The notes under the pieces: generated by a model
What the model saw: only the letters and a program-made list of their open reading frames with translations
What the model was told of the DNA's origin: nothing
Database searches by the model: none
In this document: one piece after another, positions 1-64,000 of the stretch
Layout of the letters: each line of letters opens with the position of its first letter
Numbering within the stretch: position 1 is the first letter of the stretch
Made by a program: the position numbers and the translations under genes
Source: Halonotius pteroides
Lineage (GTDB): Archaea; Halobacteriota; Halobacteria; Halobacteriales; Haloferacaceae
DNA: 64,000 nucleotides
Direction of reading: 5' to 3'
Assembly (NCBI RefSeq): GCF_003605635.1
Contig: NZ_QMDW01000002.1
Location: forward strand, 124,001-188,000

Positions 1-975
1 GAGTATATCCCTGGAACGAAGATCAACGAGATCGAGTCCCTCGACGAGAAGGGCCTCGACCGCACCGAGTTGGCAACAACACTTCAGGAGGTCTACCTCC
101 AGATGATCATCAAGGATGGCGTGTTTCACGCCGACCCCCATCCGGGCAATCTCGCGGTGAAAGACGATGGCACGATCATCTTCTACGATTTCGGAATGTC
201 GAGTACGGTCGACCCCTTCATCCAAGAGAAGATCGTCGAGTTCTATATCGCCGTCGCCAACCAGGATATCGACGCGATCCTTGATACCCTGATCGACATG
301 GGGACGCTCAGCCCGACGGCCGATCGGGAGGTCATGGGCAACGTCTTAGAGCTCGCTATCGCCGACGCTCGCGGCGAAAACATCGAGCAGTACCGTGTCA
401 ACCAGATTATCGAGCAGGTCGAGTCGACGATCTACGAGTTCCCGCTGCGACTACCCCGCAATCTCGCGCTCGTCCTCCGGGTGGCGACCGTCGTCGAGGG
501 GGTCTGTGTGACCCTCGATGAGGACTTCGATTTCATCTCGGTGGCGACCGACTACCTCAGCGAGCAGGGCTACCGCGAGGAGACGGTCAAGCGGCTGGCC
601 ACGGAGGCCGGCGAGCAGGTGCAGGATACCGCCGAGGCGCTGTTTACCGTCCCGCCGAAGCTGAACCGAGTGTTGGATACGGTCGAACGCGACAATCTCA
701 CGGTCAACGTCCAGATCGACGACGAAAACCACGTGCTGGATAAGCTGGCCAAGCGCATCTCCTATTCGATCATGGTCGCTGTCGGGCTGCTGTCGGCGTC
801 GATCATCTACTCCTTTACCGGCCAGTGGCGCATCTCGGTGGCGATCCTCGCGTTGACGCTGCCGATGGTGTTTTTTCTCTATCGGTCGTTCAAACAGCCG
901 ACCGGGCTGCGGGCGCGACCGCAGTTCACCCGCCAGGGCATGCGCCAACAGCGGCAGCGTGACGAAGAGCGGTAG
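1..975 (+). CDS. ABC1/AarF/UbiB-family protein kinase-like, C-terminal part (5' truncated by window)
   Basis: The frame is open from base 1, so the gene begins upstream of the window. The visible 324 residues start inside the kinase C-lobe and contain the family signature DGVFHADPHPGNL, with the catalytic-loop Asp and Asn, followed by FYDFGM, the metal-binding DFG-like Asp. An all-helical stretch follows, then two hydrophobic segments near the end (roughly SIMVAVGLLSASIIY and ISVAILALTLPMVFF), suggesting membrane anchoring. Family members (UbiB, Coq8/ADCK) support quinone or lipid metabolism. In haloarchaea the role is not established. A leucine start at base 70 is internal and should be ignored. 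Confidence 0.93.
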   Translation, partial: EYIPGTKINEIESLDEKGLDRTELATTLQEVYLQMIIKDGVFHADPHPGNLAVKDDGTIIFYDFGMSSTVDPFIQEKIVEFYIAVANQDIDAILDTLIDMGTLSPTADREVMGNVLELAIADARGENIEQYRVNQIIEQVESTIYEFPLRLPRNLALVLRVATVVEGVCVTLDEDFDFISVATDYLSEQGYREETVKRLATEAGEQVQDTAEALFTVPPKLNRVLDTVERDNLTVNVQIDDENHVLDKLAKRISYSIMVAVGLLSASIIYSFTGQWRISVAILALTLPMVFFLYRSFKQPTGLRARPQFTRQGMRQQRQRDEER

Positions 976-1046
976 AACCGATTGGATAGCTGATAGAACT
1001 CCCTGGCGAGTATTTTTAGTGTATGACGTTGTAATAAGACGCATAC

Positions 1047-1349
1047 ATGCCCTCAGTTAGTGCTCGGATCCCCGACGACGACAACGACGAAATCGAGGTG
1101 GTCGCCGAACTACTCGACTCAGATAAGAGCACCATTATCAGAGAAGCCCTCCGCGAGGGACTGGCCGACATGCGACTTGACCTTGCTGTCGAGCAGTATC
1201 AGACCGGCGAGGTGTCGGTCAATGAGGCTGCTCGAATCGCGGGGTTGAGCCTCGCCGACTGGCTGGTGGTCGCCAGAGAACGAAATCTGACCACGCAACT
1301 CACGCCCGACGATCTCGCAGCCGACGCTGAGGCTGCCCGCGAGCTATGA
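1047..1349 (+). CDS. UPF0175-family antitoxin-like protein
   Basis: A 100-residue protein. Residues 1-45 look like a ribbon-helix-helix DNA-binding segment (SARIPDDDNDEIE, then DKSTIIREALREGL). Residues 55-85 carry the UPF0175 pattern with a second helix-turn-helix-like element (VSVNEAARIAGLSLADWL). The next gene, a PIN protein, overlaps it by four bases (ATGA), so the two are co-translated, as in VapBC-type pairs. A TATA-like tatttttagt at 1011-1020 lies 27-36 bases before the ATG, giving a nearly leaderless mRNA. The antitoxin role is inferred from the family and arrangement. Confidence 0.8.
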   Translation: MPSVSARIPDDDNDEIEVVAELLDSDKSTIIREALREGLADMRLDLAVEQYQTGEVSVNEAARIAGLSLADWLVVARERNLTTQLTPDDLAADAEAAREL

Positions 1350-1870
1350 GGGTCTACTTCGACGCGACAACACTCATCGCACTCGGTTCGGTTGACGCGC
1401 TTGACCTCCTGGAAGTCCGTGATAGCGAAATCGTCGTTCTTGATCGGATCAGCAGTGAAGTCACAACCGAGCCAGCGCGAACCGCACTCCAGCAGTTCCG
1501 CGAGGAAACCGATCTCAGGTCGCCGACAGCAGTCGATGAAACTGATATCGAGCAGGCACAGACGATGCTCGGCGAACAGGAGCAAAACGGCGATGTTGCG
1601 CTCATTGCGCGGGTGTTGGCACACGACGGCGACAATATCACCGTTGTAAGCGATGACCAGCGCGTCCGCACGGTGGCACGCACACTCGGGGCAACAGTCA
1701 CCGGCACGGTTGGGATCGTCGTGCGTGCGGTCACCGCCGGGCGACTCACCTCCGAGGAAGCCAAAGACCTCGTTCGCCGCCTCGACAACCACGGCCTACA
1801 TATGACCGGCGAACTCCGCGAACAAGCTGACAAACTCATCGATGACGCCGCAGCCGACCACGGATCGTAG
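1346..1870 (+). CDS. PIN-domain (DUF3368-like) putative toxin nuclease
   Basis: A 174-residue protein. It begins with the PIN-domain hallmark MRVYFDATTLIALG, whose Asp is the first metal ligand. Further acidic residues follow in NGDVALIARVLAHDGD and VVSDDQRVRTVAR, matching the Mg2+-dependent ribonuclease fold. The C-terminal helices (EAKDLVRRLDNHGLH) fit the DUF3368-like subgroup that commonly follows UPF0175 genes. The ATG overlaps the stop of the upstream gene. It is probably a toxin that cleaves RNA, held in check by the upstream protein; the RNA target is unknown. Confidence 0.8.
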   Translation: MRVYFDATTLIALGSVDALDLLEVRDSEIVVLDRISSEVTTEPARTALQQFREETDLRSPTAVDETDIEQAQTMLGEQEQNGDVALIARVLAHDGDNITVVSDDQRVRTVARTLGATVTGTVGIVVRAVTAGRLTSEEAKDLVRRLDNHGLHMTGELREQADKLIDDAAADHGS

Positions 1871-1914
1871 TTAGTCGAGCCAACAGTTATTCGCATCCCG
1901 ACCCAACAACTAAT

Positions 1915-2856
1915 ATGCAGATACTCGTCACCGGCGCGACCGGGTTCGTCGGCGGCAACCTCGTCGACGCCCTGCTGGCCGCCGACCACGAGGTGACGAT
2001 CCTCACCCGAAGCCGCGAGCGCTACGACGGGCCCGAAGCGGTGCGGGTCGTCGAGGGCAACGTCTTGGAGCCAGGCAGCTTCGATGACGCCCTCGATGTC
2101 GACCTCGCGTACTATCTGATCCACTCGATGGGTGCCGGCGGCGACTACGCCGAACGCGACCGCCGAGCGGCCCGCAACTTCTCAGAGGCCGCCGGCGACG
2201 CCGGTCTTGACCGTGTTGTCTATCTCGGTGGGCTGGGGGCCGACGGCGATAATCTGTCGCCACATCTCCGGTCGCGCCGGGAGGTCGAGCGCATCCTTGG
2301 GCTCGGCGAGTACGACCTTACCGTCCTCCGGGCGGCGATCATCGTCGGCGCGGGCTCGATCAGCTTTCAGCTGATTCGGCAACTCGCCGGCCGGCTGCCG
2401 GTGATGATCACGCCAAAATGGGTACACACCAAGTGCCAGCCGATCGCCATCGACGACGTGATCGGCTATCTCGTCGGCGTCGCCAAAACCCCAGAGACCG
2501 CCGGCGAGACCTACGAGATCGGCGGCCCCGACGTGTTGACCTACGCGGAGATTCTCAGGGAGACCCGCCGCCAGCTCGGTGCCCGGCTCCGGATCGTCCC
2601 GGTGCCGGTGTTGACCCCGCGGCTGTCGTCGTGGTGGATCCGCTTTGTGACCGATGTCGACCCTGCGGTCGCCCGCCCGCTGATCGACGGCGTCAAAAAT
2701 TCCGTTGTCGTCACCGACACCCGAATCCAAGATATCCTTCCCCGCGATCGCCGCCACTTTGAGGCGGCGGTCGCCGACGCGCTTGCCGACGAGCCGGCGA
2801 CGACGCCGACCCCGAAGGCACGCCTCGGGCGACTGTTCCGCGGGAGCAAGCCATGA
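1915..2856 (+). CDS. NAD(P)-binding SDR-family protein (NDUFA9-like / atypical SDR)
   Basis: A 313-residue Rossmann protein. Its N-terminus is the dinucleotide-binding motif VTGATGFVGGNLVDAL (GxxGxxG), and the segment TRSRERYDG would contact the adenosine ribose. YYLIHSMG and the GGLGADGD region resemble the atypical SDRs related to complex I subunit NDUFA9. This subgroup lacks the classical Tyr-x-x-x-Lys pair, which is not evident here. The substrate is unknown. No close functional partner is visible; the next gene starts 67 bases downstream. Confidence 0.88.
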   Translation: MQILVTGATGFVGGNLVDALLAADHEVTILTRSRERYDGPEAVRVVEGNVLEPGSFDDALDVDLAYYLIHSMGAGGDYAERDRRAARNFSEAAGDAGLDRVVYLGGLGADGDNLSPHLRSRREVERILGLGEYDLTVLRAAIIVGAGSISFQLIRQLAGRLPVMITPKWVHTKCQPIAIDDVIGYLVGVAKTPETAGETYEIGGPDVLTYAEILRETRRQLGARLRIVPVPVLTPRLSSWWIRFVTDVDPAVARPLIDGVKNSVVVTDTRIQDILPRDRRHFEAAVADALADEPATTPTPKARLGRLFRGSKP

Positions 2857-2923
2857 GCGGCGTCGGCGAGACAACATCGAAACCGATAGACACGAGTGTG
2901 TGGCCGCCAAGCAGTGGACACTG

Positions 2924-3646
2924 ATGGTCAAGGAGTACGGCGACACATGGGTCTATGAGGGGATTGTCGGCGGACTACCGGGGATTGAACTCTCAAATAC
3001 CCATGCTGTCGCAATCCAGTTTGGGCTGTTTCAGGTTGGGATCGTGGTGTTTGCGGCGATCTACGATCTCTGGTCGGCCGCCCTTGCCGGCACGGCCGCT
3101 GTCGTCGTCGCGACGGTCGGTAGCGTCGCCATGCACCGGTTGGGCGTGCGAAATCGATCCATCGACGCGCCGCCGGTATACTACCGGCTGTTGTTTGGCT
3201 CAAGCATCGAAGTCGTGCTGTCGGTGCTGGCGTTTATTGCGCTTATTACGCATCTGTTTGCGTTTGACATCCAGTCACCGGGTGAGCCGTTGATCACCAC
3301 GCTGTTCGGCACCGAGCCGCCGGTGATCGTCGTCTACCTCGTGTTGTTGGTCGGGTGGGATCTCTGCTATCGGATCGGCACCTCGTGGTGGGCCGCTGTC
3401 GTCTCGCTGTGGCGCGCACTCACAATCGCCTGTGAGCCGGATGCTGAGAATCAGTTCGTTCGGATCGATCTGGAAAACGTCGCATTTGCCTCTTCGCAGG
3501 TTATCTTGCTGCCATTTCTTCTTGAGCAGCCGGTGTTGCTCGTTGCTGTCAGCGGTCATATCGTGGCCGTTGCTGTTGTCTCGGCGGCGTCAATCTGGCT
3601 TACGCGGACAGCCGACGACCCAGTTTTGACGACGACACGCGACTGA
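2924..3646 (+). CDS. Haloarchaeal polytopic membrane protein of unknown function
   Basis: A 240-residue protein with about six hydrophobic segments, for example near residues 30-50, 52-68, 92-115 and 130-150, and two near the C-terminus. I chose ATG 2924 because the N-terminus MVKEYGDTWVYEG is then coherent. An upstream in-frame GTG at 2900 is possible, and the long extension further upstream overlaps the preceding gene and is basic and low-complexity. No catalytic motif is recognisable. Similar membrane proteins appear widespread in haloarchaea, but I cannot assign a function. Confidence 0.75.
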   Translation: MVKEYGDTWVYEGIVGGLPGIELSNTHAVAIQFGLFQVGIVVFAAIYDLWSAALAGTAAVVVATVGSVAMHRLGVRNRSIDAPPVYYRLLFGSSIEVVLSVLAFIALITHLFAFDIQSPGEPLITTLFGTEPPVIVVYLVLLVGWDLCYRIGTSWWAAVVSLWRALTIACEPDAENQFVRIDLENVAFASSQVILLPFLLEQPVLLVAVSGHIVAVAVVSAASIWLTRTADDPVLTTTRD

Positions 3647-3743
3647 GACGAACCGGCGACGCCGATGAGAGCAAGGAATCGACAGCAGGGGTGCTACGCG
3701 AAGTAACACCCCATAGAAGGTGTGGCCGCGACACCCCGGCAGA

Positions 3744-3917
3744 TCACTCGGTTTGGAGCTGTTCGAACTGCGCCAACAGCTCGTCGGCAGACGCGCCGGT
3801 GTCGTCCTCCATTGACCCCTCATACTCCGAGCGGGCCTGCTCGAAATCGGCATCCACCGTCGCATTCTTTCGCTCCCGGCGTTCGTGTTCGGCTTCGTCG
3901 TAGTCGCCAAGTGACAT
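3744..3917 (-). CDS. DUF5786-like small haloarchaeal protein
   Basis: A 57-residue, very acidic protein read on the minus strand, beginning MSLGDYDEAEHERRERKN and ending LLAQFEQLQTE. The start and the central segment NATVDADFEQARSEYEG match the conserved haloarchaeal DUF5786 pattern as I know it. Its function is unknown. It is too short for a 60-residue cut-off but is well supported by composition and the family pattern. Confidence 0.8.
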   Translation of the reverse strand: MSLGDYDEAEHERRERKNATVDADFEQARSEYEGSMEDDTGASADELLAQFEQLQTE

Positions 3918-4033
3918 GGTATGTCATACCTTGGAAGCTGCCAGATAAATAGATATCGGTCAGTGGCATCGCTGCGAACAGCCGACCCACCGAAGCCAGA
4001 ACACGTAACTACCCCGCAGGCGACTGTCTGTGC

Positions 4034-5104
4034 GTGGCGCGACCGCTTCGCTTCCGGTATGCCCCCGGTCGGTGGTCGAAACCCCGGCTTCGGTCAGACG
4101 TACTGCAGCCGCTGGATGACAACCTCGGCGCGACGATGGACGGGCCGTGGTACCGACCACCGAGTGGCTACGACGCGGTTCGCTTTGCGATAGACAACGG
4201 CGATACCGCGCTGTTCATCTGGACTGACGGCGACGACGGCCCTGCAGGCGTCGATGGCGGCCCTAGCGGCTACTGGCTTGGGAACACCGAAACGCCGAGC
4301 AGCCTCTGGCGGACGGAAAAATACGGGTTCAGCGAGGTTCCCTACCCGGTCTCACGGTGGGCTGAACGCGAGTTGTTGGCGCAGCTACGGATGGAATCGC
4401 CGTGGCTGGGGCCCTACGACCACCTTGCGTGGTTCTTTCTGCCCGTGTTCCTCTCGAAGGATGGCCGTGAGAGCACCCGGTCGTTTTTCATCGATCACGC
4501 CGCCGGCTTTCCGAATGCGAGCGCCGAGGAAGCACTCCAGCACTACGAGGCTGTCCTCCACACCGGCGCACTCGACGGGTACCGCGAGGAGATGGCCGGC
4601 AAGCTCGGCACCTCCGAGCAGCTTGATCTCACGCGGATGACCGCCGCAATGGGCGAATTCAACGTTGCGAAGCTGTTGGTCGAGGCGGGCTATGAGATCA
4701 CCCCGGAGATCACGGTGACGACCGGCCACGCAATCGATTTCCGTGCCGAACCGGCTGATAACGACGACAACGGTGCGGTACTTGTCGAGGTGACCCGCCC
4801 GCTGCCGCCGGATCGACGAGCAGCAAACGCCGCAACGACCGCGATCAAAGAGACGGTCAAAACGAAGACCGATGGCCAACTCAACGCCCACGCCGGCGGC
4901 ATCGTGCTGTTGGTCGACTGTTCGTCGTTTCCTGACCCGGATTGGCAGCCGATCATCGCCGAGCAGCCGGAGGTCGGCCACCGGCCAGCAGTTGTTTTCC
5001 GCCGCCGCCCGGACGGAACCACGACGGGCTACCGAACGGGGCGACTCCCACTGTCGCTCGACGATGCCATCGATTTCACCACCGACAACGAGCCGGCAGG
5101 GTAG
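4034..5104 (+). CDS. DUF5784-like haloarchaeal protein
   Basis: A 356-residue soluble protein starting at GTG (MARPLRFRYAPGRW). Conserved-looking blocks are LDDNLGATMDGPWY, the central FFLPVFLSKDGRES and a C-terminal domain with HAIDFRAEP followed by GAVLVEVTRPLPP. That D...(E)VE arrangement recalls the PD-(D/E)xK nuclease fold, but an obvious catalytic Lys is absent, so the resemblance is weak. I believe it belongs to DUF5784, found in haloarchaea only. The function is unknown. Confidence 0.7.
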   Translation: MARPLRFRYAPGRWSKPRLRSDVLQPLDDNLGATMDGPWYRPPSGYDAVRFAIDNGDTALFIWTDGDDGPAGVDGGPSGYWLGNTETPSSLWRTEKYGFSEVPYPVSRWAERELLAQLRMESPWLGPYDHLAWFFLPVFLSKDGRESTRSFFIDHAAGFPNASAEEALQHYEAVLHTGALDGYREEMAGKLGTSEQLDLTRMTAAMGEFNVAKLLVEAGYEITPEITVTTGHAIDFRAEPADNDDNGAVLVEVTRPLPPDRRAANAATTAIKETVKTKTDGQLNAHAGGIVLLVDCSSFPDPDWQPIIAEQPEVGHRPAVVFRRRPDGTTTGYRTGRLPLSLDDAIDFTTDNEPAG

Positions 5105-5166
5105 CCGCTAGCTGCTGTCGTCACAATGGCCGATAACCTCTTTCCACAGCGGCGGCGAGGGTGAGT

Positions 5167-5955
5167 ATGGCGCAGCCGGCCGCGGATCTCCATGTCCACA
5201 CGACGGCCTCTGACGGCACACTGCCCATCGAGGCGGTGCCGGCAGCGGCCGACGCCGCAGATATCGATCTCGTTGCGGTCACCGACCACGATCGGATTCA
5301 GCCCGCACTTGACGCGCCGATCACCGACCACGACGGGGTGACCGTGATCCGTAGGATCGAGCTTCGGGTCGACACCGGTCGCCAACGACTCGACCTGCTG
5401 GGCTACGCCGTCGAATCCACCGACGAGCTGACCGTTGAGCTTGATCGCCTCCAGCAGAATCGCATCGAACGCGCCAAGCAGATCATCGACCGCGTCGAAG
5501 ACTACATTGGCGTGACCCTCGAACTCGACATCCAGCCCGGCATCGGTCGCCAACACATCGCGCGAGCGGTCGCAAACAGCGACGCCAACTACGATTTTCA
5601 GGGGGCCTTCGGCGAACTCATCGGAGACGGCTGCCCCTGTTATATCCCCCGAGAGATCACGCCGGTTGCCCGCGGGATCAGCCTTCTCACCGAGGCCTGT
5701 CCGGTCGTCAGCCTCGCTCACCCGCTTCGGTACGACGATCCCGGCGCGGCCCTCGATCACGCTGCCGAGCTTGAGGCGGTTGAACGCTACTACCCATACG
5801 ATCACGCGGTCGACACCGACCGTATCGACGACGCCATCGACCGCCACTCGCTGCTGGCAACCGGCGGCAGCGATGCCCACGGAACAACGCTGGGACAGGC
5901 CGGGCCACCGCCGGCGGCCGTCAAGCGGTTTCGCCGTTGGCTTCAAAAGCGGTGA
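5167..5955 (+). CDS. PHP-domain metal-dependent phosphoesterase
   Basis: About 262 residues. The metal-binding PHP motifs are present in order: DLHVHTTASDG near residue 9, VTDHDRI near residue 40, SLAHPLRYDD in the second half and GGSDAHGTTLGQ near the C-terminus. These supply the His/Asp ligands for a di- or trinuclear metal centre. Stand-alone PHP proteins of this size hydrolyse small phosphoesters such as nucleoside 3',5'-bisphosphates; the substrate here is unknown. ATG 5167 is preferred; an in-frame GTG two codons earlier (5161) is also possible. Confidence 0.88.
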   Translation: MAQPAADLHVHTTASDGTLPIEAVPAAADAADIDLVAVTDHDRIQPALDAPITDHDGVTVIRRIELRVDTGRQRLDLLGYAVESTDELTVELDRLQQNRIERAKQIIDRVEDYIGVTLELDIQPGIGRQHIARAVANSDANYDFQGAFGELIGDGCPCYIPREITPVARGISLLTEACPVVSLAHPLRYDDPGAALDHAAELEAVERYYPYDHAVDTDRIDDAIDRHSLLATGGSDAHGTTLGQAGPPPAAVKRFRRWLQKR

Positions 5956-5985
5956 GTTAAACACGTTCCGCGCCTACAGTAGGGT

Positions 5986-6150
5986 ATGCGCTGTCATTAC
6001 TGTGAGGAGGCGGCGGCGTTTGCGGCGGAGAAAGATGGGCTGAAAGTTGGTCTCTGCACGGAGCACTTCCAAGAGCGCATGGAGGAGCTCACCGACTCCG
6101 CGGAGCTTGCCGAACTCGAAGAGCAACTCGACGTCAACCGGACGGAATAA
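5986..6150 (+). CDS. DUF6757-like small zinc-finger protein
   Basis: A 54-residue protein beginning MRCHYCEEAAAF, with a second metal-binding pair in GLCTEHFQE. The CxxC...CxxH arrangement suggests one zinc site, followed by an acidic helix. The pattern matches small haloarchaeal proteins I know as DUF6757. It lies between the PHP gene and hemB, all on the plus strand with short gaps, so it may share a transcript with either. Confidence 0.78.
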   Translation: MRCHYCEEAAAFAAEKDGLKVGLCTEHFQERMEELTDSAELAELEEQLDVNRTE

Positions 6151-6222
6151 CCGAGCGTCAGCGGCGTGGTGCGGCTGTTTTCGGAGCGATACGTCTATGG
6201 GCGGTGCGGCCAACGATCCGGT

Positions 6223-7209
6223 ATGTCATTTACGCCGACTGACCGGCCACGCCGTCTCCGCACCGACGGCATCCGTCCGCTAGTGCGGGAGACAACGGTG
6301 GATGCACAGGATCTCATCGCACCCGTTTTTGTCGATGAGACAACCGACGAGCGTGTCCCGATCAGCTCGATGCCAGGCCACGAGCGTGTCCCTGTCGACG
6401 AGGCCGCCGCCCGCGTCGAAGAGATTCAAGAAACCGGTGTCGAAGCCGTCATGATCTTCGGGGTTCCCGACACGAAAGACGAGGTCGGCAGCGAGGCCTA
6501 CGCCGCGGATGGCGTCGTCCAGCGGGGGATCCAGGCAGTCACCGAAAACACCGACGCCTACGTCATCGGCGATGTCTGTCTCTGTGAGTACACCGACCAC
6601 GGTCACTGCGGTGTGCTTGAACCACACGCCCACGACGATCCGACGCTGACCGTCAAAAACGACGACACCCTGGAGCTGCTGGCCGATGTCGCCGTCTCAC
6701 AGGCCGAGGCCGGCGCGGATATGGTCGCCCCATCCAGTATGACCGACGGGATGGTTGGAGCGATCAGGACAGCGCTTGACAGCGCTGGTTTTGAGCAGAT
6801 TCCGATCATGAGCTACGCCGCAAAGTACGAATCCTCATTCTATGGGCCGTTCCGCGAAGCCGCCGACGGCGCGCCAGCGTTCGGCGACCGACGACACTAC
6901 CAGATGGATCCCGCAAACCGGCGGGAAGCCCACCGCGAGGTCGCCATTGATGCCGAGGAAGGCGCGGATGTGTTGATGGTGAAACCCGCCTTGCCGTATC
7001 TCGATATCGTCCGCGACGTACGGGAAAGCGCCGACAAGCCGGTCGCTGCATACAACGTCTCCGGCGAATACGCGATGATTCACGCGGCCGCCGAAAAGGG
7101 CTGGTTGGATCTCGAAGCCACAGCGTATGAATCGCTGCTGAGCATCAAACGCGCGGGTGCGGATCTGATCGTGACCTACTTTGCCGAGGATATCGCCGGG
7201 CGGTTGTAG
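6223..7209 (+). CDS. hemB: Delta-aminolevulinic acid dehydratase (porphobilinogen synthase)
   Basis: A 328-residue enzyme that condenses two 5-aminolevulinate molecules to porphobilinogen in haem and cobalamin synthesis. Visible signatures are the zinc-binding [14 protein letters not shown], the Schiff-base lysine in [14 protein letters not shown] and the second active-site lysine in [12 protein letters not shown]. Length is normal for the family. The start is placed at ATG 6223 ([13 protein letters not shown]); the upstream in-frame extension reads through the intergenic region and is not family-like. Confidence 0.97.
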
Positions 7210-7292
7210 TCGGTCGCCCGCGAGGTGGGCTGTGCACACACGTAGCACAGCCGGGGTAACGCCATACCCACGCCCAGTGTCAGTCAGCGTGT

Positions 7293-7460
7293 ATGAGCGA
7301 GACACCAATCAGCGAGGATGAGGCACCGAACTGCGCAGTCTGTAGCGAATCAATCACAGCCCTCCCGACCAACCGTGTGATTGCAACGACAGGCGACGAC
7401 GGTGAGGTCAGCTACAACCACTTCTGTTCGGCAAGCTGTGAGTCGTCGTATCACACCTAA
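7293..7460 (+). CDS. Small zinc-finger-like protein (DUF7576-like)
   Basis: A 55-residue protein with two cysteine pairs, NCAVCSESI near residue 14 and HFCSASCES near residue 46, typical of a small treble-clef or zinc-ribbon protein. It looks like a known haloarchaeal family (DUF7576 from memory). It is 83 bases past hemB. The role is unknown; it may bind RNA or protein. Confidence 0.72.
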   Translation: MSETPISEDEAPNCAVCSESITALPTNRVIATTGDDGEVSYNHFCSASCESSYHT

Positions 7461-7515
7461 ATGTCGGACGACGCGATTGTTGAACTGGCCGGCTACTCGG
7501 TGAGCGACGCCGTTT

Positions 7516-7944
7516 TCACTCCTCGGTGATCGTCTCGCCGTATTCCTCGGGGTCAAGCTCGCCCTGATGAAGCCTCGCGCCGTCCTTCGCAACTTGGTTG
7601 CCCAACACAGCACAGGGGATCCGCATCGGCGAGATTGTCACGCCGAGCATATCGGTGATATCGTCAGTTTCGAGATTCTCTAGTTCTTCGAGGGTCATCC
7701 CGACAAGCTGCTCCGAGAGCATGCTCGCCGAAGCCTGTGAGATAGCACAGCCATCGCCAGTGAAGCTGACGTATTCGATCTCCTCGTTGCTCTCATCGAG
7801 TTTTACGTCCATCTGAATCGTGTCGCCACAAGAGGGGTTTTCGCCGGTGTGGCTGAAATCCGGATCCTCAAGTTCCCCGTAGTTTCGGGGGCTCTTGTAG
7901 TGGTCGAGGATCTGCTGTCGATACATGTCAGAGCCTGTTCCCAT
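7516..7944 (-). CDS. sufU: SufU/IscU-like iron-sulfur cluster assembly protein
   Basis: A 142-residue protein of the IscU/SufU fold. The three conserved cysteines are visible: NPSCGD with the adjacent Asp, GCAIS and IPCAVLGNQ. An insertion of about 19 residues before the third Cys (ELENLETDDITDMLG region) marks the SufU subtype rather than IscU. SufU proteins bind zinc and relay sulfur from the SufS desulfurase to SufBCD. No suf operon is present here. Start ATG 7944; an in-frame ATG six codons later (MYRQQ) is an alternative. Confidence 0.92.
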   Translation of the reverse strand: MGTGSDMYRQQILDHYKSPRNYGELEDPDFSHTGENPSCGDTIQMDVKLDESNEEIEYVSFTGDGCAISQASASMLSEQLVGMTLEELENLETDDITDMLGVTISPMRIPCAVLGNQVAKDGARLHQGELDPEEYGETITEE

Positions 7945-8223
7945 GTTGTTTGTTTATATGCCAGTCGGCCGCAAAAGGGTTCCGGGGGGCGACGCTGGCA
8001 CTGTGCGGAACAAGCAGTATTCCGAGGATAGTTGTTGGAAGCCGCGACGAAATCGTCATGAGACAGTGTTCACCGCTGACAGCCGATGGGATCCTGCCGC
8101 TTTCTGTGAGGACGGTGTAGAAGGGGGGTTGCCCTGCAGATAGGCGATAGGAAATGGGTCGACCATCGTGGACAGATTGACACGCAGTGATAGATGGTCG
8201 CTGGTGGCCCAATGGATCGGTGC

Positions 8224-8646
8224 TCACTTGCTGGGTCGTTCTTTGATATGGGGACGACTGTCGTGAGATTCACGCTGGCCCAAGAGCTGTTTGATAACCA
8301 CCCCAACAGCGAGAATAATACCACTAACCAGGGTAAACAGCCCTCCGAAGAAGACGCCGCCGGCTGTAGAAGCATACAGCGCGTATAGACTCGTCGCTGC
8401 CAGCCACAGGGTTACTACGCTAAGTATTCCAACCACAGCTGAGCTGATAGAGATCCCATCACGGATCGTCACAACGAGCGTGATACATCCGAGTATGCCT
8501 GGGGCAACAAGTTCCGGGTTGATTGGGACGGCTCCAAGCGTTGGCCATGTTGGGTACGGTTGTGGCAGTGGAGAGAACGTAATGATGGCGATCAAAACAA
8601 CGCCTACGGCAGCAACAACTTGGCTCACGCGGAGGAGCCCATTCAT
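8224..8646 (-). CDS. Small haloarchaeal membrane protein, unknown function
   Basis: About 140 residues with four hydrophobic segments and a short charged C-terminus (GQRESHDSRPHIKERPSK). ATG 8646 (MNGLLRVSQVV) is chosen because a TATA-like element (ATTTATGAT read on the minus strand, 8671-8679) lies about 29 bases upstream and would give a nearly leaderless mRNA. A longer frame to 8745 would run through that promoter. No functional motif is seen. The 279 bases between it and sufU hold nothing I can identify. Confidence 0.6.
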   Translation of the reverse strand: MNGLLRVSQVVAAVGVVLIAIITFSPLPQPYPTWPTLGAVPINPELVAPGILGCITLVVTIRDGISISSAVVGILSVVTLWLAATSLYALYASTAGGVFFGGLFTLVSGIILAVGVVIKQLLGQRESHDSRPHIKERPSK

Positions 8647-8797
8647 ATCGATTAACTGACCGGACATAGTATCATAAATCCTGCCTCTCGCAAGTAGAAG
8701 GGCCACATGGTCGAGCAGCGGTACGTCATCGATCTCAGATGGCATACCCGCTTCCGTCAGCTACCGTCGACACCGTCCTGTGGTGAAGGAGTTATAC

Positions 8798-8816
8798 AGA
8801 CCTAGGCTTTAGGTCT
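8798..8816. promoter_or_regulatory. Perfect 7-bp inverted repeat at kinase promoter
   Basis: AGACCTA-GGCTT-TAGGTCT lies between a TATA-like gttataca (8791-8798) and the kinase ATG at 8823. It overlaps the metal-regulator-like box at 8809-8822. The position, on the expected transcription start, fits a repressor operator. Confidence 0.5.
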
Positions 8817-8822
8817 CCCTAA
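8809..8822 (+). promoter_or_regulatory. DtxR/IdeR-type metal-regulator box (TTAGG-N4-CCTAA)
   Basis: The sequence is TTAGGTCTCCCTAA, ending on the base before the ATG of the histidine kinase. It has the same 5+4+5 inverted-repeat architecture as the boxes at 56956 and 57024. Binding here would block transcription initiation. The link to iron is inferred from the known DtxR-family consensus. Confidence 0.55.
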
Positions 8823-10061
8823 ATGAGAGGGGAAGTTGAGCAGCTTGTTGGGATACTATTTCGGACTCTCGCTGAGGAAGGCTATACAGAGGCCCAAACA
8901 GCCCTTTTAGATACATATCAGTCCAAAGCAGATACTGACAGAGAGGAACTTGCCGAAGAGCTCTTTGTCGAAGTCGTGACCAATCTGAGTTACCATCTTG
9001 AGACTGAAACGGAGGTTGAGGTTCTCGTCACAGCGATCGAACAGCTCCTAAGTTGGTTCTCAAGTCTCGTTGAGGCAGCACCCGTCGCGATTCTGGCCGT
9101 CGAGACAGACGGACAAATTGAGTTTTGGAACGACGGTGCTGAGAGAGTGTTTGGCTGGAGTAAATCTGAAGTTCACCAACGGCCGTATCAGGACGTGTTC
9201 GCGGCCTCGTCGGATGAGATGGAGCCACATCTTGCGCAACTGCAGGACGGAAAGCAACTTACCGGCCTTGAGACGCAGCATCAGCACAAAGATGGATCGA
9301 TTCGTGACGTACGGATCTGGGCAGCCCCGTTTCGCACACGTCATGAACGGTTTGAGGGAGCAACGTTCGTAATAAGCGACGTTACTGAACAAAAACAACG
9401 CGAACAACGTCTGTCCGTTCTCAACAGGGTGCTGCGGCACAATATCCGAACAGACGTAAATATTATTCACGGCCACCTGAACCAGTTGGCCGAGACTGTT
9501 GATGATACGACCGAACATCTGCGAGTGATGGAAGATCGGCTCTCCAATATTATCCAGCTGAGCGACGCCGCGCGGCATATTGAGCAGTTGCGCGACGAAG
9601 GCGAGGACGGCCTGACGACGATTGAGTTGGAATCTGTGATACAGGAGCGTGTGACCCGACTGCGGAAGGAATCGGCGAATGCAACGATTAGAACCACACT
9701 CGCGGAATCGACCGCCGTCGTAGCACACGAGTTATTGCCATATGCACTGGATAATATCTTAGACAACGCGTTAGAGCACAATGACGCAGAAACCCCGTTA
9801 GTTGAGATTGCCGTGTCGACAGGAGAAACCGCCGCCAGTGGACAGACGACCGTGAGTGTGGCTGATAACGGCCCTGGGCTCCCCGATCATGAACAAGCGG
9901 TGCTTACCTCCGAGGAGGAAACGCAACTCAACCACAGTAGTGGGCTAGGGCTGTGGTTGACTCGGTGGATTGTTCGAAATTCAAGCGGCACCCTCTCAGT
10001 TAATAAGAGCACGTGGGGTGGAACTCGAATAGAGATCCGGTTGCCGACACAAACAAGCTAG
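8823..10061 (+). CDS. PAS-domain sensor histidine kinase with a DUF7551-like N-terminal domain
   Basis: A 412-residue soluble kinase with no membrane segments. Residues 1-70 form a helical domain (LFRTLAEEGYTEAQTA) resembling the central domain of the gene at 55871-56887. Residues about 78-190 are a PAS domain (APVAILAVETDGQIEFWND). The phospho-acceptor helix is VLNRVLRHNIRTDVN. The ATPase domain has an N box (DNILDNALEHND), a G1 box (VADNGPGLPD) and a G2 box (SSGLGLWLTRWI). No response regulator is adjacent, as is usual in haloarchaea. The metal-regulator-like box upstream suggests metal-dependent expression; the PAS ligand is unknown. Confidence 0.9.
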   Translation: MRGEVEQLVGILFRTLAEEGYTEAQTALLDTYQSKADTDREELAEELFVEVVTNLSYHLETETEVEVLVTAIEQLLSWFSSLVEAAPVAILAVETDGQIEFWNDGAERVFGWSKSEVHQRPYQDVFAASSDEMEPHLAQLQDGKQLTGLETQHQHKDGSIRDVRIWAAPFRTRHERFEGATFVISDVTEQKQREQRLSVLNRVLRHNIRTDVNIIHGHLNQLAETVDDTTEHLRVMEDRLSNIIQLSDAARHIEQLRDEGEDGLTTIELESVIQERVTRLRKESANATIRTTLAESTAVVAHELLPYALDNILDNALEHNDAETPLVEIAVSTGETAASGQTTVSVADNGPGLPDHEQAVLTSEEETQLNHSSGLGLWLTRWIVRNSSGTLSVNKSTWGGTRIEIRLPTQTS

Positions 10062-10498
10062 CTCTGGGATCAGCACCGCGATCGAAACAGTGTTTGAACG
10101 CTTATCCGTAGTGATTGTTGTCGGCGGGGTGTCGCTGTGAAGAAGTGGTTGGCAACAGTAACACAGTGGTGCCATTGGATGTATTCGCAGTCGAACTGCT
10201 TCGTTCAGCAGTTGCTATCGCTGACCTGCCTCAGTAGTGGTGAGTATAACGACTGATACTGGTTGCACTATCGTCGGATCCCACAGTTAATAACACAATT
10301 ATCAGATGCTTCAACGATATATATGAGAAGTATAAACGCTTGTTCAACACCAAGGGTCGTTAAACGCAGCTCGCAATTTCTTGCCGTATTTAATTCCTGT
10401 GGGTGTGGCGAGTACACCCGCATACGATCATCAACACTAGAGAAGTTCCGCAAGAGATCGGCCAAACTGGGCTACGTGTGAGAGCCCAACATACATAG
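10062..10498. other. Intergenic region without a convincing gene
   Basis: This 437-base stretch is more AT-rich than its surroundings. It holds a strong TATA-like gatatatatg at 10316-10325. A short plus-strand frame to 10481 contains NSCGCGEYTRIRSS, a possible two-Cys motif. Codon use and the lack of a good start make it doubtful, so I do not call a gene. Confidence 0.4.
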
Positions 10499-11060
10499 TC
10501 ACAATCGAACCGCGCTGACCGTCTCGTAAGCCGACCCATCGTCGGTCAGCGTACTCTTGTTGAGTCGAAGGCGCTCAACCTGAAACGCCCCGATTGTCGG
10601 GTCAGTCTCGTCGACGAGCCGTTGGACACGCTGTTCATCACGGGGGAGCATCCATCCGAGCAAGTGTAATATGTGGGATGAACTCGTGGTCAGCAGGGTC
10701 GAAGCCGATGGCGGTGGGCTCGTCTTCGACAGCCGCAGCCAGCGTGGTGAGTTCGGCGTTGCCGGCACCCTCGCGGACGCCGGCCCAGATGACACTGATC
10801 TACGCCGTTGAAGGAAACACACCCAGCCCGCCGACCGTACAGTCGAAGGGATCGACGCCGGCGTTGGTGACGGCTGTTTCGAGAGCAGCCTCGATCTCGT
10901 CGACACGGTCGGGATCGGTGTCGCCCAGAAATGTGAGCGTGCAGTGGGCTTGGGTTGGATCTGTCAGCCAGAGGCCGGCGCAGCCGTCGAAGGGTGCCTA
11001 TGCGTCGGCGACCGCCTCAGCAGGCGATGTCGGGAGGTCAACGCTGAGGAAACAGCGCAT
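10499..11060 (-). pseudogene. thpR: Decayed 2'-5' RNA ligase / RNA 2',3'-cyclic phosphodiesterase
   Basis: Minus-strand translation from ATG 11060 starts MRCFLSVDLP, as in ThpR/LigT. It meets an in-frame TAG at 11000-10998, appears to lack about 20 residues and resumes at WLTDPTQAHCTLTFLGD. A second TAG occurs at 10802-10800. It then reads EFIPHITLARMDAP before a TGA at 10640-10638 caused by a frameshift. The C-terminus (FQVERLRLNKSTLT ... YETVSAVRL) continues in another frame to 10499. Both HxTx catalytic motifs (HCTL, HITL) survive. With two stops, a frameshift and an internal gap, a full enzyme is very unlikely. Confidence 0.85.
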
Positions 11061-11256
11061 ACAACACGCTGGCGCGCCAAGAGACAACACGCTTTCGATC
11101 ACACAATAGAACAATATCCATCGTGGACAGACATCGGTACGATGTGATAGCAGTTAGAGAACAGAGAGCAGGGGAGAAACACTGCCCAGTAAGATGAAAA
11201 ACGCGATCCGCCAGAGCGCAACGATTAGGCCACTGGCTCTCATACTGTGACTATTC

Positions 11257-12219
11257 GTGTCGCCCGATTTTACGCCACCAGAACCTGATCGACCCGCACC
11301 ACAGTTTGGCTACGCCGCGCTCAATCGAACGCTCCGGGAGGACGACGTGCGAACCAACCGTGGAATGCGGGAATCAACGTTTCAGGATCGCGGGCTCAGC
11401 TATGCCGGTGAGCTTGCCGAACAGAACTGCCGTGGGCTGCAGCGTATCCTAGAGTGGAATGTCGACCACGAGATCTATTTTTACCGTATTTCCTCGGATC
11501 TTATCCCATGGTACAGTCAGTATGAGCTTGCTGAACTCCCAAACAGCGAGACCGTGCTGTCGTTGTTGGCGGCGATCGGCGAGTTTGCCACCAGCCATGA
11601 CCTCAGATTAACCTTTCACCCAAGCCACTTCGTTAAGCTTGCCAGCCCAACGGCGTCAGTTGTTGATAACGCGGTCAGAGATCTCGAATGCCACGGCCGG
11701 CTGTTGGATGCGATGGGTCTCTCTCGGTCGCCGTACAACTCGATCAACATCCATATTGGGGCCCATTACAGCGATAAGACAGCGACAGCAGAACGATTCT
11801 GCTCGGTCGTTGACTCGTTGCCGCCGGCGGTTCGGTCACGGCTAACCGTTGAGAATGATGATACGGAATCGCTGTGGAGTGTTCGTGAGTTGGTTGCGGC
11901 GGTACACGACGAGGTTGGGATTCCGGTCGTCTACGATCAGCTCCATCATCAGTTTACTGACCGCGGTGAAACCTACAGAGAGGCTCTTACCACAGCAGCC
12001 GAGACGTGGCCCGACGAGGTTCGACCGATCATCCATTACAGTGAACCACGCCGGCTGCATGAATCAGATCCCAGTATCGCACCACAAAACCACGCGGACT
12101 ATATCGCAGACCCGATCGATCTGTTTGATACCGCTGTCGATGTCATGATCGAGGCAAAGATGAAAGAACAGGCACTCCAGCGATATCGGCAGCAGCACGC
12201 GACCGCTATCTCGATGTAG
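11257..12219 (+). CDS. uvsE: UV damage endonuclease UvsE/UVDE
   Basis: A 320-residue TIM-barrel enzyme that nicks DNA immediately 5' of UV photoproducts, starting alternative excision repair. Family motifs in order are FGYAALNRTL, YRISSDLIPW, LTFHPSHFVKLASP, NIHIGAHYSDK, LTVENDD, PVVYDQLHHQ, IIHYSEPRRL and MIEAKMKEQAL, which together provide the metal-coordinating Glu/His/Asp residues. Start is GTG 11257. Length fits bacterial UvsE. Haloarchaea face strong sunlight, and some carry UvsE beside photolyases and UvrABC; no other repair gene is adjacent here. Confidence 0.95.
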   Translation: MSPDFTPPEPDRPAPQFGYAALNRTLREDDVRTNRGMRESTFQDRGLSYAGELAEQNCRGLQRILEWNVDHEIYFYRISSDLIPWYSQYELAELPNSETVLSLLAAIGEFATSHDLRLTFHPSHFVKLASPTASVVDNAVRDLECHGRLLDAMGLSRSPYNSINIHIGAHYSDKTATAERFCSVVDSLPPAVRSRLTVENDDTESLWSVRELVAAVHDEVGIPVVYDQLHHQFTDRGETYREALTTAAETWPDEVRPIIHYSEPRRLHESDPSIAPQNHADYIADPIDLFDTAVDVMIEAKMKEQALQRYRQQHATAISM

Positions 12220-12287
12220 TAGATGAACAGATCGGAGACAGACACGATATCAGACCCATTAAGCAGGGTGGCCGTAAACAATCACCT

Positions 12288-13475
12288 GTGATAGAGGGAC
12301 TGCTGCTTATCGGTGTGCTCGTGGCGATGTTTGTCGGCTACAACATCGGTGGATCAACCACCGGGCCGGCCTTCGGCCCCGCGGTCGGGGCGGGAACGAT
12401 CTCGAAGACCGTTGCCGCCGCGCTGATGAGCCTCTTCTTTTTCCTTGGTGCGTGGACGATCGGCCGTCGCGTCGTCGACACACTGGGTCGGGAACTTGTC
12501 ACCAACCCTAGTGTCTTCACGCTGCCGGCCAGCATCACGGTGCTGTTTTTCATCGGCCTCGCGCTGTTTGTCGGCAACGTCTTCGGCGTCCCGGCCTCAA
12601 CGTCGATGACCGCTGTCGGCGCGATCGCCGGGCTGGGCCTTGCCAGCAACTCGCTGAACTGGGCCGTCATGGGAGAGATCGTCACATGGTGGCTTGTCGC
12701 ACCCGTCGTTGGGTTTTGGGTTTCGGCGGTTATCGGGCGGTACTTCTATGCCACGCTCAACGAGCGGGTCGCCCTCGTCCAAAGCAATGGCCCGCTAGTG
12801 ACCGTCGATCGTTCTGGCATTATGCCAAAGATCGCGCGTGGGCCGGGGACGACCGGACGGGAGCTGGTTGGCACCGCGGTCGTCGTGGCGATCGGCTGTA
12901 TCATGGCGTTTAGCTCCGGCACCAGCAACGTTGCCAACGCCATCGCGCCGCTGGTCGGCAGCGGAGCCCTTGAAATGAATCCCGGGATCCTCCTCGCCTG
13001 TGTTGCTGTCGGGCTTGGAGCGTTCACGATCGCCCGCCGGACACTGGACACCCTCGGCAGCGATATCACCTCGCTGCCGCTGACAGCGGCGATCGTCGTC
13101 GCGACTGTCAGCTCCTTGCTTGTGATCGGCCTCTCGGCGATCAAGATCCCCGCTAGCTTCGTCGTCATCGCCACGATGTCGATCATCGGCCTCGGCTGGG
13201 GGCGAGCAACGCGAACCATGCGGGCCTCCCGGGAGTCGATCAGCGACCAGGCCGGCGACGCCCGCGTTACCGTTGGCTCGCTGGCCGCCGACACTGAGGG
13301 CGAAGAGCTCCCCGACATCGGCGAGGAGGATCCCGAAGATATCCCTGCAGCGGCCGATCTGTTCAACCCCTCAACGACCGCCCGGGTGATTCTAATGCAG
13401 AACGTTGTCCCGCTGATCTCGACGATCGGTGCGTATCTCGTCTTCCGATTCGTTCCCGTCTTCGGCTTCTCGTAA
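12288..13475 (+). CDS. pitA: PiT-family inorganic phosphate permease
   Basis: A 395-residue membrane protein with about ten hydrophobic segments. The duplicated PiT signature is present: GYNIGGSTTGPAFG in the N-terminal half and GTSNVANAIAPLVGSG in the second half (GANDxANA-type). It probably imports phosphate with Na+ or H+. It starts at GTG 12288. An acidic linker (EELPDIGEEDPEDI) precedes the last segment. The gene is followed 51 bases later by a UspA protein on the same strand, a common pairing for haloarchaeal transporters. Confidence 0.92.
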   Translation: MIEGLLLIGVLVAMFVGYNIGGSTTGPAFGPAVGAGTISKTVAAALMSLFFFLGAWTIGRRVVDTLGRELVTNPSVFTLPASITVLFFIGLALFVGNVFGVPASTSMTAVGAIAGLGLASNSLNWAVMGEIVTWWLVAPVVGFWVSAVIGRYFYATLNERVALVQSNGPLVTVDRSGIMPKIARGPGTTGRELVGTAVVVAIGCIMAFSSGTSNVANAIAPLVGSGALEMNPGILLACVAVGLGAFTIARRTLDTLGSDITSLPLTAAIVVATVSSLLVIGLSAIKIPASFVVIATMSIIGLGWGRATRTMRASRESISDQAGDARVTVGSLAADTEGEELPDIGEEDPEDIPAAADLFNPSTTARVILMQNVVPLISTIGAYLVFRFVPVFGFS

Positions 13476-13526
13476 CGACGCCACCGACGGGGGCGCATTT
13501 ATTACCCGCAGCCCCGTTTGTGTGGC

Positions 13527-13946
13527 ATGGTATCACGCGTGCTCGTTCCGATGGACGACTCCGAGATGGCCGATGCGGCACTTGAGTTCGCGCTGTCGGC
13601 GTTTCCCTCGGCGGCGGTGACCGCCCTCCATGTCGCCGGCGGGCCGACATCCTACATGGGTGAGGCGATGAGCCTCGCCGTCGCCGACGATGTCGATGCG
13701 GCGGCCGCCGACCGCGCTGAGCCTGTCTTCGAGCGCGCCAGAGCGATCGCCGCCGACGCCGAGCGAGCGATCACCACCGAGGTTGACCTTGGCTCGCCGG
13801 CGAAGACAATCATCGAGCACGCCGAAGGGTTCGATCTGGTCGTGATCGGCAGCCACAGCAGCAACATCGCCTCGCGGCTCTTGCTCGGCAACGTCGCCGA
13901 AACTGTCGCCCGCGATGCACCGGTTCCGGTCACGATCGTTCGGTGA
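13527..13946 (+). CDS. UspA-family universal stress protein
   Basis: A 139-residue Rossmann-like protein beginning MVSRVLVPMDDSEMADAAL, with the Usp ATP-binding C-terminal pattern IGSHSSNIASRLLLGNVAE (G-2x-G-9x-G-S/T variant) and ending PVPVTIVR. ATG 13527 is preferred over an upstream TTG. Its position after pitA suggests a regulatory or sensor role for transport, which is inference. Confidence 0.9.
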   Translation: MVSRVLVPMDDSEMADAALEFALSAFPSAAVTALHVAGGPTSYMGEAMSLAVADDVDAAAADRAEPVFERARAIAADAERAITTEVDLGSPAKTIIEHAEGFDLVVIGSHSSNIASRLLLGNVAETVARDAPVPVTIVR

Positions 13947-13971
13947 CGCTTCTTAGAGTAAAGGCTGAGTC

Positions 13972-14565
13972 CTACTCGCCGTTGTCGATGGCGTGGCTAA
14001 CGCCGTCGGCGTCAACAGTCACGGCGGCCGCACAGATCGCGTGTTCGTAGTCGGCATCGTAGACAGCACCGGCGGCGTCAGCCGCGCCTTCCACGTCGAA
14101 GTCGTAGACTCGTGGGCTATCCTCCTCGTAGGTCGCCACCAGCGTCGGCTCGTCGACGGCTTTGACCAACAACGCGTCATCGCGGACGGTGCCGATGTGG
14201 GCCGAATCGGCGGTAACGACGCCCGCGATCCGGGGCGTGTTGTAGTCGTCCTTTTCGTAGTCAAGCGCGAGCAGTGGCTCGGCGAGGGCGTCCCGTGCTG
14301 GGTAGCCCAACTCGATCTTTTCGGCGATCGGATCGACGTGGGAACCGTTGCCGACGACAACCCACTGGCCGTCGCTGGCGGGTGGCGACACCATCTGGAG
14401 GCAGTTATAGGAGACGTAGGGGTTGTCCGTCTCGGGGGCGTCAGGTGTCGGTTCGACGGTCAACAGGCCATCGCGGTCGGCGATCCGGCGGTTCGGGAAC
14501 GACCGCGAGGAGACGCGGTAGGCGCCGACGCCCGGCCCGACGACGATGAAACGGCCGATGTACAT
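13972..14565 (-). CDS. purO: Archaeal-type IMP cyclohydrolase PurO
   Basis: A 197-residue enzyme that closes FAICAR to IMP, the last step of purine synthesis in archaea lacking the PurH cyclohydrolase. The N-terminus [26 protein letters not shown] and the central [13 protein letters not shown] and [14 protein letters not shown] match PurO. The longer upstream frame crosses the tRNA gene and is rejected. A TATA-like CTATTTGTTC (minus strand) about 25 bases upstream of ATG 14565 gives a leaderless mRNA. Confidence 0.93.
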
Positions 14566-14720
14566 GTTTGTTTGAGCGTTGCTACCGAACAAATAGCTGC
14601 TGATACGACCGCGGGAGACGGCCGAAACACCCCTAGATGGTGGCGATCTGTGTGGCAGAATCACCCACAGGCAGGGAACCGACACGGTTTTGTAAACACA
14701 CCCACTTCCATCGAATGCGC

Positions 14721-14793
14721 AGTTCCATAGGGTAGTGGCCAATCCTGTTGCCTTCTGGGGGCAACGACCCAGGTTCGAATCCTGGTGGAACTA
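14721..14793 (+). tRNA. tRNA-Gln (anticodon CTG)
   Basis: A complete cloverleaf. Acceptor AGTTCCA pairs with TGGAACT, followed by discriminator A. The D arm is GGGTAGTGGCCAATCC. The anticodon stem TTGCC/GGCAA encloses loop TTCTGGG with anticodon CTG, which reads CAG. The T arm is CAGG-TTCGAAT-CCTG. CCA is not encoded and no intron is seen. Confidence 0.96.
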
Positions 14794-14847
14794 TTCAGCT
14801 GTTTGCTCTTTTGTGGTGGGTCGCCACGATACGAACGTACGTCGGCT

Positions 14848-14862
14848 GTATGTCAGACATAC
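14848..14862. repeat. Perfect palindrome between tRNA-Gln and cgi121
   Basis: GTATGTC-A-GACATAC is flanked by the near-identical direct repeats ACGTCGGCTG (14839-14848) and ACGTCAGCTG (14861-14870). It lies 55 bases downstream of the tRNA and 45 bases beyond the 3' end of cgi121. It may be a terminator, protein site or remnant of an integration site. Confidence 0.4.
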
Positions 14863-14906
14863 GTCAGCTGATCTCCACTTGAAACGAAGGGGATCAGCCG
14901 GCACCG

Positions 14907-15407
14907 TTACGTTTCGACATCGAGCAGCGCGACGCGTTCGAGGACCATATCCTCCAGATTGCCGTCGACGACGGCTACCTCGCGGTCGCCGATATCGAAA
15001 AACATCTTGATCGTGTCCGCGTTGCCGAGGGATACGCCGGTATCGCCAGCGTCAGTCCCACCGAGCAGTTTCCGAACGCGCTGTTCGGCTGCGGCTTCAT
15101 CACCATCGGTGACGACAGCGACAACGTCGCCTTCGCCCTCGCTGACACCCATTTCGAGCGCCTGGTTGATTTGGCGTCGCCCAGCCGCATACAACAGGAT
15201 TTCGACCGCTGGCTCGCGGGCGACAGCCGTACCCTGCTCGCGGGCCCGCACAGCCAACTCGACCGCTCGGCGGAGATGGCGGTCGCCGGCGACGTAGGTG
15301 GCATCGAAACACTGGATGGTCGCGCCGGTCGCCTCGCTGATCGCCTCGATCTCGGCGAGAACGTCCTCAAGGTCGCCGATGGTCGTCGTCGCGGCGACGG
15401 TTCTCAC
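14907..15407 (-). CDS. cgi121: KEOPS complex subunit Cgi121
   Basis: A 166-residue protein of the Cgi121/TPRKB family. The conserved segment [19 protein letters not shown] is present. KEOPS makes t6A at position 37 of ANN-decoding tRNAs, and Cgi121 recruits the tRNA through its 3' CCA end. The GTG start overlaps the stop of hel308 by four bases (GTGA), so the two genes form a translationally coupled operon. This arrangement is conserved in haloarchaea to my knowledge. Confidence 0.92.
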
Positions 15408-17881
15408 CCAAAATCACCCAGACTTGACTGGTCGTCGCTGTCGGCGGTAGTGGCGTCGCTGTGGCTCTCGCCGCTGCCCGCGCCATCATCGTCTGTGGTA
15501 GCCGCGGCGGTTGCCGTTTCGGCCGCGGTCACATCGTCCATCGAGGGATCCTGTCGCCCGACGTTTTCGAGGATCGTTTCGGCCGTTTTCTCGCGGCCCC
15601 GCAACGCGCCCAACACGACGCTTTTGTCGGCGTCTCGCAGGTCAGCACGGCTCTCGACGCCGGCCTCGTAAAGCCGGCGGGCACGCTTCCGACCGACGTT
15701 GCGCACGCCCGCGAGATCGAGCAGTTCCTCGCGGACACCGTACTCGATCCGTTTTTTCGCCTCGCGGATCGCAACCCGCGAGGAGCCCCCGAGTTCGCCG
15801 GCCAGCTGCTCGGCGGCCCCGAGCAGCCACTCGGCGGTATCGACCTTCCCGCGGATGTCGCCGGGGCCGACGCCGTACCGTTCGGTGATCCGATCCTCGT
15901 CGACCTCGCTGGCCCAGTCGTCCAGCAGCTTCGCCGTTTTCAGCGCGGCCAGCCAGTCCTCAAAGGCGACATCCTCATACTCGGATGGGACACGGCCGAG
16001 GAACGCCGATTCGTGTTCGTAACAGAGCTCAGTGTAGGTTTCTCGATCCCCGGATTTCAGATAGAGTTCGTACATATCCGGCGTCCGGCTGACGAGATGG
16101 TAGAGGCCGAGCGGCGTCGGCTGTGCCGTTTCGCCGCCGCTCTCGTCGTCGATTTCGTTGTTCTCGCTGTCGCTTTCGGCGGTGGCATCATCGTCAGCCC
16201 CGTTCGACTGGAGTTCGCTCGCTGAGACAAACGCCTCGTCGCCATCGGCTGCCGGTCGCTTCAGATCGCCATCCTGCTGATTCACGGTCGATGTATCCGC
16301 TGGTGTCCCGCGGTTCTCCTCGGCGTACCGCAGTCCGTCAATGATCTCGGCGGCACTCATCGGATCAAGATAGAGTCGCGAGACGGTGTGGCCGATGTTC
16401 GTCGCGTGGATCGTGTCATCCTCACGTTCGATGAACTCGTTGCGCTCTAAGTAGGCGAGGACGGTGTCGGTCACGGTGGCCAGCCGGCCCTCGTCGCCGG
16501 TCTGAGTCGCATACAGCGTCGCATCGAGGAACTCCAACAGTGCCTCGCGGCTGTTGGCAAAGCCGGATGAAATCGTCGCCAGCAGATGCGTTCGCAGAGC
16601 GGGTTCGGCGGCCAGCTTCGACTGGACAGGATCAGGGTCAGCCCAGACATACCGCTCGAAGAGTTCGTCCATCGTCTCGCTGTCCTTGGCAAGGAGGACG
16701 GCCTCGCCGTAGGGGTCAAGGCCGGGACGGCCCGCCCGCCCGCACATCTGGTGGATTTCGAGGGTATCGAGCGGCTGCATGCCGCCGAACTCGCCGTCGT
16801 AGCGTCGCCAGTCCCGAACGATCACCCGGCGGCTCGGCGTGTTGACACCCGCCGCGAGCGTCGGCGTCGCACAGATCACCTTCAGGAGGCGATCACGAAA
16901 GGCGTTCTCGACGAGGCTGCGATGCTCCGCGGCGAGGCCAGCGTGGTGGAACGCCGCGCCGCCCTCAACGCAGTCGGCGAGATCGTCGCTGGTATCGGTA
17001 TCGGAGACCTGTCGGATCTCGCTGGCAAGCTCGCGGAGATCGGCGCGCTCCTCGCCTGTGAGATGAGATTCGACGACGCCAGCTTGTCGCTCAGCCGCGC
17101 TCTCGGCGTTGCGCCGGGAGTTGACAAAGACAAGCGTTGAGCCGCCCTCGCTCAGCGTGTCGTCGACAAGGGCTTCGGTCTGTCGCTGGCTGCCCGCAGC
17201 CGACACCTCCCGTTGGCTGCCGTCATCGAAGTTGACGGCGTCACCGTAGTGGACGCCCATCCGGAGGTCGATGGGCCGCCAGTCGGACTGGACGAGTTCG
17301 GCGTCGAGCCAGTCGGCGATCTCGCCGGCGTTGCCGACGGTCGCCGACAGCGCGACCGTCTGGAGCTCGGGGTTGATCCGGCGGAGTTTAGCGAGGGTGA
17401 CCTCCAGGGTCGGCCCGCGGTTGGTGTCGTCGACAAGGTGGACTTCGTCGGCGACGACACAGGAGAGATCGTCGATCCACGGCGCGTTGTTCCGGATCAG
17501 CGAGTCGACCTTCTCGCTGGTGGCGACGATGATATCGCGGCTGGCCAGCCACTCGCCGCTGGCGTCGTAGTTGCCGGTCGAGACGCCGACCGAGAACCCC
17601 TCGTCTGCCCAGCGTTCGAACTCGGTTTTCTTTTCGCTGGCGAGGGCGCGAAGCGGGACGATATACAGGGCGGTGCCGCCGCGTTCGATCGCCGACAGCA
17701 TGGCGAGTTCGGCAATCAGCGTCTTGCCGCTGGCGGTCGGTACTGAGGCGACGAGACTTTCGCCCGCAGTGAGGCCGGCCTCGACGGCCTCGGCTTGGGG
17801 CGGGTACAGCTCTTCGATCCCCTCGCCGGCAAGATGGTCGGCGACGCCCGGCGGCAGGGTAGGGATCTCGGCTGGCTTCAT
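15404..17881 (-). CDS. hel308: ATP-dependent DNA helicase Hel308
   Basis: An 825-residue Ski2-like superfamily 2 helicase that acts 3'-5' on stalled replication forks. Motifs: Walker [13 protein letters not shown] near residue 45, DEVH box [16 protein letters not shown] (III), FVNSRR (IV), [11 protein letters not shown] (V) and [17 protein letters not shown] (VI). Winged-helix and ratchet domains follow, with an acidic insert of about 60 residues, and then helix-hairpin-helix sequence ([19 protein letters not shown]). The C-terminal SSLGDFG may contact partner proteins. The start is ATG 17881, with TATA element TTTAAATTT at 17907-17915; a longer frame upstream has no support. Confidence 0.96.
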
Positions 17882-18028
17882 TGGCGTCTCTTGGCCGGTG
17901 GTCGGGTTTAAATTTCCGGACGGCGGGCTGTCGCCTCCGACAGCACGGTTCGCCGCCCGCTGGTGCTGGCGCGGTATCACAACTCCCATGTCCGCTCGCT
18001 GCCGACCTACTGTCACAAGGTGGATTCC

Positions 18029-19138
18029 GTGAGCAAAAAACAAGAGTACACCGGCGATTATCCAGAGAAGACGCTGTATCTCCCCGGGCCGACAGAGGTG
18101 CGCGACGACGTGATCGAGGAGATGGCACAGCCGACGTTCGGCCATCGGATGGATCGGATGACCGACCTCTATACGACGATTGTTGAGGACACAAAACAGT
18201 TCCTCGGCACCGACGACAACGTGATCATCCTCACGGCCTCAGGCACCGAGTTTTGGGAGTCGACGACGCTCAGTCTCGTTGAGGATCGGATGCTTGTGCC
18301 GACCTCCGGCGCGTTCAGCGAGCGCCAAGCCAACGTCGCCGAACGCCTCGGTAAAGAGGTCGACCGCATCGAATACGAGTGGGGCCACGCGGTCAAACCC
18401 GACGACATCCGCGACGCACTCGAAGCCAGCGATGAGGGCTACGACGTCGTCGGCATGGTGATGAACGAAACCTCGACCGGTGTGCGCAACCCGGTTGAGG
18501 AAATCGGCGACCTGCTGGGCGACTATCCGGATACCTACTTCGTCGTCGACGCCATCTCCTGTCTCGGCGGTGACTACATCGATATCGAGGCCCACAACAT
18601 CGATTGTATCTTTACATCGGTTCAGAAGGCCTTCGCCATGCCGCCCGGCCTGGCCGTCTGTACCGTCAGCGACGCCGCCTACGAGCGCGAACTTGAGAAG
18701 GACTCTGCGTCGTGGTACGGTGGGTTCCAGCGGTGTCTCGACTACTACGACCGGAAGGGCCAAACGCACTCGACGCCGGCGATCCCGCTCATGTTGGCCT
18801 ACCGCAAGCAGATGAAACACATGCTCGATGAGGGCCACGCTGCTCGCGACCAACGCCATCGGGAGATGGCCGAATACACCCGCGAGTGGGCCCGCGAGCA
18901 CTTTGGGCTGTTCGCCGAGGACGGCTACGAGTCCCAGGCGGTCACCTGCATCGAGAACACCCGCGGTATCGATGTCGCCGCCACCGTCGAAGCCGTCTCC
19001 GAGAAGTACGACATGGTTTTCGCCAGCGGCTACGGCGACCTCAGCGAGGACTCGTTCCGTATCGGTCACATGGGCGAACACACCGTCGAGTCGATCACAG
19101 CACTGACCGACGCGATCGAAGACGTGGCTGATCTGTAG
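18029..19138 (+). CDS. Class V PLP-dependent aminotransferase (alanine/serine-glyoxylate type)
   Basis: A 369-residue enzyme. Recognisable parts are [13 protein letters not shown] near the N-terminus, [12 protein letters not shown] as the phosphate-binding loop, [12 protein letters not shown] with the PLP-pairing Asp, and the Schiff-base Lys in [14 protein letters not shown]. Family members interconvert serine or alanine with glyoxylate or pyruvate; the substrate here is uncertain. I use GTG 18029 ([15 protein letters not shown]), because upstream codons run through the promoter region shared with hel308. Confidence 0.88.
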
Positions 19139-19170
19139 ACGACTCCCGGCGCGTACGGCGGGGTAGTCTG

Positions 19171-19512
19171 CTACTCTCTCGTTCGTTGATCCATCCGTCG
19201 ACGGAACTCCGCGAGATCATACGTCTTCTCGCCTTTCGGAACAATACCGACGACGGTCATTCTATCACCACTGATCTCGTACACAGCGCGATAACCTGCA
19301 TTGCCTACGCGTTCGCGATAGAAATTGTACTGATCAGAGCCGGTTAGATACGTGAGATGCTGCTGTGGGACACGTCCCCACTGGATTTTCTCCGACCAAT
19401 CGTTGATCTTGTTGAGAATTCGCGCCGCGTGATCGGGGTTATGTTGTTGTATGTCGGCCAGATCATCCTGCGCACTCTGGAGAACGGTAAGTTCTGTCGG
19501 TGCCCGAGGCAT
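19171..19512 (-). CDS. RelE/ParE-family toxin
   Basis: A 113-residue protein with the RelE/ParE pattern: AQDDLADIQQHNPDHAARILNKI helices, then YRERVGNAGYRAVYEISGDRMTVVGIVPKGEKTYD, a strand-rich core with the catalytic-type basic residues. Its ATG overlaps the stop of the upstream antitoxin gene (TGATG). It most likely cleaves mRNA at ribosomes or poisons gyrase; which of the two is not determinable. Confidence 0.82.
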   Translation of the reverse strand: MPRAPTELTVLQSAQDDLADIQQHNPDHAARILNKINDWSEKIQWGRVPQQHLTYLTGSDQYNFYRERVGNAGYRAVYEISGDRMTVVGIVPKGEKTYDLAEFRRRMDQRTRE

Positions 19513-19676
19513 CACTCTTGGTCAAGTTCGATGTCCAGCGCGTCAGCAACCTCATCAACCGAGCGGTGTGCCTCCTCGTCTTCGAGTTCGGCAAGTCGAT
19601 CAGCAATGACGGCTCGCTCATCGGGGAGCATCTCATCTTCGGGCGGGTGACTGGGTGCTTCGCCGTCAGTTGCCAT
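19512..19676 (-). CDS. Antitoxin of RelE/ParE module
   Basis: A 54-residue acidic protein (MATDGEAPSHPPEDEMLPDE to EVADALDIELDQE). Its HRSVDEVADALDIEL tail resembles the toxin-wrapping helix of RelB-like antitoxins. ATG 19676 has a TATA element (TTATCAATATA, minus strand, about 19694-19704) roughly 25 bases upstream, so the mRNA is leaderless. No clear DNA-binding domain is seen. Confidence 0.72.
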   Translation of the reverse strand: MATDGEAPSHPPEDEMLPDERAVIADRLAELEDEEAHRSVDEVADALDIELDQE

Positions 19677-19836
19677 ACAATAGTGTGCGTGGCGTATATT
19701 GATAAGCTTTGTTCCAAACCTTCGAATCAGTGTCTGTAACGACGCTACAACGAACGCAGTGGGTTCAGCAGGATACACTCCGTCTGCGCTTCTCGTGTGC
19801 AACACGGCTATGTATCCCACCTCCTAATACCGGATC

Positions 19837-20079
19837 ATGAAAGTCGAATTTGACCGCGACACCTGCATCGGGATGTTCCAGTGCGTCGCCGAGTGGGACG
19901 GGTTCGAGAAGGATATGGACGCCGGCAAGGCCGTGCTGAAAGGCGGCGAGGAAACTGAGGACGGCGTCTTCGTTGTCGAGATTCCGGAGGATGAGGAACT
20001 CGACGCGAAGTTTTCGGCTCGATCGTGTCCGGTCGATGCGATCGCCGTCTACGATGATGACGGCGAACAGATCGTCTGA
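19837..20079 (+). CDS. Small single-cluster ferredoxin with three cysteines
   Basis: An 80-residue acidic ferredoxin. The usual CxxCxxC...CP motif is altered to CIGMFQC near residue 10, plus SCPVDAI near residue 64, so Met replaces the second cysteine and only three Cys remain. This predicts a [3Fe-4S] cluster or a [4Fe-4S] with a non-Cys fourth ligand. The partner is unknown; three-cysteine ferredoxins often serve P450-type or other oxidoreductases. It stands alone, convergent with the methionine genes. Confidence 0.88.
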   Translation: MKVEFDRDTCIGMFQCVAEWDGFEKDMDAGKAVLKGGEETEDGVFVVEIPEDEELDAKFSARSCPVDAIAVYDDDGEQIV

Positions 20080-20092
20080 GCAGCCGACCGAT

Positions 20093-21382
20093 CTAACTCG
20101 ACGCCGAAATCGCCTGATCGAGGTCGTCGATGATGTCCTGTGGATCTTCGATCCCGACCGACAGCCGGACGAGGTCGTCGGTGACGCCGGCCGACAGCTT
20201 CTCTTCGTCGCTCAACTGTTGGTGAGTCGTCGATGCCGGGTGAATGATCAGCGTCTTTGCGTCGCCGACGTTCGCCAGCAGCGAGGCCAACTCGGTCGAC
20301 TCGACGGTTCCGCGGGCGGCGTCGTAACCGTCCTCCAGCCCGAAGGTGATCATCCCGCCGTAGCCGCCATCGAGGTATTTCGAGGCCATCTCGTGGGTTT
20401 CGTGGCGTTCGAGCCCCGGATAGGTCACCCACGACACGTCTGGGTGGTCGTCGAGAAATTCGGCAACGGCCATGGCGTTCTCACAGTGTCGCTCCATCCG
20501 CATCGGCAGCGTTTCGAGTTTCTGCATGGTAACCCACGCATCGAAGGGACTCTGTTGATTGCCGAGGTCGCGAAGCCCGCGGGCGATGGCAGCGTAGGTG
20601 AAGCCGGCGTCGCCGAACGTTTCGGCGAAGTTGACGCCGTGGTAGGCGGGGTTGGGCGCGCCGATCTCCGGGTAGTCATCGGCGTGGGCTAGCCAATCGA
20701 AGGAGCCGCCGTCGATGAGCGCGCCGCCGACCGTCGAGCCCGCGCCGTGAATCCACTTCGTCGTCGACTCCCAGACCAGATCCGCGCCGTGTTCCAGCGG
20801 GCGGCAGAGCGCGGGGGAGGCGAAGGTATTGTCGACGAACAGCGGCGTGTCGTGCTCGTGGGCGATGTCGGCGATGCGCTCGAGATCCGGCGTCACGAGC
20901 GCGGGGTTGCCGATGGTTTCGAGGTGGACGTAGGCGGTGTCATCGTCGATGGCCTCGGCGTAGGCGTCGTAGTCGAGGGTGTCGACAAAGCGGGTCGTGA
21001 TCCCGCGGCGTTCGACGCTGTGGGTGAAGTAGGTGTAGGTGCCGCCGTACAGCGACGACGAGGAGACGATGTTGTCGCCGGCTTCCGCCAGCAGGAACGT
21101 CGCGACATCGAGGGACGCCATCCCCGAGGCGGTGGCGACCGCGCCGACACCGCTCTCAAGAGAGGCCAGCCGCTCCTGGAGCTGGCCGACCGTCGGGTTC
21201 ATCAGCCGCGAGTAGATGTGGCCCGGCTTTTCGAGGGCGAACTGTTTGGCGGCATCTTCGGCGTCATCGAAGACGTAGGAGGTGGTCTGGTAGATCGGCG
21301 GTGCGCGCGCCCCGGTCGCGGGGTCTGGATCGGTGCCGGCGTGGAGACTTCGGGTCTCGAAGCCGTCTGTGTCGTCGGACAT
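20093..21382 (-). CDS. O-acetylhomoserine sulfhydrylase-type enzyme (copy 1)
   Basis: A 429-residue Cys/Met-metabolism PLP enzyme. The N-terminal FETRSLHAGTDPDPATGARAPP and IYQTTSYVF are typical. SRLMNPTVGQLQERLA, VDNTFASPALCRPL and the PLP lysine in WESTTKWIHGAGS follow. Such enzymes make homocysteine from O-acetylhomoserine and sulfide, or cystathionine from cysteine. It is third in a same-strand set with metX in the middle, 102 bases downstream of metX. ATG 21382 (MSDDTDGF) is the natural start. Confidence 0.92.
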   Translation of the reverse strand: MSDDTDGFETRSLHAGTDPDPATGARAPPIYQTTSYVFDDAEDAAKQFALEKPGHIYSRLMNPTVGQLQERLASLESGVGAVATASGMASLDVATFLLAEAGDNIVSSSSLYGGTYTYFTHSVERRGITTRFVDTLDYDAYAEAIDDDTAYVHLETIGNPALVTPDLERIADIAHEHDTPLFVDNTFASPALCRPLEHGADLVWESTTKWIHGAGSTVGGALIDGGSFDWLAHADDYPEIGAPNPAYHGVNFAETFGDAGFTYAAIARGLRDLGNQQSPFDAWVTMQKLETLPMRMERHCENAMAVAEFLDDHPDVSWVTYPGLERHETHEMASKYLDGGYGGMITFGLEDGYDAARGTVESTELASLLANVGDAKTLIIHPASTTHQQLSDEEKLSAGVTDDLVRLSVGIEDPQDIIDDLDQAISASS

Positions 21383-21484
21383 ACGGACGGGTAGACGCCG
21401 AGCGGGCACCTAAAACTGCCTGCCGCCCGCGGGACTGCCGGTATCTTGGACACAGTGTTACCGTCGGAGCCACTGACGACAGCG

Positions 21485-22741
21485 TTAGCCCGAAAACAGA
21501 CTGCTGTGAACTGGCGCAAAATCCTCGTCACCATCGTCGACGCGCTCCTCGTCGTCGGCTGCGGTGTCGGTGATCGCCCGTCCATCAAGGCCGCTGTCGA
21601 GGAAATCCCGAACCGGCGGGCCGACGTTTTCGGGTTCGACGAGGAAGGCGTCGTGACCGTGATCGGAGTCGACGACGTGGTGGGCGACAGGCACATCAGC
21701 CGCGCGGAACGCCTCGGCCAGCGTCTCTGATTGGCTTACAGTGAAATGCCAATCCGAGGTAAACGACAGCAACAGCGCCTCGCCCTCGAACGCCGAGATC
21801 GCCCGCTCGATGGTGCCGTGGCCCTCCGCGAGGTCGTAGTCGTCCATCGCCCGCGTCAGATAGAGGTAGCTGTTGGCGTCGTATCGCCCGGTGAATTTCT
21901 CGGCGTTGTAATCGAGGTAGGACTCAACCTCCCGGTAGGGGAAGAACGCCGCGGCCTTATCCGGCGGAAAGAGGGCGTCGCTGCCCTCGATGCCGCTGTC
22001 GCGGCCCGCCGAGCGGCGGCCGAACTTGCGCTCCATCGAGGCCTTCGAGAGGTACATTACGTGACCGAGCTGGCGAGCGATGGCAAGGCCTTGCTGTGGC
22101 GGGCTGGCGTCCGCGTCGTCGCCGCCGTAGTAGTCGCCGCCGTTCCAGTTGGGGTCGCTGCGGATCGCCCGGCGGGCGACGGCGTCGATGGCGAGACACT
22201 GGGGATCGAGGCTGGCCGCCGCCGCGACCGGCGCGATCAACTCCGCGTCGTCGGGGAACTGTTTGACCCACTCAAGCACGTTCATCCCACCGACGCTACC
22301 GCCGATGATGAGCCGGAGGCGGCCGACGCCGAGATGATCGAGCAGACGACGCTGGGCTCGCGTCCAGTCGCTGATAGTGACGGGTGGGAAGTCGGTGCCG
22401 TAGGGCTCGCCCGTCTCTGGATTCGTCGAGGCAGGCCCAGAGGAACCGTAACAGGAGCCGGGCACGTTCGCGCAGACGACGTAGTAGTCGGTGGTGTCGA
22501 TGGCCTTCCCGGGGCCGACGATGTCGCCCCACCACGCTCGCGCCTGTCCCGCGGTGCCGGGGGTGTTGTAGCTGGCGGCGTTCTGGCTGCCGGTCAGCGC
22601 GTGACAGACTAAAACGGCGTTGTCGCCGGTGAACTCGCCGTAGGCCTCGTAGGCGATCTCGAGGTTGGGGATCGACTCGCCGCACTCGAAGCGGAACTCG
22701 CCGATTTCCACCGTCCCGCGGTCGACCTCAGTCGCACTCAT
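21485..22741 (-). CDS. metX: Homoserine O-acetyltransferase MetX
   Basis: A 418-residue alpha/beta-hydrolase-fold acyltransferase activating homoserine for methionine synthesis. Oxyanion region [10 protein letters not shown], nucleophile serine in [13 protein letters not shown], and the catalytic Asp and His in FTSDWHFT and [10 protein letters not shown] are present. MetX of this length uses acetyl-CoA; a succinyl-CoA variant cannot be excluded from sequence alone. It sits between two sulfhydrylase paralogues, 39 bases after the upstream one, so it is probably in their operon. Confidence 0.95.
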
Positions 22742-22780
22742 GTATTGCCTCCAGTTTGTCGTCCTCGATCATAGTGGTGC

Positions 22781-24061
22781 TCATTGGTCGGCAGCCACCG
22801 CCAGCCCAGCGTCGAGATCCGCGATGATGTCCTCGCTGTTCTCGATACCGACCGACAGCCGAAGCATGTCAGGGGCGACACCTGCCGCGCGCTGTTCGGC
22901 CTCGCTGAGTTGGGCGTGGGTCGTCGAGGCCGGATGAATCACGAGCGTCTTTGCGTCGCCGATGTTGGCGAGGAAACTCGTCAACTCGACGGCCTCACAG
23001 AACGCCTTGGCGGCCTCGAAGCCGCCGTCGACGCCGAAGGTGACCATGCCGCCGTAGCCGTCAAGATATTCGCTGGCAGTGTCATGGGTCGCGTGGTCAT
23101 CGAAGCCGGGATACGTCACCCACGCGACGCACGGATCATCTCGAAGGAACGCCGCTACCTCGTGGGCGTTCGCACAGTGGCGATCCATGCGTAACGGCAG
23201 CGTTTCGATCCCCTGCATCGTCTGCCAGGCGTCGAATGGCGACTGCTGATTGCCGACCGCCCGAACCGCGCGATGGCGGGCGGCCAGCGTGAACGCGCGG
23301 TCGCCGAACCGCTCGCTGAAGTCGAAGCCGAAGCCGGGGTTTTCGCCCGACAGCTCCGGATAGTCCGCATCGGGGTGATCCCATGGGAACGTGCCGCCGT
23401 CGACGAGCACGCCGCCAACAGTCGTCCCCGAGCCATGAATCCATTTTGTCGTCGACTCCCAGATGATGTCCGCACCGTGTTCGATTGGTTGGCAGAGCGC
23501 GGGCGTCCCGAAGGTGTTGTCGACGACGAGCGGAACCGCGTAGTCGTGAGCAATGTCGGCCAGCCGCTGGAAATCCGGGGTAACCAGCGAGGGGTTAGCG
23601 ATGGTTTCGACGTGAACGTAGGCGGTATCGTCGTCGATCGCGTCGGCGTAGGCGTCGTACGCAAGTGTTGGCACCGTGCGGGCCTCGATCCCGCGGCGCG
23701 GCGCGAGCGTCGAGAGGTAGCTACCGGTGCCACCGTACATGTCGTTGCTGGCGACGATGTTGTCGCCGTTTTGAGCTAAGATCGTTGTCAGCGAGTCCAG
23801 CGAGGCCATGCCCGAGGCGGTGGCGACGGCACCGACACCACCCTCCAGATCAGCCAAACGGGCTTCGAGCTGGCGGACAGTCGGGTTTGAGACCCGAGAG
23901 TACACGTCGCCCTCCTCGCGGAGCGCATAGCGGTCGGCGGCGGTGTCGGCGTCCTCAAAAACGTACGAAGAGGTCTGATAGATCGGTGTTGCCCGCGCGC
24001 CGGTGTCGGGATCGGGCTCCGTCCCGGCGTGCAGACTCCGCGTGTTGAAGCCCGTGGTCAT
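22781..24061 (-). CDS. O-acetylhomoserine sulfhydrylase-type enzyme (copy 2)
   Basis: A 426-residue paralogue of copy 1, colinear along its whole length: FNTRSLHAGTEPDPDTGARA, IYQTSSYVFEDAD, SRVSNPTVRQLEARLADLE, VDNTFGTPALCQPIEHG and PLP lysine in WESTTKWIHGSGT. It leads the cluster, with metX 39 bases downstream. One copy may favour sulfide (MetY) and the other cysteine (MetB), but sequence alone does not settle which. The AT-rich region before ATG 24061 (atgcatatatctctaagg) holds the promoter. Confidence 0.92.
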   Translation of the reverse strand: MTTGFNTRSLHAGTEPDPDTGARATPIYQTSSYVFEDADTAADRYALREEGDVYSRVSNPTVRQLEARLADLEGGVGAVATASGMASLDSLTTILAQNGDNIVASNDMYGGTGSYLSTLAPRRGIEARTVPTLAYDAYADAIDDDTAYVHVETIANPSLVTPDFQRLADIAHDYAVPLVVDNTFGTPALCQPIEHGADIIWESTTKWIHGSGTTVGGVLVDGGTFPWDHPDADYPELSGENPGFGFDFSERFGDRAFTLAARHRAVRAVGNQQSPFDAWQTMQGIETLPLRMDRHCANAHEVAAFLRDDPCVAWVTYPGFDDHATHDTASEYLDGYGGMVTFGVDGGFEAAKAFCEAVELTSFLANIGDAKTLVIHPASTTHAQLSEAEQRAAGVAPDMLRLSVGIENSEDIIADLDAGLAVAADQ

Positions 24062-24149
24062 GTACAGTATGCATATATCTCTAAGGTTTTATGCGTGAGA
24101 GTTACGGCAAAACCGGCTGGTATGTGGTGTGGTGTCACTAAACAATTGC

Positions 24150-25838
24150 TTAGGTCGAAACGCCGGTAATCTCGAAGCATGTCCCGCCGTCGTCGCGTTC
24201 GTCGACCGCGATCCGCCATCCGTGGGCCTCGATAATCCGTTTGACCACCGCAAGGCCGATGCCGGTTCCCTCGTCGTCGGTGCTGTAGCCGAACTCGAAG
24301 AGTGCCTCGTAGTCGTCGGAATCGATGCCGGTTCCGTCATCCTCGACGGCAAAGCCGTCCGGCGTTGTTGTGACCGTCACCATCGATGCCTCACCGTGAT
24401 CGTTGGCGTTCCGAAAGAGATTCTCGAAGGCCTGCCGGAGGCGGGCTGGGTCTGCGGCAACCGTCCGGTCGCCCGCAACGGCGAGTTCCAGCTCGCCGGT
24501 CTCAGCGGTCGCCCACGCGTCGGTCGCACAGTCCTCGATAGAAACGGGTTCGGGATCGGCAACCGTCTGGCCTTGTCGGGCCATCGTCAACAGCATCCCG
24601 ATGAGCTCGTCCATCCGGTTGTGGGAGGTTGCGATATGCTCAAGTCCCATCCGTGCGGTCTCGACATCCGGCTCCTCACCATCGAGGGCGTCTGTGATCG
24701 CCGCAGCCCACCCCTCAGCCGTTGACAACGGATTGCGGAGGTCATGCGAGACGACATCGGCAAACTCTTCGAGCCGGTCGTTTTGCTCCTCAAGCTGTCG
24801 TTCCCGCTGTTTGCGGTCGGTGATATCGCGCAACACAACGACGTAGCCTTGGGTGAGATCGAACTGGTCGGTCACCGCTGTCACCTCGAGATCGTAAACC
24901 CGCGCTGGGCTCTCGTTTGTCGTAACTTCAACAGGCGTCTCCGGGTTCTCGATCGCAGCTTGAACCCGCTCGCTGAACCCCTCGGCGTCGGGCTCGGTGA
25001 GTTTGGCTCGTTTGTCGAGCGTCCCGACCACCCGGGTTGCGGCCTCGTTGTACTCGATGACGGTCAACTCGTCGTCGACGATCACCGCTGGGTCGGCCAT
25101 CTCACGAAAAAACCGGTCGGCCGCGACCGGGGCCCGCCGCAGGAAATCGTACCGGTAGAGGGCGATCCAGATAACAACCCCCTGTCCGGCGTACAACACC
25201 GGTGTAAGATCCAGTTGCGGGTGTAGTCGAACATCGAAAAGAAACAGCAACGTTGAGGCGGTGTTCACCACGACTGCCCCCAGAATAATGATCGCCTGAT
25301 ACCGATAGAGGCTCTGTGCCCGGCGAATAAACCGAACGAGGAGTCCGAAGGTGAACAAAAGCAGGAGTGTCGTGACAAGAAACGTGCCCCGCGTGAGCGG
25401 GCCATACACTTCGAGTGGGAGAACAAACAGCCCGAAGGAATCGTATACGATCTCAGAGATAAAAAGATCATTTGGATTACTGATCCGAAGAAACCCGTGA
25501 ACACCGGCCCACAGCCACAGCAACCGCGGCGCGGTATCCGGGATCCACTCGCTGTCGCCGGTGTAGTCGATCACGAACGCGAACCACGCGGCGATCGAGA
25601 ACGCGGCTGCGATCCCTTGGCCGACGACGGCGGCGCGGGTCAAAACACCCGGCGGGCCGAGCAGCATACGTAGATAACAGCCAGCCCAGAGCCCGTAAGC
25701 GGCCAACAGCCGTCCGAACGAATCGGCGATCGGGTGATCGATCCGGTATCGAACGTAGGCAGCTAGCCCAATGCTGACAGCCGTTGATAAAAACACCAGG
25801 ATGGCGACAACGACACTCAACAGTACGTCATCGCCCAT
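24150..25838 (-). CDS. Membrane histidine kinase with 7TM sensor, PAS, HisKA and ATPase domains
   Basis: A 562-residue kinase. Residues about 5-230 form a seven-helix membrane sensor of the histKA_7TM type. A PAS domain follows (FFREMADPAVIVDDELTVIEYN). The dimerisation/phospho-acceptor motif is DVVSHDLRNPLSTAEG. The ATPase domain has FENLFRNANDHGE (N), VEDDGTGIDSDD (G1) and DEGTGIGLAVVKRI (G2). ATG 25838 is supported by a TATA box, catataaaat at 25863-25872, about 28 bases upstream, so the longer frame to 25949 would cross the promoter. The signal and response regulator are unknown. Confidence 0.92.
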   Translation of the reverse strand: MGDDVLLSVVVAILVFLSTAVSIGLAAYVRYRIDHPIADSFGRLLAAYGLWAGCYLRMLLGPPGVLTRAAVVGQGIAAAFSIAAWFAFVIDYTGDSEWIPDTAPRLLWLWAGVHGFLRISNPNDLFISEIVYDSFGLFVLPLEVYGPLTRGTFLVTTLLLLFTFGLLVRFIRRAQSLYRYQAIIILGAVVVNTASTLLFLFDVRLHPQLDLTPVLYAGQGVVIWIALYRYDFLRRAPVAADRFFREMADPAVIVDDELTVIEYNEAATRVVGTLDKRAKLTEPDAEGFSERVQAAIENPETPVEVTTNESPARVYDLEVTAVTDQFDLTQGYVVVLRDITDRKQRERQLEEQNDRLEEFADVVSHDLRNPLSTAEGWAAAITDALDGEEPDVETARMGLEHIATSHNRMDELIGMLLTMARQGQTVADPEPVSIEDCATDAWATAETGELELAVAGDRTVAADPARLRQAFENLFRNANDHGEASMVTVTTTPDGFAVEDDGTGIDSDDYEALFEFGYSTDDEGTGIGLAVVKRIIEAHGWRIAVDERDDGGTCFEITGVST

Positions 25839-25862
25839 TTGGTTAACAGGTTGGTGTGGCCG

Positions 25863-25872
25863 CATATAAAAT
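25863..25872 (-). promoter_or_regulatory. TATA box of the 7TM kinase
   Basis: Plus-strand catataaaat (minus-strand ATTTTATATG) lies about 25-30 bases upstream of ATG 25838. It predicts a leaderless transcript and fixes the start choice. Confidence 0.6.
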
Positions 25873-25895
25873 AGTGGCCACAGAGACCGGTGTAG

Positions 25896-28076
<2,181 letters not shown>

Positions 28077-28077
28077 C

Positions 28078-28353
28078 TCACTCACAATCCATCGCGCAGT
28101 CGTAGGCGTTGCTGTAGATCCAGTAGCCGTCGCCGGCCGGGGCCGTCAGCGTCGCGTACTCCAGCGTGAACCGCGGCGCGTTGGCCTGGTCGATGGTCTC
28201 GACGTACTGCCACTCGCCCGCCGGCTCGGGGATCGTGGGGTTGTACTGCCAGACGTGAACCTCGCCGTCGGTCACGCGCAGGGCGTAGGATTCCGGCAGT
28301 GGGTCGTCGCGCGGCGGCCGCGCCGCCTCGGGTGGCTGTGACTCGCTGGACAT
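28078..28353 (-). CDS. Hypothetical small haloarchaeal protein
   Basis: A 91-residue protein, convergent with ligA (their stops lie one base apart). It has a proline-rich N-terminus, then a strand-rich domain (YALRVTDGEVHVWQYNPTIP) and a C-terminal SNAYDCAMDCE containing two cysteines. Codon use and an ordered composition support a real gene. I do not recognise a characterised family. Confidence 0.65.
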   Translation of the reverse strand: MSSESQPPEAARPPRDDPLPESYALRVTDGEVHVWQYNPTIPEPAGEWQYVETIDQANAPRFTLEYATLTAPAGDGYWIYSNAYDCAMDCE

Positions 28354-28472
28354 ACCCGTCGTTCGGGTGAGTCGGACGTAATGCTATCTCGGCTTCCCGA
28401 CACGAGCACACGGGAGAAGCGGTTCGAATATCATCGACGACAGGGAACGCGTGTTGTCGGAAGCGTTATTAG

Positions 28473-28495
28473 GAATTATCCATAATTCATAATTC
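28473..28495. promoter_or_regulatory. Palindromic operator plus half-site before HTH-PIN pair
   Basis: GAATTAT-CC-ATAATTC (28473-28488) is a perfect inverted repeat. It is followed at once by another ATAATTC (28489-28495), ending two bases before ATG 28498. A TATA-like gttatta precedes it at 28465. The position would let a bound protein block transcription start, so autoregulation by the HTH protein is likely. Confidence 0.6.
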
Positions 28496-28497
28496 AG

Positions 28498-29028
28498 ATG
28501 GCGAAATCACCACCGCAGTCGGGGGAGCCGTCGATCCGCCAGCTTCAGACTGTCGTCGATCTCCTCAAAACGCCGGCTCTCGCCCGGATGTACGCCCACA
28601 TTCTGCAGGAGGGTCCGGTCAGCGTCGCCGACATCGTGTCCGCACTTGATATCCCGCAGGGAACCGCCTACGACTACGTTCAGAAACTCGAAGCGGCCGG
28701 ACTGATCGAGAAAACACGGGAGAAGCGACCCGCCGAGTACGATACCGAGGCGATTTCGCTCACGCTCTCGACGGATGGTGACAGCCAAACGATTACGCCA
28801 GCACTCATTGCCGCTGTCGCCCGCCGCGAGACGGACGAGGATATCGACGTGTTCGTCGACCGCCACGGCCTCGACGGCCTCGCTACCGCACTGGAGTACG
28901 CCACTGAATACGTCGAGGGTACCGTCAATCACCGCATCGCAGCCCGTGAACTCGACCTTTCGCCGCTCGAAGCTGAGATCATCCTGCAAGCACTGGAACC
29001 CGTCGTAACCGAGTACCGGACTGCATGA
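28498..29028 (+). CDS. Winged-helix DNA-binding regulator paired with PIN protein
   Basis: A 176-residue protein. Residues 30-85 form a winged helix-turn-helix (VSVADIVSALDIPQGTAYDY, then VQKLEAAGLIEKTRE). The C-terminal half is acidic and helical, with no other recognised domain. Its last codons overlap the start of the PIN gene (ATGA), so the pair is coupled. A palindromic operator overlaps its promoter. I infer an antitoxin/autoregulator role; the family seems common in haloarchaea. Confidence 0.8.
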   Translation: MAKSPPQSGEPSIRQLQTVVDLLKTPALARMYAHILQEGPVSVADIVSALDIPQGTAYDYVQKLEAAGLIEKTREKRPAEYDTEAISLTLSTDGDSQTITPALIAAVARRETDEDIDVFVDRHGLDGLATALEYATEYVEGTVNHRIAARELDLSPLEAEIILQALEPVVTEYRTA

Positions 29029-29549
29029 CGACGGCGTACATCGCTGATACGGGGGTGTTCGTCCGGTGTGGCGGTCCGGACAACGAGAAATTCCAGCGGC
29101 TTCGCCACGCCCTCCGCAAGGCTGGTGTTTCCTTGCTCGTTCCGCAGCGCGTCTACGATGAACTCGGTGGCGACGCGGCGACGACGGAGTATCCTTCCGG
29201 AAACGTGGCATACAGCGACGGCTTCGAGGAGGGCTGGCTCACCGTCGCTGACGAACTCGATTACACGGAGTCGGTCGTCTCGACAGTGATGGACGCCGCC
29301 CGTCGCTTCATCGCAGCCGAAACCGACCGCGATGAGGATCTGATCGAGAAAGCTGACACGGCACTTCTCGGACTCGCTGTGCAGGTACTCGCCTCCGGAC
29401 AGGCCGATCATGTCGTGCTCCTGACGACCGACAAACCGGCCGGCCGGGCAGCCGAAACGCTCCTCCCAAAACACGGGTTCGACGACCAGATCACGTACCG
29501 ATACGTCAGCGTCGAGTATCTCGAAACGATCTCCGCAGAAGATTTTTGA
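29025..29549 (+). CDS. PIN-domain-like nuclease partner of HTH regulator
   Basis: A 174-residue protein. The N-terminal YIADTGVFVRCGG supplies the first metal-binding Asp. A second acidic cluster appears in DLIEKADTALLGLAVQ and the last PIN motif in LLTTDKPAGRAAETLL. The spacing fits a PIN ribonuclease fold distinct from DUF3368. It overlaps the HTH gene by four bases. It is probably the toxin or effector of a two-gene system; the target is unknown. Confidence 0.75.
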   Translation: MTTAYIADTGVFVRCGGPDNEKFQRLRHALRKAGVSLLVPQRVYDELGGDAATTEYPSGNVAYSDGFEEGWLTVADELDYTESVVSTVMDAARRFIAAETDRDEDLIEKADTALLGLAVQVLASGQADHVVLLTTDKPAGRAAETLLPKHGFDDQITYRYVSVEYLETISAEDF

Positions 29550-29561
29550 CGCTGAGCCGCG

Positions 29562-31751
29562 TTATGGCTCCGGCGGCGCGCCGTCGTAGGCCTCGTGATC
29601 GGTGTAGAAGTTCAGCATCGCAAATTTCAGCTTCTCTGGGCTAATATCGACTAACTCCTCACGCTCCTCGACCGGGAAGCTCCGGCGGACGCTGTATTTC
29701 CCCATGTCGGCCTCGGTGTATCGCTTGTCGGCGAGAATGCGGACGCCGAAATCCTCCGGCGAGCGGATCACCCGGCCGAGTGCCTGCCGTGTCTTGCGAA
29801 TCGTCGGGATCTCGACGGCGTAGGCCCAGCCGGCGTCGCGCTTCTGGTGGGTCCCGCTGTAGGCGCGCTCGTAGGCGTCCTGGACGGCCTCCATCCGCTC
29901 GGAGAGTCGCGGGTACGGGACGCCGATGACGGCGACGGTGCGGGCCTCGTTGCCGTCGAAACTCACGCCCTCCGCGAGCGTCCCCCACAGCGACGTGAAC
30001 AGCGCGGCGTCGTCGCTGGCGACGAACCGCTGGCGGAGGTCTTCGGTCGATTTCCCTGATTCATCAAGGATGAGCGTGCCAAATGGCTCGTCAGCACGGT
30101 TCTCGACGCTGAGGCGGCTATGGTAGCGTTCGGCCTCCGAATACGAGGGAAAGAAGAGCAATGTGTTGCCGGGCGTAAACCGGATCACGTCTCCCAGCAG
30201 CTGGCTGATGGTCTCCTGTGTCGCGGGGTCGTCGCGCTCGCTGGCGAACAGGGCCGGTACCTCGGCCGCGTACGTCCGGCGGTTTGCCTCGGGGTAGGCC
30301 AGCCCGTAGGCCATCGTCGCCGGCGAGTCAAGGCCGAGTACGTCCTCGGTCACGTCGAACGGTCGGAGCGTCGCGCTCATCAACACGCTGGCGTACACGT
30401 CGTCGAAGAGGTTCCGCGTTACTTCGCGCGGAATGCAGGTGTAGAGTTCGGCACGGCCGTAGACGTCGCCGGTCTGGTCGTTTCGCCGGACGCCGGCCAT
30501 CGGGTGCTGGCCGAGTTCGCCGCCCTCGTCCATCCACGTGCTGATGAACTGGGCGGCCTGGAGGGTCTGACACTCCGCGCGGCTCGTCGCCTCGCCGTCC
30601 TTGTAGGCGCGTTCGTACTCCTCGTCGAGGGTGCGGCCCAGCTGTACCGCGAGTTCGGTCTCGGTGTCGATACCGCGGCCCTCGTAGAGCCGCAGGAAGG
30701 CGAGGGTGATCTCGTCGCGTGCGTCGGGGTTGGCGACCGACACGTCCTCCCAGTGCTCGCCGACATTGTCGCGTTCGTAGTCGCTGAGTTCGTCCTCGTA
30801 GGTGACGACGAGCGCGTCGCGGAAGGCCTCGATCACGTTGCGCGCAGGCTCGGCGCGGGAGTCATCGAGTCCGGCGAGTTCGTCGAGGGCGGCGTCGAGC
30901 GTCGTCTCGGTCATGGTTTTCGTCGCGTGATCGCGGGCCGCGCCCTCGATGTTGTGGGCTTCATCGAAGACGGTGATCACGTCGCTGGGGTCGCAGTCGA
31001 GCCACCGGAAGAACTGCTCGCGGATCATCGGATCGAGCAGGTGGTGGTAGTTGCAGACGACGAGGTCGATATCCTCCATCCCTTCCTTCAGGAGTTCGTA
31101 CCCACAGAGGTTCTGCCCCTCGGCGTACTCGTAGATCTCCTCGGGCGTTCGCACGTCGTCGAAGAGCCACCCAAAGAAGTCGTCGGTGTCGGCAGTGAGG
31201 TTGTTGTAGTAGTACTCACAGACGTTGCCGCCGCGAAGCTCGTCGAGTTCCTCTTCCAGCTCGTCGAGTTCGTCCATCACCGCGTTGCGGGCTTCCGCCG
31301 CGCCGGACTCACCCTCCTGGCTCGCTTCGAGCAGTTCCTCCTGGCGGGCGGCGAGTGCCTCGTGGTCGGTTTCGGTATCGACGAGTTCGCGGGTGGTATC
31401 CCGGAGGGTCTGGCACTCCTGGTACCCCACGTCGATGTGGCACATCTCGGCTTTGCCCTTGAAGACGACCGCCTTGATCGGCTCCGTGCGGGTGATCGCG
31501 CGGGCGTCGTCGACGAACTGCCGCATCTGCTGGTGGACGTTGGTGGTGATGACGACCGTTTTGTCGTTATCGCGCGCGTAGGCGAGGGCGGGCACGAGCG
31601 CCGAGAGGGTCTTTCCGGTGCCGGGCGCGCCCTCGAAGAGTACGTCGCGGGCCTGGCCCAGCGAGTTGGCGATCCGGTCGATAGCCTCGCGCTGGTTCGG
31701 GTACGGCGTCTCGTAGGGGAAGAACCGGAGGTCGTCGTCCGCGGCTGTCAC
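29562..31751 (-). CDS. XPD/DinG-like superfamily 2 DNA helicase with Fe-S cysteines
   Basis: A 729-residue helicase. Walker A lies in GAPGTGKTLSALVPA near residue 40 and the DEAH box in VFDEAHNIEGAARDH. Between them cysteines in AEMCHIDVGYQEC, GGNVCEYY and QNLCGYELL fit the Fe-S domain of XPD, FancJ and DinG enzymes. The C-terminal helicase domain has LMSATLRPFD, SLWGTLAEGVSFDG and RQALGRVIRSPEDFG. It probably unwinds DNA 5'-3' in repair. GTG 31751 is taken as start because a TATA-like TTTTAATCGA (31771-31780) lies about 25 bases upstream; the longer frame overlaps argF. Confidence 0.9.
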   Translation of the reverse strand: MTAADDDLRFFPYETPYPNQREAIDRIANSLGQARDVLFEGAPGTGKTLSALVPALAYARDNDKTVVITTNVHQQMRQFVDDARAITRTEPIKAVVFKGKAEMCHIDVGYQECQTLRDTTRELVDTETDHEALAARQEELLEASQEGESGAAEARNAVMDELDELEEELDELRGGNVCEYYYNNLTADTDDFFGWLFDDVRTPEEIYEYAEGQNLCGYELLKEGMEDIDLVVCNYHHLLDPMIREQFFRWLDCDPSDVITVFDEAHNIEGAARDHATKTMTETTLDAALDELAGLDDSRAEPARNVIEAFRDALVVTYEDELSDYERDNVGEHWEDVSVANPDARDEITLAFLRLYEGRGIDTETELAVQLGRTLDEEYERAYKDGEATSRAECQTLQAAQFISTWMDEGGELGQHPMAGVRRNDQTGDVYGRAELYTCIPREVTRNLFDDVYASVLMSATLRPFDVTEDVLGLDSPATMAYGLAYPEANRRTYAAEVPALFASERDDPATQETISQLLGDVIRFTPGNTLLFFPSYSEAERYHSRLSVENRADEPFGTLILDESGKSTEDLRQRFVASDDAALFTSLWGTLAEGVSFDGNEARTVAVIGVPYPRLSERMEAVQDAYERAYSGTHQKRDAGWAYAVEIPTIRKTRQALGRVIRSPEDFGVRILADKRYTEADMGKYSVRRSFPVEEREELVDISPEKLKFAMLNFYTDHEAYDGAPPEP

Positions 31752-31791
31752 ACCTGCTCTTTGGCGGCTATCGATTAAAACATAGGGTCGA

Positions 31792-32685
31792 TTACCCGAG
31801 CAACTCGACCAGCAGTGCATTCTGGGCGTGCAGCCGGTTTTCGGCCTGCACCCACACAATCGAGCGGTCGCTTTCGATGACGCTGTCGGTGATCTCCTCG
31901 CCGCGATGGGCCGGCAGACAGTGCATCACCGTCGCGTCGGTATCGGCCAGCAGCTCGTCGTTGAGCTGGAAGCCGTCGAAGGCCGCGAGTTTTGCCTCGC
32001 GTTCGTCCTCCTCGCCCATGCTGACCCACACGTCGGTGTAGATCACGTCCGCGCCGTCGATGGCGGCGTCGGGATCGGTGTAGACCTCGGGTGGCTCGCC
32101 GCGTTCGGCGGCGCGGTCGAGGACGGCGTCATCCATCGCATACTCGGGTGGCGTTGCGACCGCGAGATCGACACCGGCGAGCGCGCAGCCAACCGCAAAC
32201 GACTGGCCGACGTTGTTGCCGTCGCCGACCCACGCGACCCGCACGTCGTCGAGGCCACCGAACTGCTCGTGGATCGTCAGCAGGTCAGCCAGCGTCTGGC
32301 AGGGATGGGCGTCGTCGGTGAGGCCATTGATTACGGGGACATCGGCGTACTCGGCGAGGGTTTCGGCGTCGGCGTGGTCGAACAGCCGGGCCATGATCCC
32401 GTCGACATAGCGGCCCATCGCGCGGGCGGTGTCCTTCAGCGGCTCGCCGTGGCCGAGCTGGATGTCGTCGGGACCCATGAAGATCGCGTGGCCGCCGAGC
32501 TGCGTCATCCCGGTCTCGAAGGAGATCCGGGTGCGCGTACTCGGCTTCTCGAAGAGCATCCCGAGCGTCTGGTCGGTCAGTCGGGCGTCGCTCTCGCTGG
32601 CCTTCAGCTCAGCTGCCAGCGCGAGCAGATCGTCGAGTTCGTCGGCCGAGATATCGTCGATATCGAGGAAATCGGCCGCGTTCAT
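31792..32685 (-). CDS. argF: Ornithine carbamoyltransferase
   Basis: A 297-residue enzyme making citrulline from ornithine and carbamoyl phosphate. The carbamoyl-phosphate loop FEKPSTRTRISFE, DDAHPCQTLADLL and the ornithine-binding MHCLPAHRGEEI are all present. It is the last gene of the lysW-led arginine operon. Its ATG overlaps the stop of argE by four bases. The ORF upstream of ATG 32685 is arginine-rich antisense-like sequence and is not used. Confidence 0.97.
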   Translation of the reverse strand: MNAADFLDIDDISADELDDLLALAAELKASESDARLTDQTLGMLFEKPSTRTRISFETGMTQLGGHAIFMGPDDIQLGHGEPLKDTARAMGRYVDGIMARLFDHADAETLAEYADVPVINGLTDDAHPCQTLADLLTIHEQFGGLDDVRVAWVGDGNNVGQSFAVGCALAGVDLAVATPPEYAMDDAVLDRAAERGEPPEVYTDPDAAIDGADVIYTDVWVSMGEEDEREAKLAAFDGFQLNDELLADTDATVMHCLPAHRGEEITDSVIESDRSIVWVQAENRLHAQNALLVELLG

Positions 32686-33827
32686 TTGGCCGCCTCCGCG
32701 TTGGTCGCTGCTTCGCTGTCGCCGCTCGCCGCGCCGTCGCTCGCTACGTCGTCGTCGACGCCGCACCGCTCGCAGACGTCGATCAACACGTCGATAGCGT
32801 TGTCGAAGGCATCGAGCGGCAGGTGTTCGTTCGGCGTATGATCGAGACTGGAGTCGCCGGGGCCGTAGCTCACCATCTCACAGTTCCACTCGGTGGCGAA
32901 GACGTTCATATCGCTGGTGCCGGTTTTTCGGAGCAAGCGTGGGTCGCCGCCGCCCGCGCGGATCGCCGCCCGGAAGACGCGGGCCAACTCCGTGCGGGGG
33001 TTGGTCATCACCGGCGGGATCGACTCCGTCCAGTTGACTGTGCCGATCTCAAGTTCGGCATCCGAGAGCTCGCGCACCTCGTCGGGGGTGCGTTCGGGCG
33101 GCACCCGCAACTGGAACTCCATGGTCGCCTCCATCGAGAGCCCATCAACGGAGACACCGCCCTCGATGTCGACCGGCTTGGTCGTCACCTGCTCGAAAAC
33201 GGGGACCCACTCGTCGGGCTCGAAAATCGCCTCGACGCGATCCCACCAGCTCATCCCCTGTTGGATCGCGTTGAGGTCGGGCCGGGAGTGGTGGCCGGAC
33301 TCGCTGGCGGCGACGTAGGTGCCCTCGACGAGGCCGCGGTAGCCCAGCGTAATTCCGTCCCAGCCGGATGGCTCGCCGTTGATGATGAGGTCAGGTGCCT
33401 CGTGGTGGTCTGTCAGATACCACGCGCCACGCGAGGTGGACTCCTCGCCGACGACGCCGACGAACGAGGCACCGGTTTCGACCGCCGCAATCGCCATTGA
33501 GGCCAGCGATCCCGTCGCGTCGACGCTGCCGCGACCCCAGAGTTCGGGGCCGTCATCGCCGTCTTTGATCTCGACAGGAATCTCGCCGGGGACGGTGTCG
33601 ATATGCGACGTGAGGAGGACGGTGTCGTCGCCCGGCGCGCGAACGTTGCCAATGTCGTCGATCCAGACCTCGCGGTCGTGGGCCTCGAAGAAGGCTGCCA
33701 GTGCCTCGGCGGCCTCTGTCTCCTCGCCTGAAACCGACGGAATCGAGACGAGTTCGACGAGCAGCTCCCGGCCCTCGGTGTCGATAGCGGGATGCTCCAC
33801 TGCGGCGTGGGTTGATTCGACAGCCAT
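32682..33827 (-). CDS. argE: [LysW]-ornithine (lysine) hydrolase, M20 family
   Basis: A 381-residue metallopeptidase releasing ornithine from its LysW carrier. M20 motifs: LLTSHIDTVPGEIP, with the first His and Asp ligands; WGRGSVDATGSLAS, with the bridging Asp; VGEESTSRGAW, with the catalytic Glu; and KTGTSDMNVFA. The LysK/ArgE subgroup is about this length. It overlaps argF downstream and touches argD upstream (TGATG). Because haloarchaea generally make lysine through diaminopimelate, I assign it to arginine. Confidence 0.93.
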   Translation of the reverse strand: MAVESTHAAVEHPAIDTEGRELLVELVSIPSVSGEETEAAEALAAFFEAHDREVWIDDIGNVRAPGDDTVLLTSHIDTVPGEIPVEIKDGDDGPELWGRGSVDATGSLASMAIAAVETGASFVGVVGEESTSRGAWYLTDHHEAPDLIINGEPSGWDGITLGYRGLVEGTYVAASESGHHSRPDLNAIQQGMSWWDRVEAIFEPDEWVPVFEQVTTKPVDIEGGVSVDGLSMEATMEFQLRVPPERTPDEVRELSDAELEIGTVNWTESIPPVMTNPRTELARVFRAAIRAGGGDPRLLRKTGTSDMNVFATEWNCEMVSYGPGDSSLDHTPNEHLPLDAFDNAIDVLIDVCERCGVDDDVASDGAASGDSEAATNAEAAK

Positions 33828-34963
33828 CAGTCAAGTGCCTCCGTGAGCGCGTCGACGACAGTGTCGACGTGTGTTTCGTCAATGGTGAGCGGGGGCAACA
33901 ATCTGACGACTGTCCGACCAGCCGGCAACGCGAGGATCTGGTGGTTCATCGCCAGATCACGCAGCACGCGGTTTGCACCCTTCTTCACCTCAACGCCGAC
34001 CATCAGCCCCTCGCCGCGTACGTCGCGGACGCCGAGATCGTGTTCCTCGGCGGCGGCCTCGATCTCGCTCATCATGTACTCGCCCATCTCGGCGGCGTGC
34101 TGTGGGATCTCCTCGTCGACGATGGCCGAGACGGTTGCGTGTACCGCCGCGGAGACGACTGGCCCGCCGCTGAACGTCGAGGCATGCGAGCCGTAGTTGT
34201 CGGCGATCCAGTCACGGCAGAGCGTCGCGCCGACCGGGAGCCCGTTGCCGAGCCCCTTCGCGCTCGTGATCATATCCGGCACCACGTCAGCCCACTCGGA
34301 AGCCCACAGCGTCCCGGTGCGGCCCATCCCGGTCTGTACCTCGTCGAAGATCAGTGCCGCGCCGCTGGTCGCGGTTTCGACGCGCACGCGCTGGAGGAAC
34401 TTCCTGCGTGCGGGGTTGATGCCGCCCTCGCCCTGCACCGGTTCGACGATCACCGCGGCGGTGTCGTCGTCGATGGCGGCGGCCATCTCCGCGGCGTCGT
34501 CGTAGGTGACGAACTCGACGTCGCCCATCAGCGGCTCGTACGGTTTCTTGTACTTGTCCTTCCACGTCGTTGCGAGTGCGCCCATCGTCCGGCCGTGGAA
34601 CCCGCGTTTCGTCGAGATGATCTTCGAGTTCCCGGTCGCAGCGCGGGCGAACTTCAGCGCCGCCTCGTTGGCCTCCGTCCCGGAGTTACAGAGCCACACC
34701 TTGTCGACGGTCTTCGGGGCTGTTTCGGCGAGCAGTTCGTACAGCTTTGTCCTGATTTCGACCGGGTAGGACGCCTGCACGTAGGTGACCCGTGAGAGCT
34801 GGTCGGTGATAGCATTCTGGACGGCCTCGTGGCCGTGGCCGAGCGGGACACAGGCGTAGCTCGCGCCCATATCCAGATACTCGGTGCCGTTGCTGTCGGT
34901 GACGAACGCGCCGTCACCCTCGACGATCTCGATCGGTTTCTCCGAGAAAACAAAGCCACTCAT
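33827..34963 (-). CDS. argD: [LysW]-glutamate semialdehyde aminotransferase
   Basis: A 378-residue class III PLP aminotransferase. DMGASYACVPLGHGHEAV is near the N-terminus, CNSGTEANEAALKFA is the PLP-phosphate loop, LIFDEVQTGMGRTG carries the Asp bonding the pyridine nitrogen, and the Schiff-base Lys is in MITSAKGLGNGLPVG. It transfers an amino group to LysW-bound glutamate semialdehyde, giving LysW-ornithine. It is coupled on both sides by overlaps of one to four bases. Confidence 0.95.
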   Translation of the reverse strand: MSGFVFSEKPIEIVEGDGAFVTDSNGTEYLDMGASYACVPLGHGHEAVQNAITDQLSRVTYVQASYPVEIRTKLYELLAETAPKTVDKVWLCNSGTEANEAALKFARAATGNSKIISTKRGFHGRTMGALATTWKDKYKKPYEPLMGDVEFVTYDDAAEMAAAIDDDTAAVIVEPVQGEGGINPARRKFLQRVRVETATSGAALIFDEVQTGMGRTGTLWASEWADVVPDMITSAKGLGNGLPVGATLCRDWIADNYGSHASTFSGGPVVSAAVHATVSAIVDEEIPQHAAEMGEYMMSEIEAAAEEHDLGVRDVRGEGLMVGVEVKKGANRVLRDLAMNHQILALPAGRTVVRLLPPLTIDETHVDTVVDALTEALD

Positions 34964-35925
34964 TGGGTGATCTCTCCGTTATCTGCCAGCGCGCTCGCCT
35001 CGATTTTCGTGCCCGCGCCGTTGAGCGCGCTACTGACCGGCGCGTCGCGGTTGGCGTCGCCGACGTGGACCGCCGGCGCGCCACCTTCCAGTGCCTCGGT
35101 TGCGGCCATGACTTTCTTCGTCATGAACCCTTCTGCAGCGTCTTTCACTGATTTTAGCTCCTTGGGTGTCGCTGCCGACTCGATGAGCGTCTCGGGGTCG
35201 TCGGGATCGGCGTAGATGCCGGCCACGTCGGTCAACACCACGAGTTCGGCGCCGAGCGCGCCCGCGACGGCGGCCGCCGAGCGGTCGGCGTCGGCGTTGA
35301 CTGCCAGTACCTCGTCGTCGTCCTCGCCGAGCATCGGGACGCTCACGACCGGCGTGTAGCCGTCGTCGAGCAGCGAGTCCAACAGGTCGCTGTTCACGTC
35401 GGTGATCTTCCCCGAGTGATCGCCGCGCTTGATCTTCTTTGTGCCGTCGTCGAGCACGCGAACCGCCGACTTGCGGGGACCAGACAGCAGGCCGCCATCG
35501 ACGCCCGACAGGCCGACGGCGTCAACGCCGGCGTTGCGGAACAGCGTCGTCAACTCCGTGTTGAGCTTGCCGGCCATCACCATGGCGAAAACCTCCATCG
35601 TCTCCGCGTCAGTAAACCGGCCGGTGACACCGCCCGGCGTTTCGACGTACGTCGGCTCGATGTCCATGCGTTCGAGCGTGTCGTCGACGGCGGTCGAGCC
35701 GCCGTGGACGACGACGACCTCGCGGCCCGATTCGACGAGGGCGGCGATATCGTCGACCGCGCCTTCGGGGTCGACCGCGTTCGCGCCGCCGATCTTGACG
35801 ACGACCGGCGGCTGGCCGCCGTCGGCTCGGAGTCGTCGCCGCCGTGCGTTCGCAAAGACCACCGACTGATCGGCCGGTTGATGCTGGCGACGACGAGCGC
35901 GTGTCTGTGAATCGTGTTCAGTCAT
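34960..35925 (-). CDS. argB: [LysW]-glutamate kinase
   Basis: A 321-residue amino-acid kinase. PPVVVKIGGANAVDPEG binds ATP phosphate, VVVVHGGSTAVDDTL and KITDVNSDLLDSLL are substrate-site segments, and NADADRSAAAVAGAL and MTKKVMAATEALEGG lie in the C-terminal lobe. Residues 1-48 are an unusual basic extension (RARRRQHQPADQ, NARRRRLRADG) not expected in the family, which normally begins at the VVVKIGG strand. The start at ATG 35925 is the only good one upstream of that strand, so the extension may be real. Confidence 0.92.
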   Translation of the reverse strand: MTEHDSQTRARRRQHQPADQSVVFANARRRRLRADGGQPPVVVKIGGANAVDPEGAVDDIAALVESGREVVVVHGGSTAVDDTLERMDIEPTYVETPGGVTGRFTDAETMEVFAMVMAGKLNTELTTLFRNAGVDAVGLSGVDGGLLSGPRKSAVRVLDDGTKKIKRGDHSGKITDVNSDLLDSLLDDGYTPVVSVPMLGEDDDEVLAVNADADRSAAAVAGALGAELVVLTDVAGIYADPDDPETLIESAATPKELKSVKDAAEGFMTKKVMAATEALEGGAPAVHVGDANRDAPVSSALNGAGTKIEASALADNGEITQ

Positions 35926-35941
35926 GTGCAACCACTCCGTA

Positions 35942-36985
35942 TTAGGGCGCGCCAACCGGGTGGAGTCCCTGAAAGTCGAGGCCCGCCGTTTCCTCAATGC
36001 CGAGGGCGATGTTCGTGCCGTGGATCGCCTGCCCGGCCGAGCCTTTCATCATGTTGTCGATCGCCGAAAACGCCACCAGCCGCTTGTTACCGGGATCGAG
36101 TTCGAAGCCGACCTCGGCGGTGTTGGTGCCGGCGACCGCCTTCGGTTCGGGGTAGCGATAGACGCCACCGCCGCCGGCGACCAGGCGCACGAAGGGTTCG
36201 TCCTCGTAGCTCTCGCGGTAGGCACTCCAGAGGTCGCCCTTCGAGACCGGTTCGCCGGGGAAGACGTGGCAGGTCGCCGAGGAGCCACGGGTCATATCGA
36301 CCGCGTGGACGGTGAACGAGAGCGATACGCCGAGGAACTGCTCGATCTCGGCCTCGTGGCGATGGCCCGTCGGCGCGTACGGGCGGACGACGCCCGACCG
36401 CTCGGGGTGGCTGGAGGCGTCGCCGCCGCCCGCGCCGCCCTCCGAGGAGCCGACCTTCACGTCGGCGACGATCTGCTCATCGCCAGAGAGGATCCCGGAA
36501 TCAAACAGCGGTTTGAGGCCGAGGATCGTCGAGGCGGCGTTGCAGCCGCCGCTGGCGATGAGGTCCGCGCCCGGCAACTCTTCACGAGTCAGTTCGGGCA
36601 GCGCGTAGACGCTCTCCTCGAGGTATTCGGGCGCGCTGTGGCCGTCGTACCACTCTTCGTACTGGTCGGCCGTGTTGAGGCGGAAATCAGCCGAGAGGTC
36701 GACGACAGTGTCGGCGTGCTCGGCAAACTCGTCGATCTGCTCCATCGAGACGCCGTGTGGCGTCGCTGCGAACAACACGTCGACCGATTCGAGATCGTCT
36801 GGCGAACTGAAGCGGAGATCGAGTTCGCGGAGATTGGGGTGTGAGTAGCCGACCGTCTTGTTCGCCTTCGAGCGGCTGGTTGCCTGTGTGATCTCGAAGT
36901 TCGGGTGTCCGCTGAGCAGCCGCAACAGTTCGCCGCCGGTAAACCCGGTGCCGCCGACGACACTTGCGGTGTAGGTCTCGCTCAT
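35942..36985 (-). CDS. argC: [LysW]-glutamyl-phosphate reductase
   Basis: A 347-residue NADPH-dependent enzyme. Nucleotide-binding VVGGTGFTGGELLRLL is at residue 9, the catalytic cysteine is in IASGGCNAASTILGL, and the active-site His lies in GVVRPYAPTGHRHEAE. A Gly/Ser-rich loop (SSEGGAGGGDASSHPE) is typical for LysY/ArgC. It reduces LysW-gamma-glutamyl phosphate to the semialdehyde. Sixteen bases separate it from argB. The frame upstream of ATG 36985 belongs to the antisense of argX and is ignored. Confidence 0.95.
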   Translation of the reverse strand: MSETYTASVVGGTGFTGGELLRLLSGHPNFEITQATSRSKANKTVGYSHPNLRELDLRFSSPDDLESVDVLFAATPHGVSMEQIDEFAEHADTVVDLSADFRLNTADQYEEWYDGHSAPEYLEESVYALPELTREELPGADLIASGGCNAASTILGLKPLFDSGILSGDEQIVADVKVGSSEGGAGGGDASSHPERSGVVRPYAPTGHRHEAEIEQFLGVSLSFTVHAVDMTRGSSATCHVFPGEPVSKGDLWSAYRESYEDEPFVRLVAGGGGVYRYPEPKAVAGTNTAEVGFELDPGNKRLVAFSAIDNMMKGSAGQAIHGTNIALGIEETAGLDFQGLHPVGAP

Positions 36986-37010
36986 TGGGATGCCTCCGCG
37001 GTTCCGTCGC

Positions 37011-37892
37011 TCATTGCGTCGCCTCCGGCGTTGCCTCGTTCGCTTTCGTTTCCAGCCAGTCGACGACGGTGGCCGGCACATCGACATCGACACAGCCGTT
37101 GAGGGCTTTGAACTCGACGGTGTGGTTGATCTCGTGGACGGTGTATTTGCCACTGTTTTCGCCGCCAACTTCCATCAGATCGACGCCGAGCAGGCCACCG
37201 CCAACCGCGTCGCTGGCTTTCTCGACGAGGTCAAGCGCGGTGTCGTCAAGTTCGAAGCCCGCGGTGTCGCCGCCTTTCGCGGCGTTGGTCAGCCAGTGAT
37301 CCGAGGTTCTGGTCATCGCCGCGACGGGTTCGCCGTCGGTGGCGACGACGCGGATGTCGCGGCCGGGTTTGTCGACGAACTCCTGGACGTAGAACACCTT
37401 GTGCTCGTAGTGGCCGAGCACCTTCTTGTGTTCAAGAACGGCTTCGGCCGCGCTCTCGGAGTCGAGTTTCGCCATCAGGCGACCCCACGAGCCGACGACC
37501 GGCTTGAGGACGCAGGGGTAGCCGAAGGATTCGATGGCGTCCATCGCCGAGTCGACGGTGAAGGCGACCTTCGTCTCAGGGGTCGGTACGCCCGCGGCAT
37601 CGAGTGCGAGGCTGTTTTTGGCTTTATCGGCACACACGTCAGCCGTTTCGGGGTTGTTGATGACTGGGATGTCGTAGTGATCGATAAAGCGGGTCGCGTA
37701 CAGCGACCGGCTGGTTGACAGACAGCGGTCGACGACGATATCGAGGTTGTCGATGTCAGCAGTCGTCCCGTCGAGGCCGAACTGCTGTTTGCGGACATCG
37801 ATCTTCTCGATCTCGTGGTCGCGGTCGCGCAGCTCGTTGAGCAACAGCTTCTCGTCCTGTCTGATCCGTGAGTAGAGGATGCCGACTTTCAT
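37011..37892 (-). CDS. argX: Glutamate-LysW ligase ArgX (LysX family)
   Basis: A 293-residue ATP-grasp ligase joining the alpha-amino group of glutamate to the C-terminal Glu of LysW. MKVGILYSRIRQDEKLL is the typical N-terminus. ATP-grasp elements are CVLKPVVGSWGRLMAK, VQEFVDKPGRDIRV and LLGVDLMEVGG, with the metal-binding YTVHEINHTVEFKAL. It follows lysW by 54 bases. Specificity for glutamate rather than alpha-aminoadipate is inferred from the cluster, which contains all arginine genes. Confidence 0.95.
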   Translation of the reverse strand: MKVGILYSRIRQDEKLLLNELRDRDHEIEKIDVRKQQFGLDGTTADIDNLDIVVDRCLSTSRSLYATRFIDHYDIPVINNPETADVCADKAKNSLALDAAGVPTPETKVAFTVDSAMDAIESFGYPCVLKPVVGSWGRLMAKLDSESAAEAVLEHKKVLGHYEHKVFYVQEFVDKPGRDIRVVATDGEPVAAMTRTSDHWLTNAAKGGDTAGFELDDTALDLVEKASDAVGGGLLGVDLMEVGGENSGKYTVHEINHTVEFKALNGCVDVDVPATVVDWLETKANEATPEATQ

Positions 37893-37946
37893 GCTACTAG
37901 CTGTGGATCAGTCGCTCCCGCCGGCACCGCGGGCGTCGCGGTCACG

Positions 37947-38117
37947 TTACTCGCCCCAGTCCTCTTCGAGTTCCGGAGCCGTGTCGAGCTCCGGCGGATC
38001 AACCGCGATAACCTCAAGCTCGGCACCGCAGGTGCCACAGTCGATGATCTCTCCAACTTCGATGTCGTCGTGTAACTCGACGGTGGCACCGCACTCCGGA
38101 CAATCTGCTTCTGACAT
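37947..38117 (-). CDS. lysW: Amino-group carrier protein LysW
   Basis: A 56-residue acidic carrier. Two zinc-binding pairs are seen, ADCPECGATVEL and DCGTCGAELEV, and the C-terminus is the invariant EDWGE. The final Glu gamma-carboxyl is the attachment point for the substrate amino group. The protein shields intermediates from cyclisation and presents them to ArgX, ArgB, ArgC, ArgD and ArgE. It heads the operon, with a good TATA box upstream. ATG 38117 is chosen over an earlier in-frame ATG that lies in the promoter. Confidence 0.97.
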   Translation of the reverse strand: MSEADCPECGATVELHDDIEVGEIIDCGTCGAELEVIAVDPPELDTAPELEEDWGE

Positions 38118-38141
38118 GGCTGTACGCAGGAGTTCCCGACG

Positions 38142-38152
38142 TATATACTTAA
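38142..38152 (-). promoter_or_regulatory. TATA box of the lysW-argF operon
   Basis: Minus-strand TTAAGTATATA is centred about 30 bases upstream of ATG 38117, so the transcript has a very short leader. It marks the lysW operon as separate from argG-argH, which ends 204 bases upstream. Confidence 0.65.
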
Positions 38153-38320
38153 ACACATCGAACTTGTATTAAATTTTACACTAAATAGTATTGCCACTCC
38201 GCGTGGTTTCGGTGCTCTCACTGCGGCAGCGAAATTCTGTGCTGAATTTCATGTTAGTTCTGTGACCCCAACCGGGGTCGCCGGAGCCGGACAAACGGAT
38301 GGCGACGCCTACGGCCCGCC

Positions 38321-39826
38321 TCAGACATAGCCGTCGACCCCCTGGTGGAGTCGCTCGGTCGCGTCGGCCAGTCGCTCGCGGCGCGCTGTGAGTTCATCGT
38401 TGTCGGTCGCCAGCGTCTCGCGTGCGCGACTGATCGATGCGGTGACCTGCTCGGCGGCCGGCCCGCCGGGCGAATCGCGGCTCGCGACGCTTTCGGCCGG
38501 GTCGAGTGCCGACTCGACGCTCGCCTCGTCGACGTACTCAAACAGCGACTCACCCAGCACCTCCTCGGCGACCCCGTCAAGCACGGCGGCTGTAACGCCG
38601 TCGTCGCTGTGCTCCGCCTCCTCGGCGGCCAGCGCGACGACCTCGTGAGCGGTGCGGAACGGCAGTCCTGCCATCGCCAGCAGATCGGCGATCCCGGTCG
38701 CCGTCGCAAAGCCGTCGTCGGCTTCGTCGGCCAACAGCTCGGCGTTCCAGTCGGCGGTCGCTACCGCGCCAGCCGCAATCGACGATGCCTCAACGACGGC
38801 ATCGACCGCGCGGAACGTGTGCGGGTGGGCGCGCTGGAGGTCGCGGTTGTACGCTCGCGGCAGCCCCTTCAGCGTCGTCAACAACCCGGTCAGCTCGCCG
38901 GTCGCGTCGCCGGCGACAGCACGGGTCAGCTCCAGCGTATCGGGGTTCTTCTTTTGGGGCATGATCGAGGAGGTCGAACTGTAGTCGTCCGACAGCTCGA
39001 TATATCCCTTATTGGCGAAGACAACGATGTCCTCGGCGAGCCCTGACAGGGTGGTCGCGTGGATCGCCAAGGCGGCGGTCGCCTCCGCGAGGAAATCCCG
39101 CGCCGAGGCGGCGTCCATCGCGTTGTCGACGACGCGGCCGAACCCGAGCAGTTCGGCGACGCGCTTGCGGTCGATATCGAACGGGGTCCCCGCGAAAGCC
39201 GCCCCGCCGAGCGGCGAGGCGTTCGTGCGGTCGTAGGCATCGAGCAGGCGAGCGGTGTCGCGGCCGACGGCGGCCGCATACGACGCGAGGTAGTGGCCGA
39301 CCGTCGTCGGCTGGGCTGGCTGGAGATGCGTGTAGCCGGCCATTACCGTCTCGGTATGCTCGGCGGCGGCCGCCAACAGCGACTCGCGCAGCGCGAGTGT
39401 CGTCTCGGCGGCGTCCAGCAGATCCGCGCGGAGGCGATAGCGAATGCAGGTCGCCACCTCGTCGTTGCGGCTGCGAGCGGTGTGCATTTTCCCGCCATCG
39501 GGGCCGACGCGGTCGATGACCGCTGACTCGATGGCTTCGTGTACGTCTTCGCCGTCCGAGAGGTCGCTGTGGCCCGCCGAGTCGATAGCATCGAGGGCGG
39601 CCAGAATCTCACCGGCCACGTCGTCGCCGATGATCCCCTGTTCGGCGAGCATGACCACATGGGCGCGGTCGACGGCGAGATCAGCCTCGAAAATTCGGCT
39701 GTCGCCGGTGAGACTCGACAAGAACTCGCGGGCCGGGCCGCCGCTGAAGCGGTCACGGCGGACGACCGTCTCGCTGTCCACGTCTTCGTTGGGTTCGTCG
39801 TTGTTGCTGTTCGCGTCGGCGTCCAT
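38321..39826 (-). CDS. argH: Argininosuccinate lyase
   Basis: A 501-residue fumarase-superfamily enzyme splitting argininosuccinate to arginine and fumarate. Conserved blocks are KMHTARSRNDEVATCIRYRLR, GYTHLQPAQPTTVGHYL with the active-site His, and the signature SSIMPQKKNPDTLEL. An acidic N-terminal extension (DANSNNDEPNEDVDSE) is a halophilic addition. It starts seven bases after argG ends and shares its transcript. Confidence 0.97.
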   Translation of the reverse strand: MDADANSNNDEPNEDVDSETVVRRDRFSGGPAREFLSSLTGDSRIFEADLAVDRAHVVMLAEQGIIGDDVAGEILAALDAIDSAGHSDLSDGEDVHEAIESAVIDRVGPDGGKMHTARSRNDEVATCIRYRLRADLLDAAETTLALRESLLAAAAEHTETVMAGYTHLQPAQPTTVGHYLASYAAAVGRDTARLLDAYDRTNASPLGGAAFAGTPFDIDRKRVAELLGFGRVVDNAMDAASARDFLAEATAALAIHATTLSGLAEDIVVFANKGYIELSDDYSSTSSIMPQKKNPDTLELTRAVAGDATGELTGLLTTLKGLPRAYNRDLQRAHPHTFRAVDAVVEASSIAAGAVATADWNAELLADEADDGFATATGIADLLAMAGLPFRTAHEVVALAAEEAEHSDDGVTAAVLDGVAEEVLGESLFEYVDEASVESALDPAESVASRDSPGGPAAEQVTASISRARETLATDNDELTARRERLADATERLHQGVDGYV

Positions 39827-39832
39827 GATCGC

Positions 39833-41059
39833 TTACTCGTCGCCGTTGTCGCCGTCAGTCGCCCCGCGTTTCGCGTCGGCGGCGCGCTTGGCTTCGGCGG
39901 CGATGCGATCCTGGTAGCCGTGATACTTGGCGACGCCAGTCGCGTCGGCTTGGGTGATGTCGCCGACCTTCTCCGTGTTGAAGGAGGCGGCGTCGGCGGA
40001 GTAGACGGCATACTCGCTGTCGCGGCCGACGACGCGGGCTTGGCCGCCCTCGAAGCGGATCGTCACCGTGCCGGTGACTTTGGTCTGCGTTTCCTCGATG
40101 AAGCCCTCAAGCGCGGCGACGAGCGGGCCGTCGACGAGACCTTCGTACCCTTTCTGGCTCCACTCGGAATCGACTTGCTGTTTGAAGTCGCGCTCCTCCT
40201 TTGTGAGGACGAGTGCTTCCAGCCCCTCGTGGGCGTTGAGCAGCACCGTTGCCGCTGGGTGCTCGTAGTTTTCTCTCACCTTGAGCCCAAGCATACGGTC
40301 TTCCATCATGTCGGTGCGGCCAACGCCGTAGGAGCCGGCGAGTTCGTTGAGCGCTTCGATTAACTCGATGGGATCCAGTTCCTCGCCGTCCAGCGAGACG
40401 GGATACCCGTTCTCGAAGCCCAGTTCGATCTCCTCGCCGAAACCGCTCGGCGCAGTCGTCCACTCGTAGAGCTCCTCGCCCGGAACGTGATCGGGCTCTT
40501 CGAGATCGCCGCCCTCGATGGAACGGCTCCAGAGGTTGGTGTCGATCGACCACGTGCCTTCGTTGCCGGCCTCGACGGGCAGGTTGCGCTCGGCGGCGTA
40601 CTCGATCTCCCAGTCGCGGGTCATCCCCATCTCGCGGACGGGCGCAATGACTTCGAGGTCAGAGGCCCGCCAGATCGCCTCGAAGCGGAGTTGGTCGTTG
40701 CCCTTGCCCGTACAGCCGTGAGCGATGCCGTCGCAGCCCTCCTCCTCGGCGACCCGGAGGATCGCTTTGGCGATCACCGGCCTGGCCAGCGCGGTGCCGA
40801 GCGGGTAGCCCTGGTAATCGGCGTTGGCGCGGACGGCGTCGAAACAGAGATCGGCGAACTCCGCTTTCGCGTCGACGACGTGGTGATCGAGATCGAGTGC
40901 CTCGGCGGTTTCTCGGGCCTCTTCGAACTCGTCGTCCGGCTGGCCGACATCGACGGTGACGCCGACGACTTCGTCGTAGCCGTACTCCTCTTCGAGAACC
41001 GGCACACAGACGGTGGTGTCGAGGCCACCGCTGAACGCCAGTGCCACGCGGTTTGTCAT
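39833..41059 (-). CDS. argG: Argininosuccinate synthase
   Basis: A 408-residue enzyme joining citrulline and aspartate using ATP. The PP-motif VALAFSGGLDTTV is at the N-terminus, with AHGCTGKGNDQLRFE and TWSIDTNLWSRSIEGG following. Length is normal plus a short acidic tail. It leads the argG-argH unit. ATG 41059 is supported by a TATA element at 41083-41093. Confidence 0.97.
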   Translation of the reverse strand: MTNRVALAFSGGLDTTVCVPVLEEEYGYDEVVGVTVDVGQPDDEFEEARETAEALDLDHHVVDAKAEFADLCFDAVRANADYQGYPLGTALARPVIAKAILRVAEEEGCDGIAHGCTGKGNDQLRFEAIWRASDLEVIAPVREMGMTRDWEIEYAAERNLPVEAGNEGTWSIDTNLWSRSIEGGDLEEPDHVPGEELYEWTTAPSGFGEEIELGFENGYPVSLDGEELDPIELIEALNELAGSYGVGRTDMMEDRMLGLKVRENYEHPAATVLLNAHEGLEALVLTKEERDFKQQVDSEWSQKGYEGLVDGPLVAALEGFIEETQTKVTGTVTIRFEGGQARVVGRDSEYAVYSADAASFNTEKVGDITQADATGVAKYHGYQDRIAAEAKRAADAKRGATDGDNGDE

Positions 41060-41082
41060 TACCCACACCAAACGGGGAGTAG

Positions 41083-41115
41083 GACTTAAATTCAGTGATT
41101 TTGATTTTCGAAAAT
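41083..41115 (-). promoter_or_regulatory. argG promoter with upstream 12-bp palindrome
   Basis: Minus-strand TATA-like GAATTTAAGT (about 41083-41093) lies some 25-30 bases before ATG 41059. Immediately upstream is a perfect palindrome, ATTTTCGAAAAT (41104-41115), in the position of a regulator site flanking the core promoter. I see no copy before lysW. Confidence 0.55.
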
Positions 41116-41357
41116 AGCCGCGTAGACGGCTCTAAATGGCTGAAACACGGGGTTCGGCTAAAACCAGCGACGGTCAAACCGGGTATCGGCCCGACCGTCG
41201 GGACGTGGCGGGGCCGTCGGTCGGCCCCGCTCGCGAGAGTCGCCGCAGCCGCCGCTGACCAACGAAATGCGAGTTGGATCGACGGGCGACTGCCATTATT
41301 GACAGTTCAGTGTTCAGCTACAAAACCATTTCGTGATCACTCCGTGTGGAGCCGATT

Positions 41358-41975
41358 TCAGGCCCACAACGGAGCGAATCCGGTATCGACGCCGAACAGC
41401 CAGAACGTGACGACGATACCGACGGCCACGACCGGCGGAATCGTGAGGTTGTCGTCGACACCGACGCCGCGAATGACCGGCTTGACACCGTCAGCGACCG
41501 CACCAACGGCCGCACCGATCCCTGCCGCAGCGACACCGACTGTGGTGCTGCTGCCAGCGATAGTAAACGGCACGGCCAACAGAAAACAGACCCCGAACGT
41601 CGCAACGACGACGGCGGGTCGTTTGTGCTCGTCGGCCGCGTTGTTGCCGAGCATCCCGCTGATCGGATCGCCGAGAATCAACATCAACATCGCCGGAATC
41701 GTCACCGACGGGCCGAACAGCACGGCGACAGTGGTCATGCTAACCATATAAAGCGCGTAGCCGGCGACCGCGTGCTGCTCGTACGGGCGGGTGATCTCGT
41801 CGTAGAGCCGATGGGTGAGACCGACAACCAGCCGGAGGAATTCGAGGATGAAGACGATCACCGTCACGGCGAGCATGAAGTACCGGAGTTCGATCCACGT
41901 GACGATGTCCAACAGGTAGATCGCCGGCATCCCGACACCGCTGGCATGGATCGCCCGCCGGCCGTACTCGCTCAT
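41358..41975 (-). CDS. Dolichol/phytol kinase-like membrane protein (SEC59/DGK1/VTE5 family)
   Basis: About 205 residues with six or seven hydrophobic segments. Family-like elements are LILGDPISGMLG followed by a basic stretch (ADEHKRP), and near the C-terminus AVADGVKPVIRGVGVDDNLTIP, which resembles the CTP-binding/catalytic loops of polyprenol kinases. It may phosphorylate a dolichol-like lipid for N-glycosylation or lipid salvage. ATG 41975 (MSEYGRRAIHASG) is a better start than 41999. About 300 bases upstream of argG and downstream of this gene hold only the argG promoter. Confidence 0.72.
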   Translation of the reverse strand: MSEYGRRAIHASGVGMPAIYLLDIVTWIELRYFMLAVTVIVFILEFLRLVVGLTHRLYDEITRPYEQHAVAGYALYMVSMTTVAVLFGPSVTIPAMLMLILGDPISGMLGNNAADEHKRPAVVVATFGVCFLLAVPFTIAGSSTTVGVAAAGIGAAVGAVADGVKPVIRGVGVDDNLTIPPVVAVGIVVTFWLFGVDTGFAPLWA

Positions 41976-42024
41976 GGGCGTTGTCTCGAGACTGACCAAG
42001 ATGTCGATACTCCGCGGTGCATCG

Positions 42025-43866
42025 TCAGTCAGTTGTCACGTCGGTATCGACGCGGTCGTAGCGATCCTGCAGATCGGCGAACGCGCGGTCGCCGTCGAAG
42101 ATGGCTTCGAGCTCGGCGGCGAGATCGGCAACCGGCAGCCGGAGTTGGGCTGCCGAATCCCGCTCTCGTACCGTTACGGTCGTCTCGTCGTCGCCCTCCA
42201 AGCCGTCTTGGTCGACAGTCACACAGAACGGCGTGCCGACCTCATCCTGCCGGCGGTATCGCCGGCCGATCGAGCCCGAATCATCGTAGCTAACGGAGAT
42301 ACCGGCTGCCCGGAGCTCGTCGGCAAGGTCGCTGGCAACGTCGATGAGCGCGTCGTCGTTGCTGACAAGCGGGAAGACGGCCACATCGGTCGGCGCGATT
42401 TCCGGTGCCAAGGAGAGATAGGTACGCGTTTCGTCGTCGACTTCGTCCTCGCTGTAGGCGTGTTCGAGCAGCGTGTACACCGTCCGGCCGACACCGAAGG
42501 AGGGTTCGACGACGTGCGGCGTGATGTGTTCGCCGTTTTCCGTCTGTTCTTCGACCGAGAAGTTCGCGACCTCGGTATCAACGGTGTAGGTTTCGCCATC
42601 GTCGCTGGACTGCGTCCGGCTGCCAGAGGCGTCGGACGACGCCTCGCTGACCTCGACCGTGACCTCGTCGCCATCGAAGGCATCGGGGTCGCTCTCGGCG
42701 AGTTCCTGCAGGGCATCGGCCACGTCGCCGGCCGCGCCACCGAACTCGGGGCCAAGGGCGGCCATATCTGGATCGACGGTCGCGCGTTCAACCGTTTTTG
42801 GCTCGTCGTAGCGTTTGAACACGGTAAAGCGATCCTCGGAGTGCTCGCCGTGTTTTGTGAGATCGTAGTCGCCGCGGTAGGCAAAGCCGGCGATCTCGAT
42901 CCAGTTGCCCCCGATCTCGCTTTCGGCGTCCCAGCAGTCGGCGGCATAGTGTGCTCGCTCGCCGGAGAGATGCTGGCGGAAACGGAACCGATCCATGTCG
43001 ACGCCGACCCGCTCGTACCAGCCTTGGGCGACACCGAGGAAGTAGGCGACCCACGGCGAGGTAATGATCGCGTCATCGACCGCCTCGCCGATGGTTGTCT
43101 CGATATACTCGCCGTCGTCGTCGTGCTGTTCACTGACCGGGTAGAGCGTGACCTCAACGTCTTCGACATCGTCAAGCGGTGGCTCATCTGCCTCGGGATC
43201 GATGAACTGCTCTAACTCGGCCTGTGTGAACTCTCGGACGCGGATGATCCCGCGCCGTGGGCTGATCTCGTTGCGGTAGGCTGGGCCGATCTGGGTGATC
43301 CCGAAGGGGAGTTGGCCGCGGGCGTACTCCTTGAGCCGCGGAAACTCGACGAAGATCCCCTGTGCTGTTTCGGGTCGCAGATAGCCGGGCTGGCCCGCGC
43401 CAGGGCCGATGGCGGTCTCGAACATGAGGTTGAAATCCTCGACCGGTTCGCCCGCAAGATCGGCCCCACAGGTCGGACACGCGAGATCGTGCTCGCGGAT
43501 GCGTTCCTCGACGCGGTCGACGCCGAGGGCTTCGGCGTCCTCGATGTCGGCGACGGCATCCTCGATCAGGTGGTCGGCGCGGTGACTCTCGCCGCACTCC
43601 GCACACTCGATGAGCATATCGTCGAAGCCATCCAGATGGCCTGAGGCCTCGAAAACCGGTTCGGGCATCACGGTCGGCGCTTCGATCTCCTCGTTGCCGA
43701 GCCGGAGAGTGAACTGCTCGCGCCACGCCGACTCGACGTTGCGTTTCAGCGCCGCGCCCTCCGGACCGAAGGTGTAGAACCCCGCCGTCCCGCCGTAGGC
43801 CTCGTTGGCACCGAAAAAGAACCCACGGCGTTTGGCGAGTTCGGTGAGCGCCTGTTGATCCGCCAT
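42025..43866 (-). CDS. glyS: Glycyl-tRNA synthetase
   Basis: A 613-residue class II alpha2-type synthetase. The N-terminal LAKRRGFFFGANEAYGG and FYTFGPEGAALKRN are typical. Zinc cysteines are in ECAECGESH and ACPTCGADL. Motif 2 (YRNEISPRRGIIRVREFTQ) and motif 3 (EPSFGVGRTVYTLLEH) are present, with an anticodon-binding domain at the end. An acidic insert of roughly 60 residues (EVSEASSDASGSRTQSSDDG) near the middle is a halophilic feature. The start overlaps the stop of the CBS gene (TGATG). Confidence 0.97.
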   Translation of the reverse strand: MADQQALTELAKRRGFFFGANEAYGGTAGFYTFGPEGAALKRNVESAWREQFTLRLGNEEIEAPTVMPEPVFEASGHLDGFDDMLIECAECGESHRADHLIEDAVADIEDAEALGVDRVEERIREHDLACPTCGADLAGEPVEDFNLMFETAIGPGAGQPGYLRPETAQGIFVEFPRLKEYARGQLPFGITQIGPAYRNEISPRRGIIRVREFTQAELEQFIDPEADEPPLDDVEDVEVTLYPVSEQHDDDGEYIETTIGEAVDDAIITSPWVAYFLGVAQGWYERVGVDMDRFRFRQHLSGERAHYAADCWDAESEIGGNWIEIAGFAYRGDYDLTKHGEHSEDRFTVFKRYDEPKTVERATVDPDMAALGPEFGGAAGDVADALQELAESDPDAFDGDEVTVEVSEASSDASGSRTQSSDDGETYTVDTEVANFSVEEQTENGEHITPHVVEPSFGVGRTVYTLLEHAYSEDEVDDETRTYLSLAPEIAPTDVAVFPLVSNDDALIDVASDLADELRAAGISVSYDDSGSIGRRYRRQDEVGTPFCVTVDQDGLEGDDETTVTVRERDSAAQLRLPVADLAAELEAIFDGDRAFADLQDRYDRVDTDVTTD

Positions 43867-44723
43867 CAGCACCCCTCCAACAGGTCGATATCGCGGACGA
43901 TGCCGATCAGCTCACCACCCGAAACGAGCGGGATCTGCTCGATCTCGTTGGAGATCATCGTCTGGGCCGCATCGGTCGCAGTTTTCGTCTTGCTGATCGT
44001 GATCACGTCGCCCGTCATGATCTCGGCGACCGGTTCCGCGGGGATCTCAACATTGCGGGTCGGAAAGTAGCTGTTGCCGACAGCTTTGACGCCTTCCCAG
44101 GCCCATTCGGAATCCTGCTCGGCGATGGATTCGCCGGTGTCGTCTTCGCCCTCAACAACACGGGCGATCTCGACGATGTCGACCTCGGTGAGCATCCCTG
44201 TCATCTCGCCGTCGTCGTCAAGCACGACGGTGTAGGGAACGTTCGCGTGGTAGATCTCGCGTTCGGCGACAGTGAGCGGGGTCCCGACGTAGGTGGTGTT
44301 GATATCACGAGTCGCCAGCTCGCCGACCTGAGCACCGCCGGGGATCTGCTCGCGGGCGATGGCACGTACCACGTCGGTGACGGTGATGATCCCGTCGAGC
44401 TCGTCGTCGTCGGCCGGATCGACAACCGGGACGCGGCGGGCATCGTTGTCGACCATGTGGGCGGCCGCATCGAGAATATCGGTGTCGGGTGTGACGGTCT
44501 CGACCTCACGGGTGAGCAAGGCGAGTTGATCCTCGTCGGGGCGTTCGATCAGCGAATCCCGGGAGATGATCCCTCGGTAGACATCGACGCCGTCGACGGC
44601 CTTAGTTACCGGCACCGAGGAAAAGCCGTAGTCTTGCAGGTACGTCAGGACATCGTCACGAGTGCCGGGCAGCTCAACGGTGACAAGCTCGTCACGGGGT
44701 GTCATCGCGTCAGCGACGTTCAT
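43866..44723 (-). CDS. Four-CBS-domain protein
   Basis: A 285-residue soluble protein made of four CBS motifs in two Bateman modules. The first begins MNVADAMTPRDELVTVELPG, followed by VETVTPDTDILDAAAHMVDND, VGELATRDINTTYVGTPLTV and VAEIMTGDVITISKTKTATD. CBS pairs bind adenosine nucleotides or S-adenosylmethionine and sense energy state. It is translationally coupled to glyS downstream, an arrangement that may be conserved. Its own target is unknown. Confidence 0.9.
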   Translation of the reverse strand: MNVADAMTPRDELVTVELPGTRDDVLTYLQDYGFSSVPVTKAVDGVDVYRGIISRDSLIERPDEDQLALLTREVETVTPDTDILDAAAHMVDNDARRVPVVDPADDDELDGIITVTDVVRAIAREQIPGGAQVGELATRDINTTYVGTPLTVAEREIYHANVPYTVVLDDDGEMTGMLTEVDIVEIARVVEGEDDTGESIAEQDSEWAWEGVKAVGNSYFPTRNVEIPAEPVAEIMTGDVITISKTKTATDAAQTMISNEIEQIPLVSGGELIGIVRDIDLLEGC

Positions 44724-44797
44724 ACCTCGGGCTACCGTCGGCCAGCCTCTTGTATCAACCGAAGGCAGCCGTCGGCCCGACGGCTGGTTCCGGTATC

Positions 44798-44805
44798 ATT
44801 AAATA
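44798..44805 (+). promoter_or_regulatory. TATA element inside an inverted repeat
   Basis: attaaata is framed by GGTAT (44792-44796) and ATACC (44803-44807). It lies about 25 bases before ATG 44828, predicting a leaderless mRNA for the small gene. Confidence 0.5.
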
Positions 44806-44827
44806 CCTGAGCGTGTGAGAATATTCC

Positions 44828-44995
44828 ATGACACAGGATCACACGCCTGTTGGGGATGCCACAACACCCGAAGTCATGGCCGCCGTCGACGACGCCGACA
44901 GCCGACCCTCGTATGTCATCGCCGACATCAGTCGGGACGGCGCGTGGCTCTCCGTCCGCGAAACCGACGCTGTGATCCTTTCTGAGTGGTGTTGA
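44828..44995 (+). CDS. Small haloarchaeal protein (DUF7556-like)
   Basis: A 55-residue protein. The core PEVMAAVDDADSRPSYVIAD followed by ISRDGAWLSVRETDA matches a short haloarchaeal family I recall as DUF7556. Its function is unknown. It is divergent from the CBS gene. The 164 bases after it contain nothing I can identify. Confidence 0.72.
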   Translation: MTQDHTPVGDATTPEVMAAVDDADSRPSYVIADISRDGAWLSVRETDAVILSEWC

Positions 44996-45159
44996 AGCCG
45001 ATCGCTCACAGTTGACCATCGCCGTATCGATAGCGACGATTCAGCTGTTGTAATTCCCATTAATGCTCTTGATGTGCGCTTAGCGAACACCGATCAGCCG
45101 ATACTATGCTATCGTGATAACACAGTGCAGTCAAATCCCCACACCAATTACCATCACGT

Positions 45160-45444
45160 ATGCCCAAAGACATCCCGGATCCCAGCGAGACGCGGCGGTT
45201 CGAAAAGGGGAAAGTTATCGAAATCAAGGTTGACGGCGAGATCGTGATGCGGATCGAACGACAAAACGAGATCTTTACCTCACCCATCGAAGACGCCGGG
45301 ATCTGGGCTGCCCTCTCAGGGATCATCGACTCCATCGACGACACCCTCGAAAACAAGCTCGATTCCGAGCCCCAGGAGGTGTTGGCTGCGCACGAGGTCG
45401 AGATTCGAGTGGGCCACGCCGGCGACTGGGATCAGATCAACTGA
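45160..45444 (+). CDS. Hypothetical acidic protein
   Basis: A 94-residue soluble protein beginning MPKDIPDPSETRRFEKGK. The strand pattern (VIEIKVDGEIVMRIER) and the later WAALSGIIDSIDDTLENKL suggest a small alpha/beta fold. Composition fits a real haloarchaeal gene. I do not recognise the family. It precedes the repeat-bearing intergenic region. Confidence 0.6.
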   Translation: MPKDIPDPSETRRFEKGKVIEIKVDGEIVMRIERQNEIFTSPIEDAGIWAALSGIIDSIDDTLENKLDSEPQEVLAAHEVEIRVGHAGDWDQIN

Positions 45445-45493
45445 GAGGAGCCGTCTAAAACAACACTGTATCGAAAAGCGCCCTCCCGTCTGT

Positions 45494-45625
45494 ATGACGG
45501 GGTCAGGCGATACCAAACCAGTGTCAACGTGTGTTGACTGTTCAAACCGCCTGCCCGGAAAGGTGGCGGTTTCCGCCTGCCCGGAAGAGGTCAGACGGTA
45601 TCAACTATGTGGGTGTGATTGGTGA
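45494..45625 (+). CDS. Possible 43-residue cysteine-rich protein
   Basis: The frame from ATG 45494 reads MTGSGDTKPVSTCVDCSNRL, then ACPEEVRRYQLCGCDW before TGA. CxxC and CxC spacing would allow one zinc site, as in haloarchaeal small zinc-finger proteins. Against it, the same DNA words recur in other frames nearby, so this may be repeat sequence that happens to be open. Confidence 0.3.
   Translation: MTGSGDTKPVSTCVDCSNRLPGKVAVSACPEEVRRYQLCGCDW
45521..45564 (+). repeat. Imperfect direct repeat, copy A
   Basis: It begins gtgtcaacg and ends GCCTGCCCGGAAAGGT (45549-45564). It shares its overall order with copy B at 45793-45836. The right half forms an 8-bp hairpin AAACCGCC/GGCGGTTT (45544-45572). 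Confidence 0.6.
45575..45591 (+). repeat. Core repeat GCCTGCCCGGAANAGGT
   Basis: A third copy of the core word only, GCCTGCCCGGAAGAGGT, ten bases after copy A. Confidence 0.6.
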
Positions 45626-45792
45626 TAAAACTATCCGTGAAAGTCTCAGAGAAGATAATTTCCCACGTCGGCGGTTCGAATCCTCAGACGTAGGTATCTG
45701 AGATCAATTCGTGTTGGCTGTATTGCATTATTTGATTTGATATTCTGAACACCACTTATTTATATCACACGTCGGAATCAACAGGTGTCGCC

Positions 45793-45836
45793 GTGTCAAC
45801 GACGGCGACTGTCGAACACGCCTGCCCGGAACAGGT
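45793..45836 (+). repeat. Imperfect direct repeat, copy B
   Basis: It starts gtgtcaacg, continues with gactgt, and ends GCCTGCCCGGAACAGGT (45820-45836). It lies 27 bases after a strong TATA-like ttatttatat (45757-45766). Confidence 0.6.
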
Positions 45837-45837
45837 C

Positions 45838-45858
45838 GGGAAGTAGTACGTACTTCCC
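45838..45858. terminator. Hairpin in repeat island (possible terminator or RNA structure)
   Basis: GGGAAGTA-GTACG-TACTTCCC is a perfect 8-bp stem with a 5-base loop, directly after copy B. No oligo-T follows, so a role as a structured RNA element or binding site is equally possible. Confidence 0.35.
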
Positions 45859-45941
45859 ACTCTACATCTCTCAGTTATGACGAGCAGCATGGAGTTGCTG
45901 TACGTTGCTATTCGGTTATTACACTGATTCTGCCATCTGCT

Positions 45942-46403
45942 GTGGCTGTCAGCGACGGTGGAACGACTGCACCTATCAAATCGATAGTACAATCGTTTTT
46001 ACACGCGGAACATAACTATCTATCTAACTGGGGGTTCAGAGTGCGACAGCAAGCTAATGCGGATAGATCGGGGGGGAGCGACAACATTGAGGACACAGTA
46101 TCAACTTCGGCATACATACAGCACTGGATAGCTGAAACGTACTTCTCGGAGCAGCTAAAGGCAAATCCGAATTCGGATACGTTACTCCTCTACGGCGGTA
46201 CGTTCATCATCGGTGGCCTCGTCGCAGTCGGGCTTTCCTTTGGCCTAAATCTCTTCTCGTTTGTCGTCGCCCGCGTGATGCTCTATACGAGTGCCGCGCT
46301 GCTGGTTGTCGGCCTCACCCTCTGGGTCATCCATGCAACCTGTCTCAGCCTCGGCTACATCGCCCGGATCGAACACCAACTGTGGGGAGACAGCCCGCGG
46401 TAG
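45942..46403 (+). CDS. Hypothetical membrane protein with two C-terminal transmembrane helices
   Basis: About 153 residues from GTG 45942. The first 80 residues are soluble (QSFLHAEHNYLSNWGFRVRQ), then two hydrophobic helices follow (LLLYGGTFIIGGLVAVGLSF and MLYTSAALLVVGLTLWVIHA). The codons just upstream of the GTG encode a hydrophobic, signal-like stretch (SVITLILPSAVAVSDGG) with no start codon. A plausible leader ATG at 45877 is in another frame, so the true N-terminus may be broken or misread. The function is unknown. Confidence 0.5.
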   Translation: MAVSDGGTTAPIKSIVQSFLHAEHNYLSNWGFRVRQQANADRSGGSDNIEDTVSTSAYIQHWIAETYFSEQLKANPNSDTLLLYGGTFIIGGLVAVGLSFGLNLFSFVVARVMLYTSAALLVVGLTLWVIHATCLSLGYIARIEHQLWGDSPR

Positions 46404-46523
46404 TTGTCGTTGTGGGCGGGATGGTCTCGCTGAGCTAACACAGGTTGTAGCGGGTATTCACACACAGCACTGTTTTGATCAATTTCGGTCAGATTACTTG
46501 CGGTATGGCCCGGACGCTTTCGA

Positions 46524-46814
46524 CTATCCTACTATCAATTCTGGACTCACTGCAAGCAAGCAAAAAAGGAGAACCATCGTACCAACGGCTACTATTCGAA
46601 GGATCCCCGCTGAGCGCCGTTGACTCGGAGGCAGCGATTCAGCGAGCCCAACAAGACCAAACCCGATGCTCATAAACAGAAGCGTATGTGAGCCGTCGTG
46701 TCCAATCGAAAAATAACCCCACGCAAGGAGCGAAAAAGCCGATAATAAAAGAGAGGGGAATGACTTCTTTCGCCCATCTGGCGTACGGAACACATACTGT
46801 CTGACCACATCCAT
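46524..46814 (-). CDS. Hypothetical small membrane protein
   Basis: About 96 residues: a charged N-terminus (MDVVRQYVFRTPDGRKKSF), then three or four hydrophobic segments (LLLSAFSLLAWGYFS, LLFMSIGFGLVGLAES, IVAVGTMVLLFCLLAV). ATG 46814 is the best start; the open frame continues to 46889. Base composition is more AT-rich than the core genes, consistent with an accessory locus. No family is recognised. Confidence 0.5.
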   Translation of the reverse strand: MDVVRQYVFRTPDGRKKSFPSLLLSAFSLLAWGYFSIGHDGSHTLLFMSIGFGLVGLAESLPPSQRRSAGILRIVAVGTMVLLFCLLAVSPELIVG

Positions 46815-46966
46815 ACTAATCAGTGACTTTCTGCCGACATAAATCGCGTGGATAGCTAAAAAACTGATCGTGCTTTTAGATACACACATCAGCTCCAGGT
46901 TTTCCGCCGCTTTCGGTGGCAGTCAACCGAATAACCGCAGCACAGTACTTGCCGACCCGAACAGCC

Positions 46967-49900
46967 TCACATGAAGTCCGCGATCCCGCTTTGTTTGTTT
47001 TTATCATTCTCGAAGATTGATTCCAAGGAACGCTCAAGAATGCGAAGTCGTTGTTTGGTGTACTCTCGACAGCCGAACCGATCAGCGACCGCGATGGCGG
47101 TATCCATGTACTTGTTGACCGATCCCTCGTGAACGGTGAGGTTGACACGACCGCCGCACTCCCGGCAGTCCCCCGACAGCGGCATTCGGCGGTAGCTCTC
47201 TCCGCAGTCGAGACACCGGGTTTCCTGCCGGGAGAACGCCCGGAGGTTGCCGATCAGATCGGGCAGGAAATGATACTCGATGACCCGTTCGGCGACGTCG
47301 GTTTCGTCGACCGCCCGGAGCTTCCGCGCCAACTCCAGTTGGGCATCCATCTTATCCATCATCGAATCCAGCGTCTTGTACGCTGAGAGACTTGGCCCCA
47401 TATGGATATTCGTCGTCGAGTGGGTATGCTCGAAACCGTGGTACTGTTCGGTCGTATCGAGGGTGTCCTCACCGGTCGTGATGTCGACGGCTTCGGGGTC
47501 GGCCATCTCGCGGGTCGCCTCGTAGAATTCGCGTGGATAGTTCGAGACGATATCCATGTTGTGGGCCTCGTCGTCGATCTCGGTGGGATCGACCCGCGAG
47601 GACATGACCAAAGGCGCGTCCATGCGGCCGCCGCGCTGATCGGGTAAGAACTGTCGAGAAAAGTTCAAAAGACCGTCCATCAGCAGCATGACGCAGTCCT
47701 CGTCACCATCACATTGATCTTCTGACATATCATTCACGATAAGTGAATGGGTGTCAGCAACGGTGAGATTGTAGGTGTATGCTGTCTCTGCCTCGACGTA
47801 CTCCATCGAGTTGACTGGGTCGACCAGATATTCGCCACTGCCCCCATCGAATACCTCTCGCTGTCTCGGTGCGATCGATTCGGCTTGCGTCTGGAGTTGC
47901 TCGTCTTTTCGAGTCAGGTGGAAACCGACCTGCTCTGCAAAGGCGGCAGCATCCTGTGAGCTGATTTTGACGACATAGCTCCCGGCGGACTCCGCCGGAT
48001 CGTCTTCGTCGTAGAACTCGGGGAACTTTTTGGATAACGCAACCGGATCCTTCGTTGTCACGCGACCCATGATTCCGAGTCGACTGAGTAGTGCCAGCAG
48101 ATCCTCTTTCAATTCTCGGCTTACTGTCGTGGCGTCTACTTTGAGTGCCCGTGCGTCGACGGATCCGTCACCGCTGAAATAGCCACTGAGGTATGCCGAG
48201 ATAATCGGCTTCGGCGCGTTGAAAATACACTGTGGCACGCGCTTCGTCTCCGCGAAGATACCCGCGTCTAACACCGTATCGAAGAACGTCCGCGGCAACC
48301 GCCCCGAGACGGTCACTTTCGCGTCGTTCTCGCGGTACGGCTCGACGCCGAACTCTCGCTCGAACACCTCAATGTAGAATTCACGCGCTTCCGTCTCTGT
48401 CCCGCAGATCGTCGTCTGGTGGATCGTCCCCTTCGGTGTCTCCTGTTCGCGGGCGAATCCCTCTGCGGCATAGTATCCCAGCAGCGTCGCAACGTCTTCG
48501 GTGAGATCCACCATGCGGTTCATTTCAGCGGAATCCCGTTTCATGCCAAGCGTCACGTCATCGGGGACGAAGTCGAGAACGGCCTCGACCGAGTCGCACA
48601 GTTCCAGCAGGATATGCGCCGGCACGCTCCCTCGGTAGAGATAGTTGCTCAGCGTTTTGTGCGACATCTCGAAGTACCCGGCTGTATGCTTTAGCGGGTA
48701 GAACTGCCCGTCCCAGTCGGCGGCCAGTTTCGTCTCAAAGAGATCATAGAGCGTGTCCTTCTCGATGCCTTTGATCATCAACCGCTCGTTGTCGACAGTA
48801 TCGGCTCGGATGAACTCCGCTAACAGATCGAACCGCTGTGGCTCCGCGGACGGCTGCACGGTATCGAGATGCTCGGGTGTGATGAGCGAATCCGCCGAGG
48901 TAAGCTCGCTGGCACGCTTCGTTCGCCGTTCGCCGTCCGCGAAGACCTGCATCTCATGATCCGGTGTCACGGTGAGTTCCCGCCCGCTCCGGGTTTCGAT
49001 CTCAACCATGTGATCGGGCGCGGGATGCTTCGAGAGAGCTTCAACCGGCTTCGTCACGAGCGACCCGTTTTCGTCGATACTGGGCACCGAAACCGCGCCG
49101 TCGATCTCCTCGATCAGCGTTCCGAAGTCGTCCTCGCGGGGATCATCTAAGCGGTCTTCAACAACCGCTCGGATCGTTTCGTGGTGCCACTCGCCAGCCT
49201 CGTCTTCGAGCCAGAGTTTCGTTTCGGGGTGGAAACAGTTCCGGCGTTTCGCGGCGTGAAAGTACGGATGCGCGTAGCCGACAGCCGCACTCGTAAATCC
49301 GATCACACGGCCGACAACTGCGGCACTCGTATGCGGGGCCATCCCGAAAACGAGTTCGCCGACAAGGTCGTCGCGGTCGTCGATATCGTAGAACGCCGGC
49401 AGCCCGTAGAACCGCTCTAAGAGGTCGTCGACGAAGTCGGCCGTCTTGATCATGTGTTCGGCCGCGCCATCCGAGAGAACGATATCCTGTACCTTGAGTT
49501 CGACCACCTGATCGTCGTGCCGCAGCGGGTCGCCGTCGATGTCGGTCTCGTAGCCGAGGCCGCGGAAGTGATCGGCGGTCACGTCCAACTCCTCAGGTTT
49601 GACCGCCGTAACCGGGAGGTCGGTCATGTCGTAGCGGACGGTGCCGTCCTTAAATGAGGAGACACCGTGTTTTGCCCGGAGAATCCCTTTCTCCATCGGT
49701 TCGGGCGTCTTGTTCGCTGATGACAGCCCCTTGACGCCTTTCAGGATCTCGAAGTTGCCTTCGCGTTCGTTGATCTCGTCGAGCGCGTCGTGGTACTCGG
49801 CGTTGAGATCGACGGTCTCCCAGCCGGCGGCGTCAACCTCGCGGCCACAGCTCGGGCATTCAACGCGGCCGGCCTCATCGGGCTCACAGACGATCTCGCA

Positions 49901-52144
49901 GTCCTCGCATTCGTAGTGGGGTTCGGTGTGGCTGCCGCAGTCTGGACACTGGAGTTTGAACGTCGCAGCGTCGCAGTCGGGACACCGCCGTTGGCCGATC
50001 TGCATGTCGTGGACGCCGCGGCGACCCTGTTCATTCATCGTCGTCGCAGCCTTGGCAACATCGCGCTGATTGCCGCCGGCTTCGGTGATCGGGAACAGCG
50101 TGTGGACGGCCGGCGAAAGGTCGCGCTTTTCGGATTTCTCGGGGCGGCCCATCCGCGCGCCGATCCGGGTCGGGGCACGCTCCCGGATCTCGAATGGCGC
50201 AGCCTCGTTGACCGCCTTGATCGCGTTGTCGCCGCCGTCGGACTCGCGGGCTGCCGCTGAGAGGTCGTCCCACAGTTTCGTCAGATCGTCGTCAAGGCCG
50301 AGCGACAGTGCGAGCGGTTTCCAGTCGGGGATTGCGATGGTCTCCTCGCATTGGTGGTGGCCGACGAGCAGCGTTTCCAGCGTCTCCCGAACCGACCCGG
50401 TACGCTCGACGACGAGATGGCCATCCTCGGTTTCGGCGTCGGCGACCGCCGCGGCCAGCGCCTCGAAATCGTCGACCGAGATATCGTGCCAGAGGTAGGT
50501 GTACGTCGGGTGCAGCGGGCAGTCGTACTCGGTGGCCCACTCGATGGCTTCGGCAGCCGAGGGGTTCTCAAGGTCGACTCGTGGGTCGTCCTCGAGGGCC
50601 TGCACGTCCGCGCCAGCGTCGTCGAACTCCTGTACCCACCATTCGGGCGCGTACGCGGCGGGCGCGAGCGGGTGGTTGTTCTCGACGAACTCGCCGTAGT
50701 TGACGAGGTATTCGCCGAGATCGAGGATCTTCTCGACGCCGTTGCGGAGTTCGAGTGCCTCCTCGGGGTCGTCGATCCGCCGCACCTCGCCGGTCGCCAG
50801 CCGGACGGTCGGCCCCTCGATGGAGTCGACCGGAATAACCCCGGCGGCTTTGCCCGGTCGTTCGGTTTTGATTTGGGTGCCCGTCGCCAGAAAATCGTCG
50901 ATGATGTGCATCGTCGCCGGGTGGACGCCCGCGGTCGCAAAGCCGAGGTTTCGCGCTCGGCCGTATCGAAGCCGGAACCCACCGGCCTCAGACGGATGGC
51001 CGAAGACGGGCCGGCCGGCGATCAGATCGAGCAGGTACTTCGATTTCGGTTCGACGCGCGGCGGGCCGGCGGGGGCATCGACTGCGGGGTCGTCAGCATC
51101 GCCTTCGGCGTCGTCGGCGTCGCTGTCGTCGGCAGCATCCTCGTCGCTGTCACTGCCGTCATCGTCGGAATCGGCTGGGTCGTCGCTGTCTTTGCCGATG
51201 GTGCCGTCGATCAGATCCTGCAGCCACGGCCACTCGACCTCATCGAGTTGACGGGTGTAGCGTTGGATCTTTGGAGCTTTCAGCGCGATCCCCTCGGCGG
51301 CGACGAGGCACATCCCACCACGGGCGGAGTTGGTGTCGATGCGGTCGAGATCGCGGTAGCCCGAAACCTCCTCGTCGCCGGTCGCCTCGCCGTCGAGCAT
51401 GATCGGCATGTTGGTGGCGATAAACCGGCTCTCCGTGTCCTTCGGCGAGTACTGAAGACCGGTCTCCTTGTCGTAGAGGTTGATCTCCTCGACGTAGCGT
51501 TCGATCTCGTCGTCTCGGCCCTTGTATTCGGCGAGGCCGAGGATGCTCCGGGTGTAGTCGGCGACCAGCACCGAGAGGGCCTGGGCGGTGCCGCCCGCCG
51601 AGCGGATCGGTCCAGCGTAGTAGACGTTGACGAACTCGGTGCCATCGTCGTTTTCCAACAGTTCGACGCGGTCGATCCCCTCTATCGGGGCAGCAACGAC
51701 CCCCTCTGTGAGGAGGGCGACAGCGGTTCTAACCGCGCCTTCGATCTTGCCGGCCTTGCCTTCATAGTCGCCGACGCGGCCCTCCGCGAAGTCCTTGGCG
51801 AGTTCGAGGGCGGCCTCCTCGCGGGACATCTCGCCTTCGAGTTCGCGGACGCGTTCGGCGACGCCGGGGATGCCGAGGATGTTCTCGACGCGATCAGCCA
51901 TGTCTTGAGCGATCGGGATCTCGACTTCGGGTTCGGGATCCTTGCCCTGGCCCTTGGCGCGTTCGGCAACAGTCATCGCCTCGTCGAGACCTGCTTCGAG
52001 GCGGTCGAAATACTGCTCGTCTTCCGGCCGCATCGGTGTGCGGTTGGACTCACCGGCCTCGCGGCTCTCGTCGCCGGCGTCACCTGCGTCGCTCTCGGGA
52101 ATGTCACTATCGCCGTCGCCGTCCGGATCACTCGTTTCGCTCAC
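46967..52144 (-). CDS. polC: DNA polymerase D large (catalytic) subunit DP2 with intein
   Basis: A 1725-residue precursor of the replicative polymerase D, about 1217 residues after intein removal. Recognisable DP2 parts include VYYAGPIRSAGGTAQALSVL, SARGGMCLVAAEGIALKAPK, GARMGRPEKSEKRDL, zinc-binding CPDCDAATFKLQCPDCGSH, and CDGDEDCVMLLMDGLLNFSR with catalytic aspartates. The intein sits just before that Cys. A second zinc motif (CLDCGESYRR ... CRECGG) and a terminal QSGIADFM, probably a PCNA-interacting peptide, complete it. An acidic insert of some 50 residues near residue 330 is halophilic. The GTG start overlaps the upstream PPC gene (GTGA). Confidence 0.97.
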   Translation of the reverse strand: MSETSDPDGDGDSDIPESDAGDAGDESREAGESNRTPMRPEDEQYFDRLEAGLDEAMTVAERAKGQGKDPEPEVEIPIAQDMADRVENILGIPGVAERVRELEGEMSREEAALELAKDFAEGRVGDYEGKAGKIEGAVRTAVALLTEGVVAAPIEGIDRVELLENDDGTEFVNVYYAGPIRSAGGTAQALSVLVADYTRSILGLAEYKGRDDEIERYVEEINLYDKETGLQYSPKDTESRFIATNMPIMLDGEATGDEEVSGYRDLDRIDTNSARGGMCLVAAEGIALKAPKIQRYTRQLDEVEWPWLQDLIDGTIGKDSDDPADSDDDGSDSDEDAADDSDADDAEGDADDPAVDAPAGPPRVEPKSKYLLDLIAGRPVFGHPSEAGGFRLRYGRARNLGFATAGVHPATMHIIDDFLATGTQIKTERPGKAAGVIPVDSIEGPTVRLATGEVRRIDDPEEALELRNGVEKILDLGEYLVNYGEFVENNHPLAPAAYAPEWWVQEFDDAGADVQALEDDPRVDLENPSAAEAIEWATEYDCPLHPTYTYLWHDISVDDFEALAAAVADAETEDGHLVVERTGSVRETLETLLVGHHQCEETIAIPDWKPLALSLGLDDDLTKLWDDLSAAARESDGGDNAIKAVNEAAPFEIRERAPTRIGARMGRPEKSEKRDLSPAVHTLFPITEAGGNQRDVAKAATTMNEQGRRGVHDMQIGQRRCPDCDAATFKLQCPDCGSHTEPHYECEDCEIVCEPDEAGRVECPSCGREVDAAGWETVDLNAEYHDALDEINEREGNFEILKGVKGLSSANKTPEPMEKGILRAKHGVSSFKDGTVRYDMTDLPVTAVKPEELDVTADHFRGLGYETDIDGDPLRHDDQVVELKVQDIVLSDGAAEHMIKTADFVDDLLERFYGLPAFYDIDDRDDLVGELVFGMAPHTSAAVVGRVIGFTSAAVGYAHPYFHAAKRRNCFHPETKLWLEDEAGEWHHETIRAVVEDRLDDPREDDFGTLIEEIDGAVSVPSIDENGSLVTKPVEALSKHPAPDHMVEIETRSGRELTVTPDHEMQVFADGERRTKRASELTSADSLITPEHLDTVQPSAEPQRFDLLAEFIRADTVDNERLMIKGIEKDTLYDLFETKLAADWDGQFYPLKHTAGYFEMSHKTLSNYLYRGSVPAHILLELCDSVEAVLDFVPDDVTLGMKRDSAEMNRMVDLTEDVATLLGYYAAEGFAREQETPKGTIHQTTICGTETEAREFYIEVFEREFGVEPYRENDAKVTVSGRLPRTFFDTVLDAGIFAETKRVPQCIFNAPKPIISAYLSGYFSGDGSVDARALKVDATTVSRELKEDLLALLSRLGIMGRVTTKDPVALSKKFPEFYDEDDPAESAGSYVVKISSQDAAAFAEQVGFHLTRKDEQLQTQAESIAPRQREVFDGGSGEYLVDPVNSMEYVEAETAYTYNLTVADTHSLIVNDMSEDQCDGDEDCVMLLMDGLLNFSRQFLPDQRGGRMDAPLVMSSRVDPTEIDDEAHNMDIVSNYPREFYEATREMADPEAVDITTGEDTLDTTEQYHGFEHTHSTTNIHMGPSLSAYKTLDSMMDKMDAQLELARKLRAVDETDVAERVIEYHFLPDLIGNLRAFSRQETRCLDCGESYRRMPLSGDCRECGGRVNLTVHEGSVNKYMDTAIAVADRFGCREYTKQRLRILERSLESIFENDKNKQSGIADFM
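47714..49237 (-). other. Intein in PolC with LAGLIDADG homing endonuclease (508 residues)
   Basis: Residues 970-1477 of the precursor. It starts with Cys (CFHPETKLWLED). Block B is TVTPDHEMQVFADG. Two dodecapeptide endonuclease motifs are LLGYYAAEGFA and YLSGYFSGDGSVD, both retaining acidic residues, so the endonuclease may be active. The C-terminal splice region AYTYNLTVADTHSLIVND ends in SEDQ, followed by +1 Cys of CDGDEDC. The last residue is Gln rather than Asn, as known for archaeal polymerase-D inteins. A helix-turn-helix-like stretch (FEMSHKTLSNYLYRG) may aid DNA binding. Confidence 0.93.
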
Positions 52145-52560
52145 AACCAGAGATCCAGTGCCGTCGTCTCGTCGTACTCTCGCGTCAGCGGTTCCTCGAA
52201 AGCCCGGAAGTAGAGCTCGCCCACGAAGACCGTCGCCGTGTTGATGTGGCCGGCGAGTGCCTGTCCGCTTCGCCGGGAGAGCACGGCGTGGGTGTGAGCG
52301 AACAGTTCGCCGTCGAGTAAGCCGACATTGCCGACGCAGGCGGCGACCTCCAGCGGTTCCTCGAAGTCGACCGACTGGTACTCGCCGTCATCCTGATCGT
52401 AAAACCAGACTTCGGCATCTTCGACGGAGCCGATCGCGGAAAACCAGCCGGCCGCGGCGTCGACCTCGCTGGCGAGTGATTCGATCTCAGCCCGCCAGTC
52501 CGCCCCCGTTTCGAGTCGAGCGACGTACTCGCCGGTGACGGTGACCTCGCGGTAGTTCAT
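52141..52560 (-). CDS. PPC-domain (DUF296) protein
   Basis: A 139-residue protein of the plants-and-prokaryotes-conserved fold. Conserved parts are GWFSAIGSVEDAEVWFYD, ELFAHTHAVLSRRSGQALAGH with the His pair, and INTATVFVGELYFRAFEEPL. Single-domain members form trimers; some are metal-dependent, others bind DNA. It overlaps the polC start by four bases, so it is co-translated with the polymerase. The functional link is unproven. Confidence 0.9.
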   Translation of the reverse strand: MNYREVTVTGEYVARLETGADWRAEIESLASEVDAAAGWFSAIGSVEDAEVWFYDQDDGEYQSVDFEEPLEVAACVGNVGLLDGELFAHTHAVLSRRSGQALAGHINTATVFVGELYFRAFEEPLTREYDETTALDLWL

Positions 52561-52721
52561 GGAACCATCATCGGTGCTGGAGGGCAAAAAGGTTCAGTTG
52601 TCGATGGTGGCCGCCACCAGCCACGCCAGCGGCGGCAACCAACAAACAGGACACGTCATGCGTACACATACCAGGATGCAGAAGTGATCTATCACTGCAC
52701 CACGAGAAGACACACGCACAC

Positions 52722-53078
52722 ATGCCCACCACAGACAGCGACAGAGATGACACCGAAGCGACCGCCGACAACGAAGCGGCTGGCGATGAGGAAATGACCA
52801 ACGACAGCGATGAGCAAACAACCATCCGCACCGGCCGCAACTTCGAACAGACCTACCGGCTGTCGGCCACCGAGACCGGCGGGTTTCTGATCGCGGTCGG
52901 CGAACAGCTCCGCGATAGCGACGAGATCACGATCACCGACGAGGAGTGGGAACTTCCGTTCGCTTTCGGTGAGCCGGTGGAAGTCGAGATCGATTTTGAG
53001 GGGATGGATGATCCAGAACTCGAACTGGAGATCGAACTTCCTGGACGACCGGACGACACCGCTCCGCAGGTTGAGTAA
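52722..53078 (+). CDS. Amphi-Trp domain protein
   Basis: A 118-residue acidic protein. After a low-complexity acidic head (residues 1-35), the amphi-Trp domain follows: TYRLSATETGGFLIAVGEQL, then EEWELPFAFGEPVEVEIDF and ELELEIELPGRP. The alternating Trp-Glu-Leu-Pro pattern defines the family. Its function is unknown; members are small and frequent in haloarchaea and methanogens. Confidence 0.85.
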   Translation: MPTTDSDRDDTEATADNEAAGDEEMTNDSDEQTTIRTGRNFEQTYRLSATETGGFLIAVGEQLRDSDEITITDEEWELPFAFGEPVEVEIDFEGMDDPELELEIELPGRPDDTAPQVE

Positions 53079-53098
53079 GCGACCACCGACGCGAGCGG

Positions 53099-54145
53099 CT
53101 ACGCCCAGCGAAAGCCCACCGGCGTCACTGGCGGGGTGAGCGGACTCGTCGGCAACGACTCCCCAACCGCCGGCTCATTGTAGGCCCGCGGGGCAATGTC
53201 GTTGGGGCCGTCAGGGTAGAACAGCGACGCCAGCAGTTGGAGTTGTCCGCGACCGACACCGAGTTCGAACTGCCCGCCGCCGTAGCAGCGGATCCCCTGT
53301 TTGTCACAGTAGGTTAGCGTCTCAAGCAGTGATTCGAGACTGCCGAACCGTGAGGGTTTGATGTTGAGCCAGTCGGGTTCCCACGGCAGCGATTTCACGT
53401 CGCCGAGGCTCTCGATCGGTTCATCCCAGGAAACGCGGCTCCGGACGCCGTCGGTCTCGAACAGCGGCCGCGTCTCGTCGGTCAGCGCGGGGTCTTCGAT
53501 GATCGCCTCGGGAAACCCCTCGATGATCCGCTCGTAAAGCTCGGGATCGGCCGGCGAGTCGACATCGGTACCCTCGTAGTGGCCTTTGAGGTCGAGAATC
53601 CGAACGCGGTCGGTGTCGGCCAGCGTTGCAACGAGGGTGTCATCCCACGCTTGCGTTGGATCGAGTTTGAACTCGACGCCGGGGGCCCGCTCGCGGAGCG
53701 TGTCGATCCGATTGGTCGTCGGGGGGTCGCCGAGCCGCATGCTCGCGACGAACCGAACCGGCTCGCGGCGACGATCAAGCAGCGTGGCGAGATCGGTCTC
53801 CTGCTGTCGCAACGCAAGATCGAGGGCGGCCGATTCGATCGCCCACTGCCGGTAGTGTCGGGAGACCGCCCGTTCCGGCGGCGAGGGAAACAGGGGGGTA
53901 TCGGCGACCCGCTCGGAGAACTCAGCAAGGGTGTACTCGCCGGTGAGATCCGGCAGCCCCGCATCTGCGAGGTCGTCGTGGGCGTCGGCCTCGTAGGTCA
54001 CATCCTCGCCGCGACCCATCTTGCCGTCGCCCGACAGGGCGATCTCGGTTGTCACCCGGGTGAACTGTGGGGTCTCGCGTTCGTGTCGCTCGGTCGACAG
54101 CGACGTGATCGACACCGGACACTCGAGTACCTCGGCGACTGTCAT
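53099..54145 (-). CDS. Enolase-superfamily protein (divergent, not clearly MenC)
   Basis: A 348-residue protein with the muconate-lactonising/mandelate-racemase barrel pattern. Strand motifs are VEFKLDPTQAWDD, ILDLKGHYEG, AIIEDPALTDETRP, SWDEPIESLGDVK and LNIKPSRFGSLESLL, so likely metal ligands D, E and D/E and the Lys of IKP are present. The usual K-x-K pair on the second strand reads K-L-D, missing one Lys. It may be an altered lyase or racemase. ATG 54145 (MTVAEVLECPVS) is preferred; the longer frame to 54208 needs a TTG. Confidence 0.75.
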   Translation of the reverse strand: MTVAEVLECPVSITSLSTERHERETPQFTRVTTEIALSGDGKMGRGEDVTYEADAHDDLADAGLPDLTGEYTLAEFSERVADTPLFPSPPERAVSRHYRQWAIESAALDLALRQQETDLATLLDRRREPVRFVASMRLGDPPTTNRIDTLRERAPGVEFKLDPTQAWDDTLVATLADTDRVRILDLKGHYEGTDVDSPADPELYERIIEGFPEAIIEDPALTDETRPLFETDGVRSRVSWDEPIESLGDVKSLPWEPDWLNIKPSRFGSLESLLETLTYCDKQGIRCYGGGQFELGVGRGQLQLLASLFYPDGPNDIAPRAYNEPAVGESLPTSPLTPPVTPVGFRWA

Positions 54146-54250
54146 ACCCTCAGTTGAGGGGCGACCAGCAAACGGGTTGGGATCGATTACGCGTCGACAT
54201 CCGTACAAATCGGGCCGAGACAGAACAGAGCGCGGAGAAACAGCGAGACA

Positions 54251-54433
54251 CTACCGGTCGACGCCGGTGCGGACAGCGACGCGCTGGTCGACGTACAGCC
54301 GCGCCCACTGCTCGAAATGCCGTTTGAGCCGGCCACGGAGGCCGGTGGCATCAGTAGGTGGCTCGACAGCCGACGGCGACTCTTGCTCACGGGCCTGTGC
54401 GTCACTGTCAAGCTGCCCAGTATCGACACTCAT
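54251..54433 (-). CDS. Hypothetical 60-residue protein
   Basis: It starts MSVDTGQLDSDAQAREQESP and ends with a basic amphipathic segment, LRGRLKRHFEQWARLYVDQR. A TATA-like ACATTTATG (minus strand) lies about 30 bases upstream of ATG 54433. A DNA- or membrane-associated helix is possible. It is unrecognised; support is mainly codon pattern and promoter. Confidence 0.45.
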   Translation of the reverse strand: MSVDTGQLDSDAQAREQESPSAVEPPTDATGLRGRLKRHFEQWARLYVDQRVAVRTGVDR

Positions 54434-54574
54434 CGTGAGACGGTGTAGCACGAAGTTGATCATAAATGTTACTGTAGAATACGAGCAGTCGCAATCATTC
54501 ATCATGATTAGCAACGCGATTTTGCTGAACGGCAAAGTATTTAGTATCGAATCATAAAATGCGCCGCAATTGCA

Positions 54575-55693
54575 ATGAGTTCGCCTTTATCGTCGGCGCG
54601 CGCACAGCGGACATTTCTGGAGTATCAGTACCTCTTCGTGTTTCTCGCCCCGCTGGCGTTCGTCGTCGGGGTCATCCTCGCCGCGCCACTACCGTCGGCC
54701 GCCGGGGAGGGCTACTGGCTGGAGTTTTGGTGGCTGTTCCCGGTGTTTCTCCTTGGTGCCACCATCGTCAACACGGTGGGGATCAGCGGCTCGGCGTTGT
54801 TCGTGCCGTTTCTGATCTTCCTGTATCCGGTGTTGGCGGTGCGGCTCTCCCCGGAAACGCTGACAGAGCCACCGCTGTCGCCGGAGACGATTGTCAAGGT
54901 CGGCCTGATCAGCGAGTCCTTTGGGCTTTCAAGCTCCGCTTTAGCGTTTATCCAACACGGGTTGGTCGATCGGCGGCTGGCTGTCACGCTCGTCGGCGGG
55001 TCGATCCCGTTCGTTGTCGGCGGCGCGCTGCTGTCGTTTGTGATCCCCGAACCGATCTTCCAGCTGCTGTTGGGGATCGCGTTGCTGACGGCATCGGTGA
55101 TGCTGTTTAAGATCGATCTGGGCCACGAGGAGCCAGGCGGGGCTGACGCCGGGACAGCAGGCGTTGAGGCCGACGGCGGGGAGGCACTCCCGGACGATGA
55201 CGCCAAGCCCGGCTCAGCCGGTGTTGAAACCGACGACGAGGGCGTCGTCACCCGTGTCGATCGCGGCGGCTCGGATTACAACTACAACCGCGGCGGCTAT
55301 CTCGAACGGTTTGCCAACTACAGTATCGGCGGCGTCTTCCAGGGGCTGGCCGGCTTCGGCATCGGCGAGCTAGGAATCATCTCGATGCTGCGAACCTCGG
55401 TGCCCGTCCGGATCGCGATCGGCACCAACCACATCGTCGTCGCGATGACCGCCGTGTTGGCCTCGCTGGTACACGTCTTCGGCGGCGGGCTGGTCGGCGG
55501 CCACGCGATCGACCTCGCCTCAACGCCGTGGAATATGGTTGTCTGGACGGTGCCGGCAACGGTCACCGGCGGGCAGATCGCCCCGTATATCTCCTCAACA
55601 CTCGACACGCAGATTCTTAAAGGGGGCGTCGGCGTGCTGTTTGCGATCATCGCGACCGCGCTGTTCGTGATGGCCACCGGCGGCCTGCTGTAG
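54575..55693 (+). CDS. TauE/SafE-family sulfite/anion exporter
   Basis: A 372-residue membrane protein with about eight hydrophobic segments arranged in two repeats. Family-like motifs are GISGSALFVPFLIFLYP, in the first half, and GLAGFGIGELGIISMLR, in the second, with GTNHIVVAMTAVLAS. A charged insert of roughly 60 residues (EEPGGADAGTAGVEAD to DYNYNRGG) separates the halves. The substrate is probably a sulfur oxyanion or organosulfonate. A TATA-like aagtatttagta (54534-54545) precedes ATG 54575. Confidence 0.88.
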   Translation: MSSPLSSARAQRTFLEYQYLFVFLAPLAFVVGVILAAPLPSAAGEGYWLEFWWLFPVFLLGATIVNTVGISGSALFVPFLIFLYPVLAVRLSPETLTEPPLSPETIVKVGLISESFGLSSSALAFIQHGLVDRRLAVTLVGGSIPFVVGGALLSFVIPEPIFQLLLGIALLTASVMLFKIDLGHEEPGGADAGTAGVEADGGEALPDDDAKPGSAGVETDDEGVVTRVDRGGSDYNYNRGGYLERFANYSIGGVFQGLAGFGIGELGIISMLRTSVPVRIAIGTNHIVVAMTAVLASLVHVFGGGLVGGHAIDLASTPWNMVVWTVPATVTGGQIAPYISSTLDTQILKGGVGVLFAIIATALFVMATGGLL

Positions 55694-55870
55694 GCGTGTT
55701 ACCGCCGGTCAGGCGATTGCGCTGTGGTATCCGACTCGTCGTCGGTCGTTGCGTCGGTGAGTGCCAGATACAGCGTCGCCCACAGCGACAGCCGGCGGCG
55801 ACGTGGTGTGGTTCGGTTCACCGGTGACACCCCGGTTTGTGACTGACAGCGGGGTGAGGAATGGATCCCA

Positions 55871-56887
55871 TCACGGACACCCCGGCGCATCGTCGGCAAC
55901 CGACGCACTCACCAGGCCGCGAGGTGCGGCTTCACCGACTGGGACAACGCGAAACCGCCAACCTGTTGGGCGTGTCGCAACATCGACCGCAACCGGCTGC
56001 CAGTCGGTAGCCATCCGGTACAACTCGATCACGACCGGTAATGTCGGTAGCTGGCCGCCGTACGGCGAAAACGCGTAGCCGGCAACCGCGATGAGTACGG
56101 CCCGCGTCCCGGTTGATCGGTGCTGGAGCCACGGGGAGTCATGGTACGCCCCAACAACCCCCTGTTCCTGAAGCCGGTCAAACACCGCTGTCACCGTGGT
56201 CACGTTGGTCTCTGTGGCGGTGGCGTCGGCAGCGGATGGCAGCCGATCGGCAGCCGCCGCCATCACCGCGGCCTGGTCGCAAGGAGACAGCCGGGTCGAC
56301 AACACTGTCGCCATACTTTCCAGTAGTCGAAGACAGAGGCCGTCAGCTGTCGACTGCTCCTCGGCATGGTCAAGATAGGCGTCCATCACAGCCGTTTCGG
56401 CTGTATCGTACCCCTCGGCAGCCAATGTCTCGAAGACCGCGGCGGCGACATGATGGCAAAACTGCACGAGCGGACGGGTGGCTGTCGTCGCCCCCGAGGC
56501 GGGGTCAGTTGTAGCAGAACGCCACGGGGCTCTGTCACACCCATCTGCTGTTGGGTGGTCATCTGCGTCGTCGGTGGAGGATGTCGTCGCGTCAGCGGTG
56601 GTCGTCGCTGTGTGTGACTGCCCGGCAAGCGGCTCAACTGTCGAGGGGTAGCCCTGACAGACAACGATATCATGTTGCGGGAGCGTCGGATCGTACTGCC
56701 GGAGGGCGTTGCGGTACTGTGTTGTCGCACGTGCGGCTGTCCGGGCGATCTGGCGGGTCGGAAACCACAACCCGGCAGCCGGCACCGGCTGCTCGGCGTG
56801 GCGACTACAGACGAGTGTGTACTCGCCGTCGTCGACTGCGAGCGATTCGATATGGGCGCGAAGGTCACGGAGCATGGGGCCAAGCAT
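55871..56887 (-). CDS. Unknown haloarchaeal protein (DUF7551/7552-like) with domain shared with a histidine kinase
   Basis: A 338-residue soluble protein. Residues 1-80 form one domain (MLRDLRAHIESLAVDDGEYT to DIVVCQGYP), followed by a Thr/Asp-rich linker to about 140. Residues 141-210 (VFETLAAEGYDTAETAVMDA) resemble the N-terminal domain of the kinase at 8823. The C-terminal part has FDRLQEQGVVGAYHD. It is divergent from the copper lipoprotein gene, with three DtxR-type boxes between them. I recall such proteins as a haloarchaeal DUF without assigned function; metal regulation is inferred. Confidence 0.75.
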   Translation of the reverse strand: MLGPMLRDLRAHIESLAVDDGEYTLVCSRHAEQPVPAAGLWFPTRQIARTAARATTQYRNALRQYDPTLPQHDIVVCQGYPSTVEPLAGQSHTATTTADATTSSTDDADDHPTADGCDRAPWRSATTDPASGATTATRPLVQFCHHVAAAVFETLAAEGYDTAETAVMDAYLDHAEEQSTADGLCLRLLESMATVLSTRLSPCDQAAVMAAAADRLPSAADATATETNVTTVTAVFDRLQEQGVVGAYHDSPWLQHRSTGTRAVLIAVAGYAFSPYGGQLPTLPVVIELYRMATDWQPVAVDVATRPTGWRFRVVPVGEAAPRGLVSASVADDAPGCP

Positions 56888-56955
56888 CGTCAGTCACGCT
56901 GCTACCATCGGTAGCCCGGAAACTGAGAGGGCACCGACGGATAGCCTGTAATTTA

Positions 56956-56969
56956 TTAGGTTAGCCTAA
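56956..56969. promoter_or_regulatory. DtxR/IdeR-type box 1
   Basis: TTAGGTTAGCCTAA, a perfect match to the TTAGG-N4-CCTAA arrangement and to the left part of the bacterial DtxR consensus. It is 69 bases upstream of the divergent gene at 56887. Confidence 0.8.
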
Positions 56970-56987
56970 AACACATAACCCTGTTGT

Positions 56988-57001
56988 TTTGGTCGGCCTA
57001 A
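56988..57001. promoter_or_regulatory. DtxR/IdeR-type box 2 (degenerate left arm)
   Basis: TTTGGTCGGCCTAA matches the box in the right arm and four of five bases in the left arm. It is spaced 32 bases from box 1 and 36 from box 3. Confidence 0.65.
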
Positions 57002-57023
57002 AATTCGTAACACTCTTATTGTT

Positions 57024-57037
57024 TTAGGTTGGCCTAA
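57024..57037. promoter_or_regulatory. DtxR/IdeR-type box 3
   Basis: TTAGGTTGGCCTAA ends five bases before ATG 57043 and would cover the transcription start of the copper lipoprotein gene. The TATA-like tcttattg (57014-57021) lies just upstream. Confidence 0.8.
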
Positions 57038-57042
57038 ATTCT

Positions 57043-59445
57043 ATGGCACACTCACGACGGCGGCTGTTGCAGACGACAGGCACAGTACTTGCAAGCGCGG
57101 CTCTCGCCGGCTGTAGCAGTACCGACAATCAGGCCGACAGCGGTGGCGAAGCGTCGATCGCAGCGGCCGACCTTGGCGTCGTTGCCGAATGGAACGCGAT
57201 CCGCACCCGACTCCGTGATCCCGTGATCCTTGGGCACGCTGAGGAGTACGCTGCGGGTGAAGGCGTCGTCGGCGACATCTTTGAGCGGTTTGAGATGGCG
57301 TCAGGACAGAACAATGCTCACGAGACCCTTGAGGAAACCGACAAAGAGCACTACGAGGGGTTCGAAACCGCATTGGGCGACCTCCGGAGCGCGCTTACGG
57401 ACAATGATCTCGATGGGGCCCACGATGCGATGAGAGCGGCTGATGAACAGCTTCGCGGCGCGCAGGCCGCACTCGCCGGCCAGGAGACGGTCAAACAGCT
57501 TACCGCGCTCGTAATGGGTGCACATATCAAAGACGTTGAGGTGCTTCTCGCCGCGGAGGCGTACGACGACGCCAGCCTTGAGTACAACCAGATCGGAACC
57601 AAATTCCAACAAAAGGGGCTGTACGATATGATCGCTGCGGCTGACACTGAAGCTGCGGATGGGGTTGTCGACGCTCTTGATCGGGCGGCAACTGCTGCCG
57701 AGGCGGCAAACGCAACCGACGCTTCAGCTGCCGGTTCGGACGCGTTTGAGGCGGCAACACAGGGGTTGCATGCGGTCGCGAACGCCAACGTCGCCGACGC
57801 CGCCCACATGGCTGCCCTACAGGGGTTGGGCTGGGATGCGGCCGCGCTGACGACAATCGGTGGCCCCGGTACCGATTACGCACACGCTGCCGCATTGAAC
57901 CTGTATCGTGCACGCGCCTACGACGCACACTGGATCGCAGCCAACGGCAGCACCGACACAGCGGCGACGATGGCACGCGATGTGTTCGCTCACTTTGAGG
58001 GGGCCCGTACACACGAAGCGCTAGAGGAGGCAGACCGCGACGCCTATGAAACGTTCGAGGCCGGACTTGAATCGCTACAGACCAGGATCGACGACGGCGA
58101 TACCGGCGGGATCGACGACGCTGTTGCAACCATCGATGAAAATCTCCGTACCGGAATCAAGCGCCTTGCTGGCGGCGACGCCCCGCTGCTGCAATCCGGA
58201 TTTTTCCGTGCTCGCTTTGCGGATGCGTATGAACGCTACCGGCAGGGCGAAGCGGCCGCGGCGGCGACGATCGCTGAGGGGCTCTTCGGGCGGTTTGAGG
58301 CGAACGAGCTGAACTTCCACGAAACACTTGAGGACACAAGCGAGTCGCTGTATGAAACCTTCGAGGAGGAACACCTGACCGCACTCGTCACCGCCTACGA
58401 AGACGACAACAGCAGCGCGGTCGACACCCACCATCAGGGCGTGTGTGACGCGCTCCTCGAGTTTGAAGCCGAACACAGCGCGGCGCTTGCAAGCGGTGCG
58501 GAAGCCGGTTACATGGGGGCTCGTGGCTTCGATGCCGCCGGCGTCGCCGCCCTCGGGGATGCCAGCCGAGCGAGCACGATCGTCAGCGACGCCTTCGCCC
58601 ACTTTGAGAACGGGGCTGCCGGGTATCACGAGGCCATCGAGGCAGCCGATGTGGAACGCTACGAGTCATTTGAGGCCGCTCTCGGGGCGATTCAGACAGC
58701 AGTTGACGACGGCGGCGACGTGTACGCCAATGCAAAAGCGTTCAACGACGAGGCCGTCGCCTCCGCGTACGCGATCGCTGAATCTGGGGGTGCAACCGCA
58801 CCCGCTGCGGCGATGATGGGTGATGCCTTCGCCCACTTCGAACAAGCCGAGGTACACGAGGCACTGGAAGAAGCCGATCATGATACCTATGAGGGCTTTG
58901 AGGCCGCACTTAACTCTTATCAGTCCGGCCTTGAGTCAGGAGACACTGAGCCGGTAGCGCGGTATGCCGCGATGGCCCGTACCGGTGGGTTCGCTGTCGC
59001 CGGCGCGGTCGACGCCGCGCCGTCCGTTGACGCCGCGGCTGCTGATGACGGAGGAGAGGCCGAGGAATCAGCCTACGAGGGCGGGCCGAACATTGTCGAG
59101 GGCGTTCCTGACGACGCCGACCACGTCGTTGAAGCACAGGCCGTCGTCTTTGAGCCGGCGGAGCTGACAGTACAGCAGGGTGAGACGGTTGCCTGGAAGT
59201 ACGCTGCTGGAGACGCACACAACGTTGTCGCCGACGAGGACAAGATCCCGGACGACGCAGAGTACTGGGCTTCCGGCGGGTTCGACAGCGAAATGGCCGC
59301 CAGAGACGGCTGGGAGAACGGTAAGGGGGCTCTCCACCGCTCGGAACAGGTGTACGTCCACACCTTCGAGGCAGCCGGCACACACGAGTATCTCTGTGTC
59401 CCACACGAGGCCGCCGGAATGGTCGGCAAGGTCATCGTCGAATAG
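57043..59445 (+). CDS. Tat-exported lipoprotein with five His/Glu repeats and C-terminal blue-copper domain (DUF5059-like)
   Basis: An 800-residue surface protein. The Tat signal SRRRLLQTTGTVLASAALAG ends at a lipobox Cys, residue 24. Five repeats begin near residues 78, 313, 413, 516 and 594, each with the pattern FxxFE...HExLExxD...YExFExxL (for example HEALEEADRDAYETFEAGL). Residues 685-800 are a plastocyanin/halocyanin fold with copper ligands in DAHNVVAD and YLCVPHEAAGM (His, Cys, His, Met). I believe the repeat region is DUF5059. Three metal-regulator boxes at its promoter point to iron- or manganese-dependent control. A role in metal capture or oxidation is inference. Confidence 0.9.
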   Translation: MAHSRRRLLQTTGTVLASAALAGCSSTDNQADSGGEASIAAADLGVVAEWNAIRTRLRDPVILGHAEEYAAGEGVVGDIFERFEMASGQNNAHETLEETDKEHYEGFETALGDLRSALTDNDLDGAHDAMRAADEQLRGAQAALAGQETVKQLTALVMGAHIKDVEVLLAAEAYDDASLEYNQIGTKFQQKGLYDMIAAADTEAADGVVDALDRAATAAEAANATDASAAGSDAFEAATQGLHAVANANVADAAHMAALQGLGWDAAALTTIGGPGTDYAHAAALNLYRARAYDAHWIAANGSTDTAATMARDVFAHFEGARTHEALEEADRDAYETFEAGLESLQTRIDDGDTGGIDDAVATIDENLRTGIKRLAGGDAPLLQSGFFRARFADAYERYRQGEAAAAATIAEGLFGRFEANELNFHETLEDTSESLYETFEEEHLTALVTAYEDDNSSAVDTHHQGVCDALLEFEAEHSAALASGAEAGYMGARGFDAAGVAALGDASRASTIVSDAFAHFENGAAGYHEAIEAADVERYESFEAALGAIQTAVDDGGDVYANAKAFNDEAVASAYAIAESGGATAPAAAMMGDAFAHFEQAEVHEALEEADHDTYEGFEAALNSYQSGLESGDTEPVARYAAMARTGGFAVAGAVDAAPSVDAAAADDGGEAEESAYEGGPNIVEGVPDDADHVVEAQAVVFEPAELTVQQGETVAWKYAAGDAHNVVADEDKIPDDAEYWASGGFDSEMAARDGWENGKGALHRSEQVYVHTFEAAGTHEYLCVPHEAAGMVGKVIVE

Positions 59446-59559
59446 GGATCAATCGCGGCGCAGACGATTTTGTATCGTGGTATGTGATTTACCGGAACCG
59501 CGAGGGTACTCACCAAACCTGAACAGGGTGAAAACCGCGCACCTACTCAAAAAACAGCG

Positions 59560-59919
59560 TTAGAACGGAGCCTGTGGGCCTTCGTCGCTGTCGTCGCCAC
59601 CCTCACCAGGGAAGGAAGGACTCATGCCCTCTGTTTCGCCCATATCCGGCTCGGCACCCTGACCGGTGTTGGCGTGTACCTCGTTGATCTCGGGGATCTC
59701 CTTGACCATCCGGCTTTTGATCGCCTGGATCGTCATCGGGGAGATGCCACAGCCGGAACAGGCACCGCCGAGTTGGATCTCAACCTCGCCAGTCTCGGCG
59801 TCGAGACGCTGAATCGCGGCGTTGCCGCCGTGCATCTGAATCTGCGGGAAGTTGCGCCGCAGGAAGTTCACCACGCGGTCTTGAAGCTCGGAATCAGCCG
59901 ATGCGGAGTCTGTACTCAT
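59560..59919 (-). CDS. NifU C-terminal-domain (Nfu-type) Fe-S protein
   Basis: A 119-residue protein. Residues 10-85 form the Nfu domain (FLRRNFPQIQMHGGNAAIQR), with the cluster-binding GACSGCGISPMTIQ (CxxC), and an acidic tail follows. Nfu proteins carry [4Fe-4S] clusters to target enzymes. ATG 59919 is chosen; an ATG five codons earlier is possible. Confidence 0.93.
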   Translation of the reverse strand: MSTDSASADSELQDRVVNFLRRNFPQIQMHGGNAAIQRLDAETGEVEIQLGGACSGCGISPMTIQAIKSRMVKEIPEINEVHANTGQGAEPDMGETEGMSPSFPGEGGDDSDEGPQAPF

Positions 59920-60042
59920 ACGGATTCGTTGCATAGCAACAGGCTTAGGCCTTTGGTTCAGGTGGAATGATGCGGGCGATCACGCCGCGGACGCCTCCTA
60001 TCACTGTTCGCCGTCTCGCATCTCGACCGACGGCACACGCGC

Positions 60043-60363
60043 TTACTCTGTCAACTCGAACAGCTGGCGGAGCTCGGTTTCGATCTCCTCGGTGTAGTGA
60101 TCCAGCGTCTCCTCGAAGGTCTCGCGGTCGACGACGACACCCGTGAGCCGATCGTAGGGATCGTTTGGCAACGTGATCCTAAACCCGTCGTCGGGATCGT
60201 ATAGCGGCTCGCTTTCGTTGAGCACCTGCTGATCGATGCCGTGGATCAACGTCGAGTCGTAGGCCTCGTTCATCGTGTTGAACGCGTTCTTGTAGGCCCG
60301 CTGGAGCTGCGGAAAGTAGTGTTCGTACTTGTCCTCAAACTTCTCGGGATCGAACTCAACCAT
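60043..60363 (-). CDS. DUF5783-like haloarchaeal protein
   Basis: A 106-residue acidic protein, MVEFDPEKFEDKYEHYFPQL, with YKNAFNTMNEAYDSTLIHGI and LNESEPLYDPDDGFRITLP. This pattern matches DUF5783, which is restricted to haloarchaea. Function is unknown. The 240 bases upstream show no gene. Confidence 0.8.
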   Translation of the reverse strand: MVEFDPEKFEDKYEHYFPQLQRAYKNAFNTMNEAYDSTLIHGIDQQVLNESEPLYDPDDGFRITLPNDPYDRLTGVVVDRETFEETLDHYTEEIETELRQLFELTE

Positions 60364-60603
60364 TAGCTGATAGTTGGGAAGGAGGCCAAAAAGCGGGGCG
60401 GTTCAATGTCATAAACCACATAATGCGATATCAAATCCGATTCGGAAGCGGCTGAGTGCCGAACGACTGTGTCGTGACCGACGTTATCAGCAGCCGTTGA
60501 AAACCCTCAACGTGCTTTCAGTCCGCCAGAAGGATGACTGCCAAGCTACACGTCGCTCCGTGGCTATCAAAATCGACGACGCAGGGCCGAGTCGAACAGG
60601 GGG

Positions 60604-61224
60604 TCAGAACTGTTGCCACGGTGTCGGCGAGGAGAGTCGACCGCGGATGCGGAGTTCGCGGCCATCATCAGCCGTTCGGGTGTCGACGACGGTCTCAAAC
60701 GGATCAAGCAGCGTGTGAATCGTCTGTTCGTCGTGCATTGTTTCGTTGATCACCGCGATCGTCGGCCAGTGTTCGTTCTGCGTCTGTCCGAGCAACACAC
60801 GGGTGAACTGGTAGATCCGGTCGGCCTCCCAGTACATCAGAAGTTGAGACAGCGAGTGCAGCCCAACTGTCAGGTCATCGTCGGCCATCGCCTCGGTCAG
60901 TTGGGTAAACTTTACCCCTAGATCGGTGAGGTTCTTTGGCGAGGAAATATATTTTGTCAGCTCCGTATCCTCAACGTCTGACCCCTGCTCGCGGCTGACA
61001 CAGTCGACAACGCCGATCGCGTCGCCGTCGTGGCCGGTGAGTGTCTCATAATCCTCGCGGACGGTCGGGGCGTCATGGCCGGTTGACAACACAAGCGCAC
61101 GGTCTGTGCGCGCGCCGAAGATCCGATGCATAAGCTCATATTTTCCGCTCATCGGTGGCCCAGCGACGATGATACTCGGCGTATCGGTGAGCCGATCGGC
61201 CAAGGGAAGTTCGGTTACGGACAT
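60604..61224 (-). CDS. P-loop protein near chemotaxis genes (DUF7504-like, RecA/RAD55-type fold)
   Basis: A 206-residue protein. Walker A is IIVAGPPMSGKYELMHRIF. A second strand with GDAIGVVDCVSRE suggests a degraded Walker B, and later LTVGLHSLSQLLMYW and EHWPTIAVINETMHDE resemble KaiC/RAD55-like and ArlH-like ATPases. I recall haloarchaeal relatives as DUF7504. It is on the same strand as cheW, 209 bases past it. A role in taxis or transcription is not demonstrated. Confidence 0.75.
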   Translation of the reverse strand: MSVTELPLADRLTDTPSIIVAGPPMSGKYELMHRIFGARTDRALVLSTGHDAPTVREDYETLTGHDGDAIGVVDCVSREQGSDVEDTELTKYISSPKNLTDLGVKFTQLTEAMADDDLTVGLHSLSQLLMYWEADRIYQFTRVLLGQTQNEHWPTIAVINETMHDEQTIHTLLDPFETVVDTRTADDGRELRIRGRLSSPTPWQQF

Positions 61225-61433
61225 TGGATCGGACAGGGCCGCCGACGAGCCGGGCGGCGTGGCGCGTGGTGAGAAGCCGATACGGAGATCCGGCCGTTCG
61301 GCAGGGTGCGGAGAGTGTCCCCCCCGAGAAGCGAGGCGAGTCGGTGACAGACGGCGGGGACGCTCATAGATAGATACGTCTCACAGTGGCAAATAAACAT
61401 TGGCCTCAAATTCTCACAGGTGAAACTGGTCGG

Positions 61434-61895
61434 CTACTCAGCGGTGGCGACGTTGGGGTCAACCCAGACGACAAAGCGATCCTCGTCTTTGACGATGCCG
61501 TGGACGTTTTCATCGTCGGCGGTCGTCGTCTCGTCGACCTCATCGGGGGTGACGTCCGTGACCTGATAAACCTCATCGACGATCCACGCGACGGTCGCCT
61601 GGTCGTCCATGGCATCGGGATCGAAGACGATAATCCGTTCGCGGGTTCCGCCTTCCTCGATATCGAAGATCGTCTTCGGGTTGATAATCGAGGTTGTCCG
61701 ACCCCGAAGATCCATCACACCCTCGACGTGTGGCGGCGAGTTCGGGATACGGGTGAGATCACCGGCGTCGACGATCTCGTCGATCACGCCGATATCAAGA
61801 CAGTACGTTTCATCACTGAGCCCGAACTCCAGCACTTTGGTTGCCTCCCCCGTGGCAGCCTCGGCATCAGCGGGTTGGGCTTCACTTTCGGACAT
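61434..61895 (-). CDS. cheW: Chemotaxis coupling protein CheW
   Basis: A 153-residue protein bridging transducers and CheA. The CheW fold is visible: VLEFGLSDETYCLDIGVIDE, IPNSPPHVEGVMDLRGRTTS with the conserved Arg-Gly, IINPKTIFDIEE and ATVAWIVDEVYQVTDV. ATG 61895 is favoured; the upstream extension lies in the promoter region shared with cheB. It is divergent from cheB-cheA. Confidence 0.93.
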   Translation of the reverse strand: MSESEAQPADAEAATGEATKVLEFGLSDETYCLDIGVIDEIVDAGDLTRIPNSPPHVEGVMDLRGRTTSIINPKTIFDIEEGGTRERIIVFDPDAMDDQATVAWIVDEVYQVTDVTPDEVDETTTADDENVHGIVKDEDRFVVWVDPNVATAE

Positions 61896-61967
61896 GTGCG
61901 GTATTGACGGGGTACCGGTAGTTAACTCTGTCCAATAACGTATCACTCATTCGGAGAGAGCCGGTGG

Positions 61968-61975
61968 CTTTATTC
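61968..61975 (+). promoter_or_regulatory. TATA element of the cheB-cheA unit
   Basis: ctttattc lies about 30 bases before ATG 62002 of the micro-ORF, so transcription probably starts on or just before that ATG. Confidence 0.5.
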
Positions 61976-62001
61976 TTGCCCTTTTTGTAGTACCTACAAC
62001 A

Positions 62002-62106
62002 ATGAGGGGCGAGACCCGAGGCAGGCCACTGGGCGAAGCCGCCGGATTCGGTGTCACCAAGGAGCCGTCCCGCCAGCTGTGGGCCGGAGGTGACAGCGGT
62101 GCGTAA
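62002..62106 (+). CDS. Leaderless 34-residue micro-ORF overlapping cheB start
   Basis: MRGETRGRPLGEAAGFGVTK runs to ...GGDSGA, with TAA at 62104-62106 overlapping the beginning of cheB (GTG 62099). A TATA element about 30 bases upstream predicts that its ATG is at or near the 5' end of the mRNA. Its last third contains the cheB Shine-Dalgarno sequence. It may be a leader peptide whose translation controls cheB, or a small protein of its own. Confidence 0.5.
   Translation: MRGETRGRPLGEAAGFGVTKEPSRQLWAGGDSGA
62086..62093 (+). promoter_or_regulatory. Strong Shine-Dalgarno for cheB
   Basis: GGAGGTGA, complementary to the 16S rRNA tail, ends five bases before GTG 62099. It decides the cheB start and is notable where most genes look leaderless. 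Confidence 0.7.
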
Positions 62107-63160
62107 GCCACGGACGGTCGTCGTCGACGACTCCCGATTTATGCGCGGACTGATCTCCGACCTTCTCGATGAGGCCGGGGTACCCGTTGTCGGCGAGGCC
62201 AAAGACGGCGCTGCGGCCCTAGAGGTCATCGCTGAGGAGGAGCCGGATGCGGTGACGATGGATCTGGAGATGCCCCGAATGAACGGCATCGAGGCCGTCG
62301 AGCGTATCATGGCGGAACACCCGACACCGGTGCTCATGCTGAGCGCCCACACAGAGGACGGCGCGGAGGTGACCTTTGAGGCTCTTGAGAAGGGCGCGGT
62401 CGATTTCTTCTCAAAACCCGGCGGTGAGGTATCAATGGGCGTCTCCCAACACGCCGACCAGCTTGTGGCAACGCTGCGGTCGGTCGCCGACGCCGACCTC
62501 ACACAGGCCAGCCGGCAGGCCGCCGACACTCAACGTCAGCCGGCGAGTCCAGGGCCTGGCGGCGCGGCGACGGCAGAAATCGAGGGGTTTGAGGATCAAC
62601 ACACCGTCGTCATCGGCTCTTCGACCGGCGGCCCCGACGCTGTCGAGCAGGTGATGAGCGAGTTGCCCGGCGGCGACTGTCGGGTGATCATCGTCCAACA
62701 CATGCCGGAGGCGTTCACCGCGCGGTTCGCCGATCGGCTGGATAACGCCTCGCGGTACACCGTCCGAGAGGCCACCGACGGCGCGCGGATCGGTGCCGGC
62801 GAGGCTGTCGTCGCCCGCGGCGGAAGCCATCTCGGGATCACCGGCTACAGCAACGGGCGGATCCGCGTCGAGTTGATCGAGGCAGATCGCGGCCACTCGG
62901 TGCGACCCGCCGTCGACGAGACGATGACGTCGGTCGCCGCGCAGATCGACGATCCGCTGACCGGGGTCATCCTCACCGGGATGGGCTCGGATGGCGCCGA
63001 GGGCATCTGTGCGATGCAGGCCGCCGGCGCGACAACGATCGCACAGAACAAGGAAAGCTGTGTGATCTACGGGATGCCGAAACGCGCGATCGAGGCGGGC
63101 TGTATTGATGAGGTTTGCCATATCGACGACATTGCGACAACAATCAGGGAGCTGGTATAA
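62099..63160 (+). CDS. cheB: Chemotaxis protein-glutamate methylesterase CheB
   Basis: A 353-residue response-regulator esterase. The receiver domain (residues 1-125) has the acidic pair in VVVDDSRFMRG, the phospho-acceptor Asp in AVTMDLEMPRMNG and Lys in VDFFSKPGG. The methylesterase domain has the catalytic Ser in VVIGSSTGGPDAVEQ, His in IIVQHMPEAFTARFADRL and Asp in ILTGMGSDGAEGI. It demethylates or deamidates transducer glutamyl residues. Its stop overlaps the cheA ATG (TAATG). Confidence 0.96.
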   Translation: MRKPRTVVVDDSRFMRGLISDLLDEAGVPVVGEAKDGAAALEVIAEEEPDAVTMDLEMPRMNGIEAVERIMAEHPTPVLMLSAHTEDGAEVTFEALEKGAVDFFSKPGGEVSMGVSQHADQLVATLRSVADADLTQASRQAADTQRQPASPGPGGAATAEIEGFEDQHTVVIGSSTGGPDAVEQVMSELPGGDCRVIIVQHMPEAFTARFADRLDNASRYTVREATDGARIGAGEAVVARGGSHLGITGYSNGRIRVELIEADRGHSVRPAVDETMTSVAAQIDDPLTGVILTGMGSDGAEGICAMQAAGATTIAQNKESCVIYGMPKRAIEAGCIDEVCHIDDIATTIRELV

Positions 63161-64000
63161 TGAGTGACGCACACCGCAAGGCCTTCGTGGCTGAAAGCGA
63201 GGAAGGTATCACCGAGCTGAACAACGCACTGCTGGATCTGGAGTCCGATCCCGACGACGACGATGCGATGGACTCGATCTTCCGGATCGCCCACACGCTG
63301 AAGGGGAATGCCTCAGCGATGGGGTATGAGTCGGTCAGTGAGCTGGCCCACGAGATGGAGGATCTGCTGGACGAAGTCCGAGAGGGCGACATCGACGTTG
63401 ACATCGAGCTGATGGATCTGCTTTTCGACTCCGTCGACTATCTCGATGCGATGGTGAGCGATATCGCCGAGGACGGCGAAACGGATATCGACGCCAGCGG
63501 GGTTGAGGCCGATCTCAGAGAGAAGATGGAGACCGGCAGCGTCGGCGACAATGATGAGGAAAGCGATGACGAAGCGACAGCAGCCGACGACACAGCCGAT
63601 GAGTCCGACGACATGGCCAGCGACGAGGCGGCCACGGAGTCGGCCAACGAGACGGTCGACGACGCCGATAGCGACACCGCCGAGGCAGTCGACGACGAAA
63701 CAGACCCCGAGGCCACGGCCGATGACCCAGCGGACGATCCCGATGGCGACGAGACGGAAGCGATCGCTATCGATGACCTCCCGGATGAGATCGCCGACGC
63801 CAGACTAGAGACGAGCGAGGCGGTGTATCGGGCGGAGATCGGGCTCGGTGACACCGAGATGCCGGGCGTCGAAGCCATCTTCATCATGCAGGAGATCGAG
63901 GAGGGCTACGACCGGATCGGCACCGACCCGGAGCAGGACATGATCGAGGACGGCGACTTCGATGAGACGTTTGACGTCTTCGTCGTCGATATCTCGGCCA
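63160..64000 (+). CDS. cheA: Chemotaxis histidine kinase CheA, N-terminal part (truncated by window)
   Basis: About 280 residues are visible. The HPt domain spans residues 1-110, with the phosphorylated His in IFRIAHTLKGNASAMGY near residue 50. An acidic Asp/Glu/Ala-rich linker of some 90 residues follows. A P2-type regulator-binding domain then begins at YRAEIGLGDTEMPGVEAI and continues beyond the window. Its ATG overlaps the cheB stop, so cheB and cheA are coupled. Confidence 0.95.
   Translation, partial: MSDAHRKAFVAESEEGITELNNALLDLESDPDDDDAMDSIFRIAHTLKGNASAMGYESVSELAHEMEDLLDEVREGDIDVDIELMDLLFDSVDYLDAMVSDIAEDGETDIDASGVEADLREKMETGSVGDNDEESDDEATAADDTADESDDMASDEAATESANETVDDADSDTAEAVDDETDPEATADDPADDPDGDETEAIAIDDLPDEIADARLETSEAVYRAEIGLGDTEMPGVEAIFIMQEIEEGYDRIGTDPEQDMIEDGDFDETFDVFVVDISA

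Follow-up and report, generated by a model that had tools for sequence, protein, structure and literature searches.

Architecture of the kinase

The window (the whole 64-kb stretch of DNA analysed) encodes a cytosolic histidine kinase, differentiated into four regions—an N-terminal half-DUF7551 domain, a PAS domain, a DHp region and a HATPase domain—and, some 48 kb away, a divergent pair of genes for a DUF7552/DUF7551 protein and a DUF5059 lipoprotein (Table 1). The four N-terminal helices of the modelled kinase span residues 4–19, 22–34, 40–58 and 61–85, and no transmembrane segment is apparent in the model or in the profile matches. The HATPase_c profile is matched at E 6e-15. H206, N315 and D348–G350 are invariant in 22/22 aligned kinases, and the catalytic core (His206, N-box and G-box) is, judged from the residues present, complete.

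Table 1 Features of the kinase locus and of the DUF7551/DUF5059 locus, in window coordinates.
Feature	Position	Strand	Remark
TTATAC, TATA-like hexamer	8792–8797	+	−31 to −26 from kinase ATG
Exact iron box TTAGGTCTCCCTAA	8809–8822	+	−14 to −1 of kinase ATG (ATG at 8823)
Cytosolic histidine kinase, 412 aa	8823–10061	+	Half-DUF7551, PAS, DHp, HATPase
N-terminal four-helix domain	8832–9050	+	Residues 4–76; homologous to first half of DUF7551
PAS domain	9060–9383	+	Residues 80–187
Codon of phospho-acceptor His206	9438–9440	+	Invariant; RHNIRxD
HATPase_c	9741–10052	+	Residues 307–410; N-box Asn315 and G-box D348–G350 invariant
DUF7552 + DUF7551 protein, 338 aa	55871–56887	−	
Full DUF7551 domain	55898–56470	−	Residues 140–330; first half is the part common with the kinase
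Exact iron box	56956–56969	+	Between divergent DUF7551 and DUF5059 genes
Iron box with one mismatch, TTTGGTCGGCCTAA	56988–57001	+	
Exact iron box	57024–57037	+	5 nt 5′ of DUF5059 start codon
DUF5059 lipoprotein	57043–59445	+	C-terminal plastocyanin-type copper domain

A fold search with the kinase was taken up by its kinase and PAS domains, whose solved relatives are ordinary kinases, and is uninformative on its N terminus. In its PAS domain, RHNIRND H-box, N-box and G-box the protein resembles the soluble PAS-HisKA-HATPase kinases of haloarchaea; what sets it apart from them is the added half-DUF7551 domain, together with the iron box that adjoins its start codon. None of the inspected neighbour proteins of the kinase loci, which are partly annotated, could be recognised as a response regulator. 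Haloarchaea commonly have orphan kinases, and to our knowledge few of these have a known input. The PAS domain also carries an HxH pair (residues 153 and 155; window 9279–9287), conserved in 95% and 82% of the kinases, respectively; the pair may bind a ligand or a metal, or may be no more than the usual PAS motif.

A palindromic box abuts the kinase start codon

The palindrome TTAGGN4CCTAA, which we call the iron box, occurs in three exact copies in the window (8809, 56956 and 57024), with a fourth site at one mismatch (56988); in first-order Markov sequences matched for composition, exact copies come to 0.003 per 64 kb. The first copy ends at the base before the kinase ATG, bearing out the original prediction that this start is directly preceded by the same box as the sites 48 kb away. 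Across the 3.0-Mb genome there are 11 exact boxes versus 2 matches to a reversed control pattern, and nine other haloarchaeal genomes hold 10–28 versus 0–1. With one mismatch allowed, the genome-wide count of the box pattern (20 sites) falls below that of the reversed control (58), and we therefore disregard degenerate boxes.

TATA-like stretches lie ~26–40 nt 5′ of the ATG in many kinase orthologues, the spacing expected of leaderless haloarchaeal transcripts, which places the box over the initiation region. The kinase transcript would thus probably be leaderless, its 5′ end overlapping or abutting the box.

The box is conserved at kinase orthologues

Searching with kinase residues 1–97 (E below 1e-10) gave 23 orthologues when 293 genomes of the order were covered; the family added another 13, making 36 with the window kinase counted in. 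An exact box precedes 33/36 of these haloarchaeal genes, at −15 or −14, ending directly at the ATG or 1 nt before it; the box had been expected at orthologues in other genomes, and it is far from missing in most. Two more have a box with one mismatch (L037 and L045, the latter gene being seemingly truncated or shifted). The remaining one (L031/L103, genome G224) has no box of its own and lies downstream of a boxed DUF7551–DUF7260 pair, with which it is probably co-transcribed across a 328-nt gap. Mean pairwise identity among the orthologues, excluding two genes at G224 and G260, is 75% within the box versus 31% at −70 to −21. A search of genome contigs with the full-length kinase returned one true orthologue (box at −15) and ten relatives lacking the N-terminal domain. 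These ten Haloferax and Halogeometricum kinases, matching only the PAS and catalytic part, serve as negative controls; no exact box was found within the surrounding 10–17 kb.

The conservation bears on two trivial readings of the palindrome. Matches with two mismatches occur in the window at chance level, which might suggest that the palindrome too is a chance occurrence, but exact boxes are far above chance and the conservation across orthologues rules this out; we give it practically no credence. Alternatively, the box might serve the divergent upstream gene (8224–8745), whose start lies 63 bp from it, and be near the kinase merely by position. This is contradicted by upstream genes that vary among genera while the box keeps its place before the kinase, which argues that the box belongs with the kinase and makes ownership by the divergent gene highly improbable.

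The box is most probably the haloarchaeal iron operator

Archaeal iron control is usually described via DtxR-family repressors alone, and the haloarchaeal members include Idr1 and Idr2 in Halobacterium and TroR, Idr and SirR in Haloferax volcanii. Leyn and Rodionov (2015) reportedly gave the FerR signal of the haloarchaeal DtxR-family iron regulon, and Martinez Pastor (2024) is said to deal with the published haloarchaeal operator.

Boxes in the source genome adjoin an Fe(III)-type ABC transporter (FbpA/B/C-type binding protein, permease and ATPase, at three separate sites), a Gluconate_2-dh3/GMC oxidoreductase pair, a short gene next to dpsA and the DUF7551/DUF5059 pair. In relatives' genomes, where gene names were read from sequence except for those assigned by profile scan, the box stands 5′ of genes for FhuD-type binding proteins, FecE-type ATPases, DpsA, DtxR-family proteins and a siderophore synthetase resembling IucA. 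Haloferax massiliensis has 28 boxes, beside which lie at least 8 FhuD-type genes, FbpA, DpsA, a DtxR gene and a DUF7551 gene. In Hfx. volcanii every fhu gene lies behind a ferR signal (PMC11349517), matching the box 5′ of fhu-type genes in Hfx. massiliensis.

Together, the iron genes at the box and the published fhu/ferR statement indicate that the box is most probably the known haloarchaeal iron operator, equated with it by the genes behind it rather than by motif letters. The source genome encodes two DtxR-family genes (PF02742, above cut-off), and a protein of this family is most likely the direct regulator. The regulon thus resembles the haloarchaeal DtxR-type iron regulons in its gene kinds (FhuD, siderophore synthesis, DpsA and DtxR) but differs in having a histidine kinase as a member: for haloarchaeal iron-regulated kinases, a literature search that stopped short of the operator-defining papers found nothing relevant and no such member described.

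The kinase N terminus is half of a DUF7551 domain

The kinase and the 55871–56887 protein carry similar peptides, FRTLAEEGYTEAQTA in the former (residues 13–27) and FETLAAEGYDTAETA in the latter (residues 152–166), and pairwise BLASTP aligns the two proteins at 36% over 58 residues. Pfam DUF7551 (PF24420) matches kinase residues 9–77 at E 7e-7; the score of 29.9 bits lies below the Pfam cut-off of 52.6, and the same profile matches 22/22 aligned kinases (best E 5e-15). The expected resemblance of the kinase N terminus to the middle of the distant protein is thus real, and a profile–profile comparison of the kinases with 31 DUF7551 proteins (hhalign) was likewise significant (probability 95.7%, E 1e-8, 70 columns at 31% identity, kinase residues 7–76). 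Its register places the four kinase helices one-to-one on DUF7551 helices 139–157, 161–177, 181–199 and 202–215 of an independent model.

Domain sharing holds for the first half only. The kinase match stops at position 79 of the 187 in the PF24420 profile, where the PAS domain follows, and the C-terminal α/β half is absent. Despite having the same four helices as the DUF7551/DUF7552 proteins, the kinase has neither that second half nor DUF7552, and the almost invariant Cys144-His145 and Cys185 of DUF7551 are missing; the half-domain shows no conserved Cys, no strongly conserved His and no Cys/His metal site. Lacking these residues and the DUF7551 second half, it is unlikely to bind or sense metal directly.

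The kinase N-terminal domain was not found in the plasmid collection searched, and a literature search on DUF7551 found nothing relevant. A third candidate DUF7551 match in the source genome (E 0.2) was rejected as chance, the protein being a Gluconate_2-dh3.

Gene context and co-occurrence

In the window, the kinase lies two genes from an IscU-type scaffold gene (IscU/NifU_N, 7516–7944) and near hemB (ALA dehydratase, 6166–7209); these upstream genes (6166–7944) carry no boxes. Two other genomes place the kinase beside DUF7551 and DUF7260: in G052 (L097) the row reads box, DUF7551, DUF7260, DtxR, NifU-like, box, kinase, and in G224 (L103) it reads box, DUF7551, DUF7260, kinase. A further locus has the kinase near dpsA (G242), and the remainder mostly have unrelated neighbours. 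The DUF7551–DUF7260–DtxR row is itself recurrent (L097/L154, L140, L150, L054, L063 and L071), often preceded by a box and followed by an amphi-Trp-like or NifU-like gene, which suggests that DUF7551 and DUF7260 act together with the DtxR-family regulator.

The co-occurrence check envisaged in the original prediction came out positive, with kinship ignored in both comparisons. DUF5059 is present in 15/23 kinase genomes versus 55/270 without the kinase (Fisher p 1e-5), and a full DUF7551 in 21/23 versus 129/270 (p 4e-5). Because DUF5059 is missing from 8/23 kinase genomes and a full DUF7551 gene from 2/23, neither can be an essential partner. The kinase, limited to 23/293 genomes of the order, is itself accessory.

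A plastocyanin-type copper protein fused to DUF5059 under an iron box (window 57024–59445) is an observation in its own right; the boxed protein is perhaps an iron-starvation cupredoxin, either swapping copper for iron or acting as a ferroxidase-like uptake lipoprotein.

A probable kinase branch of the iron regulon

On the strength of these comparisons, we consider it likely that the kinase is a member of the DtxR-type iron regulon and at the same time a working half-DUF7551 kinase. An iron-loaded DtxR-family repressor would bind TTAGG-N4-CCTAA between the TATA element and the leaderless start, blocking initiation. Scarce iron would release it, and the kinase would be made with siderophore and iron importers, the DUF5059 lipoprotein and the DUF7551 protein. 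The soluble kinase would then sense or dock via its four-helix half-DUF7551 domain, with the PAS domain; the half-domain would most likely bind the DUF7551/DUF7552 protein or partners thereof. Acting by phosphorylation through a response regulator encoded elsewhere, the kinase would put a second, post-translational layer on the iron response. We infer the DtxR-family binder, repression by iron, the docking partner and the kinase output, and taken alone the docking and output steps are rather doubtful.

A plainer account is that the kinase is a mere target of iron economy: a general-purpose PAS kinase, induced when iron is low, that signals redox, oxygen, light or the like, with its half-DUF7551 serving as a dimerization or linker helix bundle. 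The ordinary PAS domain and catalytic core agree with this, as do the varied kinase neighbours and a half-domain devoid of DUF7551's conserved Cys/His. Yet that half-domain is the most distinctive trait of the family and goes with the box in nearly all orthologues, the kinase co-occurs above chance with the DUF7551 and DUF5059 genes, and in two genomes it lies beside DUF7551/DUF7260. We take this account as a serious possibility without favouring it.

Giving the kinase control of the whole iron regulon, as its dedicated sensor, is very unlikely. It has an operator and a domain in common with the regulon, and is linked to a DtxR gene in L097; however, boxes and iron genes occur in many genomes without the kinase, and Hfx. 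massiliensis, for all its boxes, has as its nearest kinase found one without the half-domain. The original proposal of one undescribed regulon with a dedicated sensor therefore survives in its shared operator and domain, but the regulon is an iron regulon of the DtxR type that is already known; the kinase would rank among the genes it regulates, and the direct regulator is most likely a DtxR-family protein.

The preferred reading, a regulon member with a half-DUF7551 input, would make the kinase family a seemingly undescribed arm by which the known iron response of haloarchaea signals, given its iron box and the half domain common with a regulon protein. While the DtxR-type regulon itself is already known, new here are the conserved membership of the kinase, the half-DUF7551 domain at its input end, the linkage of DUF7551 to DUF7260 and DtxR, and a weak fold likeness for DUF7551 (below). 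That dozens of species keep an iron box at one fixed base position before this kinase suggests that the iron response has a phospho-signalling arm, and it offers a handle on orphan haloarchaeal kinases; three uncharacterized Pfam families (DUF7551, DUF7552 and DUF7260) are also tied to iron regulation.

A fold lead for DUF7551

The DUF7551 model (mean pLDDT 81) has no significant Foldseek match (H-NOX at E 0.19). A second structural alignment (VIA) returned mostly H-NOX domains (guanylate-cyclase and bacterial), TRAPP Bet3 and V4R, with Z of ~6–7.8 over ~100–160 residues; the top match has Z 7.8 (159 residues, rmsd 4.4), and Z <8 may mean a common arrangement. Pfam H-NOX, V4R and TRAPP found no match in 31 DUF7551 members at E 10. 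The C-terminal half has no conserved heme-ligating His; the sole His kept in at least half of the members, H145, lies in the first helix. We regard the modelled resemblance to the H-NOX/TRAPP/V4R superfamily fold as a weak lead, not as membership.

In bacteria, H-NOX with an associated histidine kinase mediates nitric-oxide signalling. The haloarchaeal proteins are reminiscent of this arrangement in that the model of full DUF7551 resembles H-NOX and in that DUF7551 and the kinase stand in one gene row in L103, but they differ in that DUF7551 has no sequence-profile match and no conserved C-terminal heme-ligating His. It is conceivable, if unlikely, that DUF7551, encoded along with DUF7260 and DtxR, serves the iron regulon as a ligand sensor with an H-NOX/TRAPP/V4R fold, and that the kinase half-fold pairs with it, so that a signal from iron, heme or NO is relayed as phosphorylation. 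Were this so, haloarchaea would have a two-component layer that works on the DtxR switch itself or alongside it.

Further boxed sites

Two exact boxes stand 20 nt apart elsewhere in the source genome (G000:C27:10441–10488; L013:9442–9489). Behind them no gene of more than 57 aa was found for several hundred bases, only a 23-codon micro-ORF, and an apparent tRNA-Val (tRNA-like by sequence) lies ~110 nt after the pair. In G275 a double box (L153:1983 and 2017) lies by the adenosyltransferase gene that also adjoins the source-genome pair, there 5′ of a 77-aa protein. The site in the source genome is possibly that of an iron-regulated small RNA or a relic.

Glycosyltransferase-like genes lie beside the boxed Fe(III)-type transporter of the source genome, and an RGP-like glycosyltransferase gene adjoins the boxed FbpA-type gene in several genera (G000:C39:92108–93416, L148, L152, L170 and L179); we read this side observation as glycosylation genes riding with iron uptake.

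Follow-up and report, generated by a model that had tools for sequence, protein, structure and literature searches.

An iron-box-associated DUF5059-cupredoxin lipoprotein of Halonotius pteroides with repeated candidate metal sites and an intact blue-copper domain

What could a haloarchaeal cell do with a surface protein that joins a long row of helical bundles to a blue-copper domain, and why would its gene be preceded by a cluster of iron-type promoter boxes? The question is raised by one gene in a 64,000-nt stretch of DNA of H. pteroides (hereafter the window, to which all positions refer). The answer reached here is that the protein probably helps the cell to catch iron when iron is scarce. 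There is good support for the view of it as a surface protein controlled by iron boxes, with several probable metal sites and an intact blue-copper domain; the mechanism is proposed more tentatively.

The open reading frame that the first-pass annotation had placed at 57043-59445 has exactly these coordinates. At the N terminus of the encoded protein are a twin arginine of the Tat type and a lipobox (LAGC, with Cys24), so that the cell-surface location supposed earlier is borne out as that of a lipoprotein; a twin arginine and a lipobox-like [AGST]GC were present in 57 of the 57 aligned rows, the starts of which had been chosen to fit the lipobox. In a Pfam scan residues 46-660 matched DUF5059 (PF16502; 715.4 bits versus a cut-off of 25) and residues 696-800 matched Copper-bind (PF00127; 64.2 bits versus a cut-off of 21.2). 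The DUF5059 family is already catalogued in Pfam, with no function assigned there. An AlphaFold2 model of the whole protein, based on 57 sequences (mean pLDDT 90.2, pTM 0.62), consisted of helical bundles in a row followed by a beta domain, and a second model, of residues 271-478 (units 3 and 4, see below), reached a pLDDT of 96.1 and a pTM of 0.91. The overall layout is as follows.

57043..59445, + strand: DUF5059-cupredoxin lipoprotein gene (ORF of 800 aa, ATG start)
57043..57114, + strand: Tat signal and lipobox, residues 1-24, with Cys24 (sequence motifs)
59011..59082, + strand: low-confidence linker, residues 657-680 (pLDDT <50 at 664-675)
59083..59442, + strand: plastocyanin-like blue-copper domain, residues 681-800 (ligands H726, C785, H788 and M793)

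The helical part had been described as a five-fold repeat. Profile comparison and the model agree on six homologous four-helix-bundle units: all 15 pairs among the six segments were found alike (pairwise E between 1.7e-12 and 1.5e-25, with unit 6 entered joined from its two parts). What stands of the earlier description is the number of strict motifs, which is five, one of the six units being degenerate. The units and their candidate sites are listed below, with counts taken from the 57-row alignment for units 1, 2 and 6 and from its 51 long rows for units 3-5.

57163..57480, + strand: unit 1, residues 41-146; site E84 H93 E97 Y104 E108, complete in 57/57 rows
57481..57783, + strand: unit 2, residues 147-247; fold kept and site lost here, complete in 27/57 rows
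57784..57855, + strand: unit 6 helix A, residues 248-271, with the invariant D265; separated from helices B-C-D by units 3-5
57856..58167, + strand: unit 3, residues 272-375; site E319 H324 E328 Y335 E339, complete in 51/51 long rows
58168..58476, + strand: unit 4, residues 376-478; site E419 H426 E430 Y437 E441, complete in 49/51 long rows, with 2 gaps
58477..58791, + strand: unit 5, residues 479-583; site E522 H529 E533 Y540 E544, complete in 51/51 long rows
58792..59010, + strand: unit 6 helices B-C-D, residues 584-656; site E600 H605 E609 Y616 E620, complete in 56/57 rows

Five copies of the strict motif, FE-x(4-10)-HE-x-[LIMV]-E-x(5-7)-Y-x-x-[FVY]-E, are present in the window protein, starting at residues 83, 318, 418, 521 and 599, against 0 in 20,000 shuffled versions of its first 680 residues. 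Each repeat had been thought to carry the set FE...HExLE...YExFE. This applies to five units, although some units have Asp for the second Glu of HE in a fraction of the sequences and the 'YE' Glu varies, which reduces the conserved core to E, H, E, Y and E plus two Phe. Outside unit 2 this E/H/E/Y/E set is nearly invariant, in line with the repeated His/Glu metal sites proposed before. The motif Glu residues are the same as in the window protein in 93% of the rows on average, versus 44% for the other Glu residues of the helical part. The two motif Phe are kept as well, as is an Asp in helix A (D59 in 56/57 rows, D265 in 57/57), and unit 4 has in addition an invariant H444 and H463. In the model helix B turns through a short helix into helix C at one end of the bundle, and the site residues are located there. 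An alignment of individual units also showed F, E, H, E, Y and E to be invariant, but its 26 rows were hand-picked from 70, cover units 1-5 and none of unit 6, and include four unit 2 rows that all have intact sites; the claim of conservation is therefore based on the counts from the full alignment.

Unit 2 is particularly telling. In the window protein its site is degenerate (Q189, Y194, A198, A205 and V209), and the unit, with the whole site set gone, was still modelled as a confident bundle. Among 51 sequences the H, E, Y and E of unit 2 were either all kept (26 sequences) or all lost (9 sequences) in 35, with Asp accepted for Glu, against a mean of 13.9 and a maximum of 22 in 10,000 permutations, a contrast that is inflated by kinship, which is uncorrected. 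Of the other sequences, ten lack only the His, eight of these having a Tyr instead, and three lack only the first Glu of this set. A quick tree requires at least four independent events of site loss; since the window gene is a mosaic, units 1 and 2 of which resemble Halovenus-type genes, the true count may be three. The loss of the set as a whole, with the bundle kept, suggests that the residues make up one functional site and are not needed for folding. On the models, the E/H/E/Y/E residues thus look like residues that serve function rather than fold.

Natural short forms of about 500 aa, in which helix A of unit 6 is contiguous with helix B, pass directly from A6 to B6 and therefore hold units 1, 2 and 6 only. 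The simplest reading of the long form is that three units were inserted into a short one, although the reverse, deletion of units from a long form, may have taken place instead.

The C-terminal blue-copper domain expected from the first inspection of the sequence was found to be intact. Its best solved relatives are plastocyanins (for 2plt, VIA Z 15.1, 92 residues, 1.0 A, 41% identity), which like the halocyanins have the same fold and type 1 copper ligands; the window protein differs from both in the fusion of this domain to a 620-residue helical repeat. The domain scored under the NCBIfam cut-offs for plastocyanin (69.1 versus 87.85) and halocyanin (TIGR03102; 49.1 bits versus 93.8). Of the type 1 ligands, H726, C785 and H788 are conserved in 57/57 rows each and M793 in 55/57, the exceptions being a Gln and a His in two short forms. 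This conservation bears on the reading that the bundles simply bind and store surface iron, with the copper domain serving only for docking to a partner or for the scavenging of copper. A chain with five intact sites, together with natural variants that have fewer units, does look like a scaling of capacity, but the near-invariance of the ligands indicates that electron transfer has been selected for, and we consider pure capture or buffering rather unlikely. The protein might also be a copper carrier that replaces haem proteins during iron shortage, with the units as a metal-free spacer or docking scaffold. Swaps of copper for iron are a known logic, and the domain is plastocyanin-like; nevertheless, this would explain neither why five E/H/E/Y/E sets are nearly invariant nor why unit 2 has lost its set in concert while keeping the bundle, which makes it very unlikely in our view.

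Control by a metal-responsive box had been suggested for this gene, and we indeed found a cluster of three TTAGGnnnnCCTAA-type boxes within 87 bp of the gene start, two of them exact and one with a mismatch.

56956..56969, + strand: iron box 1, TTAGGTTAGCCTAA, exact (pattern match)
56988..57001, + strand: iron box 2, one mismatch, starting 36 nt ahead of box 3
57024..57037, + strand: iron box 3, TTAGGTTGGCCTAA, exact, ending 5 nt before the ATG

The window as a whole has four boxes with at most one mismatch, versus 0.21 expected, and the 3.0-Mb genome has 11 exact boxes, versus two for a reversed control pattern. The association is conserved: in 70 of the 70 homologues counted a box with at most one mismatch was present within 100 nt of the start (an exact one in 66), most often at about -17 to -22, and in 62 of the 70 two boxes were found 33-37 nt apart. 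The same proximity of a box was seen for 18 of 895 neighbouring ORFs, as called by a simple ORF caller that may have included false ORFs. Ten of these 18 were scanned: four encode iron-ABC proteins (FecCD or Peripla_BP_2) near DUF5059 (such box-bearing genes were found in Natrinema hispanicum and Halobellus clavatus) and six are not iron genes by name. The exact boxes in the H. pteroides genome are located as follows.

Two exact boxes: at the DUF5059-cupredoxin gene
One exact box: ending 4 nt before the gene for an FbpA-like ferric-binding protein
One exact box: at a gene for a binding-protein-type ABC permease and a divergent Gluconate_2-dh3 gene
One exact box: within the called ORF of an ABC ATPase, at its 5' end
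Further exact boxes: at a Glycos_transf_2 gene and at an RGP-family gene of the same cluster
One exact box: at a 54-codon ORF beside a Dps/ferritin-like gene
Two exact boxes: paired upstream of a 23-aa ORF
One exact box: at a PAS/histidine-kinase ORF at 8823 of the window

The FbpA-like protein had as its best PDB match 7w3w, an iron-utilization periplasmic protein (E 1.3e-50). The true start of the ATPase gene is probably further in, given the position of the box within the ORF as called, and neither this ATPase nor the box-bearing permease received an iron assignment at NCBIfam cut-offs. For several of the 11 exact boxes the adjoining gene is not an obvious iron gene. When 19 other genomes were searched for the 23-aa ORF, four gave weak matches (E 0.8 to 2), with no exact or one-mismatch box in the stretches examined. 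With respect to a DtxR-type iron regulon, the promoter box is common to this gene and iron-transport genes, and two DtxR-type regulators scored over the cut-off in this genome. In the cited part of an earlier study fhu genes carry a 'ferR regulon signal' (PMC11349517). Judged from the promoter sequences, regulation by iron through the boxes is likely. The assignment of this gene to a regulon may already be in print, and no priority is claimed.

Published data on the Haloferax volcanii homologue HVO_1228 (hcpE, a 'halocyanin' by name), which like hcpG of H. mediterranei belongs to the same DUF5059 family and has the same blue-copper fusion as the window protein, strengthen the earlier reading of control by iron. 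According to the cited passages, HVO_1228 rose by 4.2 log2 in an endA CRISPRi strain, together with the siderophore cluster and Fe(III)-ABC genes (PMC7714728), and in a second study it fell by 2.92 log2, iucA and a gene for an Fe(III)-binding protein being entered in the same table (PMC9051519), so that HVO_1228 covaries with siderophore genes in both. In the portion consulted of an iron-starvation proteome of Haloferax volcanii, HVO_1228 was not among the 19 proteins that changed at least 10-fold, nor was it named in the main text (PMC11349517). The cited passage on hcpG mentions DUF5059 and gives no function (PMC9240420). Similarly, in the literature passages on hcpE, hcpG and the family we found neither a function for DUF5059 nor the anatomy of the units, the site set, the split unit 6 or the promoter boxes.

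The putative metal of the units is likely to be iron, because of the regulation and the type of ligands. Hard oxygen ligands together with one His would make the putative site suitable for Fe(III). That the units bind another metal (copper, manganese or zinc) is highly improbable: EfeM preferred copper, iron and zinc in vitro, according to the cited passages (PMC9174327), some units matched PF16785 weakly and PDB 3u8v could be aligned over 83/83 residues, but boxes of the same type are found at iron-transport genes and the homologue varies with iron genes. The matches concerned are those to the Small metal-binding protein (SMBP), which is a single four-helix bundle of the size of a unit. The PF16785 profile reached E 0.057 (14 bits, under the cut-off of 29) for window unit 3 and E <=1 for three of 26 units (best 0.00019), and 3u8v aligned to units 3-4 with a Z of 10.1 and 19% identity, in the range of the bundle background. 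As window unit 3 did not reach the profile cut-off and the Z lies within this background, membership of the SMBP family was rejected.

No significant fold relative of units 3-4 was found among solved structures (best Foldseek E 0.34; best VIA Z 12.3, in the range of unrelated bundles). Matches of the full model were taken up by the copper domain, while the model of units 3-4 gave generic bundles only (NarQ, PsbQ, catenin, cytochrome c' and SMBP, none of them prominent). The lack of a named fold family is no evidence against one. We also rejected a ferritin-like di-iron protein (no ferritin-like Pfam match at E <=0.1 in the window protein and no paired ExxH motifs; ExxH occurs only at 441, 475 and 610 and is not a repeated feature of the units) and a c-type cytochrome bundle (CxxCH is absent from the window protein). 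The last absence also bears on the idea that the conserved His and Tyr enable the units to bind haem or a siderophore. In known haemophores haem is ligated by His/Tyr pairs, and cytochrome b562 and c' bundles were among the weak matches; these resemblances are, however, within the background, and three nearly invariant Glu per site would be unusual for haem, so that we regard this as extremely improbable.

The closest likeness in logic is with EfeO and EfeM. In the passages cited these are part of an iron uptake system and have extracytoplasmic four-helix bundles, in EfeO, as in the window protein, beside a cupredoxin domain (PMC9174327, PMC3143127). The proposed Site III of EfeM (Tyr82, His126, Glu129, Glu189 and Asp190) has a mix of ligands like that of the Glu/His/Glu/Tyr/Glu sets (PMC9174327). 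EfeO joins its cupredoxin to M75 (PMC9174327), at the end opposite to that in the window protein, and whereas EfeM has Site III between two bundles plus an acidic Site IV, each of the six units of the window protein has its own motif. M75 (PF09375) did not match the window protein at E <=0.1 in the Pfam scan, nor any protein in the whole genome, and scored over the cut-off in 0 of 391 haloarchaeal genomes (one weaker match, E 5.5e-4, in one genome). The GxHxxE motif occurs 0 times in the window protein, the units of which carry HxxxE. The EfeU/FTR1 permease was found in 0 of the 391 genomes, in a search that did match in four of 14 control genomes. We therefore rejected membership of EfeO/M75: there is no profile match and no GxHxxE, the domain order is reversed and the partners are absent. 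In the fold comparison of units 3-4 the imelysin 3n8u came up as a weak match (Foldseek E 1.1, probability 0.18). With neither FTR1 nor M75 over the cut-off in the 391 haloarchaea, 'EfeO-like' describes an analogy and not membership, as the first-pass annotation had put it (a similar logic in another architecture). By this analogy the protein may work like EfeO.

Our preferred reading, to which we give slightly less than even confidence, is that of an iron-capture protein that is induced by iron starvation and anchored in the membrane, with the copper domain handling the electron of iron. Each intact set would bind a single iron ion where helices B and C form an elbow. Ferrous iron would be captured by the units and oxidised, ferroxidation being the favoured direction, and the type 1 copper would take up the electron, with the respiratory chain or another halocyanin as the next acceptor. 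This direction of the electron is proposed from the usual potentials of blue-copper sites. The ferric iron would then pass to the ABC system with the FbpA-like ferric-binding lipoprotein, whose gene has a box of the same type, or to hydroxamate-type ABC systems where a species possesses these, and several sites per chain could constitute a local store or a relay under the S-layer. The opposite direction would make the protein a ferric reductase, in which electrons from the respiratory chain, passed on by the copper, reduce Fe(III) held in the bundles and free the iron of chelators as Fe(II) for a ferrous transporter. The iron boxes and the covariation with siderophore genes would fit this equally well, and halocyanins are described as membrane electron carriers in the passage cited (PMC6267482). 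However, a box-bearing gene in this genome encodes a relative of ferric-binding proteins, which needs Fe(III), and the composition of the site suits the retention of Fe(III). Type 1 copper is, moreover, usually too oxidising to reduce chelated Fe(III), and we judge a reductase unlikely.

The DUF5059 gene is an accessory gene in the haloarchaea: the family scored over the cut-off in 99 of 391 sampled haloarchaeal genomes and in none of the other 292, which include two genomes of the same genus. Among 14 control genomes it was found in Haloferax volcanii only. The nearest named relative found was in a Halovenus metagenome-assembled genome (80% identity in the best segment), and Halobacterium salinarum DSM 3754 also has a family member. 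A profile of the unit, searched against 392 genomes of the phylum, matched in 19 haloarchaeal genomes and two weak others, one of which (E 7.2e-4) stands as a weak match, the other being rejected by eye as a membrane protein without the site motif. We observed no shared operon partner: no cluster of neighbouring ORFs was present in more than 16 of 71 loci (the window included), and a partner restricted to some lineages could have escaped this clustering. Co-occurrence with IucA/IucC was weak (37 of 99 genomes with DUF5059 versus 73 of 292 without; p 0.02, kinship uncorrected), and this genome had no match to IucA/IucC.

Since the family was catalogued before, what is new is its anatomy, the site set and the evidence for control by iron, the last of which may in part already be published. 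For a family of unknown function that is present in about a quarter of the sampled haloarchaea (99/391) a testable function can now be offered. In Halobacterium salinarum strain JW5 iron uptake has been measured while, in the cited part of that work, the gene responsible was not identified (PMC11349517). A wider interpretation, which we consider possible and hold tentatively, is that the family represents a kind of haloarchaeal iron uptake independent of EfeUOB, in which up to six bundles, each with its own Glu/His/Glu/Tyr/Glu iron site, act as a relay or store, are coupled to the type 1 copper centre of the same protein and supply ABC importers, rather than an FTR1 permease, with ferric iron, the sites being gained, lost and re-inserted as modules. 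If the sites bind iron, the family would provide a second, apparently unrelated way of joining helical iron sites with an extracellular cupredoxin, and the natural variation in the number of units, three or six, would amount to a built-in experiment.

The iron box also stands in front of other reading frames of the H. pteroides genome, and in the window it directly precedes an ORF for a PAS/histidine kinase. That ORF matches DUF7551, to which the gene next to the DUF5059-cupredoxin gene belongs, but weakly and below the threshold.

Window 8809-8822, exact iron box, its end abutting the start of the PAS/histidine-kinase ORF
Window 8823-10061, PAS/histidine-kinase ORF
Window 55871-56887, minus strand, DUF7551 family gene, adjoining the DUF5059-cupredoxin gene on its upstream side

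On two other contigs of the same genome, C28 (stretch L167) and C27 (stretch L165), exact boxes were found near short ORFs.

L167:2836-3384 (C28), Dps/ferritin-like gene, adjoining the 54-codon ORF
L167:3500-3664 (C28), minus strand, 54-codon ORF
L167:3673-3686 (C28), exact iron box, immediately upstream of that ORF
L165:4442-4561 (C27), exact iron box pair and 23-aa ORF (ORF start 4493)
L165:4593-4668 (C27), tRNA-Val gene, downstream of the 23-aa ORF

Both boxes of the C27 pair are exact and their geometry nearly matches that of the DUF5059 gene promoter; the pair and its ORF possibly represent an iron-regulated small peptide or RNA. The 23-aa ORF gave weak matches in 4 of the 19 other genomes searched, none of them with an iron box in the stretch covered. 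The window further contains a long ORF that presumably encodes a protein resembling an archaeal DNA polymerase D large subunit that carries an intein-like insertion.

Window 46967-52144, minus strand, 1725-aa ORF

Within the DUF5059 family, units 3-4 carry additional histidines.

Window 57883-57885, H281
Window 58372-58374, H444
Window 58429-58431, H463

These are kept in all long forms (51/51) and are absent from the six short forms, together with the inserted units; they possibly form a second site. In two short forms (L139:9871-11379 and L143:9650-11158) the type 1 copper site has Gln or His as its axial residue instead of Met, which would alter the potential of the site. The Haloferax massiliensis gene (L134:8001-11401) lies in two overlapping frames and is therefore broken or misassembled.

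Halocyanin gene names conflict among three papers (PMC8305020, PMC9240420, PMC9051519): hcpG denotes HVO_2150 in one and the H. mediterranei DUF5059 gene in another, and hcpE is the name given to the DUF5059 gene of H. volcanii.

The H. pteroides gene itself looks like a mosaic (window 57163-59010). Its units 1-2 share 75% and 55% identity with those of Halovenus aranensis (L075) and only 47% and 23% with those of Haloarcula mannanilytica (L113), whereas units 3-5 show 59-66% identity to the latter and only 41-46% to the former. Intragenic recombination is likely.
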